A stretch of DNA of 32,838 nt from a virus. The DNA lies in the IMG/VR virus record IMGVR_UViG_3300043446_001863, positions 1 through 32,838 of that record; one strand, 5' to 3'. The position numbers and the translations under genes were made by a program. The notes beneath the pieces are model-generated. The model had not been told where the DNA came from. It saw only the letters and a list, made by a program, of their open reading frames with translations, and did not search any database. This document shows positions 1-32,838 of this stretch, piece by piece. The first letter of the stretch is position 1, and the number at the start of each line of letters is the position of its first letter.

Positions 1-45
1 GTCGATGGCATTTTGATTCCATACGCTGGCAGACCACAACAATAA
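1..45 (+). CDS. 3' end of an unidentified upstream gene
   Basis: Frame 1 is open from the first base and ends at TAA (43-45), giving a C-terminal tail VDGILIPYAGRPQQ. It lies 15 nt before the start of the giant virion protein and on the same strand, so it is probably the last part of a late structural or ejection gene. Fourteen residues are too few to name a family. An open frame this short could also be chance. Confidence 0.5.
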   Translation, partial: VDGILIPYAGRPQQ

Positions 46-60
46 TTTTCAGGGGGCTTT

Positions 61-3000
61 ATGGCAGAACCTCGCGCATACGGCATCCAACCCAACTTTC
101 ATCTGGATGCTGAGACTGCGTTACAAAACATCAGAAAGCCCGAGCGAGTTGGCTTGGACTTCTCTGACCTTGGATCGCCCCAAGCGGTCCCCGCTCAAGC
201 CCCTGCGCCACAGCCTGCGCCAGCAGCTAAGTCCGCCGGCGGCATTGAGCGCATTGGTCTGGACTTTATTGAGTCTCAGTCGAAGCCTGAAGGATCTACG
301 CCTCAGGCAACGCCCGTCTCTTTGCCGTTCAAGCAACCAGAAGAGGAAGGCTTCTTCAAGGGCGCTGCCAAGGCATTGTTCGGCGGCGCACAAGATACTG
401 CCGGCTCGATGTACTCCGCTGGCGCTACAACCATTGGAGCCAACGAGGCGGTAGTTGATTCTGCCAAGTCAGCGGCGGAGCGTCAGAAGACAGAAGCTGT
501 CGAGCTTGGCAAGTTCAAGCAAGACCTCGGTCGCCGTCAGGCTGCTGGGGATGACACCGTGTGGCAAGGCGTCAAGAACGTCGCCGGCGCTGCGTACGAC
601 AACCCAGAGGGCGCATTCCAGATGGTGCTGTCGCAGCTACCCAACAACGGCGTTTCTCTGGCTTCTGGCTGGGCTGGCGCTGAAGCTGGCATTGCTGCCG
701 GTACTCTCGTTGCGCCCGGACCCGGAACTGTTGTTGGTGGCGTAGCTGGTTTCCTGACTGGCTTGTTTGCTGCAAACACCGCATTGGAAGTTGGCGGCAA
801 GGCTCAAGAGAAAGCTCGTGACGGTCAGTTCACCGACAAAGAGCGTGGCGAAGCTCTGACAGAAGGCGTCAAGAAAGGCGCAATAATCACTGCCGTGGAT
901 GCAGTAACGCTTGGTGGATCCAAGTGGCTGCTAGGCGCAGCCAATCGAGCTGTAGAGACAGCAACGATGAGGACTCTGCAAGAGGCAGGCGTTGACACAA
1001 CCAAGGTGGCGATGTCCATCAAGGAAGCGCAGAAGGCTGCATTTGAAGCAACCGCAACGCAAGGTCGCGCCGTCTCTACTGACGCCATGTCGAAGGCGAC
1101 CATCGGAGTGATGGAGCGCGAAGGCTTGACATCCGCCGAGCTGGTGTCGAAAGTTCAAAGCGCACAAGCCGCAGCGATGGAGAGCGTCAACACACTTGGC
1201 AAGAAGGCTGGTCGTGGCGCTGCTGCCGTTGGTCTTGAGTCTGTTGGTGAAGGTTTGGGCGAATACTTGGGTGAGCTTGCTGCCACCGGGAAAGCATCGC
1301 CTACAGAAGCTGTTATGGAAGCTCTGTCCGGCTTATCAATGAGTTTGGGTGAGTTGCATGCTGTTGCTAAGGTTGAGAAACCCGGTCTCCTCACTGCCGC
1401 AACCAACACGATTTCAAAAGCAGATCAGACCAAAGATCCTCTAACAACACCAAAGACAAGCAAAGGCATGTCTTCTGGCGCTGATGCGCTCAACGCCGAC
1501 CTGACAGTTCTGGATGACCGCAAGTACATGGAGACTGCGTCATACTTTGACAAAGCCATCAAAGAGAACAAAGACGACTTGCTCAATGTCATGGCTGCGA
1601 TCTACAACCAAGTAGAACAATCAAAGACTGACAAGGCTGCAAGCGACGAGCAAAAGCAACAAGCCGATCAAATGCTTGGCGTAATCAACGCTGCTGCAAC
1701 TCGCCTGAGTTTGGCATCGGCGCTGGCTAACAAGATCAAGAGCAGCTCTTCTATCGAATCCGGTAACGAGTTCATGAGCCAATACCCAGACATGCGCGAG
1801 CGTTTGCTCAACCGCATGAACGACTTGGCGACCACCCTGCCAGCATCCTCTACTCCGAAGAAAGACAATCGTGCGCCACAAACAGTCGTGACGCCAATGT
1901 CTGAGGATGATGTGATGAATGCCCCGACTCCAATGGATGACGCGCAAACATCGAATACGAACAAACCGAAACAAACGATTGATCTTGGCGGTATTGTTGG
2001 CGCATCTGATCCTGTCGCTCAGATGGCGAACTACATCAAGTCAATCTCAAACCCAGAGGGAACTGCCGCTCTTGGCGGATTTAAGGAAGGCGCTGTCGAC
2101 AAGTATGGCGTTGTGCCTTGGGTTTCTGAAGATGGCAGCACCCGCCTGTTCACTCACAACCGAGTGCCTGACTTCGTCTTCAATTCCAAAGAGGACGCCA
2201 ACCACGCATATCAAGCACTGAAGCTGGCTAACGAGCAGATGAAGAATCGCCGTGAACAAAAAGCCAGCGAGAGCCTGAACAAGAACGAGCCACCAACAAT
2301 GGAAGAGGAGAACTCCAGTCTTGACGACTTGGATCTGCTCTACTCCAAAGACGCCACCGGCGTGAAGGCTGTCGCAGTTCCCGCTGAGAAGGCTGTGTAT
2401 TACAACGCAGAGAAGCTCGCCGGCATGACTGACAAGCAGCGCAAGGCGTTGGACCTGCACGAGATTGGCGCTCACATCGCTACCGAGCTGATGCTTGGCA
2501 ACGAAAAGTATGAAGCCTTGTTGTCAGAGCTTGAGTCTCTCAAGGGCAAAGACAAGATGGTCGACGAGGCATACGCCTCTTTGCCTGTCAACACAAACCC
2601 AGACTTGGTCAACACAGAGGCTCTTGGCTACTTGGTCGAGAACTACGAGAACATGGGTATCGTCCAGAAGTTCTTGCAGATGATCAAAGACTGGTACGCA
2701 AAGAACTTCAAAGGTCAGACCCTGACATCGACTGACTTGTATCGCATCGCTCGTGAGGCGTTTGCTACATACGAGAGCCAGATCGAGCGCAAGATCGTCA
2801 AGCCAGAAGATCTGCCATCAGATGGTTTGTTCAGCAAAGAGAATCCAACCATCCAAGACTTGGAAAAGGCTTTGCCTGCTGTTGTTCGCAGGATCCGTAA
2901 GGAACACGCCGACTCTCAAGCTGGCGTTCCAGAGAACCAACAGAAGAAGCTGACGCCCACAGAGGTTCAGCAGATCGTCAAGCAACGCATGGCTGCTAAA

Positions 3001-6000
3001 CCTGAGTGGGAGCAATTGGCTAAACACGCCACTCTCGCTCGCGTCATCAACGCAGAGCAGTCCAACAAGTCGGATCGTGAGGTTCTGAACAAGGACGGCG
3101 CAACCAAGAAGTTCACCGAGAGTAAGCGCGCAAAGAACTCAGAGTATCTGGACACCGGCTCAGATCGTGGTCTTGCCTCGTCAGAAGACACCAGCGAACT
3201 CACAGCCAAGGGAACCTTCAAGAAGGCTTACACAATCGAGGCTGAGAAGGTCTATGAGATGAACGAGGCGCAAGCCGTAACAGAAAAAAAGGTCAAGAAG
3301 AAAGACCTGTCGAAAGAAGATTCTCTTGTTCGAGATTTGACCGCCAAGCTTTCTGGAATTTACACACAGTCAAAGAGTGTCAAGTGGCTCCAGCAATCTG
3401 TTGACGATCTCGTCAGCCGATTGGAACAAAACGAGAAAGCTCTGGCTGATTACTATGTCTACAAAGAGGAGAACGATGATGGCTCAGTGACCGTCTATCG
3501 CCGCCTCAATGAAGACGAGGAAGGTATGGAAAGTTCGATCAGTCGCACTGGTCGTCTTGAGTCCGCTTCCGACTACTTCTCTGAAGACAACAATGCGGTT
3601 TTCACAAACCCAGAAACCAAGGCTGCGCTGCTCGCCGAGCGCCGCATCTTGCAGTTGCAACTTCAGGACGCCATGAATGACCGAGTGTCCAAGGGCGCTC
3701 GCTACTTCAAGCTTGGCATCATCCGCATCAAGCGAACAATGGACTTCGCAATCACAAGCGCAGAACGCGCTGGATTGTCACGCGAGAAAGCTGATGAGTT
3801 CCGCCAGCAATGGATTGCTCCGATCACGAACTACACAACCTACAGCAAGAAGGACAAAGCTCAGGCGCAAGATCAAGCTCAAGCAGAACTTGAGTCATTC
3901 TTGGAGAGCCTGAAAGAAAACCAAAGTGCAGTCGTCTTCCCAGATGATTTGCAGTTTGCTCAAAGCTTGTCTGTTGACCTCGCTGCAAGAAAGATCTCCC
4001 TGTCTGAGGCGATCAACCTACTCGATAAAGCAGCAGCAGCCAACGAGTTTGATAAAGGCTCGGAAGGAAAAGCAGCTGTCATTGAGTATTTGATGTCCGA
4101 GTTCATCGATGTTCATAATGCCCTGCCTGATGGTCAGGCTAAAACAAATCTGATGAACAACATCCTTGTCTTGGCGTCCAAAGCTCGCAAAGAAGGTCTC
4201 ATGCGCTTTGACAAGCTGAAAGACATGTTCAGCAAGCAAAGTAAAGATGTGCAGCGTGAAGTCCTGAAAATCACCGAGCCAGCCGCAAGCCGTGGCTTGA
4301 CTGACTACATGGCTGAACACAACTACGAGCCTGCATTCGTCTACTACTGGCTGCGCTCAATGGATCGCGTCGTCAAGTTCAATAGCGAACTGTTGAAAAG
4401 TCAGATGTACACAGATGCCGAGCGCAATCTGTACGAAGAGTACAAAGCACAGACTGGCAAAATCAATCGCAAGTTCTTGGCGCTGAACTACACACTCGAT
4501 CAGATGCGCAACATCGACGAGTTGCCATTGAACGAGCGCATGCGCATTCGTGAATTCTTTGGCGATCCTGTCGACGCTTACTTCCGCAGCATTCGTTTCG
4601 CTCAACATCATGGCTACTCCCTCAACTCTCTGACGGAGAGCATGACAGCCGCTGACAAGCAGCAGTTCATCAAGTGGCTCAAGAACGAAAAGCGCAAGAA
4701 CAAGCAAGACGCCGAACGCATGGAGCGTCAAAAGTATTTTGCTTACATCAGCCAGTTCAAGAATGTTGGCGACGCAACGCTTGCATCTCTGCACAAGATG
4801 ATTGCGCAGGACTCAATCGCAAACCTGCCAATCATCTATGACCTGATGCCAAGCATCGAGCGTTATGGCTTCAACAAGATGGATCTTGATGTTGAGACCG
4901 GCGAGCTTACCAAGTTCAAGTCGAGAGAAGATGTAGAGAAAGAGTTGGCAAAGGTTAAGTCTGGTGAATCTTCTACCGTCTTCAAAGCCAAACCTAAGAA
5001 GAAACCAGCAGTCGGCTCGGAAGGTCGTGAGGTTCTTGATTCTTTTGCCAAGCGCCTGTCTGTCAAGCCAGAGATGATCGACGCCGTCGAGTTCTCTCCA
5101 GACGACAAAGGCACTGGATCACTTGCGCTCGCTGATGTGTACATCAAGGGTGAGGCAACGCCACGCCAATTGCGTACGCAAGAAATCTCTATCGAGATGG
5201 CTCGCTTCGCAATCGACATGCGCGACAACGGTCCTCAGGCTGAGGCTTCAGAGAACGACATCGAGATGTTCGAGCAAGGCATGGTGTCCAACATCATGAA
5301 CTCGCTGTGGAATCCATCCGGTCGTGCAATGACTGGTGACGCCAGCATGAACAAGGCTCCGTTCTTGGACTTCGAGACCTATCGTGACGCCGTCGAAAGC
5401 AACACCACAACCTTCTACGAAGACAGTGAGCAAGCTGGCGTTTACGACGAAGAAGACATTGGCAACATGATGACCGAAGGCGCTACCTTGGATGAGGTTG
5501 GCGAGCTTGCTGGTCTGAGCGAACCAAAGGAAGTGGAAGACTCTGAGGATGGCGAAGACGATCTCCGCACACGCCAAGGTCAGTATGTCGGCTACCTCAA
5601 CACAGCCTATGTCACCAAACTGGTGAACAACATCACCAAGACTTGGAAGGATGCGCCTCACATTGTTGTGCTGCAAAACCACATGCAGCTACCAGAAGGC
5701 ATTCGAGAGGAAGTCTCACGCAAGCTGCAAAAGGGAATGGGCGCAAAAGGTTTGTTCGACGGTTCAACCGGAACGATCTACCTGTTCTCCAACTTCTTGT
5801 CGTCTGCTGACGATGTGCAGTTCACCCTCTTCCACGAGGCGTATGGTCACTTGGGCTTGCGCTTGATGTTTGGTCAAGAGTTCGACCAGTTCTTGAACAA
5901 CGCCTACAACTCCAGCCCTGCGGTTCGCGCCGATGTTGATGCTCGCCTCAAGCGTGGCGGTATCGGAAAGCTGGAAGCTATCGAAGAAACTCTGTCAGAC

Positions 6001-9000
6001 TTTGCTGGCTCGAACAAAGAACCCGGCATGGTGAAGAACTTCATCGGTCGCATCATCTCTGGTCTGCGCAAGATTGGTCTTGACCGTGTTGCAAACTACA
6101 TTGGCGGATTCACCGACGCAGAGCTGGCTTACTCACTCAAGGCGGCGAAAGGCTACGCACAGAACTTCGGCAGAAGCCCATTGATGAGTGGTCCTACTGA
6201 CCTGCGTCTGTCTGATGAGCGCCCTCCTTACGAGATCTTCGCCAAGAAAGGTGTCAACACCGTTGGCTACGCTCGCTACGACCCATTGACTGGCGAATAC
6301 TACCTGTTCAAGGCAACTGGCAACGACATTCGAGCTGGCAGCAAGATGGAAATCTTGAAGACCTATGAGGAAGTCGTGCAGAAGATGGACAAGATGGGTG
6401 TTCTCGAGCGCCGTGTCCGTTCCGGATTCTTCCGTGACAACAAGATGCCATCAGACTTTGTTCAGTACTTGAACTCCAAGCAAGTTGGCTGGTTGCAAAG
6501 CAAACTTGATCCAATCATTCGCAGTTTGCAGAACCAGTACCTTCCTGTGTTCCGCATTGTCGAGCAGATGGAGAGCTACCAAGGCAAGAACCGTGTCACC
6601 GGCAATCTTGATCTGCGCAAGTACCTGCGACTGAATGAGCGTCAAACCGCCGTGAAGGTGGAAGACTTTGATCGCAACTATGTGCAGCCGATCATGGATC
6701 TGGTTCGTGAAGCGGAGAAGACTGGTGGTCAGTTCCTGACATCGGAAGGCGCTACCGACATCTACACCATGCTGAACAAGTTCTTGCTGGCGCAAACCGC
6801 TGAAGAGCGTAACCGTCAGGTAAACAAGCGTGATCCAGAGAACTTTGCTGGCTCTGGTATGGCGTCTTCATCCTCCGTGTTGGCTGATCCTCAGAAGCAC
6901 CCAGAAGATACCGCCAAGAAGGTGTTGGACTTCGTTGCGTCTCAGCCGTACGCCAAGCAGTTTGAAGAGATTGGCAACAAGCTTGACGCCATGTCACGCC
7001 AAAAGGTCAAGTGGGAAGTTGATTCAGGCTTGATCACTCCTCAAGAAGGCAAGGCTCGCCTCGATGCATACAAGCACTACCGCAACCTGTCCGGCATCAA
7101 CTCCGAACTGGATGACAACTACACCGGTGACCCATCGCTCAACATCGGTCGCAAGTTCAACCTGCGTGGCAAAGACAAATACGCAACAGGTCGTCAGGAC
7201 GAGGCTCCAGACATCTTGGCGCGCACACTTGTCGGCGCTGAAGCATCGATCATCCGTGGTCAGAAGAACTTGGTGGCTCAGCGTCTGTTGGCGTTCTTTG
7301 AAACCAACTACGATCCAAACTTCATCTCGATCAACGAGCAGTCGTTCCGTCGTGTGGTTGACCCAACAACCCAGTTCATCGAACTGCGTGAGAACACCAA
7401 CTACCTGAACCAGCCTGATGTGATGGTCGTCAAGGTGAATGGTCGTGTTGTCACGATTCGCTTCAAAGACACTGGCTACAACACTGTCAACGAAGCAATC
7501 CACGGCAAGAGCGAACCTCAGTCCGAACATCCGTTCCGTCAGATCATGCGCATCTGGGGTCGCTTCGCTGGTGACATGATCACCAAGTACAACCCATTCT
7601 GGATCCCTGTCAACTTCGTGCGTGACGTTCAAACCCTGTTCCTGAACAGCGGCGTCAACGGCGAGGTGGGCTGGAAGATGGCTGGAGAAATGGCGAGAGC
7701 TTTGCCAAGCGCCATGTACACCACTCTCTACGCAGCATTGGATGAGATGCGCCCATCGACAGACAAAGGCAAGAAGGCTCGTGACTTCCTCAAGGGCATG
7801 CTGAGTCCAAACCAAGAGATGCTCGACCACTATTACAAGGGTCGCAGCAAGGGCGCGTTCACATCGTTCATCAACCACAAGAACCTTGAAGATCAGATCA
7901 TCGAGATCAACGAGGCGATTGCTGGTAAGAGTACCGTTGGCAAACTCGAGGGCTTGCTCAAATTCTGGGAAGTTCTCACGATCCCAGTTGAAATGGCTCC
8001 TCGTCTCGCCGCCTACTCGACGATGGTCAAGAACGGTCGTGCAGAGATTGACGCCGCAGACTACGCTGGTAGCGTGACCGTTGACTTCAACATGCGTGGC
8101 TCCAACGAGTTTGTTCGTGCCGCTTACTTGTTCTTCAACCCCGCCGTTCAAGGCACAGCCCAGCTGTTCAAGTTGATGACCAAGAATCCCAAGCAGTTTG
8201 GCATCGTTGCCGGCGGTCTAATGACCCTCGGCTTCTTGTCAACATTGCTTGTGCGTTCATTGGACATCGATGGCGATGAGGATGAGAGCAAGAAGAAGGC
8301 TCGCAAAGAGCGTGGCATGAGCGCCTTGGATGAGGTTCCAGATTACAAGCGAGCAACCAGCTTGATCTTGATGCCAAACCAAGCGTTTGGGGCAATCCCT
8401 GTGGCTTACGGCTGGAACGCATTCTTTGCCGCCGGCGCTTTCATGGCTGATTCTGTGGTCGGCAAGGTTCCCGCATCGATCTCTGCGCAAAGAACCCTGC
8501 AAGCATTCGTTGAAGCGTTTGTTCCTGTTGGCGGCTCTGGCTTTGACCTCACGAAAGTGGCGTCTGATCCGGTTGGTCAAGCTATTGCACTCGCCGCCCC
8601 GACAGTGGCTGCGCCAATGGCTCAGTGGTACACCAACACCAGTCGTCATGGCGGACCCCTGTACCCAACAGGTCAGTTCTCCAGCAATGCTGGCGAGTCG
8701 GATACGACCAAGGCGTTTGCCTCCGTCAATCCGATTGCCAAGGGATTTGCCGAAGGCTTACAAGAGCTTACAGGCGGAGACCGCCGCAACCAGAAAGGCA
8801 TCGACCTCAACCCAGCTCTGATCGATCACTTGGTTCAGAGCTACATGCCCGGTATCGCAACCGAGATGTACAAGGGCGCTGGCGTGGCTGTTCGCAAGGC
8901 TCAAGGGTTGGATGTGCCACGCGAGAAGCAGCCTCTGGTCGACCGTTTCTCCGCCAACTCGCAAGAGGCATTCGACAACTCGGCTTACCACCGGATCGAC

Positions 9001-9336
9001 GCAGCTGTAAACGCCGCATGGCACGAGTACGAGAAGCACCCAAGCACAGACAAGCGAGCCAAGGAACTCCTCCAAGAACACCCAGAACTGGGCAAGATGA
9101 AGGATGTGATGCGAGCTGCTGAATCAGAGCTTCGCAAAGCCTCCAGCCAACTCAAGAAGGCAGAGGACGATGCTTACATCCTACGCAAGGACGGTCAAGT
9201 TGAGCGAGCCGACGCAATGGACAAGGCAAATGTCGAACTGAGGAACAAGACTGAGAAGGCTAAGCGATTGGTCTACAGCAGGGTCGTGACTCAGGCTGCT
9301 AAGTCTGGATTCAGGGATGAGATCTACTCACGATAG
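61..9336 (+). CDS. giant polyvalent phage virion/ejection protein (LPD38-like C-terminal region)
   Basis: A 3091-residue protein with an AGGGGG ribosome site just before its ATG. Phage polyvalent proteins of this size are thought to be packed in the virion and injected with the DNA; that role is inferred here. Visible in order: a Pro/Ala-rich N terminus with two copies of ER(V/I)GLDF (residues 28-34 and 63-69); a Gly/Ala-rich hydrophobic stretch (about 209-246); a first HExxxH segment (H800, E801, H805); long charged helical regions; a second HExxxH segment (H1925, E1926, H1930); then a region resembling LPD38 (N2511-P-F-W...N2518-F-V-R-D, and FFNPAVQGT at 2691-2699) followed by a hydrophobic helix (2714-2731). 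The C terminus is Lys/Glu-rich and coiled-coil-like (about 3020-3080). No lysozyme or polymerase motif was seen. Domain names are from memory; that it is a single intact phage polyvalent protein is well supported. Confidence 0.9.
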   Translation: MAEPRAYGIQPNFHLDAETALQNIRKPERVGLDFSDLGSPQAVPAQAPAPQPAPAAKSAGGIERIGLDFIESQSKPEGSTPQATPVSLPFKQPEEEGFFKGAAKALFGGAQDTAGSMYSAGATTIGANEAVVDSAKSAAERQKTEAVELGKFKQDLGRRQAAGDDTVWQGVKNVAGAAYDNPEGAFQMVLSQLPNNGVSLASGWAGAEAGIAAGTLVAPGPGTVVGGVAGFLTGLFAANTALEVGGKAQEKARDGQFTDKERGEALTEGVKKGAIITAVDAVTLGGSKWLLGAANRAVETATMRTLQEAGVDTTKVAMSIKEAQKAAFEATATQGRAVSTDAMSKATIGVMEREGLTSAELVSKVQSAQAAAMESVNTLGKKAGRGAAAVGLESVGEGLGEYLGELAATGKASPTEAVMEALSGLSMSLGELHAVAKVEKPGLLTAATNTISKADQTKDPLTTPKTSKGMSSGADALNADLTVLDDRKYMETASYFDKAIKENKDDLLNVMAAIYNQVEQSKTDKAASDEQKQQADQMLGVINAAATRLSLASALANKIKSSSSIESGNEFMSQYPDMRERLLNRMNDLATTLPASSTPKKDNRAPQTVVTPMSEDDVMNAPTPMDDAQTSNTNKPKQTIDLGGIVGASDPVAQMANYIKSISNPEGTAALGGFKEGAVDKYGVVPWVSEDGSTRLFTHNRVPDFVFNSKEDANHAYQALKLANEQMKNRREQKASESLNKNEPPTMEEENSSLDDLDLLYSKDATGVKAVAVPAEKAVYYNAEKLAGMTDKQRKALDLHEIGAHIATELMLGNEKYEALLSELESLKGKDKMVDEAYASLPVNTNPDLVNTEALGYLVENYENMGIVQKFLQMIKDWYAKNFKGQTLTSTDLYRIAREAFATYESQIERKIVKPEDLPSDGLFSKENPTIQDLEKALPAVVRRIRKEHADSQAGVPENQQKKLTPTEVQQIVKQRMAAKPEWEQLAKHATLARVINAEQSNKSDREVLNKDGATKKFTESKRAKNSEYLDTGSDRGLASSEDTSELTAKGTFKKAYTIEAEKVYEMNEAQAVTEKKVKKKDLSKEDSLVRDLTAKLSGIYTQSKSVKWLQQSVDDLVSRLEQNEKALADYYVYKEENDDGSVTVYRRLNEDEEGMESSISRTGRLESASDYFSEDNNAVFTNPETKAALLAERRILQLQLQDAMNDRVSKGARYFKLGIIRIKRTMDFAITSAERAGLSREKADEFRQQWIAPITNYTTYSKKDKAQAQDQAQAELESFLESLKENQSAVVFPDDLQFAQSLSVDLAARKISLSEAINLLDKAAAANEFDKGSEGKAAVIEYLMSEFIDVHNALPDGQAKTNLMNNILVLASKARKEGLMRFDKLKDMFSKQSKDVQREVLKITEPAASRGLTDYMAEHNYEPAFVYYWLRSMDRVVKFNSELLKSQMYTDAERNLYEEYKAQTGKINRKFLALNYTLDQMRNIDELPLNERMRIREFFGDPVDAYFRSIRFAQHHGYSLNSLTESMTAADKQQFIKWLKNEKRKNKQDAERMERQKYFAYISQFKNVGDATLASLHKMIAQDSIANLPIIYDLMPSIERYGFNKMDLDVETGELTKFKSREDVEKELAKVKSGESSTVFKAKPKKKPAVGSEGREVLDSFAKRLSVKPEMIDAVEFSPDDKGTGSLALADVYIKGEATPRQLRTQEISIEMARFAIDMRDNGPQAEASENDIEMFEQGMVSNIMNSLWNPSGRAMTGDASMNKAPFLDFETYRDAVESNTTTFYEDSEQAGVYDEEDIGNMMTEGATLDEVGELAGLSEPKEVEDSEDGEDDLRTRQGQYVGYLNTAYVTKLVNNITKTWKDAPHIVVLQNHMQLPEGIREEVSRKLQKGMGAKGLFDGSTGTIYLFSNFLSSADDVQFTLFHEAYGHLGLRLMFGQEFDQFLNNAYNSSPAVRADVDARLKRGGIGKLEAIEETLSDFAGSNKEPGMVKNFIGRIISGLRKIGLDRVANYIGGFTDAELAYSLKAAKGYAQNFGRSPLMSGPTDLRLSDERPPYEIFAKKGVNTVGYARYDPLTGEYYLFKATGNDIRAGSKMEILKTYEEVVQKMDKMGVLERRVRSGFFRDNKMPSDFVQYLNSKQVGWLQSKLDPIIRSLQNQYLPVFRIVEQMESYQGKNRVTGNLDLRKYLRLNERQTAVKVEDFDRNYVQPIMDLVREAEKTGGQFLTSEGATDIYTMLNKFLLAQTAEERNRQVNKRDPENFAGSGMASSSSVLADPQKHPEDTAKKVLDFVASQPYAKQFEEIGNKLDAMSRQKVKWEVDSGLITPQEGKARLDAYKHYRNLSGINSELDDNYTGDPSLNIGRKFNLRGKDKYATGRQDEAPDILARTLVGAEASIIRGQKNLVAQRLLAFFETNYDPNFISINEQSFRRVVDPTTQFIELRENTNYLNQPDVMVVKVNGRVVTIRFKDTGYNTVNEAIHGKSEPQSEHPFRQIMRIWGRFAGDMITKYNPFWIPVNFVRDVQTLFLNSGVNGEVGWKMAGEMARALPSAMYTTLYAALDEMRPSTDKGKKARDFLKGMLSPNQEMLDHYYKGRSKGAFTSFINHKNLEDQIIEINEAIAGKSTVGKLEGLLKFWEVLTIPVEMAPRLAAYSTMVKNGRAEIDAADYAGSVTVDFNMRGSNEFVRAAYLFFNPAVQGTAQLFKLMTKNPKQFGIVAGGLMTLGFLSTLLVRSLDIDGDEDESKKKARKERGMSALDEVPDYKRATSLILMPNQAFGAIPVAYGWNAFFAAGAFMADSVVGKVPASISAQRTLQAFVEAFVPVGGSGFDLTKVASDPVGQAIALAAPTVAAPMAQWYTNTSRHGGPLYPTGQFSSNAGESDTTKAFASVNPIAKGFAEGLQELTGGDRRNQKGIDLNPALIDHLVQSYMPGIATEMYKGAGVAVRKAQGLDVPREKQPLVDRFSANSQEAFDNSAYHRIDAAVNAAWHEYEKHPSTDKRAKELLQEHPELGKMKDVMRAAESELRKASSQLKKAEDDAYILRKDGQVERADAMDKANVELRNKTEKAKRLVYSRVVTQAAKSGFRDEIYSR

Positions 9337-9358
9337 TGTGCGTATTTTGTGCTGAAAC

Positions 9359-9423
9359 AGTGCTTGTTTTACCTTTGCAAAGCTTCGTGTAGATTTGTTA
9401 CGAAGTTAGTAAAAACAAGCACT
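9359..9423. repeat. attP arm inverted repeats
   Basis: AGTGCTTGTTTTAC (9359-9372) is matched by its reverse complement GTAAAAACAAGCACT (9409-9423), with one extra A. Between them lie one copy of the 16-bp repeat shared with the int promoter (9377-9392) and TACGAAGTTAGTA (9400-9412), which resembles TACGAACTAACAT (9440-9452) next to the core. Dense short repeats beside a tRNA-derived core are typical of integrase arm, IHF and excisionase sites. Which protein binds which repeat cannot be told from the sequence. Confidence 0.6.
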
Positions 9424-9452
9424 TGACAGCATACCTTTGTACGAACTAACAT
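9423..9452 (+). promoter_or_regulatory. possible rightward promoter entering the attP core
   Basis: TTGACA (9423-9428), an 18-nt spacer and TAACAT (9447-9452) read toward the tRNA tail. The -35 is perfect, the -10 matches 4 of 6. It may instead be part of the protein-binding repeats of attP. Confidence 0.25.
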
Positions 9453-9453
9453 A

Positions 9454-9498
9454 CTGTTAATCCGTAGGTCGCTGGTTCGAACCCAGCTCGGGGAGCCA
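9454..9498 (+). other. attP: attP core: 3' half of tRNA-Asn
   Basis: The segment reads as a tRNA from the anticodon loop CTGTTAA (GTT, Asn) through the 3' anticodon stem TCCGT, the variable loop, a perfect T arm (GCTGG, TTCGAAC, CCAGC), the acceptor strand TCGGGGA, the discriminator G and CCA. The 5' side of the anticodon stem is not matched (ACATA instead of ACGGA), so there is no full tRNA and identity with the host gene must begin at about 9453. The integrase gene ends 40 nt away. Integration here would restore the 3' end of a host tRNA-Asn gene. Phage genes on both sides make this attP. Confidence 0.88.
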
Positions 9499-9506
9499 AT
9501 AAGTTC

Positions 9507-9537
9507 AAGGGGTTGCCGCAAGGTGACCCCTTTTTCT
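9507..9537 (+). terminator. intrinsic terminator downstream of the attP core
   Basis: AAGGGGT pairs with ACCCCTT, continued by two wobble and two C-G pairs to a GCAA (GNRA) tetraloop, and is followed by TTTTTCTTTT. It would end the late + transcript that contains the giant protein gene. In the lysogen it would become the terminator of the restored tRNA-Asn. The U-tract runs into the integrase stop codon region. Confidence 0.8.
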
Positions 9538-9538
9538 T

Positions 9539-10621
9539 TTAGCCGTTGTGCGCAATTTGTGTCACCACCGCCGGTGGCTTCAAAATTGAGTCCAACACCC
9601 CTGCTGATTGCGCCAGATGCTCCACGCTCAGATGGCTGTACCGCTGCACCATCGAACGCTGCTTCCATCCGCCCAGTTCTTGGATCAAGTCCAAGCCTAC
9701 TGAGCCACTCTGACGCAGCCAACTAGCCCATGTATGGCGAAGGTCATGCCATCGGAAATTCTCGATGCCAGCCTTCTCCAAAGCCTTCTTCCACATCTTG
9801 GAGGGGATGTCTTGGACTCGCTCACCATCAGCGCGAGGAAAGACCCAGACATCTGACCTGCCAAGCTGTCTTCGGATTGCACCCATCGCCGTCTCGTTGA
9901 GCGGTATGGTCAAAGGCTTGCCGTTCTTCATGACCAGATCAGGGAACGTTGCCGTCCTCCGAGCCATGTTCACAAACTCCCACTGCAAACCAGCCACATT
10001 GTTGCGTCGCAGACCTGTCGACACCGCAAATGTTGCCATGTTGCAATAGGGTTCTGGCAGACTCTGAACCAACCGAGCAAACTCGTGTGGCTCTAAGTAC
10101 CGCACCCGCTCGTTGTCTTCCTTGAAACCCTTAAATACAGGGCGAGAATCCAACCACAGGTACTCCCGATGCGCTGCATTGATCACCGACCGCAGCAGCG
10201 CCAGCTTCCGGTTCACCGTTGAGGGGGAAACAAAGCGCTCGACATTCTTTGAGCGCAGGTGCTTCCTGCCCACTTCAGCGTCCCGAATTTCCTTCACAAC
10301 ATCTGGCGTGATCTCATCCAAGAACACCAGCTTGTAGAGTTTGAACTGCTCACTCCACCAGTCGGCGCTACGCTGGTCATCCTTCCATGAGCGTTTATGC
10401 TCGTGTTCGTTTAACCACCGCTGGACAGTCTCAGCCCACGTTCTACGCACCTTCTCTTTGACAACAGAGTGTCGCCAAGCGGCGGCGCGTTCACGGTCAT
10501 AGAACTCTTGAGCCTGCTTGAAGTCATTCGTCTTGCAGGTTCCTCGAAATACTTTGCCGTTGAGCGTGAAGCGGTAATGCCAGACATCGCCTCGTTGATA
10601 CAAGTTTTTTTGTAGTGACAT
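9539..10621 (-). CDS. int: tyrosine-family phage integrase
   Basis: A 360-residue site-specific recombinase that would cut and join attP with the host tRNA-Asn gene. The N terminus looks like an arm-binding region, the middle (about 55-160) like a SAM-like core-binding domain. The catalytic domain has R205 (in TGLRRNNV), a lysine in the beta hairpin (K232 or K235), H292-x-x-R295 (HDLRHTWASW), W319 at the second His position (LGGWKQRS) and the nucleophile Y328 (QRYSHL). Length and motif spacing are normal, so it should be active. The start has a good ribosome site (AAGGAGAGG) and a strong promoter upstream. It lies beside the attP core and on the same strand as the early operon, whose last gene stops 81 nt before it, so read-through could also express it. 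Confidence 0.96.
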   Translation of the reverse strand: MSLQKNLYQRGDVWHYRFTLNGKVFRGTCKTNDFKQAQEFYDRERAAAWRHSVVKEKVRRTWAETVQRWLNEHEHKRSWKDDQRSADWWSEQFKLYKLVFLDEITPDVVKEIRDAEVGRKHLRSKNVERFVSPSTVNRKLALLRSVINAAHREYLWLDSRPVFKGFKEDNERVRYLEPHEFARLVQSLPEPYCNMATFAVSTGLRRNNVAGLQWEFVNMARRTATFPDLVMKNGKPLTIPLNETAMGAIRRQLGRSDVWVFPRADGERVQDIPSKMWKKALEKAGIENFRWHDLRHTWASWLRQSGSVGLDLIQELGGWKQRSMVQRYSHLSVEHLAQSAGVLDSILKPPAVVTQIAHNG

Positions 10622-10643
10622 GGACCTCTCCTTATTAGCGTCA

Positions 10644-10659
10644 CTACACGAAGCTTTGC
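10644..10659. repeat. 16-bp perfect repeat under the int promoter (inverted copy at 9377-9392)
   Basis: CTACACGAAGCTTTGC at 10644-10659 is the exact reverse complement of 9377-9392 in the attP arm; the match ends on both sides at 16 bp. This copy lies just downstream of the int -10 box, where bound protein would block transcription. Integrase or an excision factor that binds the attP arm may therefore also autoregulate int. Confidence 0.7.
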
Positions 10660-10666
10660 GTTTATT

Positions 10667-10694
10667 AGTATAGCTAAACTCCGAGTAGTGTCAA
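10667..10694 (-). promoter_or_regulatory. int promoter (sigma70-like)
   Basis: On the - strand: TTGACA (10694-10689), a 16-nt spacer, TATACT (10672-10667). A start near 10660 leaves a leader of about 40 nt with an AAGGAGAGG ribosome site. TTAG-TATAG-CTAA spans the -10 box and resembles the TTAGCA/TGCTAA half-sites of the repressor region, so it could be an operator. Confidence 0.75.
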
Positions 10695-10701
10695 TCGTCT
10701 G

Positions 10702-10824
10702 TTATTTGATGCACCCGACCTGCATCGCTGCGTCGTGCAGCCTGTCCCAAACATCAGGGTCGCCAGAGAATAGGAACATCAGCGCCAGAAAGACAGAGAT
10801 GAGTCGGACATCGCCCCAGCTCAT
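10702..10824 (-). CDS. small membrane protein, unknown
   Basis: A 40-residue ORF (MSWGDVRLISVFLALMFLFS...) with one hydrophobic helix at about residues 8-19 and a polar tail ending in VGCIK. The start overlaps the stop of the previous gene as ATGA, the same junction used throughout this operon, which is the main support for it. It is the last gene of the early operon; the int -35 box begins only 8 nt beyond its stop. I do not recognise the family. Confidence 0.6.
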   Translation of the reverse strand: MSWGDVRLISVFLALMFLFSGDPDVWDRLHDAAMQVGCIK

Positions 10825-11027
10825 GGCGACACCTCGTTCATCGCTGCCATCATGGCGGCTTCCAGCGTGTCTCTGACATAGAAATGCATGTCGGTATCAA
10901 CGCGCCAGCGACCATCGCCCATCGATGCAATCGAGCGCACTACGCCAGCGCGGATGGCTTTGATGATGGCGGCATCCCGCTCCATCTGCATGTGGCGCTC
11001 AATCGTTTCTTCAATGTGCTTCATCAT
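10821..11027 (-). CDS. hypothetical protein
   Basis: A 68-residue, mostly helical protein (MMKHIEETIERHMQMERDAAIIK...) that is rich in Met and charged residues in its first half. It overlaps the gene before it (ATGA at 11024-11027) and the gene after it in the same way. No family recognised. A second ATG one codon later is an alternative start. Confidence 0.65.
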   Translation of the reverse strand: MMKHIEETIERHMQMERDAAIIKAIRAGVVRSIASMGDGRWRVDTDMHFYVRDTLEAAMMAAMNEVSP

Positions 11028-11191
11028 TTGATTTCCTTAAAGTCTGGTCCAACGCAGTGGTAACTGAACACGCCCTTAAGGTAGAGACCGCCAGCTTCCT
11101 CGCACTTCTCTTCACTCCGTATCCCCATGTAGATTGCGAATGCGGCGATCAATGCGCCAAGGATGGTGATTGCAACGCACTTCTTACACAT
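11024..11191 (-). CDS. small membrane protein with cysteines, unknown
   Basis: A 55-residue protein starting MCKKCVAITILGALIAAFAI, with one transmembrane helix at about 6-22 and a soluble tail with two further cysteines (EEKCEEAGG, YHCVG). This ATG is chosen over an upstream in-frame one because GGAGG sits at the right distance before it and because the longer form would extend deep into the preceding gene. It overlaps that gene by 8 nt. The CxxC at the very N terminus may be a lipid or metal site. Function unknown. Confidence 0.7.
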   Translation of the reverse strand: MCKKCVAITILGALIAAFAIYMGIRSEEKCEEAGGLYLKGVFSYHCVGPDFKEIK

Positions 11192-11459
11192 GGCTTGCCT
11201 CCACTCCGCACACCTTCTCCATGTAGGCAAGGTAAACCTGATCGGCTGTGTCAAAGGTGCGTGAATCGTCGGGCAGGTAGTAGATGACGGACGGCTTGCC
11301 GAACTCGCCATTCTTTTTGACAGGCGTAATCACCACCTTGTTGACATTGGTCTCTCGGTTGAAGCGATGCAGGTAGTGTTCTTTGCTACCAGAGATGTGC
11401 ATGCTCATGGTCATGGGCAGCTGGCAGAACTCTTCGAAGGTCAGCTCTTGGGATTTCAT
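11184..11459 (-). CDS. hypothetical protein
   Basis: A 91-residue soluble protein (MKSQELTFEEFCQLP...). An in-frame TTG lies two codons upstream, but the ATG at 11459 has GAGGAAGG seven bases before it, while the TTG would be too close. The start lies just after the stop of the preceding gene. No motif known to me; a basic, beta-rich middle (VVITPVKKNG) and an acidic, aromatic C terminus. Confidence 0.7.
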   Translation of the reverse strand: MKSQELTFEEFCQLPMTMSMHISGSKEHYLHRFNRETNVNKVVITPVKKNGEFGKPSVIYYLPDDSRTFDTADQVYLAYMEKVCGVEASHV

Positions 11460-11461
11460 AC

Positions 11462-11653
11462 TCAACCCTTCCTCACTACAGTGTTGCCGTTTGGCTTGTC
11501 CAGATCAGGCTCACGCTGACGAGACTTAGCTCCGAACTTTTTGCCATTCTCAATTTGCTGTTGCTCGACCCTGATCTTTGTCAGGAACTCGGGCATGAAT
11601 GTCTTCACATAGTCCTTGTGGAATGCGTTCACCGCCGTGGCATGGTTACTCAT
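11462..11653 (-). CDS. hypothetical protein, basic
   Basis: A 63-residue protein (MSNHATAVNAFHKDYVK...) ending in a strongly basic, low-complexity tail (KKFGAKSRQREPDLDKPNGN). The start at 11653 overlaps the preceding stop as ATGA; an upstream in-frame ATG at 11668 would overlap further and has no better ribosome site. The tail suggests nucleic-acid contact, but this is only a composition argument. Confidence 0.62.
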   Translation of the reverse strand: MSNHATAVNAFHKDYVKTFMPEFLTKIRVEQQQIENGKKFGAKSRQREPDLDKPNGNTVVRKG

Positions 11654-11802
11654 AAGCCAAAGATCCATTCAGTCAGGTTCCAGCCAAGGCGCAAACATTC
11701 CCATGCCAAACGAGACACGAGACCGATGCCAACAAAAAACATCGACGAGGTGATGATGGTTGTCACCACCCCGATCAATCCATATTCTTCAATCTTCTTC
11801 AT
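11650..11802 (-). CDS. small membrane protein, unknown
   Basis: A 50-residue ORF (MKKIEEYGLIGVVTTIITSS...) with a hydrophobic helix at about 8-30 and an amphipathic, Trp-rich C-terminal half (LAWECLRLGWNLTEWIFGL). Both ends are ATGA overlaps with neighbouring genes, which strongly suggests translational coupling. It could be a holin-like, superinfection-exclusion or host-membrane-modifying peptide; nothing in the sequence decides between these. Confidence 0.65.
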   Translation of the reverse strand: MKKIEEYGLIGVVTTIITSSMFFVGIGLVSRLAWECLRLGWNLTEWIFGL

Positions 11803-12191
11803 GCTTTACTCAATTCATTGATGACTCTGTTCAGCTTTGCCGAGGGAATCCCAGCCCAGCGACGCAGACATATTTCCAGCGCGTTATCCAGCGTGACGGC
11901 GTGTTCTTTCTTCCAGATGAATCCGGTCTGAGCAATCTGAGACAGCACCGCACACGCAGACTTCATCTTTCTTGAATCAACGGTGTCCTCTTTGTCATCC
12001 TCAAGGCACACCATGATTGCGTATATGGGCAGAGACAAGACCACAATCGAGTCTCTGCAATCAACCCCTTCATCCATCATGAACAACGCTATGCGGTTGG
12101 TCAGGACTTCTTGCTTGAGCTTCTCTTTTGCGACAGCTCGAGCAACTGGGTTCATTGCCGTTGTCTTCGGCACTTTCTTAATTAAGCCCAT
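11799..12191 (-). CDS. hypothetical protein
   Basis: A 130-residue protein starting MGLIKKVPKTTAMNPVARAV. The frame is open further upstream, but this ATG forms a TGATG junction with the preceding stop, so it is the likely start. A basic N terminus is followed by a helical region (VLTNRIALFMMDEGVD) and a C-terminal helix-rich part with CLRRW. It lies in the early operon between two unknown genes. No family recognised. Confidence 0.7.
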   Translation of the reverse strand: MGLIKKVPKTTAMNPVARAVAKEKLKQEVLTNRIALFMMDEGVDCRDSIVVLSLPIYAIMVCLEDDKEDTVDSRKMKSACAVLSQIAQTGFIWKKEHAVTLDNALEICLRRWAGIPSAKLNRVINELSKA

Positions 12192-12388
12192 CACTCTTCC
12201 GACATTGCTCTGAGCCAGATAGAGATTGACGAGGTGGTGTCGTTCTTGCCGAACATCTGATCTAACCGACTGGCGGCTTCGAGCAGAGCGGAATCCCATG
12301 CGGTATTCCAAACTTCCTCAGTCCACCCTGCATCAGATTCAAAAGCTTGACTGCCGATCCATTGACTAAATGCTTCTTCACGCTTCAT
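12191..12388 (-). CDS. hypothetical protein
   Basis: A 65-residue acidic, Trp-rich helical protein (MKREEAFSQWIGSQAF...). It overlaps the upstream gene by 11 nt and shares one base with the downstream start (TGATG). Small acidic early phage proteins of this type often bind host proteins, but no specific partner can be proposed. Confidence 0.65.
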   Translation of the reverse strand: MKREEAFSQWIGSQAFESDAGWTEEVWNTAWDSALLEAASRLDQMFGKNDTTSSISIWLRAMSEE

Positions 12389-12740
12389 TTGTTTCTTTCA
12401 AAATCATGTAGTCGGGGATTGGATCTGGCGGACTGACGATCATTCTTGAAAGAGATTCGAGCAAGCTCGTGTCCCCTGTTTGATACACAGACTCGGCGTA
12501 CCTTGCGTAGCCTCGAGTCACATCGTCGCCGTACAGACCTCTCCACTTCTCGTACAACTCACGGCGTCTTGTTGGGCTTCTTGTTTGCAGAGCAATCTGG
12601 ACATTCTCAACAAAACGTTTCCTGCATTCATACAGCTGCATCGCCCATAGGTTTTCTTGCTCTGCTTGCTCAGGCGTGAACCTGAGCTTTGATTGCGTCT
12701 TATACCTAGGGCGTTCAGCAAACTTCTTTCTAGTTGCCAC
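12378..12740 (-). CDS. hypothetical protein, GTG start
   Basis: A 120-residue basic protein (MATRKKFAERPRYKTQSKLR...) with a lysine- and arginine-rich N terminus and a helical middle. The start appears to be GTG at 12740, overlapping the MazG-like gene stop by 11 nt. No good ribosome site is seen, so translation probably depends on coupling. Family unknown. Confidence 0.68.
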   Translation of the reverse strand: MATRKKFAERPRYKTQSKLRFTPEQAEQENLWAMQLYECRKRFVENVQIALQTRSPTRRRELYEKWRGLYGDDVTRGYARYAESVYQTGDTSLLESLSRMIVSPPDPIPDYMILKETNEA

Positions 12741-13155
12741 GGAGCTGTTCAGTGATGATGCGAGAAAGGTTCGGAGCCATATACTTCGGACCCTTCAAAA
12801 TCTTCCCATCTTCACGGCGCAGCACCTTGAAGAACTCACCCTTGCCGTCGCAGTGTTCACAGCCTTTTGTGCCGCAGAACACACAAGCTTCAACAAGGAA
12901 CTTGCTCATGTTGGAACGCTGGACCTCATCCCATAGTGGTTGGGGATTTAGCCCCATCGAGTGCAGCAGACCGATGGCAACATAGATCAAGTCAATTGCG
13001 CCATCAGCCATTGCAACGGTATCGTTCACGCCATACGCATTGCACAGTTCGTTCATCTCTTCATCGATCAAGTCCATGTACAGCTCAACCATGTCTTCGC
13101 TAGGCTTCTGACCGGTGACATCCATGAACAGCTTCTGATCTGTAAATACACTCAC
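12730..13155 (-). CDS. MazG-like nucleotide pyrophosphohydrolase with zinc-ribbon insert
   Basis: A 141-residue protein resembling the MazG / phosphoribosyl-ATP pyrophosphohydrolase-like family, which hydrolyses NTPs or alarmones to monophosphates. The metal-binding helices show DEEMNEL followed by ADGAIDLIYV (ExxE and DxxD arrangement), and then WDEVQRSNMSK, a motif typical of the phage branch. A CVFCG...CEHCDGKG four-cysteine segment follows, as in several phage members. The start is taken as GTG at 13155, which overlaps the DUF3310 stop as GTGA; the open frame upstream has no ATG with a ribosome site. Substrate unknown. Confidence 0.85.
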   Translation of the reverse strand: MSVFTDQKLFMDVTGQKPSEDMVELYMDLIDEEMNELCNAYGVNDTVAMADGAIDLIYVAIGLLHSMGLNPQPLWDEVQRSNMSKFLVEACVFCGTKGCEHCDGKGEFFKVLRREDGKILKGPKYMAPNLSRIITEQLRGN

Positions 13156-13367
13156 TGCTTTTCCAATCGTTCGATCTCTCTGTTGATATACCAAGCTGCT
13201 TTCTTGAGATCTTCGATTGCGCTTGGGGACTTGAGTCCTGCTCGCCAAACATATTTCACTGCATTACCCAGATTGAAGTTCATGTGTTCAGTTACCTGAA
13301 TGCACTCAACCCCAGACGGATGACTTCGGTAGTGAGTTGGTTTGTTTACTGGATCGTGTTCTTCCAA
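13152..13367 (-). CDS. DUF3310 family protein
   Basis: About 71 residues: DPVNKPTHY near the N terminus, then GVECIQVTEHMNF, LGNAVKYVWRAGLK and a helix AIEDLKKAAWYINREIERL. This matches DUF3310, a small phage family often found beside nucleotide-metabolism genes; its activity is not established as far as I know. The start is uncertain. A TTG at 13367 gives the usual short N terminus and has a purine-rich site (AAGGAAAAGAAGG). An ATG at 13427 has no visible ribosome site and would overlap the previous gene by about 120 nt. Confidence 0.82.
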   Translation of the reverse strand: MEEHDPVNKPTHYRSHPSGVECIQVTEHMNFNLGNAVKYVWRAGLKSPSAIEDLKKAAWYINREIERLEKQ

Positions 13368-13515
13368 CCTTCTTTTCCTTTCTTGGAATAACTGTTTCCT
13401 GTGTTGCGTATATGTAGCCGCAGTCATCGCACTTGCGTCGTCTACGATTTCCAAGCTTGTTGCGTCTCGTCTCAAGAACAAATGAAACGCCGCAGCTACA
13501 CAATGGGCAGTACAT
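13306..13515 (-). CDS. NrdR-like zinc-ribbon protein
   Basis: A 69-residue protein starting MYCPLCSCGVSFVLETRR, followed by NRRRRKCDDCGYIYATQE. The pattern CPxC, a basic RRRR stretch, CxxC and then aromatic-TQE matches the zinc ribbon of NrdR, the regulator of ribonucleotide reductase genes, but the ATP-cone domain is absent. It may be a DNA-binding regulator. The start overlaps the preceding stop as TGATG. Its last 62 nt overlap the DUF3310 gene in another frame. Confidence 0.75.
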   Translation of the reverse strand: MYCPLCSCGVSFVLETRRNKLGNRRRRKCDDCGYIYATQETVIPRKEKKVGRTRSSKQTNSLPKSSVWG

Positions 13516-13793
13516 CAACTAGCTTCCGCTGGCTCATTAACCTTTGATAGACGACTGTGAATCTCTTGCGTGATTTCGAACGCAAGCTTTTCTCTGTGAT
13601 CCATGTTCAAGTCTTGAGCATCCAACATCATCTCAATCATGATGATCGAGACATTGAGCCAGTCAGATGGAGAAATGATTTCTCGCTTCTCCATGACTTC
13701 TTGCCACCACTCATGCAGGTACAACTTAATGTATGTCTGCTTGAACAGGGCTTCCGCCTGTTCCAGCTTGGCTTCCACTTCCTGCTGATTCAT
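13515..13793 (-). CDS. hypothetical protein
   Basis: A 92-residue, acidic, all-helical protein (MNQQEVEAKLEQAEALFKQT...). The ATG at 13793 has AGGAG six bases upstream, so it is preferred over the in-frame ATG at 13808. Its first 68 nt overlap the 3' end of the HTH gene in another frame. It shows hydrophobic and Trp positions (LHEWWQEVMEKRE) but no known motif. Confidence 0.7.
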   Translation of the reverse strand: MNQQEVEAKLEQAEALFKQTYIKLYLHEWWQEVMEKREIISPSDWLNVSIIMIEMMLDAQDLNMDHREKLAFEITQEIHSRLSKVNEPAEAS

Positions 13794-13944
13794 ACTGACT
13801 CCTGACAAATTTGATTAAGTCTTCCTCGTTGAAGCGCCACAAACGACCAACCTTTGCGGCAGGGATTCGCTTGTTACGCGCCAAGATACGAATGGTTTCG
13901 GTGGATACGCCGAGAAAGTCGGCGGCTTTTTCTACATCAAGCAT
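13726..13944 (-). CDS. excisionase-family helix-turn-helix protein (candidate RDF)
   Basis: A 72-residue protein with the winged-HTH pattern of the excisionase / MerR-like family: DVEKAADFLGVSTETIRILA, then RIPAAKVGRLWRFNEEDLIKF. Members bind DNA, and many act as recombination directionality factors for tyrosine integrases, others as transcription regulators. It starts inside the end of the nuclease gene (8-nt overlap). The C-terminal 20 or so residues are Gly/Ser-rich and overlap the next gene, so the functional part is probably the first 50. It is about 3.3 kb from int, unusual for an Xis but possible. Confidence 0.78.
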   Translation of the reverse strand: MLDVEKAADFLGVSTETIRILARNKRIPAAKVGRLWRFNEEDLIKFVRSQYESAGSGSQAGTGGSPVQADIH

Positions 13945-14779
13945 TAGCTTTCTCCTGTTGTTCACGTTCACGCGCTAACTGAGGGCAGAACGGAGCCACT
14001 TCGCAGTAGCCTTCACAACGTCTGTATCCACCTTTACGCTCTTCAATGAAGAAGCCCTTGGCTGGTTCGCCGAGGTCTTCCTTTTTCTCCGCTACCTTTG
14101 TGGCTCGCTTGTTACCCTCTTTCATGAGGGCGTAAGTCGTGCCGGCATACCAGCGCTCATCATCAGAGCAGAGAACCTCTTCGCCTTTGACGGCTGACTG
14201 ATGCATCGAGACACGATCAGTGATGTACTGCATCGCATACTCGTTTGACCAGACAGGAAGCTCGATGATCTTCACATTGGACTGCGGATACTTTTCGTCA
14301 CGCTCTGCTTTAGAGCGTTGCCAATCTCGGAAGATGGCGACTACTTGAAGGCGTTCGATGTCATGACCGTTGTGGATCGCAAGCATTCGAAGGATGTTCA
14401 ATTGCTTGGTCCAAGAGTCATCACCCTCTGCCTTGTAGGTAGAAGTCACCTTCCAATCTTGGATGGTCTTGTCTGCTACATGCAGACGGTCGAACTGACC
14501 TGACAACTTCCAGCCGTTGACCTCCATGAAGAGGCGCTCTTCGACTAGCGCAGATGTACCGGCTCGCTCGAGTACTGTGTGGACTGCCTGACCCATCAAC
14601 GCCCACACACGATCAGACACATCCTCAACGACGAAGTCTTTGAACTTGCTGTACAAGACTCGACGCTGTGGCGCATCAATCAACTTGGTGACGGAGATGT
14701 CTCCGCCGCCTGTGTATGGGTCGTTCTTGACAGCCGCAACGAATGCGTCAGGCAGACCGAGTAGGTTGGTTAAGTTCAT
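13937..14779 (-). CDS. PD-(D/E)XK nuclease, Cas4/RecB-like with four cysteines
   Basis: A 280-residue nuclease-like protein. Motifs: G63-QAVH67 (first RecB-family motif), GQFDR with D97, QDWKVTS with D108 and K110 (the D-x-K variant of the catalytic core), then Q125 in a following helix. Cys204 with Cys255, Cys259 and Cys265 near the C terminus (RRCEGYCEVAPFC) match the Fe-S cluster arrangement of Cas4 and AddB-type nucleases. Directly behind ERF and the SSB-like protein, it is probably the exonuclease that makes single strands for annealing, as in Red-type systems. That pairing is inferred. Confidence 0.87.
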   Translation of the reverse strand: MNLTNLLGLPDAFVAAVKNDPYTGGGDISVTKLIDAPQRRVLYSKFKDFVVEDVSDRVWALMGQAVHTVLERAGTSALVEERLFMEVNGWKLSGQFDRLHVADKTIQDWKVTSTYKAEGDDSWTKQLNILRMLAIHNGHDIERLQVVAIFRDWQRSKAERDEKYPQSNVKIIELPVWSNEYAMQYITDRVSMHQSAVKGEEVLCSDDERWYAGTTYALMKEGNKRATKVAEKKEDLGEPAKGFFIEERKGGYRRCEGYCEVAPFCPQLAREREQQEKANA

Positions 14780-14780
14780 A

Positions 14781-15053
14781 TCAGAAGTCGATCTTCACTG
14801 CGTTCGACTGTGGCTGTTGGTAGCCAGCGTTGCCGCCACCTTGATAGCCACCTTGACCGCCGCCTTGTGGTTGGAACTTCTCGCCGATGTGACCACGCAT
14901 GTAAGGCAAGCCGCCTTTGCTCATCGCATTCCAGAGAGCGATCTCCATCTTGCGACCATCGGGGAATGAGACCTCGCCTGAAAAATCAGGTGACTTCTCT
15001 GACTTCTTGCGGTTGTTCGTGAACACCGACACTTGAATTTTTTCTTGACTCAT
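14781..15053 (-). CDS. small SSB-like protein with Gly/Gln-rich linker
   Basis: A 90-residue protein: a beta-rich N-terminal part (about 1-60, IQVSVFTNNRKKSEKS... KMEIALWNAMSKG) followed by a Gly/Gln linker (QGGGQGGYQGGG) and a short tail ending VKIDF. Folded part, flexible linker and hydrophobic-acidic tip is the layout of single-stranded DNA-binding proteins, whose tip docks partner enzymes. The folded part is shorter than a usual OB fold, and I cannot confirm homology. Its place between ERF and the nuclease, with an ATGA overlap on the ERF side, supports a role in recombination. Confidence 0.6.
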   Translation of the reverse strand: MSQEKIQVSVFTNNRKKSEKSPDFSGEVSFPDGRKMEIALWNAMSKGGLPYMRGHIGEKFQPQGGGQGGYQGGGNAGYQQPQSNAVKIDF

Positions 15054-15772
15054 GCTGCTTCCTTAACTGCGTTGCTTGTTGCTAACTCTTGGAGACGTGC
15101 AACGACTTCAGCCGTCTTCGAGAGGGGGAGTTCTTGGATTGAGTTCACGCCGTACTTGCCAGCGATTGTTTCGAGTGGCACACCTGCCAAGCCAGCCAGC
15201 TTGGTGATGGTGTCTACCTCGTCTTGGCTTACCGCTTTGACAGTAGCGCCTTTGCTACGAGTCGAAGCCTTTGCCACAGTGTCAGGCGTACGAACAGCAG
15301 TCTCTGCTGGCGCAACCTGATGAGTCGTTCCATCAGCATCGTTGTCTCCTTCTGTTGGGATGCAGAAGGCTTGTAAGCATGCGTACTTGTACGCCGCAGA
15401 CATCGCCTTGTTCGTTGCCTTGTCGGCTGAATCCATAGCTTCGCCGGGCATCGCCACAATGTGTGTGCTGCCGTCTTTGGCGGATACGAAATGGAAGTCA
15501 ACGCTGACATTGACATAGAACAGCGGAGAACCGCTTCGAGTTTGTCGCTCCACCACCTCTCGAGATTGGACTCGAGGAAGAATGCAGAGTTGGTTCTCTG
15601 CAAGGATGGGCGCTAGTGCGTTGTAGACATCGTCAATACCTCGGAACTTGTAGCCTTGCTGTTCGTTCTTTCGGTCTTTGCCAATGCCCTCTTTTGCCAA
15701 CCTTGCAATCACGGAGGTAATTGCTTGGTAGACATGCGGCACACCTTGTGCCGTGGGACCAGTGTCAGTCAT
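15050..15772 (-). CDS. erf: ERF-family single-strand annealing recombinase
   Basis: A 240-residue protein with the ERF core: YKFRGIDDVYNAL near residue 41, a beta-rich region, then GEAMDSADKATNKAMSAAYK (about 110-129) and a following FCIPT. ERF proteins anneal complementary single strands, for example to circularise or recombine phage DNA (P22 Erf). The C-terminal third is a linker plus a helical tail. The ATG at 15772 is chosen because AGGAGAAGG precedes it; the frame is open slightly further upstream. It is the first gene after the strong early promoter. Confidence 0.93.
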   Translation of the reverse strand: MTDTGPTAQGVPHVYQAITSVIARLAKEGIGKDRKNEQQGYKFRGIDDVYNALAPILAENQLCILPRVQSREVVERQTRSGSPLFYVNVSVDFHFVSAKDGSTHIVAMPGEAMDSADKATNKAMSAAYKYACLQAFCIPTEGDNDADGTTHQVAPAETAVRTPDTVAKASTRSKGATVKAVSQDEVDTITKLAGLAGVPLETIAGKYGVNSIQELPLSKTAEVVARLQELATSNAVKEAA

Positions 15773-15788
15773 ACCTTCTCCTATGAAC

Positions 15789-15808
15789 CTGCACAATTGT
15801 TTGTGCAG
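15789..15808. promoter_or_regulatory. palindromic operator at the early leftward promoter
   Basis: CTGCACAA-N4-TTGTGCAG, a perfect 8+8 bp inverted repeat, lies just downstream of the predicted transcription start of the ERF operon. TGCAGTA recurs at 15805-15811 and 15824-15830. A dimeric repressor bound here would block the promoter. The CI-like protein encoded next door is the obvious candidate. Confidence 0.68.
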
Positions 15809-15816
15809 TACAGCAA

Positions 15817-15845
15817 ATCATAGTGCAGTATGGCTACACTGTCAA
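15817..15845 (-). promoter_or_regulatory. early leftward promoter for the ERF operon
   Basis: On the - strand: TTGACA (15845-15840), a 17-nt spacer and TATGAT (15822-15817). Both boxes and the spacing are near the sigma70 consensus. It reads toward erf and the 16 genes behind it. A TGCTAA half-site (15852-15857) lies just upstream. Confidence 0.82.
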
Positions 15846-15873
15846 CACCACTGCTAAATTTTATTCATCATCG

Positions 15874-16443
15874 TTAACACTTAATTATTTTGTGTGTAAC
15901 TTTGCCTTTTATGCTAATCAACCCTGACGCCTGCAAAGGTATTGTCATAGGCGCATCCGATACCCCTGCTATCGTTATGTCATCGCCATCAATCTCGATC
16001 TTTAGCAGTGCTTCTTTTCCACCGATGCCGGCTAGGTAGAGTCCATTACCGATGGCGGTGTCATCCTTGTCGATCACGATGAAGTCAGCGCCTCCACTCA
16101 TACGCCTCATATCTGGCGTTGCTTCAATCAGATCGTCGTGCATGGGTATGCCTAGCATGGCGCGCTTGGCGTCTTTCTCAGGGCTTCCTGATAGGGCTGC
16201 TGCCCTTTCGGAGATGGCGCTCACCGGTACATTCAAGTACTTGGCGAACTTCAATGCGATCTCGATGTTCAGAGGGATACGCCCATTCAAATACTGGCTC
16301 ACTGCTGACTGATTTGCGAAGCCAAACTCCTTGCTTGCATCAGCCTGAGTCAACCCCATCGCTGCACTCTTCTTATCCCAGATTTCACGGAGCTTCTCCG
16401 TCTCTTTCAACTCGACCGTGGTAAACGCCCTGCGCTTGTTCAT
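15874..16443 (-). CDS. CI-like phage repressor (XRE HTH, S24-like C terminus)
   Basis: A 189-residue protein. The N-terminal XRE-type helix-turn-helix spans about residues 18-75 (GLTQADASKEFGF, NQSAVSQYLNGR, IALKFAKYLNV). The C-terminal part (about 115-189) looks like the beta-rich LexA/CI domain (GADFIVIDKDDT, GNGLYLAGIGG, ISIKGKV). I do not see the serine motif (SMxP) or a clear catalytic lysine of cleavable repressors, so induction may not go through RecA-stimulated self-cleavage. It has a good ribosome site (AGGAG). It is transcribed in the same direction as the early left operon, away from the replication operon, and keeps lysogeny by inference. Confidence 0.85.
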   Translation of the reverse strand: MNKRRAFTTVELKETEKLREIWDKKSAAMGLTQADASKEFGFANQSAVSQYLNGRIPLNIEIALKFAKYLNVPVSAISERAAALSGSPEKDAKRAMLGIPMHDDLIEATPDMRRMSGGADFIVIDKDDTAIGNGLYLAGIGGKEALLKIEIDGDDITIAGVSDAPMTIPLQASGLISIKGKVTHKIIKC

Positions 16444-16476
16444 GGTATCTCCTAGTAAAAATCAAACAGTTACGCA

Positions 16477-16505
16477 TTGATTAGCAGTATTAGCTGTGCT
16501 AAAGT
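16477..16505 (+). promoter_or_regulatory. rightward early promoter overlapped by an operator
   Basis: TTGATT (16477-16482), 17-nt spacer, TAAAGT (16500-16505) read toward the replication genes. An inverted repeat TTAGCA-N10-TGCTAA (16481-16502) covers the spacer and both box edges, as expected for a repressor-controlled promoter. The -10 match is moderate. Confidence 0.55.
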
Positions 16506-16536
16506 ATCTCTCGGTCTTTAACTACATGGAGAGGTA

Positions 16537-16582
16537 TTGCTAATGAATGTTTCGCTTTGCAAACCAAAGTATACATTAGCAA
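16537..16582. repeat. inverted repeat TTGCTAATG ... CATTAGCAA
   Basis: TTGCTAATG (16537-16545) and its perfect reverse complement CATTAGCAA (16574-16582) contain the same TGCTAA/TTAGCA half-sites as the operator at 16481-16502. They are probable further repressor or Cro-type binding sites. Confidence 0.55.
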
Positions 16583-16797
16583 AGATTTGTGTCAAGAGTA
16601 GCAGTGCTATTGCGCACAGATGTTTTGTGTGTATAATTTTCCCGAAGGGAAATAAAAGAGGTACCCATAGGTTGGGTACACAGGGGTTCAGAGGTTCCCC
16701 AAGAAATTTTCATAAAGAAAATTTAAGAGGTTCACATAGCATAGGTACCCATAGCATGGGTACACATAGTGCAACCCAAGTCTGGGAGGCTCTATGA
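16543..16797 (+). CDS. possible small repeat protein ORF over the iteron region
   Basis: An 84-residue frame (MNVSLCKPKYTLAKICVK...) with GGAGAGG 8 nt before the ATG and a stop that overlaps the primase start as ATGA. Its second half is a repeated G-(T/S)-H-S-(I/M) pattern produced by the 15-bp DNA repeats, because 15 is a multiple of three. It also contains a strong promoter and AT-rich palindromes. It may be a real leader gene that couples translation to the primase, or an accidental open frame over a replication origin. It holds the position of a cro gene but shows no HTH. Confidence 0.35.
   Translation: MNVSLCKPKYTLAKICVKSSSAIAHRCFVCIIFPKGNKRGTHRLGTQGFRGSPRNFHKENLRGSHSIGTHSMGTHSATQVWEAL
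16610..16637 (+). promoter_or_regulatory. second rightward promoter upstream of the iterons
   Basis: TTGCGC (16610-16615), 16-nt spacer, perfect TATAAT (16632-16637). Transcription from here would run through the iteron array into the primase-helicase gene and could help open an origin. Confidence 0.6.
16660..16773 (+). repeat. 15-bp iteron array, candidate replication origin
   Basis: Units of about 15 bp based on GGTACCCATAGCATG: two tandem at 16660-16674 and 16675-16689, a partial one at 16693, then three tandem at 16729-16743, 16744-16758 and 16759-16773. Between the groups is an AT-rich palindrome (AAATTTTC...GAAAATTT, 16695-16715 region). Two units also form hairpins (GTACCCA/TGGGTAC at 16661-16679; GTACCCAT/ATGGGTAC at 16745-16763). 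Iterons flanking an AT-rich segment directly before a primase-helicase gene match the layout of iteron-based phage origins such as that of P4. Origin function is inferred. Confidence 0.6.
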
Positions 16798-18512
16798 GAA
16801 GTTTCCACGACTATGGCATCGACCTAGAGGGCAAGTCCGGCTCCGAGGTCAAGGTCACTTGCCCCAAGTGTTCCCATCTACGCCGCAAGAAATCCTACCC
16901 ATGCCTCAATGTCAACACCGAAAAAGGCGTATGGCATTGCTGGCATTGCGGATGGAGTGGCGGTCTTGTTCAGGGCGAATACAACGCTCCGACCGTCTCC
17001 CACAAGAAGCTGTTCTTCAAGCCTGAGCATCGCCCCGGTGCGCTCACTGATTCGGCACTCAAGTTCTTTGAGGATCGTGGCATCACCATCGAGGTGCTGG
17101 CTCGTAACCGCATCGCCATCGAGCGGGTGTGGATGCCTCAGCTTGAAGACGAAGCCAACTGCGTGGCGTTCCCCTACCTGCGTGGCGGTGAGGTTGTCAA
17201 TGTCAAGTATCGAGACAACAACAAGAACTTCCGACAAATCTCTGGCGCAGAGAAGATCCTCTACAAGTACGACGACATCGATGACGAATGCACCATCATC
17301 TGCGAAGGCGAGATGGATGCGCTGGCGCTCGAGGTTGCCGGCTTCAAGAACGCAGTGTCTGTACCTGATGGCGCACCCGCACCCACAGCCAAGACGATGG
17401 ACACCAAGTTCAGCTTCCTTGAGGACGAGCGCCTCGACAAGGTGAAGCGATTCATCTTGGCGGTCGACAACGATGAGCCGGGGCGCAAGCTCGAAGAAGA
17501 ACTCTCACGCCGTCTTGGTCGTGAGCGTTGCGCCAAGGTCACATGGGTGCAGGGTTGCAAAGACGCCAACGATGTACTGATCCGCATGGGCGCAGATGTC
17601 CTGCGTGAATGCATTGATTCGGCGCAGAGTTACCCAGTCGAAGGCGTTGTCTCTGTGTTCGACATCGAAGATGACTTGCAGAACCTGCTTGACAATGGCT
17701 TGCCACAAGGTGAGCCAACAGGTTGGCAGTCAGTCGACAAACTCTACACCCCTGCCGCTGGTCAATGGACATTGGTCACCGGTATCCCATCGATGGGTAA
17801 GAGCGAGTGGCTCGATGCATTGGCGATCAACATCGCCGAGTCAGCAGGATGGGTGTTCGGTGTCTGCTCACCGGAGAACCAGCCCATCACATGGCACACC
17901 GCCAAGCTGTTGGAGAAGCGCATGTCCAAGCGCATCAAGGCTGGCGCTGTCACTGAGCGTGAGTTCACCGAAGCCAAGCACTGGTTGGCGCATCACTTCC
18001 ACTTCATCCTGCCGGAGCAACCAACTCTGGAGAATGTGCTGGATAAGGCGAAGGTTCTTGTGCGCCGTCATGGTCTCAAGGGTTTGATCATTGACCCATA
18101 CAACGAGCTTGATCACACACGCCGCAAGGAAGGTATCAGCGAGACAGAGTATGTCTCCTCGTTCCTCACTCAGCTACGCACATTCGCACGTCAGCAGTCA
18201 GTTCACATCTGGTTGGTTGCTCACCCAGCCAAGCTGTTCAAGGACAAGGACGGCACATACCCAGTGCCAGATGGCTACACCGTCTCTGGCTCTGCCCACT
18301 TCTACAACAAGGCAGACAACATCATCGCTGTCCATCGAGATACAACCAACCCCAACGCTTCAACTGAAGTCCATGTTCAGAAGATTCGTAGCCGTTGGCT
18401 TGGCAACCGTGGCATTGCAAACCTCAAGTGGCGTCCCGACTGTGGTCGCTTCTGGGATTACGCAGATACGGTTGCGGCATTCGAGCCATACCGAGGCAGA
18501 CAAGACGACTGA
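16794..18512 (+). CDS. T7 gp4-like primase-helicase
   Basis: A 572-residue bifunctional replication protein. The N-terminal zinc ribbon has C23, C26, C49 and C52 (CPKC, CWHC). The TOPRIM primase domain shows CEGEMDALA (E171 to D175) and AVDNDEPG (D225, D227). The C-terminal RecA-like helicase has Walker A GIPSMGKS (330-337), Walker B LIIDPYNE (D434) and WLVAHPAK, as in DnaB and Twinkle helicases. It would unwind DNA and lay primers at the fork. It is the first well-supported gene of the right early operon and follows the candidate iteron origin, to which it might bind. Complete length and all key motifs are present. Confidence 0.95.
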   Translation: MRSFHDYGIDLEGKSGSEVKVTCPKCSHLRRKKSYPCLNVNTEKGVWHCWHCGWSGGLVQGEYNAPTVSHKKLFFKPEHRPGALTDSALKFFEDRGITIEVLARNRIAIERVWMPQLEDEANCVAFPYLRGGEVVNVKYRDNNKNFRQISGAEKILYKYDDIDDECTIICEGEMDALALEVAGFKNAVSVPDGAPAPTAKTMDTKFSFLEDERLDKVKRFILAVDNDEPGRKLEEELSRRLGRERCAKVTWVQGCKDANDVLIRMGADVLRECIDSAQSYPVEGVVSVFDIEDDLQNLLDNGLPQGEPTGWQSVDKLYTPAAGQWTLVTGIPSMGKSEWLDALAINIAESAGWVFGVCSPENQPITWHTAKLLEKRMSKRIKAGAVTEREFTEAKHWLAHHFHFILPEQPTLENVLDKAKVLVRRHGLKGLIIDPYNELDHTRRKEGISETEYVSSFLTQLRTFARQQSVHIWLVAHPAKLFKDKDGTYPVPDGYTVSGSAHFYNKADNIIAVHRDTTNPNASTEVHVQKIRSRWLGNRGIANLKWRPDCGRFWDYADTVAAFEPYRGRQDD

Positions 18513-18526
18513 GAAAGGACAGACAG

Positions 18527-18784
18527 ATGTTGACAGCCCCACAAGTAGAAGCATTCCTCCGCAAGTTCGAGCCACTACAGCATGTGCTTGTTGAGGAGCA
18601 GAGCCAAATGATTTACGCACCTTGGTTGGTGCGCTTGCATGGCAATGTCTCTTTGCATGGTGAGATCCATGCGTTCGAGACTGACCTTGATCTTCGTGAG
18701 TTCGGCAGCGCAGAAGACCTGCTGTTGCTGGCTAATCAGTTGATGAAGAGCTTTGAGCAAGCCAGCCGGAGAACGCATGTTTGA
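18527..18784 (+). CDS. hypothetical protein
   Basis: An 85-residue acidic protein (MLTAPQVEAFLRKFEPLQHV...). The ATG at 18527 follows GAAAGGACAG and lies 14 nt after the primase stop, which makes it preferable to the longer open frame. A beta-rich middle (WLVRLHGNVSLHGEIHAFETD) precedes a C-terminal helix. No family recognised. The next gene overlaps its end by 8 nt. Confidence 0.72.
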   Translation: MLTAPQVEAFLRKFEPLQHVLVEEQSQMIYAPWLVRLHGNVSLHGEIHAFETDLDLREFGSAEDLLLLANQLMKSFEQASRRTHV

Positions 18785-19076
18785 TGAAACAGTACGCAGT
18801 CGAAGACTGTTGAACATGGCGAAGGATCAACCATGCGTAGCGTGTAACGCACATGATGGAACGATAGTCGCAGCACACAGCAACTTGCTTGAGCATGGCA
18901 AGGGCGCGGGACACAAGGCTCATGACTGCATGAGCGCGTGGCTGTGCCATCGCTGTCATTCCGAGTATGACCAAGGCAAGACCATGAGCAAGGATCAAAA
19001 GAGAGAGTTCATCTTGACCATGATTTGTAGAACAAATATCCGGCTGTGGCAGTTGGGAATGATTGGATGTAAATGA
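18777..19076 (+). CDS. HNH-like zinc nuclease (DUF1364-like)
   Basis: A 99-residue protein with C20-x2-C23, H34 (VAAHSNLLEHGKG), D50 and C57-x2-C60-H61 (CHRCHSEYD). The order and the GKGAGHKAHD segment resemble the DUF1364 branch of HNH nucleases found in recombination regions of lambdoid phages. It would nick or cut DNA, perhaps at recombination intermediates. The start is ATG at 18777, six bases after CCGGAG. It overlaps both neighbours by 4 to 8 nt. Confidence 0.75.
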   Translation: MFDETVRSRRLLNMAKDQPCVACNAHDGTIVAAHSNLLEHGKGAGHKAHDCMSAWLCHRCHSEYDQGKTMSKDQKREFILTMICRTNIRLWQLGMIGCK

Positions 19077-19561
19077 CGAGACTTGTTGTGCAGCTTACAC
19101 AAGCTGAAGTCGATATGTGTGTAGTGCTTGCGGCTCAACGCAATATGGTTGCAAGAGGTAGCAATGTTGTTGATAGACAGATTGGTAAGCAGTCTGCTTT
19201 GAAAACAGATTACATCGGAATGGTTGGGGAGTTTGCTTTCTGCAAATACTTCAATGTGTTCCCTGATTTGGCGGCATCTCCTCGATCTGGCTCATGCGAC
19301 TGCGTATACAAGGGTGTTCGCATTGACATCAAGTCAACAGACTTGGAGACAGGTAGGTTGCTTGCGACCACCAAAGAGAACATAGATGTTGATCGTTATG
19401 TCTTGGCGATTGTCATTGGCAACACAGTCACCTTCCCGGGGTGGATCGATAAAGAAGATCTGATTCGTGAAGAGAACTTAATCGATCTTGGTCACGGCAA
19501 AGGATACGCCATAAGACAGAGTCAGCTTAATCAATTCAAAGGAGTGGCGAATGGAGATTGA
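19073..19561 (+). CDS. PD-(D/E)XK-type endonuclease
   Basis: A 162-residue protein with a compact nuclease core: GMVGEFAFCKYF (E53), SGSCDCVYKG (D76) and RIDIKST (D85, K87), the E...D...DxK order of the PD-(D/E)XK fold. The later region (WIDKEDLI) is beta-rich. It starts with an ATGA overlap on the HNH gene. Its place between an HNH protein and RusA suggests DNA processing during replication or recombination. Whether it acts on junctions, flaps or host DNA cannot be told. Confidence 0.72.
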   Translation: MTRLVVQLTQAEVDMCVVLAAQRNMVARGSNVVDRQIGKQSALKTDYIGMVGEFAFCKYFNVFPDLAASPRSGSCDCVYKGVRIDIKSTDLETGRLLATTKENIDVDRYVLAIVIGNTVTFPGWIDKEDLIREENLIDLGHGKGYAIRQSQLNQFKGVANGD

Positions 19562-19883
19562 ACAACTGTTAAACAACTACCGCAAATTGGGTGTGCCGTA
19601 TGGTCAAGCAAAAGCCAAGCGCACCTACCTTGAGGAGTACAAGAAGAGCCTGCTCTCGTTGCTGATGAAGGCGGCGGCAAAGGAAGGACACAACAGCGTC
19701 TCTGCTCAAGAGCGTGAGGCTGCTGCCAATCAACAGTACATCGACTTCTTGAAGGCGCTTGAGATCGCCGTTGAAGAGGAAGAGAAGCTGCGTTTTGAAA
19801 TCAAGAGAACCGAGATGGAGATTGAGGTATGGAGAACGGAACAAGCCAACGAGCGGATGGAACGTCGAGCGTACGGAGCTTAG
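19551..19883 (+). CDS. coiled-coil protein, unknown
   Basis: A 110-residue, highly charged, almost fully helical protein (MEIEQLLNNYRKLGVPYGQA...) with a long heptad-like C-terminal helix rich in Glu and Arg. It overlaps the nuclease gene by 11 nt. Short coiled-coil proteins like this are frequent next to RusA genes in phages, but no function is known to me. Confidence 0.72.
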   Translation: MEIEQLLNNYRKLGVPYGQAKAKRTYLEEYKKSLLSLLMKAAAKEGHNSVSAQEREAAANQQYIDFLKALEIAVEEEEKLRFEIKRTEMEIEVWRTEQANERMERRAYGA

Positions 19884-20023
19884 GTTGTGAAGGATGCAGG
19901 TACTACTATGAAAAACACACAAGCGAACACGCCGTCCAGCATCGCTGTAAGCTCTACCGAGCGGCTGCTACCCAGCGGTGCTACGACTACCGCCCAAGGC
20001 GGGTACGACCTGAGGAAGATTGA
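19829..20023 (+). CDS. small zinc-binding-like protein overlapping two genes
   Basis: A 64-residue frame containing GCEGCRYYYEK...HRCKLY...QRCYDYRPR, a CxxC...C...C pattern with conserved aromatic and arginine spacing that I recognise from small phage proteins of unknown role. The pattern is the reason for calling it, because it lies across the end of the coiled-coil gene and the start of the RusA gene in a third frame. ATG at 19829 is the only plausible start; the ribosome site (GGAGATTGAGG) is acceptable. Confidence 0.55.
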   Translation: MENGTSQRADGTSSVRSLGCEGCRYYYEKHTSEHAVQHRCKLYRAAATQRCYDYRPRRVRPEED

Positions 20024-20426
20024 GTTCCGCATACCGGGCAAGGTCATAGGAAAAGGCAGACCACACTTCGTTAAGAAGACTGGCGTTGCCATTACCCCTC
20101 AACAAACTCGTGGCTATGAAAGCCTGATCCGTGATGTTGCCCTGCCCTTGATGGGAGGTCACTCCCCTTGGGAAGGATGCGTCAGGGTCTGCATCTCTGC
20201 CAAGTACAAGATCCCAAAGAGCTGGTCGAAGAAAGATCGCCAGCTTGCAATCGACGGCAAGGTTCCACCAAAGAAACCTGATGTCGACAATGTGGTGAAG
20301 ATTGTTTTGGATGCGCTGAACCGAGTGGTGTATCTCGATGACACACAGGTCACGCAATGCACTGTGCGAAAGATGTGGGATGAGGATGAAGACTCACTGC
20401 ATGTTTACATGGAGGAGCTTGAGTAA
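19908..20426 (+). CDS. rusA: RusA-family Holliday junction resolvase
   Basis: About 172 residues. The RusA signature is clear: KPDVDNVVKIVLDALN followed by VYLDDTQVT, with the acidic residues that bind metal at the junction, and GKVIGKGRPHF near the front. It resolves Holliday junctions formed during phage recombination. The exact start is uncertain: ATG at 19908 adds a Ser/Thr-rich leader of about 35 residues that overlaps the small cysteine protein, and a GTG at 19887 is also in frame. The RusA domain itself begins near 20010. The stop overlaps the next start (TAATG). Confidence 0.9.
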   Translation: MKNTQANTPSSIAVSSTERLLPSGATTTAQGGYDLRKIEFRIPGKVIGKGRPHFVKKTGVAITPQQTRGYESLIRDVALPLMGGHSPWEGCVRVCISAKYKIPKSWSKKDRQLAIDGKVPPKKPDVDNVVKIVLDALNRVVYLDDTQVTQCTVRKMWDEDEDSLHVYMEELE

Positions 20427-20914
20427 TGTTCTCATCACCAGAAGCGGCGTTGCGCTTTGCGTTTCGCATGAGAGAGAAGTCAATCGTCAGCACTCCGTCT
20501 GGGGTATTCATGTCCAAGGACAAAGTCAAAAGCCCGAACGCCATGAAGCTGACGGCGTATGACTTCCATGCACAGGCTGGCATGATCTTTGGTCGCATAG
20601 ACAGGATGCCTCAGGATCAGCAGGTCTGGGTCTATCTGAACTACGGCAACGGCAAAGAGCGCCGGGAGTGTGCGAAGGTAATGGCGTGTAAATTACGAGG
20701 CAACGCCGATGCGGTTAAGTTCGGGATGACTGACGGCGATGTATCGAAAGCGCTGTTATCAAAGAGCGTCAGGCAATGCGCCAAAGAGACAGGTCTTACC
20801 AACTATAAATCGTGGAAGATTCGTGGATCTTTGTATGCGGACATGGAGCCGCTGATGATGCGGACGCTGGAGGAGTTGTGGGATTGGCTAAATGCTGGAC
20901 AGGTTAAAAGCTGA
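20426..20914 (+). CDS. hypothetical protein at the end of the right early operon
   Basis: A 162-residue basic protein (MFSSPEAALRFAFRMREKSI...). It has a helical region (KLTAYDFHAQAGMIFGRIDR) and a C-terminal part, SVRQCAKETGLTNYKSWKIR, that could be a helix-turn-helix. Its place as the last gene after RusA is where lambdoid phages carry a late regulator, but no known antiterminator motif was found, so a regulatory role is only a guess. It starts on the RusA stop codon. Confidence 0.7.
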   Translation: MFSSPEAALRFAFRMREKSIVSTPSGVFMSKDKVKSPNAMKLTAYDFHAQAGMIFGRIDRMPQDQQVWVYLNYGNGKERRECAKVMACKLRGNADAVKFGMTDGDVSKALLSKSVRQCAKETGLTNYKSWKIRGSLYADMEPLMMRTLEELWDWLNAGQVKS

Positions 20915-20974
20915 TCCCTACAATCGGGCTGCGCCCACCGGCGTATGCTCTTAACCTCTCCTTTCGTTGAGCAT

Positions 20975-21003
20975 GGGGGAACTTGCTGGACCCGGGTTCC
21001 CCC
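20975..21003. terminator. hairpin after the right early operon
   Basis: GGGGGAAC (20975-20982) pairs with GTTCCCCC (20996-21003) around a 13-nt loop. It lies 60 nt beyond the last + gene. No clear U-tract follows on either strand, so termination efficiency is uncertain. Confidence 0.5.
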
Positions 21004-21020
21004 GCCTATTTCATTCTGGT

Positions 21021-21040
21021 CGTGTAAATAACGAGTCGCG
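21021..21040 (-). repeat. 20-bp cassette element, copy 1 (no gene attached)
   Basis: CGTGTAAATAACGAGTCGCG on the + strand; the functional reading is probably the - strand. It is nearly identical to copies at 25154, 27136 and 27942, which sit just before start codons of - strand genes. Here the element is followed on the - strand only by ATG-AAA-TAG (21014-21006) and a hairpin, so it looks like an empty cassette or a short non-coding transcript. Confidence 0.7.
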
Positions 21041-21053
21041 CCCAGTGTTTTTT

Positions 21054-21093
21054 GTTGAAACACACGGGGGCTTCCGCCCCCTGTGTGTTCAAC
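21054..21093. terminator. long hairpin between convergent operons
   Basis: GTTGAAACACACGGGGGC pairs almost fully with GCCCCCTGTGTGTTCAAC around a TTCC loop. It lies between the convergent gene at 21110 (- strand) and copy 1 of the 20-bp element. No clear U-tract follows in either direction (a T run at 21047-21053 lies on the + strand before it). It probably ends the accessory - transcript. Confidence 0.6.
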
Positions 21094-21109
21094 TCAAGTT
21101 CATTCCGAA

Positions 21110-21337
21110 CTACTGCTTAGTTTTCTTGCCACTATAGGATCCAAGCCAGACTGTGCCAGCAACTTGAGGTTGATACCAGTTGATGTCGTACTCTGTGTCG
21201 TGCCTGCATGGAACAAGGAACAAGTTGTAGCTACGCCCCTCTTTGTCCATGCTGCGAAGCAGCTGACGCAGATCCACCTTGTCGTTGGTTACTCTCCATG
21301 TTGCTGCGCTTGCAGCAAAGAAGTGAAAGTCTTTCAT
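21110..21337 (-). CDS. hypothetical protein
   Basis: A 75-residue basic protein (MKDFHFFAASAATWRVTNDK...) with aromatic-rich beta stretches (YNLFLVPCRHDTEYDINWY). It has a strong ribosome site (GGGGGAAGCG) and overlaps the upstream gene as ATGA. It is the last gene of the accessory strand before the hairpins at 20975-21093. Not recognised. Confidence 0.7.
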   Translation of the reverse strand: MKDFHFFAASAATWRVTNDKVDLRQLLRSMDKEGRSYNLFLVPCRHDTEYDINWYQPQVAGTVWLGSYSGKKTKQ

Positions 21338-21528
21338 GTCGCTTCCCCCAGATCTTTTACTGAATCAATCCTGATAGTTTCAAGATCGGCTATCACTCGA
21401 TGGTCACATGTATCAAAGCCGCTCACCGTAACGAACCGACGCACTGCCTCGTATTCGTTCTCGGCTTCAACGACATAGTCGTACTCAACGATGCACTTCT
21501 CGTGCGTTGTTACAAGGTACTTCCTCAT
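21334..21528 (-). CDS. DpnD/PcfM-like small protein
   Basis: A 64-residue protein, MRKYLVTTHEKCIVEYDYVV, followed by EAENEYEAVRRFVTVSG. The pattern of two beta strands, then 'vEAenEyEA', resembles the small DpnD/PcfM-type fold; the gene at 26492 has the same layout. Function unknown. A good ribosome site (GGAG) precedes the ATG. Confidence 0.68.
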   Translation of the reverse strand: MRKYLVTTHEKCIVEYDYVVEAENEYEAVRRFVTVSGFDTCDHRVIADLETIRIDSVKDLGEAT

Positions 21529-21545
21529 ACTTACTCCAAAAGAAA

Positions 21546-21561
21546 GGGAGCCGAAGCTCCC
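21546..21561 (-). terminator. intrinsic terminator after the DUF932 gene
   Basis: On the - strand: GGGAGC-TTCG-GCTCCC followed by TTTCTTTT, a textbook stem with UUCG tetraloop and U-tract. It lies 5 nt after the stop of the DUF932 gene. Confidence 0.85.
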
Positions 21562-21565
21562 TGTG

Positions 21566-22747
21566 TTAGTGGATAACTTTCTCCATCAATCGACCGGCAA
21601 TCTTTTCCATATCGATGCGGTCATCGGTGTGCTTGATGTTGCGAGCGGTGGCGGTGATGCCATTCACAAAGTCCCAGATTGACTCTGGCTTTGTATCCTC
21701 TTCCTCAAGCACTCGGTTGATGATGGTCGTTGCCTGCTTGGCAGAGAACCCTTGCTTGCGCAGGAAGTTCTGGCGGTCATCGTCAGAGCGAGCGACGATA
21801 GTCTGCTTGGCTTGCTGAATAGATGACACGATGCCAAGCGTAGACTGGTTGGAGTATTCGATCAGCGCAGGCTGAACCTCTTGAATGAATCGAGTAGGCG
21901 CATGCTTGCTGTGACGAATGGACATGCTGTGCTTATCTGTCTGACCCCAGATGTTGCGGTTGGCGCACACGCCACGCAGCAGGAATGTGCTGATGCCAAG
22001 AGACTTGCTGCCTACCTCAGAGTTCCATGTGTAGAAGCCACGGAATACCAAGTCGGGGTCACCGTTCTTGAGTTTGCCGATCTCGATAGGATGGGTGTCG
22101 TCCACCAAGAACATGAAGACATCTCGGTCTGAGGCGTACAGTGTGGTGGTGTCTTTCGTTGGGTCAACGAAGGGGTTGTACATACTTGTAGACCAATCAA
22201 GCATGCCGGGGATTTTCCAGTTCGTATCGCCTGTGCCGTTACCAGCAATGCGGCGCACAGCATCAACCAATTCAATGTCTTTGACTCGACCATACTCAAC
22301 TCCTGTTGCGGCAAGCAACTGATCCTCGGTGTAATACATCTTGGCGTTCTCTGCTCGCAAGTTAGCCAAGCCCCATTGCAAGTTGATACCAGCCAAGGTG
22401 GATGGCAGCTTGCGCATGTAGCCGGCAGGTGCGCCAGCGAGCGTAGCCAACTGACCGAACGACCAGTGAGTAGGCTCAACCTCCATGCCGTGGAACTCAA
22501 GCGCCATCTTCTCGGAGTCTGACATGCTGGCTTTAACACGAATGTCCGTCACATCTACGATGGTCTGAACTGCTGGCTCGCTACGCTTGGAGACATGGTC
22601 GCGCAAGTCGTTGAGATTGAGGAAGCGCTGGTCATCTGGTCGGCTGAACCACTGGGAAGACACGCGACCATCGCGTGTCCCCTGTGTAGTGTCTACCTTG
22701 TACGCACTGGTAACTGCTTGTGATTCTGCTGTCATAACTGCATTCAT
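21566..22747 (-). CDS. DUF932 (phage/plasmid-like) protein
   Basis: A 393-residue protein matching the DUF932 family: SDRDVFMFLVDDTHPIEIG, then LVFRGFYTWNSEVGSKSLGI, FLLRGVCANRNIWG and SIRHSKHAPTRF. The family occurs in phages and conjugative plasmids and is of uncertain function, perhaps DNA-related or anti-restriction. Length and motifs are normal. The start has GGAGAAACC upstream. It is the largest gene of the accessory region, with terminators on both sides, so it may be expressed as its own unit. Confidence 0.88.
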   Translation of the reverse strand: MNAVMTAESQAVTSAYKVDTTQGTRDGRVSSQWFSRPDDQRFLNLNDLRDHVSKRSEPAVQTIVDVTDIRVKASMSDSEKMALEFHGMEVEPTHWSFGQLATLAGAPAGYMRKLPSTLAGINLQWGLANLRAENAKMYYTEDQLLAATGVEYGRVKDIELVDAVRRIAGNGTGDTNWKIPGMLDWSTSMYNPFVDPTKDTTTLYASDRDVFMFLVDDTHPIEIGKLKNGDPDLVFRGFYTWNSEVGSKSLGISTFLLRGVCANRNIWGQTDKHSMSIRHSKHAPTRFIQEVQPALIEYSNQSTLGIVSSIQQAKQTIVARSDDDRQNFLRKQGFSAKQATTIINRVLEEEDTKPESIWDFVNGITATARNIKHTDDRIDMEKIAGRLMEKVIH

Positions 22748-22761
22748 TTGGTTTCTCCTAA

Positions 22762-22777
22762 AGCCCCCGAAGGGGCT
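22762..22777 (-). terminator. hairpin upstream of the DUF932 gene
   Basis: On the - strand: AGCCCC-TTCG-GGGGCT followed by TTAGG. It lies 7 nt after the stop of the gene at 22784. The stem is strong, the U-tract weak. Confidence 0.65.
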
Positions 22778-22783
22778 GGTTGA

Positions 22784-23011
22784 TTAAGCGGCTTTGAGTT
22801 GAGCTTTGTCTGCTCGTTTACATGATTCAGGTTCTTTGTCGGTCAGGTCGACACGCACATCTTTGTTGGCGACAACATAGTAGTGATCGTTGTTGTCGTA
22901 CTCATCCTTTAGGAATGGGTACTTGTTGAGCATGTCCAGAACTTTGCTGAGATCTGAGACTGGTACTTGGATGGTTACATCCCATGAGAGGCGGACATTT
23001 GCGAACTTCAT
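22784..23011 (-). CDS. hypothetical protein
   Basis: A 75-residue protein (MKFANVRLSWDVTIQVPVSD...) with alternating strands and a helix (LSKVLDMLNKYPFLKDEYDN) and a basic tail. It is preceded by GGAGATCAAT and starts 10 nt after the neighbouring gene. No family recognised. Confidence 0.72.
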   Translation of the reverse strand: MKFANVRLSWDVTIQVPVSDLSKVLDMLNKYPFLKDEYDNNDHYYVVANKDVRVDLTDKEPESCKRADKAQLKAA

Positions 23012-23021
23012 ATTGATCTCC

Positions 23022-23450
23022 TTAATAATCTACTGTCACAGTAAAGCTGACTTCATCACGCAGAACATCTTTGACCTTCCTTTCGATGTCACCGTAGTCA
23101 TCGAGGTTAAAGTTGTCAGACATCCATGTGTCCATGCGGTCGTTGAGATTGCTATCCATCCAGTCGCCAACCTTCTCATCGAGGTATGTGTCTGACCAGT
23201 TCTCGATAGCCTCATCGATCTTGCGTTCCATATCATTGCGCCCAGAAGGATCATTGGATGAGCCTTCCATCTGCTTGTTCACATGATCGGTAATGCGCTG
23301 CCAGAATGTCTCGTCGTAATCAACGGCTGAGTGAATGGCTTGTGCGACGAGCCTGTCTTTGTCGAGAGACTCCAGCACTTCTGCCTTGACTGCTTTCACG
23401 ATGACCTCGACCAGTGATGCGAGGAACGAAACTGCTTGCTGGTTTTCCAT
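23022..23450 (-). CDS. acidic helical protein, unknown
   Basis: A 142-residue, strongly acidic protein (MENQQAVSFLASLVEVIVKA...). The C-terminal half has a repeated pattern of short amphipathic segments: VGDWMDSNLNDRMDTWMSDN and similar. The ATG at 23450 is chosen because AAAGGACAACCT precedes it; the longer frame has no ribosome site. It overlaps the 3' end of the upstream gene by 131 nt in another frame. Acidic surface mimics are known in phages, but there is no direct sign of that here. Confidence 0.7.
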   Translation of the reverse strand: MENQQAVSFLASLVEVIVKAVKAEVLESLDKDRLVAQAIHSAVDYDETFWQRITDHVNKQMEGSSNDPSGRNDMERKIDEAIENWSDTYLDEKVGDWMDSNLNDRMDTWMSDNFNLDDYGDIERKVKDVLRDEVSFTVTVDY

Positions 23451-24126
23451 AGGTTGTCCTTTGAATGAAGATTGACTGCGAGTTGACGGCTGCGCCTTTG
23501 GCTTGCAAGCCGATGACATGATTCTGTGGATCTAAGAAGCGAAGGTCATCCTCGTCACCTGATATGACGGGCATGCCTTGCCACATGAGAGGTATGTGAT
23601 CGAACACAACAGCGATGTTCATACCTTGCGCCATAGCAATCTTGGCTTTGTCCTGATTGGTCTCGGAGAGACTGAAAGTGAGGTGGTAATTGCTAGGCAT
23701 GGTGCGACCTAAGAGCTTGGTGTAGTCGTAGAACTGAACGAACGGATACCGTTCCATGATGTTCTCGAAGTTGCCGCACCTGATGGATTCCCAAGGGATG
23801 TCGGATGTACCGTTAAGACGGATGCACACAACCAAGTTGTTGCGCATGCCGTATCTGATTGCAGCGGATATGTCTTTCACCAACTGCGCCATGAACGAGT
23901 TGCGATCTTCGAAGAACCATTTGGTTTTCTTGATCCTCGCCTGTTGCGTAGCATCAAACTTGCCACGCCCTGATATGTTGAGGCATAGTCGTCGGCACTC
24001 GGGTGAGCTGCCTCCGCATACCTCATAACCTGATAACTTAGCTGGCGCTAAATGCAGGATGAAAGTTACAAACCCCCTGCGTTCGCCTTTAACAATCTTG
24101 GCGTTCGCACGAGTGAGTAGTTTCAT
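23320..24126 (-). CDS. conserved phage protein with Cys motif and GTSD motif
   Basis: A 268-residue protein. The first 220 residues look like a conserved phage family I remember as uncharacterised: LHLAPAKLSGYEVC, SPECRRLCLN (C37, C44, C48), RLNGTSDIPWE, FYDYTKLLGR, FSLSETNQ, GDEDDLRFLDP and LQAKGAAVNS. The three cysteines could hold a metal or Fe-S cluster. The last 48 residues are basic, Ser/Arg-rich and overlap the next gene in another frame; they look like read-through past a lost stop. It starts with an ATGA overlap on the small gene at 24123. Confidence 0.75.
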   Translation of the reverse strand: MKLLTRANAKIVKGERRGFVTFILHLAPAKLSGYEVCGGSSPECRRLCLNISGRGKFDATQQARIKKTKWFFEDRNSFMAQLVKDISAAIRYGMRNNLVVCIRLNGTSDIPWESIRCGNFENIMERYPFVQFYDYTKLLGRTMPSNYHLTFSLSETNQDKAKIAMAQGMNIAVVFDHIPLMWQGMPVISGDEDDLRFLDPQNHVIGLQAKGAAVNSQSIFIQRTTYGKPASSFVPRITGRGHRESSQGRSAGVSRQRQARRTSHSLSR

Positions 24127-24290
24127 GAGTTGTACATAGAGATGAGATCGAACAAATCAATTGATATGTCCATTGGGATTAACTGCTGCGACTCCATAGC
24201 ACTGAGTGCTGTCATGATGTCGAGTAACCTGAATACATTCGTCTGCGCAGCATTGATTTCAGAACGAACATGAACCTGCCATCTATCCAT
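24123..24290 (-). CDS. small hypothetical protein
   Basis: A 55-residue ORF (MDRWQVHVRSEINAAQTNVF...) of helical character, rich in Met and Gln. It has AAGGAAA before its ATG and ends with an ATGA overlap on the next gene. Both features support a real gene. No family recognised. Confidence 0.65.
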   Translation of the reverse strand: MDRWQVHVRSEINAAQTNVFRLLDIMTALSAMESQQLIPMDISIDLFDLISMYNS

Positions 24291-24317
24291 AGCATTTCCT
24301 TTCTAAACAAAATGGAG

Positions 24318-24351
24318 GGGCTGACCCCTCATCAATGAGGGGGTTCAGCCC
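24318..24351 (-). terminator. two-part long hairpin
   Basis: GGGCTGA pairs with TCAGCCC and, inside, CCCCTCAT pairs with ATGAGGGG, giving a near-continuous 15-bp stem with a 2-nt loop. On the - strand it is followed by CTCCATTTTGTTT. It separates the gene at 24367 from the one at 24123. Confidence 0.7.
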
Positions 24352-24366
24352 TGACTGTGGCTGGAA

Positions 24367-24573
24367 TTACTTGGTTGATTCCAAGTCTTTTACATACAGC
24401 TCAAGGCGATTGATCTGCTTCTCGCGGTACTCGATCAAGCCTTGTGTGTATTCACGCGCCGTTTTGAGTGACAGTAGCTCACGCTGTGCTGCGTACAGCT
24501 CTTCGTTAGCTATCGAGATGAGTGTCGGTTTCTCAAACAAGAACTCACCCAAGCGTCGTAAAACTTTTAACAT
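24367..24573 (-). CDS. small coiled-coil phage protein
   Basis: A 68-residue protein: MLKVLRRLGEFLFEKPTLIS, then a long helix with ELYAAQRELLSLKTAREYTQ and YREKQINRLELYVKDLES. Membrane-proximal N terminus plus coiled coil is a type common in phages of this group. The second ATG (24573) is preferred because AGGAG lies 7 nt before it. It overlaps the upstream gene by 29 nt. Function unknown. Confidence 0.7.
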   Translation of the reverse strand: MLKVLRRLGEFLFEKPTLISIANEELYAAQRELLSLKTAREYTQGLIEYREKQINRLELYVKDLESTK

Positions 24574-24892
24574 TCGCATACTCCTTGATTGCTGAATTGA
24601 TTCGGTCGATTGCGTGTTCGTCAAACCCGCCGACATTCCAACGCTTGATCTGCTGAACTGGAGTGCCAGCTGATCCGAGGTAGTTGTATCCGTTCTTCCA
24701 GTTGTAGATGGTGGCGACCGACGAGTCGTTGAACCTGATGTGCCATTCGGCATCCGTTTTGTAGTCGTCATACCCGCTACGCAGAGGGTGTCCAAATACT
24801 TGGACGAGAGTTTGGTAGTCACAGTTGATGTGTCCTTGAAGATGAGTGCCGTTGATGTCAACATCAATGGTATTGTGTGTTGCGTGTAGCAT
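24545..24892 (-). CDS. conserved phage hypothetical protein
   Basis: A 115-residue protein: MLHATHNTIDVDINGTHLQG, then DAEWHIRFNDSSVATIYNWK and WNVGGFDEHAIDRINSAIKE. The 'W.IRF.D...ATIY.WK' block is familiar from other phage and plasmid proteins of unknown function. Start at 24892 follows TGAGGTAATC. It is the second gene of a short unit headed by the gene at 24900. Confidence 0.75.
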   Translation of the reverse strand: MLHATHNTIDVDINGTHLQGHINCDYQTLVQVFGHPLRSGYDDYKTDAEWHIRFNDSSVATIYNWKNGYNYLGSAGTPVQQIKRWNVGGFDEHAIDRINSAIKEYANVKSFTTLG

Positions 24893-24899
24893 GATTACC

Positions 24900-25145
24900 T
24901 CACAGTATTGGTAGTGTTTGTTCTTCTGGATCTGTCGTGAACAGGACGCCGGCGTTGTTACCCTCATCGTCAGCCGATGGGTAGATTAGGGTTCCGTTGT
25001 CCAGCTTGAAGATCACGCCGCGCGAATACCAGCCGTGGTCATCCGCTTCTTCTTGTGTCATGTACCGGACGCCAACGATCTTGCGATTGAGTAAAACTTT
25101 CTTGGCTGCTTGTTCCCAGCGCAAGGTGATTTCTGCTTGTGTCAT
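24900..25145 (-). CDS. hypothetical protein behind cassette element copy 2
   Basis: An 81-residue protein (MTQAEITLRWEQAAKKVLLN...), with a helical first half and a beta-rich second half (GVIFKLDNGTLIYPSADDEG). The ATG at 25145 is 8 nt from the conserved 20-bp element, whose end merges into the ribosome site (ACGGAG). This placement decides the start over the longer frame. Not recognised. Confidence 0.72.
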   Translation of the reverse strand: MTQAEITLRWEQAAKKVLLNRKIVGVRYMTQEEADDHGWYSRGVIFKLDNGTLIYPSADDEGNNAGVLFTTDPEEQTLPIL

Positions 25146-25153
25146 AAATACTC

Positions 25154-25173
25154 CGTGTAAAAAACGAGACGCG
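25154..25173 (-). repeat. 20-bp cassette element, copy 2
   Basis: CGTGTAAAAAACGAGACGCG (+ strand), between the hairpin at 25184-25203 and the ATG at 25145. Two differences from copy 1. Confidence 0.72.
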
Positions 25174-25183
25174 ATTGAATCCA

Positions 25184-25203
25184 ACCAAGGGTTACCCCTT
25201 GGT
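25184..25203 (-). terminator. hairpin upstream of cassette element copy 2
   Basis: ACCAAGGG pairs with CCCTTGGT around a 4-nt loop. It lies 5 nt after the stop of the gene at 25209. No good U-tract follows, so it may act as a processing or RNA-stabilising structure rather than a terminator. Confidence 0.55.
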
Positions 25204-25208
25204 CTCCA

Positions 25209-25418
25209 TCACTTGGGAATCTTGGGAAGAACGCAGGAGATGTAGTGATTCATGATGTCTTCCATGATCTGAACCCGAGGTTTGTTTCGGGCATGAGCCA
25301 GTGCTGTGATGACCCAGTAGTGAGCCTGACTTACACCGACAGCGAAGCCGTCCGTCTTGTGTGGGTCAGCGTCAATGCGTGTTGCGGGAAGGCGCGATGG
25401 TCTGCGCTTTGTTGCCAT
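25209..25418 (-). CDS. small basic protein, possibly DNA-binding
   Basis: A 69-residue protein with a basic, Pro/Arg-rich N terminus (MATKRRPSRLPATRIDADPH) and a helical C-terminal half (YWVITALAHARNKPRVQIME). The layout recalls ribbon-helix-helix proteins, but the match is not clear. ATG with AGGAG upstream. The region just upstream (25419-25440) has a weak resemblance to the 20-bp element. Confidence 0.68.
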   Translation of the reverse strand: MATKRRPSRLPATRIDADPHKTDGFAVGVSQAHYWVITALAHARNKPRVQIMEDIMNHYISCVLPKIPK

Positions 25419-25446
25419 GTGTTACTCCTAAGTAAAGAACCGGGCG

Positions 25447-25998
25447 TCAGGCTGCGCCCACTGTTCCTCGTTGGTTGTGATACTCAAGCGAATGCTTGGC
25501 TTCTTTCATAGTCTCTTCGGGTGTGCAATAGAACCCGCCACATGAATCGACAAGGTCATTGAACCTGTCGTACACAGCCCATCGATAGACTTCGCCGGTG
25601 ATGAACCGATCAAGCTCTTCGATCTCTGCTCGCAGGCATTGAAGCGCCTGACTGCGAACGCCCTTGGAGCAGTAGCGATTGCCCCACTCCTTGACTGCGC
25701 GTTCCTTACTCACATAGATGATGCCAACCTGACCACTATCCCAAGGACAGCTGAACCCAGTTGTGTTGATGGTGATACCTGAATGGTCGTACATGAAGAT
25801 AGGTAGCGAGATATATCTGCATGATCTGGCGATGCGCATGATTTCTTTGGCGTCATGAATCTCGTCGCCGAAGTTGTAGCGAACACGATCTCCAAGCACG
25901 ACAGTGCCGATGTTGTCCCACTCTCGTGGGCTTGGCGGATCCTCGTCGTAGTACACGACAGCTGTGTGTTCGCCAAGTGTTTCTTTCAGGACAGTCAT
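25447..25998 (-). CDS. conserved phage hypothetical protein (PREWDN / CPWDSGQVG family)
   Basis: A 183-residue protein with YYDEDPPSPREWDNIGTVV, LPIFMYDHSGITINTTGFSC and PWDSGQVGIIYVSKE, then EIEELDRFITGEVYRWAVYD and a C-terminal helix. These blocks are widely seen in phage and plasmid accessory regions and are usually called hypothetical. High conservation suggests an enzyme or binding protein, but I know of no tested function. It overlaps the gene before it as ATGA. Confidence 0.8.
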   Translation of the reverse strand: MTVLKETLGEHTAVVYYDEDPPSPREWDNIGTVVLGDRVRYNFGDEIHDAKEIMRIARSCRYISLPIFMYDHSGITINTTGFSCPWDSGQVGIIYVSKERAVKEWGNRYCSKGVRSQALQCLRAEIEELDRFITGEVYRWAVYDRFNDLVDSCGGFYCTPEETMKEAKHSLEYHNQRGTVGAA

Positions 25999-26192
25999 TC
26001 TTCCTCCAGTTCTGAATCGTGTGCGTATGTGGATGCGATGGCGTCGTTGTATTCACGACCGTCTGCGTAGATGTCAACTACGACACCTTCGTCTGTGCCG
26101 TAGACGCGCACCGCAAATCCTCTGATGGTGAACCATGCCCCATCTTTCGACAGGACATAGTCATCGCAAGCAAGGTGCTTACTCTTGGACAT
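25995..26192 (-). CDS. conserved small phage protein (WFTIRGFAVRV family)
   Basis: A 65-residue beta-rich protein: YVLSKDGAWFTIRGFAVRVY, then TDEGVVVDIYADGREYNDAI and an acidic tail. I recognise the pattern as a companion of the PREWDN-type gene that follows it here, and the pair may work together. Start at 26192 (MSKSKHL) is preferred over 26201 on ribosome-site spacing. Confidence 0.75.
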   Translation of the reverse strand: MSKSKHLACDDYVLSKDGAWFTIRGFAVRVYGTDEGVVVDIYADGREYNDAIASTYAHDSELEEE

Positions 26193-26526
26193 GAGCCTCA
26201 ACCTTGTAGCCTCGGTTCATCCATGCCTCCATTCGGATGTTCTTGAACCAGTCCGCCACGGTCGGGATGCGACCGCCGCAGTCTTCCTTAACATGCTGTT
26301 CACCGATGTACCTGACAGGAACTTCGCGACCATCTGAGTTGATGATCACGCGCCCGAACACGCGCTCGCATTCAAAGATGCCTTGGCTGTGATGCCGAAG
26401 CGCACGGTGACGCGCATCAGCAAACTGTTCTTTGGTTGCGTCGAACCAATCATGAATGGCGGCATAGTCTTCTGGCTTGCCACCCCACTGTTTAACTGTT
26501 GTCATTGAGTGATGGTGCGGATGCAT
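26179..26526 (-). CDS. DUF6915-like protein
   Basis: A 115-residue protein: MHPHHHSM, then KQWGGKPEDYAAIHDWFDAT, RHRALRHHSQGIFECERVFG, INSDGREVPVRYIGEQHVKE and PTVADWFKNIRMEAWM. This matches my memory of the DUF6915 family of phage and bacterial proteins. It is His-rich and may bind a metal. The ATG at 26526 follows GGAGATTGCAC; a TTG two codons upstream is less likely. Confidence 0.78.
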   Translation of the reverse strand: MHPHHHSMTTVKQWGGKPEDYAAIHDWFDATKEQFADARHRALRHHSQGIFECERVFGRVIINSDGREVPVRYIGEQHVKEDCGGRIPTVADWFKNIRMEAWMNRGYKVEAHVQE

Positions 26527-26692
26527 GTGCAATCTCCGTTACTGAATAAATAGATTCGTCTGCGTCGACGCGCTTCCAGTTACCTGATAAATCCCATGCT
26601 TTGTCTTGCGCCGACTCTTCGTCGTCTGCCTCAACATCTATCGAGTCGGACAGATACTCTGTGCGGTGGAGTTCAACTCTGTAGATAGGCAT
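26492..26692 (-). CDS. DpnD/PcfM-like small protein, second copy of the fold
   Basis: A 66-residue acidic protein: MPIYRVELHRTEYLSDSIDV, then EADDEESAQDKAWDLSGNWK. The layout (strand, strand, 'vEA-acidic-sA' helix) is like the gene at 21334, so the two may be distant paralogues. Its 3' end overlaps the DUF6915-like gene by 35 nt. Function unknown. Confidence 0.7.
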   Translation of the reverse strand: MPIYRVELHRTEYLSDSIDVEADDEESAQDKAWDLSGNWKRVDADESIYSVTEIAHASAPSLNDNS

Positions 26693-26695
26693 GGC

Positions 26696-27124
26696 TTAGT
26701 CCGTGAACTCGAGGTCTTCGTTGAGGTCGAAGGTGTCCGTGCTGTATTCGGTGTAACGCTGGTTAACCTCGAGCTTCACGCTGCCTTTGGTCAGGTCAAT
26801 CTCCAGCTGACCGAACCCGCCATCGTTGTTGTACCAGTCGATGCCGGTAACCTCGAGCATGTCGTAGCAGATCTGTTCAAGCGCCTGCATGACAGGCTGA
26901 GTCTTGGCTTCGCTCTTCTTGATCCACTCGCCATTGCTGTAGGTAGAACTGTCTTCGTCGTAGGTAACAGCGAAGTCCATGTTGTGTGGCGCTATGTCAA
27001 TGTGATGGATAGAACCTGAGTCGCCTGATCCATCGAAGTCGATGGTGATGTATGTTCCGCCAGCTGCACGGATCATCTGCAAGATGGTTTTGATTTGCTT
27101 GCGCTTTGATTCTGACTTGATCAT
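26696..27124 (-). CDS. DUF6878-like protein behind cassette element copy 3
   Basis: A 142-residue acidic protein with ITIDFDGSGDSGSIHHIDIA near residue 25 and TGIDWYNNDGGFGQLEIDLT further on, typical of what I remember as DUF6878. The Asp/Gly loops could bind metal. The start at 27124 sits 11 nt from the 20-bp element and behind GAAGGAATACAA, so the longer frame upstream is rejected. Confidence 0.78.
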   Translation of the reverse strand: MIKSESKRKQIKTILQMIRAAGGTYITIDFDGSGDSGSIHHIDIAPHNMDFAVTYDEDSSTYSNGEWIKKSEAKTQPVMQALEQICYDMLEVTGIDWYNNDGGFGQLEIDLTKGSVKLEVNQRYTEYSTDTFDLNEDLEFTD

Positions 27125-27135
27125 TTGTATTCCTT

Positions 27136-27155
27136 CGTGTAAATAATGAGTAGTG
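27136..27155 (-). repeat. 20-bp cassette element, copy 3
   Basis: CGTGTAAATAATGAGTAGTG (+ strand), between the hairpin at 27169-27186 and the ATG at 27124. Confidence 0.72.
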
Positions 27156-27168
27156 ATTGATTCAGAAA

Positions 27169-27186
27169 GCCAAGGTTTCCCTTGGC
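27169..27186 (-). terminator. intrinsic terminator with GAAA tetraloop
   Basis: On the - strand: GCCAAGG-GAAA-CCTTGGC followed by TTTCTG. It lies 8 nt after the stop of the gene at 27195 and just before cassette element copy 3. Confidence 0.72.
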
Positions 27187-27194
27187 GCACATGC

Positions 27195-27707
27195 TTACCA
27201 CCAGCTGTCGTAGAAGACGGCTCTGCCGGCGGCGATCTCAGCCTTTGCCTTGTAAGCAAAGTCGAAGATTGATTCCAGATCTTCCGGCTCAATCTCTTGA
27301 GCGCCGAAGAAGAAACCGTTGGTAGGTTTAAGCTTGCCTTTCTCAGCTGTCTGCATCAGATCCTCGAGATCACTGAGGTCAAGCCTGACCGTGTTGCAGT
27401 TGAAGTCGGGATCTGTCCCGCCTTTGCTGATGTACAGCTCATGCATCCAGCCATGCAAAGCGTTGAACTTGCGCCAGTAATACAGCTTGGTATTGATCCA
27501 GCCCTGCTTCTCAGCGTCGATGTCTGCCTTGCGTAGCTTGTCCCAGTAGACCTTGCGGTCTGCATCTGACATCTCCTCAACCTCCTTGGCAGGTAGATCG
27601 AGGAACCCGACAGCACGACGAGCTGCCTTGTATGGATTGAAGTCTGTCTCGGCATCATCTTCCAGCATGCGAGCGTCGATTGCGTATGCGTACATATCCA
27701 GTCCCAT
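27195..27707 (-). CDS. conserved 'MGLDMYAYA' phage protein
   Basis: A 170-residue acidic protein starting MGLDMYAYAIDAR, with YYWRKFNALHGWMHELYISK in the middle and FFFGAQEIEPEDLESIFDFA near the end. Proteins with this start are common in phages and prophages. I have seen enzyme names attached to them, but I do not trust those; the function is unknown. Strong ribosome site (AAGGAG). Confidence 0.78.
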   Translation of the reverse strand: MGLDMYAYAIDARMLEDDAETDFNPYKAARRAVGFLDLPAKEVEEMSDADRKVYWDKLRKADIDAEKQGWINTKLYYWRKFNALHGWMHELYISKGGTDPDFNCNTVRLDLSDLEDLMQTAEKGKLKPTNGFFFGAQEIEPEDLESIFDFAYKAKAEIAAGRAVFYDSWW

Positions 27708-27720
27708 GTTTATCTCCTTG

Positions 27721-27930
27721 TTAATGGGTGTTAGTTGTCGTAGATTGGTGGGCTAAAACGCCGGAAACCTTAAGAGACCGCGCTTCCTGCTGTTCATGAA
27801 ACCGTAGGAGAGAACGGAGATCTAAGAGTTCACACTCCATCCATTGGCGTTCCTTATAAAGCTTGCGAAGCAAATCTCTCATAGATCTGTTTTCATCTAT
27901 GAGGAACTGGTGATAGGCAGGGTTGATCAT
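27721..27930 (-). CDS. small coiled-coil protein behind cassette element copy 4
   Basis: A 69-residue helical protein (MINPAYHQFLIDENRSMRDL...) with a basic coiled-coil middle (LRKLYKERQWMECELLDLRS) and a polar tail. ATG lies 11 nt from the 20-bp element and behind CGAAGGAAAAGCC. Not recognised. Confidence 0.7.
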   Translation of the reverse strand: MINPAYHQFLIDENRSMRDLLRKLYKERQWMECELLDLRSLLRFHEQQEARSLKVSGVLAHQSTTTNTH

Positions 27931-27941
27931 GGCTTTTCCTT

Positions 27942-27961
27942 CGAGTAAATAACGAGTCGTG
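27942..27961 (-). repeat. 20-bp cassette element, copy 4
   Basis: CGAGTAAATAACGAGTCGTG (+ strand), between the hairpin at 27983-28018 and the ATG at 27930. Confidence 0.72.
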
Positions 27962-27982
27962 AGTGGAATACAGAAAACAGAA

Positions 27983-28018
27983 ACCTAGGCATACCAGCAC
28001 CTGCTGGCACACCTAGGT
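27983..28018 (-). terminator. intrinsic terminator, long interrupted stem
   Basis: ACCTAGG pairs with CCTAGGT and CCAGCA with TGCTGG inside it. On the - strand it is followed by TTTCTGTTTTCTG. It lies 6 nt after the stop of the gene at 28025. Confidence 0.78.
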
Positions 28019-28024
28019 ATGTGG

Positions 28025-28456
28025 TTAGAACGGAGCTGGTTCGCTACCGTCAGCAGCTTCGGGAGTGACTGTGGTGTCTACGAAGCTTGTGTTCTTGCGT
28101 TGCTTGGTCAGACGCTGACGCACCTTCTCAATCATCGCAACAGCGGCTGAGTTCACAGCAGCCTGTGATTCAGCCTTGTCTAGAGACTCCAGAATCTCCA
28201 GCAATTCGATCTGGAAGCTGACCTCACGGAAGCGAACTCCGGGTAAGTCACGACCAATCCAGCTTGTGCCATTGCCGCAAGCAGCAACCTTCTTGGTCTG
28301 CTTCTCAGTTGGCATACGGTTCGCAAGCTTCGCTTGCTCAACATAGATGAGACGCGAAGCCTCCTGCTGGGTCTTAGGTTTGGATGTGACACCCAACTTA
28401 TCCAGCAAAGCTTGTTGTGCGACAGTGACGGGTTTGAGTTCTACAGAGATGTTCAT
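28025..28456 (-). CDS. hypothetical protein with acidic C-terminal tip
   Basis: A 143-residue protein (MNISVELKPVTVAQQALLDK...). A basic first half (RMPTEKQTKKVAACGNGTSW), a helical middle (QIELLEILESLDKAESQAAV), and a disordered tail ending EAADGSEPAPF. The tail is somewhat like that of SSB proteins, but the rest does not support an OB fold. AAGGAA precedes the ATG. Family unknown. Confidence 0.7.
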   Translation of the reverse strand: MNISVELKPVTVAQQALLDKLGVTSKPKTQQEASRLIYVEQAKLANRMPTEKQTKKVAACGNGTSWIGRDLPGVRFREVSFQIELLEILESLDKAESQAAVNSAAVAMIEKVRQRLTKQRKNTSFVDTTVTPEAADGSEPAPF

Positions 28457-28517
28457 AGCAGTTCCTTTCGTTGAACAGGGTTTAAGACACGCAAATACAC
28501 ATGAATGAAGAGGAGGG

Positions 28518-28551
28518 AATTTCTTCCCTCGCAGAGCGAGGGGGAGAAATT
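28518..28551. terminator. long imperfect hairpin
   Basis: AATTTCTTCCCTCGC pairs with GCGAGGGGGAGAAATT around AGA. It lies between the small ORF at 28563 and the gene at 28456. No U-tract is evident on the - strand. Confidence 0.5.
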
Positions 28552-28562
28552 AACGACGACCG

Positions 28563-28646
28563 CTACACCAGCCTCGAGCCGAGCTGTGTGAGAGCGATAT
28601 AGATAAGCAGAGGGAGAAGACTGATTGCGCTCCAGATGAGTCGCAT
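28563..28646 (-). CDS. 27-residue membrane peptide, tentative
   Basis: MRLIWSAISLLPLLIYIALT followed by QLGSRLV: almost entirely one transmembrane helix. It begins 1 nt after the stop of the gene at 28648, which suggests coupling. The ribosome site is weak (GAAGGG) and the size is near chance, so confidence is limited. Confidence 0.42.
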   Translation of the reverse strand: MRLIWSAISLLPLLIYIALTQLGSRLV

Positions 28647-28647
28647 A

Positions 28648-28869
28648 TCAGTAACCCTTCGAATGCATACGAATGTTCTCAATCTTGTTGTAGTGATTCA
28701 TCACAGCAAGGCAGATCGAAGCAACAACGCAGATCACAGTTACAAGACCATCCATTGAGTACCCAGACGCATCCTTAAGTTGGAATGCGTAGGAGAACAA
28801 CGAGATCGCAGCGATTGCTACACAACCGAGATCGACGAGTAAAAACAAGGTTTTCCAGAATTTGCACAT
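28648..28869 (-). CDS. small two-helix membrane protein
   Basis: A 73-residue protein starting MCKFWKTLFLLVDLGCVAIA, with hydrophobic helices at about 6-28 and 42-58 and a short basic C terminus (NKIENIRMHSKGY). The ATG at 28869 has GGAG upstream and is preferred over the longer frame. It is the first gene of the accessory - strand next to the control region. It could be a superinfection-exclusion or holin-like protein; nothing decides this. Confidence 0.65.
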   Translation of the reverse strand: MCKFWKTLFLLVDLGCVAIAAISLFSYAFQLKDASGYSMDGLVTVICVVASICLAVMNHYNKIENIRMHSKGY

Positions 28870-28916
28870 GGTAGTTAGCTCCAAAAGGTATTTACAAAAC
28901 AACCACTTAGAGGGGG

Positions 28917-28946
28917 CTGTGTTCCTCATTACATGAGGGAACACAG
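28917..28946. repeat. long hairpin near the accessory gene start
   Basis: CTGTGTTCCTCAT pairs with ATGAGGGAACACAG around TAC, with one bulged base. It lies about 50 nt upstream of the first accessory gene and starts the stem-loop series. Confidence 0.65.
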
Positions 28947-28987
28947 ACGCCGGCGCACTCCTGAAGCCTCACTTAATGAGAAAGCGT

Positions 28988-29060
28988 TAGGGATGGAAGC
29001 CCGAAGGGATGAGATTGCGTAGCAAGCTCAGTGCGAAGCACGACAGCCCGACCATGCGTA
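28988..29060. repeat. row of short stem-loops
   Basis: In order: CCC-GAA-GGG (about 29001-29009), GAGATTGC-GTA-GCAAGCTC (one mismatch), GTGC-GAA-GCAC, and CCATGC-GTAA-GCATGG. Four stems in about 70 nt, each with a 3 to 4 nt loop; the - strand version of the first has a UUCG loop. Confidence 0.6.
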
Positions 29061-29346
29061 AGCATGGGAACGCACAAAGTAAGCACACGCAACAGACCCT
29101 CCAGTTGAAACAAGGAAGGTTCACGGATTGTTTATGTCTAACTCCGCTACAAACGCTGGAGGCATAAACACTGACAGGCGTACCGTCGGGTGTTGGTGTA
29201 CCCACAGGACCCCTTGGATGCAACTATGGGGGCGTCAAGCAACAACGTATTACCTATGCACACGCACATCTCACCCCATGTGGACCATTACCCCTCCCAC
29301 CCCGGGGTATCTTTTGGCTTCTCTAAATTTTTTTCTTTGAGTTATA

Positions 29347-29382
29347 GGAAGCCAATAGCTCCTTGCGTCGCTATTAGCTTCC
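29347..29382. repeat. 13-bp inverted repeat
   Basis: GGAAGCCAATAGC (29347-29359) and GCTATTAGCTTCC (29370-29382), one mismatch, 10-nt loop. Could be a protein-binding site (for example for packaging or transcription control) or an RNA hairpin in the late leader. Confidence 0.6.
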
Positions 29383-29430
29383 ACTTGTGTTCCTATGCAT
29401 GTGTACACAGAAACACTAGGGGTGGTGTGT

Positions 29431-29493
29431 ACAGTGGATTTACAAAATCAAACACTGTGGTCACAATCTAGACAGGCTGGGATACTTTCCCAG
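29431..29493 (+). repeat. two hairpins in the late leader
   Basis: First: ACAGTG/CACTGT enclosing GATTT/AAATC (29431-29458). Second: CTGGGA/TCCCAG (29477-29493). They come directly before the terminator at 29507. Confidence 0.55.
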
Positions 29494-29506
29494 AGTGATT
29501 CACAAG

Positions 29507-29529
29507 CCAACCTCTGGGTTGGTTTTTTT
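29507..29529 (+). terminator. terminator just before the small terminase gene
   Basis: CCAACC-TCTG-GGTTGG followed by seven T residues. It lies about 20 nt before the TerS start codon, so any transcript arriving from the left would stop here unless antiterminated. Confidence 0.75.
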
Positions 29530-29551
29530 ATTTGGAGAGAGAGAGATCGCA

Positions 29552-29791
29552 ATGGCTGCGAGAAAGAACAAGATCCGTCACGATGAAGACACCCGCAAGA
29601 AGATTCAGGCGGCGTACTACATCAATGAACTGCATGCGCATGTCGCAGGCGCTAAGGTCTTGTCGCCTTCTCAGATTCAAGCCGCCAAGATTCTCCTCGA
29701 CAAGTCGCTGCCTAACCTATCTGATGTGAAGTTGGATACAGGGGCGCAAGGCATTACCTTCAACCTCAACGTGCCGAAGTCCGGTGACTGA
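29552..29791 (+). CDS. terS: small terminase subunit
   Basis: A 79-residue protein (MAARKNKIRHDEDTRKKIQA...). The basic N terminus is followed by a helical segment with LSPSQIQAAKILLDKSLPNL, which resembles small terminases of podoviruses, and a beta tail (GITFNLNVPKS). It would recognise the packaging site and bring in TerL. ATG at 29552 follows GGAGAGAGAGAG; the longer frame is rejected. It overlaps the TerL start by 8 nt. Confidence 0.82.
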   Translation: MAARKNKIRHDEDTRKKIQAAYYINELHAHVAGAKVLSPSQIQAAKILLDKSLPNLSDVKLDTGAQGITFNLNVPKSGD

Positions 29792-31232
29792 AGTAGCAGA
29801 TCAAAACGAAGTTATCAGCTATAGCCCACCGGGCGCTCAAGCTGCGAAGTTCCACGCTCATGATGGATTTGTTCGTGGCTTGATGGGTCCTGTTGGATCC
29901 GGCAAATCTTCCTCCTGCTGTGTTGAGATCGTTTCACGAGCCTTGCGACAAGAGCCTTGGTATGACGGTGTGCGCCGCAGCCGCTGGGCTGTGATTCGTA
30001 ACACCTACCCTGAGTTGAAGTCGACCACCATCAAAACGTGGGAGACATGGTTTCCTTCGAATGTCGCACCAATTCGCTGGGACACCCCAATCACTTCGAC
30101 GATGATCATTGACGACATCGGCGATGGGACGTCAATGGAACTGGAAGTTTTGTTCTTGGCGCTTGATAAACCTTCAGAGACCGGCAAGCTCCGCTCTCTG
30201 GAACTTACTGGAGCGTGGATCAATGAAGCTTCTGAGATTCCTAAAGAAATTTTTGACATGGTCACGCAGCGGGTCGGACGATACCCAAGCAAGATCAAAG
30301 GCGGTCCTAGCTGGAGTGGCGTCATCCTTGACACAAACCCCCCAGACGACGACCACTGGTACTACAAAATTGCCGAAGAAGACACCCCAGACGGATGGGG
30401 ATTCTGGCGTCAAGCCGGCGGTCTCTACAAAGAAGGCGAAGAGTACAAACCAAACCCGGAAGCGGAAAACATCGACAACCTCCCGGGTGGTCACCAGTAC
30501 TACCTCAACCAAGTAGGCGCAAAGACAGACGACTGGATCAATGTCTTCCTGCTTGGAAACTACGGTACGACTTCAGACGGCAAGCCTGTCTACCCAGAAT
30601 TCAATGACAAGGTTCATGTGTCCAAAGAAAAGATTGAACCCATCCGTGGGCTTCCAATCATTCTTGGCTGGGACTTTGGTCTCACCCCTGCCTGCGTGAT
30701 CGCTCAGATGACGGCGCGTGGTCAGTTAATTATTTTGAGGGAGCTTGTGTCGCAAGACATGGGTATCCGTCAGTTCGCCAACGACATCGTCAAGCCAGTC
30801 TTGATGAACGAGTTTGGCGGTTTCCTGCGGTTCTCTGCCGGCGACCCTGCCGGTTCTATCCGTGCGCAGACGGACGAGAGAACCTGCTTCCAAGAGCTGC
30901 TTGAATGCGGTATCCCCACGGAGCCTGCCAACACCAACGACTGGATCCCCCGCCGTGAATCGGTGGCGTTCTTCCTGACTCGTATGGCGGATGGTATGCC
31001 CGGATTCATTTTGGATCCGAGCTGTCGCGAATTGCGCCGAGGCTTCAATGGTCGCTATCGCTACGAGCGTTTGAAAACGTCTGGTCCGGCTAGATTCCGT
31101 GACCGCCCAATTAAGGACGACAGCTCCCACATTCAGGATGCGTTGCAGTACGCTTGCTTGCGGATCAGATCCGGTCTGAATCCAGTGAGAGCGCGTTCAG
31201 TTCGCACTTCATCTAACAAAGGCTGGACATGA
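29784..31232 (+). CDS. terL: large terminase subunit (packaging ATPase and nuclease)
   Basis: A 482-residue protein with GTG start inside the end of TerS. ATPase domain: Walker A GPVGSGKS (residues 35-42), adenine-side RNTYPELKSTTIKTW, Walker B-like LTGAWINEASEIP, where an Asn precedes the catalytic Glu. Nuclease domain: ILGWDFGLTPACVI (first Asp), DPAGSIRAQTDE (second), DDSSHIQDALQYA (third). All catalytic motifs are present at normal spacing. It pumps and cuts phage DNA at the portal. The ATGA overlap with the portal gene fits one packaging operon. Confidence 0.96.
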   Translation: MTEVADQNEVISYSPPGAQAAKFHAHDGFVRGLMGPVGSGKSSSCCVEIVSRALRQEPWYDGVRRSRWAVIRNTYPELKSTTIKTWETWFPSNVAPIRWDTPITSTMIIDDIGDGTSMELEVLFLALDKPSETGKLRSLELTGAWINEASEIPKEIFDMVTQRVGRYPSKIKGGPSWSGVILDTNPPDDDHWYYKIAEEDTPDGWGFWRQAGGLYKEGEEYKPNPEAENIDNLPGGHQYYLNQVGAKTDDWINVFLLGNYGTTSDGKPVYPEFNDKVHVSKEKIEPIRGLPIILGWDFGLTPACVIAQMTARGQLIILRELVSQDMGIRQFANDIVKPVLMNEFGGFLRFSAGDPAGSIRAQTDERTCFQELLECGIPTEPANTNDWIPRRESVAFFLTRMADGMPGFILDPSCRELRRGFNGRYRYERLKTSGPARFRDRPIKDDSSHIQDALQYACLRIRSGLNPVRARSVRTSSNKGWT

Positions 31233-32838
31233 GTATTGTTTTGGCAAAACCACCCATTGAGGTAGAAGTATCCGCCGAAGAGCAAAAAGGCTCTGGGCTG
31301 GAGTTTGCCGAGGTTGCTCTGGCTGCGTACATCCACCAATGCTGGGATCGTGCCAAGTTTTCCAAACAAGAACTCACTGAGCGTCTGCTCAAGTGCGAGC
31401 GCCAGCGTCGTGGCGTCTACGACCCTGACAAGGCGAAAGACATTGCCGCCACCGGTGGCTCAGACATTTACATGCGTCTGACGGACATCAAGTGCCGTGC
31501 AGCCGCCAGCTGGATCAAGGATGTGATGAGCGTTTCTAACGAGCGCCCATTTGACTTGACCCCATCCAAAGAGCCTTCACTGCCTCCAGAGATCAAGATG
31601 TCAATCATCGATCTGGTTCGCCACGAAGCTCAGGAATACCTTGCACAAGGCGCTTCCATTCACCCAGAAGCTTTCCGCACTCGCCTCGAGCAAGTGCATG
31701 ACGAGGTGATGCAAAAGCTCCGCGCAGAAGCGCGAGACAACGCAAAGCGCATGCGCGACAAGATCGACGACCAGATGTCCTCTGGTAAGTTTGATGACGC
31801 CTTCAAGGACTTCATCGATGACTTTGTCACCTACCCCACTGCGATCCTCAAGGGTCCAATCGTCTATCGCCGCAAGCGCATGGAATGGGGTCCCAACTTC
31901 GCGCCCATCGTCATCACTGACTTTGTGCGTGAGTTCCGCCGTGTGTCTCCATACGACATCTATCCCTCACCCAACAGCAGCGGTCCAAACGACGGCTGGT
32001 TGATTGAGCGTCACCGCCTGAGTCGCGGCGAGTTGGAATCGATGCGTGGCGTACCCGGCTACAACGACGAGAACATCGATCAAGTTCTTACTCGCTTTGG
32101 CGAGACAGGCTTCCGTAATTGGCTCATGGGAGACCAAGAGCGAGACAACCTAGAAGGCAAGCCACACAGCCGTTTGTACAACGACGCTGTGATTGAGGCG
32201 TTGGAATTCTGGGGTTCTGTTTCTGGTGACAAACTCATTGAGTGGGGCATCAAAGACAAGAGCATCAAGTCTCACAAAGAGTATGAAGTAAATGCTTGGA
32301 TGATCGGCGCATACGTCATCAAGGCAATTATCAATCCTGATCCATTGGGTCGTCGTCCATACGACATCGCTCAGTGGAACGAGATCCCGGGCGCATTCTG
32401 GGGCGGCGCACTTGCCGAACAGATGCGTGACATTCAAACCATGTGCAACGCTTCGGCGCGCGCGCTGGCAAACAACATGGGCGTTGCATCCGGACCCCAA
32501 GTTGAGGTTACTGTTGACCGACTGCCAGATGGGGAAGATGTTACGTCCATCTATCCTTGGAAGATCTGGCAGACCACAACGGACCGCACGGGTGGTGGTC
32601 AGCCGGCGGTCCGTTTCTTCCAACCGGACATGAACGCTCAAGTCCTGATGGGCGTGTATGCCCAGTTTGCCAAACAGGCAGACGAAGTGACCGGCATCCC
32701 CAATTACGTTTACGGCTCGTCCGGCGTATCTGGCGCTGGTCGCACAGCCTCTGGTCTGTCCATGTTGATGGACAACGCAGCCAAGGGCATCAAGCAATCC
32801 ATTGCTTCAATCGACAAAGTTTTGTCTGGCGTGGTGTC
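31229..32838 (+). CDS. portal protein, cut by the window edge
   Basis: The first 536 residues (MSIVLAKPPIEVEVSAEEQK...) of a gene open to the right edge. It starts with an ATGA overlap on TerL, the usual place of the portal gene. Features: a helical N terminus with SDIYMRLTDIKCRAAASWIK, a beta-rich wing (YRRKRMEWGPNFAPIVITDF), VSPYDIYPSPNSSGPNDGWL, and late in the visible part ADEVTGIPNYVYGSSGVSGA followed by GRTASGLSMLMDNAAKGIKQ, a block typical of podovirus-type portal proteins. It would form the dodecameric DNA gate and TerL dock. Confidence 0.9.
   Translation, partial: MSIVLAKPPIEVEVSAEEQKGSGLEFAEVALAAYIHQCWDRAKFSKQELTERLLKCERQRRGVYDPDKAKDIAATGGSDIYMRLTDIKCRAAASWIKDVMSVSNERPFDLTPSKEPSLPPEIKMSIIDLVRHEAQEYLAQGASIHPEAFRTRLEQVHDEVMQKLRAEARDNAKRMRDKIDDQMSSGKFDDAFKDFIDDFVTYPTAILKGPIVYRRKRMEWGPNFAPIVITDFVREFRRVSPYDIYPSPNSSGPNDGWLIERHRLSRGELESMRGVPGYNDENIDQVLTRFGETGFRNWLMGDQERDNLEGKPHSRLYNDAVIEALEFWGSVSGDKLIEWGIKDKSIKSHKEYEVNAWMIGAYVIKAIINPDPLGRRPYDIAQWNEIPGAFWGGALAEQMRDIQTMCNASARALANNMGVASGPQVEVTVDRLPDGEDVTSIYPWKIWQTTTDRTGGGQPAVRFFQPDMNAQVLMGVYAQFAKQADEVTGIPNYVYGSSGVSGAGRTASGLSMLMDNAAKGIKQSIASIDKVLSGVV

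Follow-up and report, generated by a model that had tools for sequence, protein, structure and literature searches.

The alpha protein of satellite phage P4 is a primase and SF3 helicase that also binds the origin, and the primary origin of T7 consists of a promoter followed by AT-rich DNA. In phage lambda, the origin lies in gene O, where iterons with inverted-repeat character and an AT-rich tract are part of the reading frame of the iteron-reading initiator. Extra iterons in lambda-related phages add 13 residues to O, in frame (PMC7466680), and transcription from the repressor-controlled rightward promoter across the lambda origin activates it (PMC3985674). On the plasmid-type side, the leader S004 of SGI1 runs into the start of the replication gene repA, and it has been proven that the start, hidden in a stem-loop, is opened by the translating ribosome (PMC7826253); the coupling of tap to repA in R1 is also known (summarized in PMC12779154).

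Here, we analyze a 32,838-bp virus record of IMG/VR, the whole stretch of which is referred to as the window. The phage is probably temperate, judging from its integrase gene (9539-10621), and, among named bacteria, the closest genomes that encode a related primase-helicase (~50% identity) come mostly from betaproteobacteria, including Sulfuritalea, Paraburkholderia, and Achromobacter. A gap of 350 bp separates a leftward repressor gene from a rightward primase-helicase gene and contains an early-type promoter with an operator, a leader open reading frame (ORF) with a good ribosome-binding site, two palindromes, and two groups of 15-bp repeats, five units in all. We propose that a replication origin in this gap lies within a leader ORF whose translation is coupled to that of the primase-helicase, as a lambda-like in-frame origin joined to a plasmid-type coupled leader, and we give this reading a probability of about 0.65 from comparison of sequences. 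Two known controls, the in-frame origin of lambda and the coupled leader gating a replication gene in R1 and SGI1, would then be joined in one 300-bp segment, and the phage would make its primase-helicase only from RNA that had crossed its own origin. No account of such an arrangement in phages turned up in literature searches, which were largely confined to papers outside subscription journals.

As in lambda, iterons with inverted-repeat character and an AT-rich tract lie inside a reading frame, changes in repeat number stay in frame, and the presumed origin is downstream of a repressor-controlled rightward promoter. Unlike in lambda, where the frame encodes the initiator, the frame here is a nonconserved leader of 84 codons, unconstrained as a protein and without a recognizable DNA-binding domain, and the next gene encodes a T7-type primase-helicase. 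The short leader overlaps the start of a replication gene hidden in a (here predicted) stem-loop as in tap-repA and S004-repA; unlike those leaders, it belongs to a phage and holds presumed origin DNA elements, and no antisense RNA was found. A replication gene near repeats is shared with P4, but the enzyme here is of another family, with TOPRIM and DnaB_C domains in place of an SF3 helicase with an origin-binding domain, and does not seem to recognize the repeats. The enzyme family is that of T7 gp4, and a promoter followed by AT-rich DNA recalls the primary origin of T7; unlike in T7, iterons are present and no phage RNA polymerase promoter was seen.

Layout of the gap and its promoters

The features of the gap and its two flanking genes are listed in Table 1. 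For comparison, we used 80 loci with related primase-helicases, plus further loci. Loci with an AT palindrome, defined as TTTC-N3-6-GAAA in A/T context, form the AT group and were compared with a sister group that lacks the palindrome. The tree places the AT type in two separate lineages and makes one of them the sister of the palindrome-less group; the AT type may be ancestral to the wider clade and later lost in that group. Elsewhere in the window, a giant protein of 3,091 amino acids (61-9336, plus strand) has relatives with 29 to 48% identity in all full-length genomes checked.

Table 1. Features of the gap between the repressor and primase-helicase genes, with positions in the window
Feature	Position	Strand	Basis or remark
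Divergent XRE-family (HTH_3) repressor gene	15874-16443	-	Pfam HTH_3, 1.5e-7
Rightward early promoter-like site, TTGATT-17-TAAAGT	16477-16505	+	Consensus match; operator TTAGCTGTGCTAA (16490-16502) over its -10
Shine-Dalgarno GGAGAGG of leader ORF	16528-16534	+	Sequence; kept in L003
Leader ORF, 84 codons, from ATG 16543, stop overlapping primase start (ATGA)	16543-16797	+	Open-frame test
Probable repressor promoter, TTGACA-16-TATACT, overlapping a TTAGCA half-site	16568-16595	-	11/12 consensus match
Possible second promoter, TTGCGC-16-TATAAT, weak -35	16610-16637	+	Not called by promoter scan
Palindrome 1, ATTTTCCCGAAGGGAAAT	16636-16653	.	Identical in L003
Iteron group 1, two 15-bp units	16660-16689	+	Degenerate continuation to 16703
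Inverted repeat GGGG/CCCC	16683-16686/16697-16700		Within continuation of iteron group 1
Palindrome 2, AAATTTTCATAAAGAAAATTT, AT-rich	16704-16724	.	Equivalent in 13/13 AT-group loci, 0/17 others
Iteron group 2, three 15-bp units (two in L003)	16729-16773	+	Conserved block of window and L003 ends here
Predicted hairpin over primase start region, CATAG..CCCA....TGGG..CTATG	16765-16796	+	Predicted fold; uses end of last iteron
Primase Shine-Dalgarno GGGAGG	16784-16789	+	Paired, with start codon, in the hairpin
Primase-helicase gene (Zn-binding motif, TOPRIM, DnaB_C; T7 gp4 type)	16794-18512	+	Pfam/PHROG; best solved relatives T7 gp4

A TATAAT promoter had been noted before the repeats by the first-pass annotation. 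Its -10 hexamer is perfect (16632-16637), but the best -35 matches the consensus at 3/6 positions and the scan leaves the site uncalled. The conserved rightward promoter-like site lies upstream of TATAAT and overlaps the operator; its spacing, TTGnnn-17-TAnnnT, recurs in most AT-group members, and a palindromic operator core is found in many. This site is recognized from its consensus match alone and is not called by the sigma-70 scan. The repressor genes of the window and of its nearest relative, L003, are 53% identical in nucleotides and 36% in amino acids, whereas the adjoining operator regions are ~95% identical, which marks a mosaic break near the repressor start. On the minus strand, a terminator-like stem with a T-rich tail (16661-16679), inside iteron group 1, could end leftward antisense transcripts.

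Repeats, palindromes, and strand asymmetry

The first-pass annotation had described 15-bp repeats in two groups around an AT palindrome with the primase-helicase gene directly after them, and this description holds. The five units of the GGTACCCATAGCATG type are in register, namely, GGTACCCATAGGTTG at 16660, GGTACACAGGGGTTC at 16675, GGTTCACATAGCATA at 16729, GGTACCCATAGCATG at 16744, and GGTACACATAGTGCA at 16759, and the last ends 20 bp before the primase ATG. These tandem direct repeats exceed chance: the interval 16651-16800 has the top direct-repeat score among 654 intervals of the window (26; next nonoverlapping interval, 10), its 26 near-repeat 10-mer pairs compare with 0.9 in shuffles and were never matched (0/200), and GGTACCCATAGNNTG with up to 3 mismatches occurs 15 times versus 3.8 expected, a count reached by 0/100 shuffles. 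An iteron pattern scan of the viral collection found no carrier besides the contig of L003, searches of known phage DNA and plasmid DNA with the locus gave no match, and an Rfam search gave nothing above threshold.

The palindrome that had escaped the first-pass annotation, palindrome 1, lies ~69 bp upstream of palindrome 2, and these are the only two TTTC..GAAA palindromes in the window. Significant direct repeats accompany the palindrome in 12/13 AT-group loci, compared to 2/17 other loci. The DNA beside the repeats is easily opened as well: duplex stability of the gap upstream of the primase gene is the lowest or nearly the lowest in the genome (<0.1% of the window is lower, and in G001 the gap is the absolute minimum), and the least stable 100 bp of the window fall within the gap taken as a whole.

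Does strand asymmetry also change here? A cumulative GC-skew analysis, which the first-pass annotation had called for, puts a local minimum at the locus or close to it, both in the window and in most full-length relatives; in the window the minimum is broad (~15.5-18.4 kb). Gene strand alone is insufficient to account for the switch, because minus-strand genes alone also switch, with a top-strand skew of -0.03 to -0.10 to the left of the locus and 0.00 to +0.05 to the right. All nine genomes that allow this comparison, the window included, agree, with a weight below that of nine cases since the relatives are not independent. The sign change is thus present with gene strand held constant, at a resolution of ~1 to 2 kb. 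Perfect DnaA boxes (TTATCCACA), 1 to 3 each, occur in the same gap of five sister-group loci (L011, L022, L024, L026, and L041), and the two in the gap of G002 are the only ones in its 59.8-kb genome. A DnaA-box cluster in the window itself was considered and rejected: its only TTATNCACA is a single TTATACACA on the minus strand (16628-16636), inside the possible second promoter and within the -10.

Across the AT group, the repeat sequences are unrelated. GGTACCCATAGCATG is found in the window and L003, TGTTAATAACACATA, also of 15 bp, in L045, and an 18-bp CTATAG unit in L004; L048 carries a 63-bp duplicated block of palindrome plus repeat, and the two palindrome blocks of the window are spaced 69 bp apart. 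The window and L003 are ~95% identical from ~16474 to the end of the last iteron, beyond which 7/20 bp are identical, and in the downstream flank the synonymous sites of the primase gene are highly diverged (pS 0.54). Their changes in the leader are spread evenly over codon positions (8/8/10), indicating that the DNA (or RNA) is conserved and not the peptide in particular. This is the opposite of the pattern that the first-pass annotation had named as evidence against an origin, i.e., repeats varying freely under a conserved peptide. The low divergence could come partly from recombination of the 300-bp block. Taken together, the skew switch, the DnaA boxes of the sister group, the codon-independent constraint on DNA, and the low duplex stability indirectly support the origin suggested earlier, and a replication origin of a temperate phage is the most likely identity of this region.

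The leader frame and the primase start

The repeats had also been seen as an open frame ending at the primase ATG. The overlap is confirmed (TGA at 16795-16797), and the frame extends further upstream than described, to an ATG with its own Shine-Dalgarno sequence. Compared with shuffles, the open frame is modestly unusual in the window (P ~0.008) and very unusual across the relatives (P ≤ 0.003 in most); P is ≤0.01 in all tested AT-group members except L012, which has no frame, and L035, where an N blurs the result. All AT-group members with the open frame overlap the replication gene start by ATGA, GTGA, or another short overlap. The frame is mostly absent in the other group, with fairly long open frames also in the sister-group loci L023, L026, L029, and L030. 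A leader Shine-Dalgarno sequence is clear in the window, L003, L034, and L036 and unclear in L004, L008, L009, L010, and L045.

The primase start region folds more strongly in the AT group (60 nt; mean, -15.5 kcal/mol; z, -2.25) than in the other group (-7.1 kcal/mol; z, -0.11), and the start region differs in accessibility between the groups (Mann-Whitney P ~1e-5, for loci that are not independent). The start is thus sequestered by a predicted stem-loop at the level of the clade, and the hairpin of the window itself is moderately unusual (z, -1.7). The stems differ in sequence between phages, for example, CATGCCAAG/CTTGGTATG in L004, and in L008 the start codon is changed to GTG with its pairing partner altered to match. 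L012 has the palindrome and repeats of the AT group but neither the open frame nor the start hairpin. Frame and start hairpin thus occur in the same phages and are both missing in L012; this fits translational coupling of the leader to the primase-helicase, as in tap-repA of R1, in which leader translation would gate primase synthesis, and it lends support to the earlier suggestion of a leader peptide over the origin. Several repeat periods, not all, are multiples of three, in keeping with a need to preserve an open frame.

The coupling also fits a second explanation, in which the gap serves purely as a regulatory leader: the primase would be controlled, through translation or antitermination, by operators, promoter, RNA hairpins, and a coupled upstream ORF, and replication would start elsewhere or without a fixed origin. 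Operators and promoter-like sites are indeed present, the RNA is strongly folded (z, -4.8), and L003 has A-T in place of the outer G-C pair of the GGGG/CCCC inverted repeat, a double compensatory change that keeps the pairing. However, such a leader has no need of tandem 15-bp direct repeats, translation through the region would undo the RNA hairpins, L012 retains the palindrome and repeats without a coupled frame, and the skew switch and the relatives' DnaA boxes point to an origin. We regard this explanation as possible but unlikely.

A third explanation, that the ORF is a real, fast-evolving small protein, such as an anti-repressor or an initiator-like protein, with the DNA repeats as its repeat domain, appears improbable. 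The frame is open far beyond chance in most lineages, and the short stretches QA.YI and LA...LY.IY are common to the leaders of L034, L036, and L264. Against a protein stand the equal distribution of substitutions over codon positions between the window and L003 and the leader pN close to pS in L004/L005, about the neutral rate (L033/L034 show a milder bias), compared to a pN/pS of ~0.1 or less for the primase. Moreover, the palindrome is translated in different frames in different phages (NFFKK versus FSLRK), and the 84-amino-acid leader has no family match or domain in Pfam or PHROGs. The leader peptide itself seems to have no function.

The reader of the repeats and a possible course of events

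Which protein reads the repeats? The first-pass annotation suggested the primase-helicase, as in P4, or a co-encoded factor. The primase-helicase gene is directly adjacent, but recognition by its product is very improbable, since the enzyme is of the T7 gp4/TOPRIM-DnaB type, without an SF3 helicase or an origin-binding domain, and ends soon after the helicase domain with no extra C-terminal domain, and since the enzymes of the window and L004 are 85% identical throughout while their repeats are unrelated. A complete change of repeats between such similar enzymes makes the primase-helicase an unlikely reader, and it probably does not read them. This natural series, in which the origin repeats change completely and the replicative enzyme barely, offers a comparative route to the initiator. 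Pfam, PHROG, and shared-gene comparisons identified no initiator gene. Among genes present in the window and L003 but not in other relatives, one at 19073-19561 (PHROG, function unknown) stands out, too weakly to be put forward as the initiator. A stand-alone NrdR-like zinc ribbon of 70 amino acids (13306-13518, minus strand; Pfam, 8e-9), in which no further NrdR domain was found, was considered as a possible reader but is not put forward as one.

For an origin inside a coupled leader, the following course of events can be envisaged. After release of the XRE repressor from its TTAGC/GCTAA operators, RNA polymerase would start just to the right of 16505, and rightward transcription would cross the palindromes and iterons and activate the origin, by analogy with lambda pR. 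Ribosomes would start at the leader ATG, translate the iteron region, and terminate at the TGA overlapping the primase ATG, and their arrival would open the hairpin hiding the primase Shine-Dalgarno sequence and start codon. In this way, most of the primase-helicase would come from transcripts that extend across the origin, a view supported by the joint presence of frame and hairpin among members of the clade. A phage- or host-encoded initiator, rather than the primase-helicase, would bind the iterons, and helicase loading would follow melting of the AT palindrome. In-frame repeat periods (15, 63, and 69 bp) would allow gain and loss of repeats without closing the frame.

In several relatives, sigma-54-type promoter motifs (TGGCAYRNNNNTTGCW) lie beside the AT palindrome, on one side or on both, and are directed toward it. 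Relative to the primase start, they are found at -170 and -27 in L010, -129 in L036, and -192 in L264 and, on the minus strand, at -29 in L004 and L008, with a further one at the contig end of G007; all matches are perfect save for one mismatch at -27 in L010, and the genomes of G001 and G007 have no perfect match other than the one at the locus. The window and L003 have none at the locus. It is a tentative and rather doubtful generalization that a clade of phages has its origin within a leader that is translated to license the primase-helicase, that origin transcripts in several relatives come from inward sigma-54-type promoters (TTGGCAY-N5-TTGCW, to one side of the palindrome or to both), and that the repeat sequence is swapped between phages while the layout stays fixed. 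A perfect minus-strand motif of the same type also occurs at +14.4 to +15.6 kb from the primase in G008, G002, G006, and G004, near the least stable DNA and, in G008, G002, and G004, near the GC-skew maximum; it is a probable promoter of the leftward operon.
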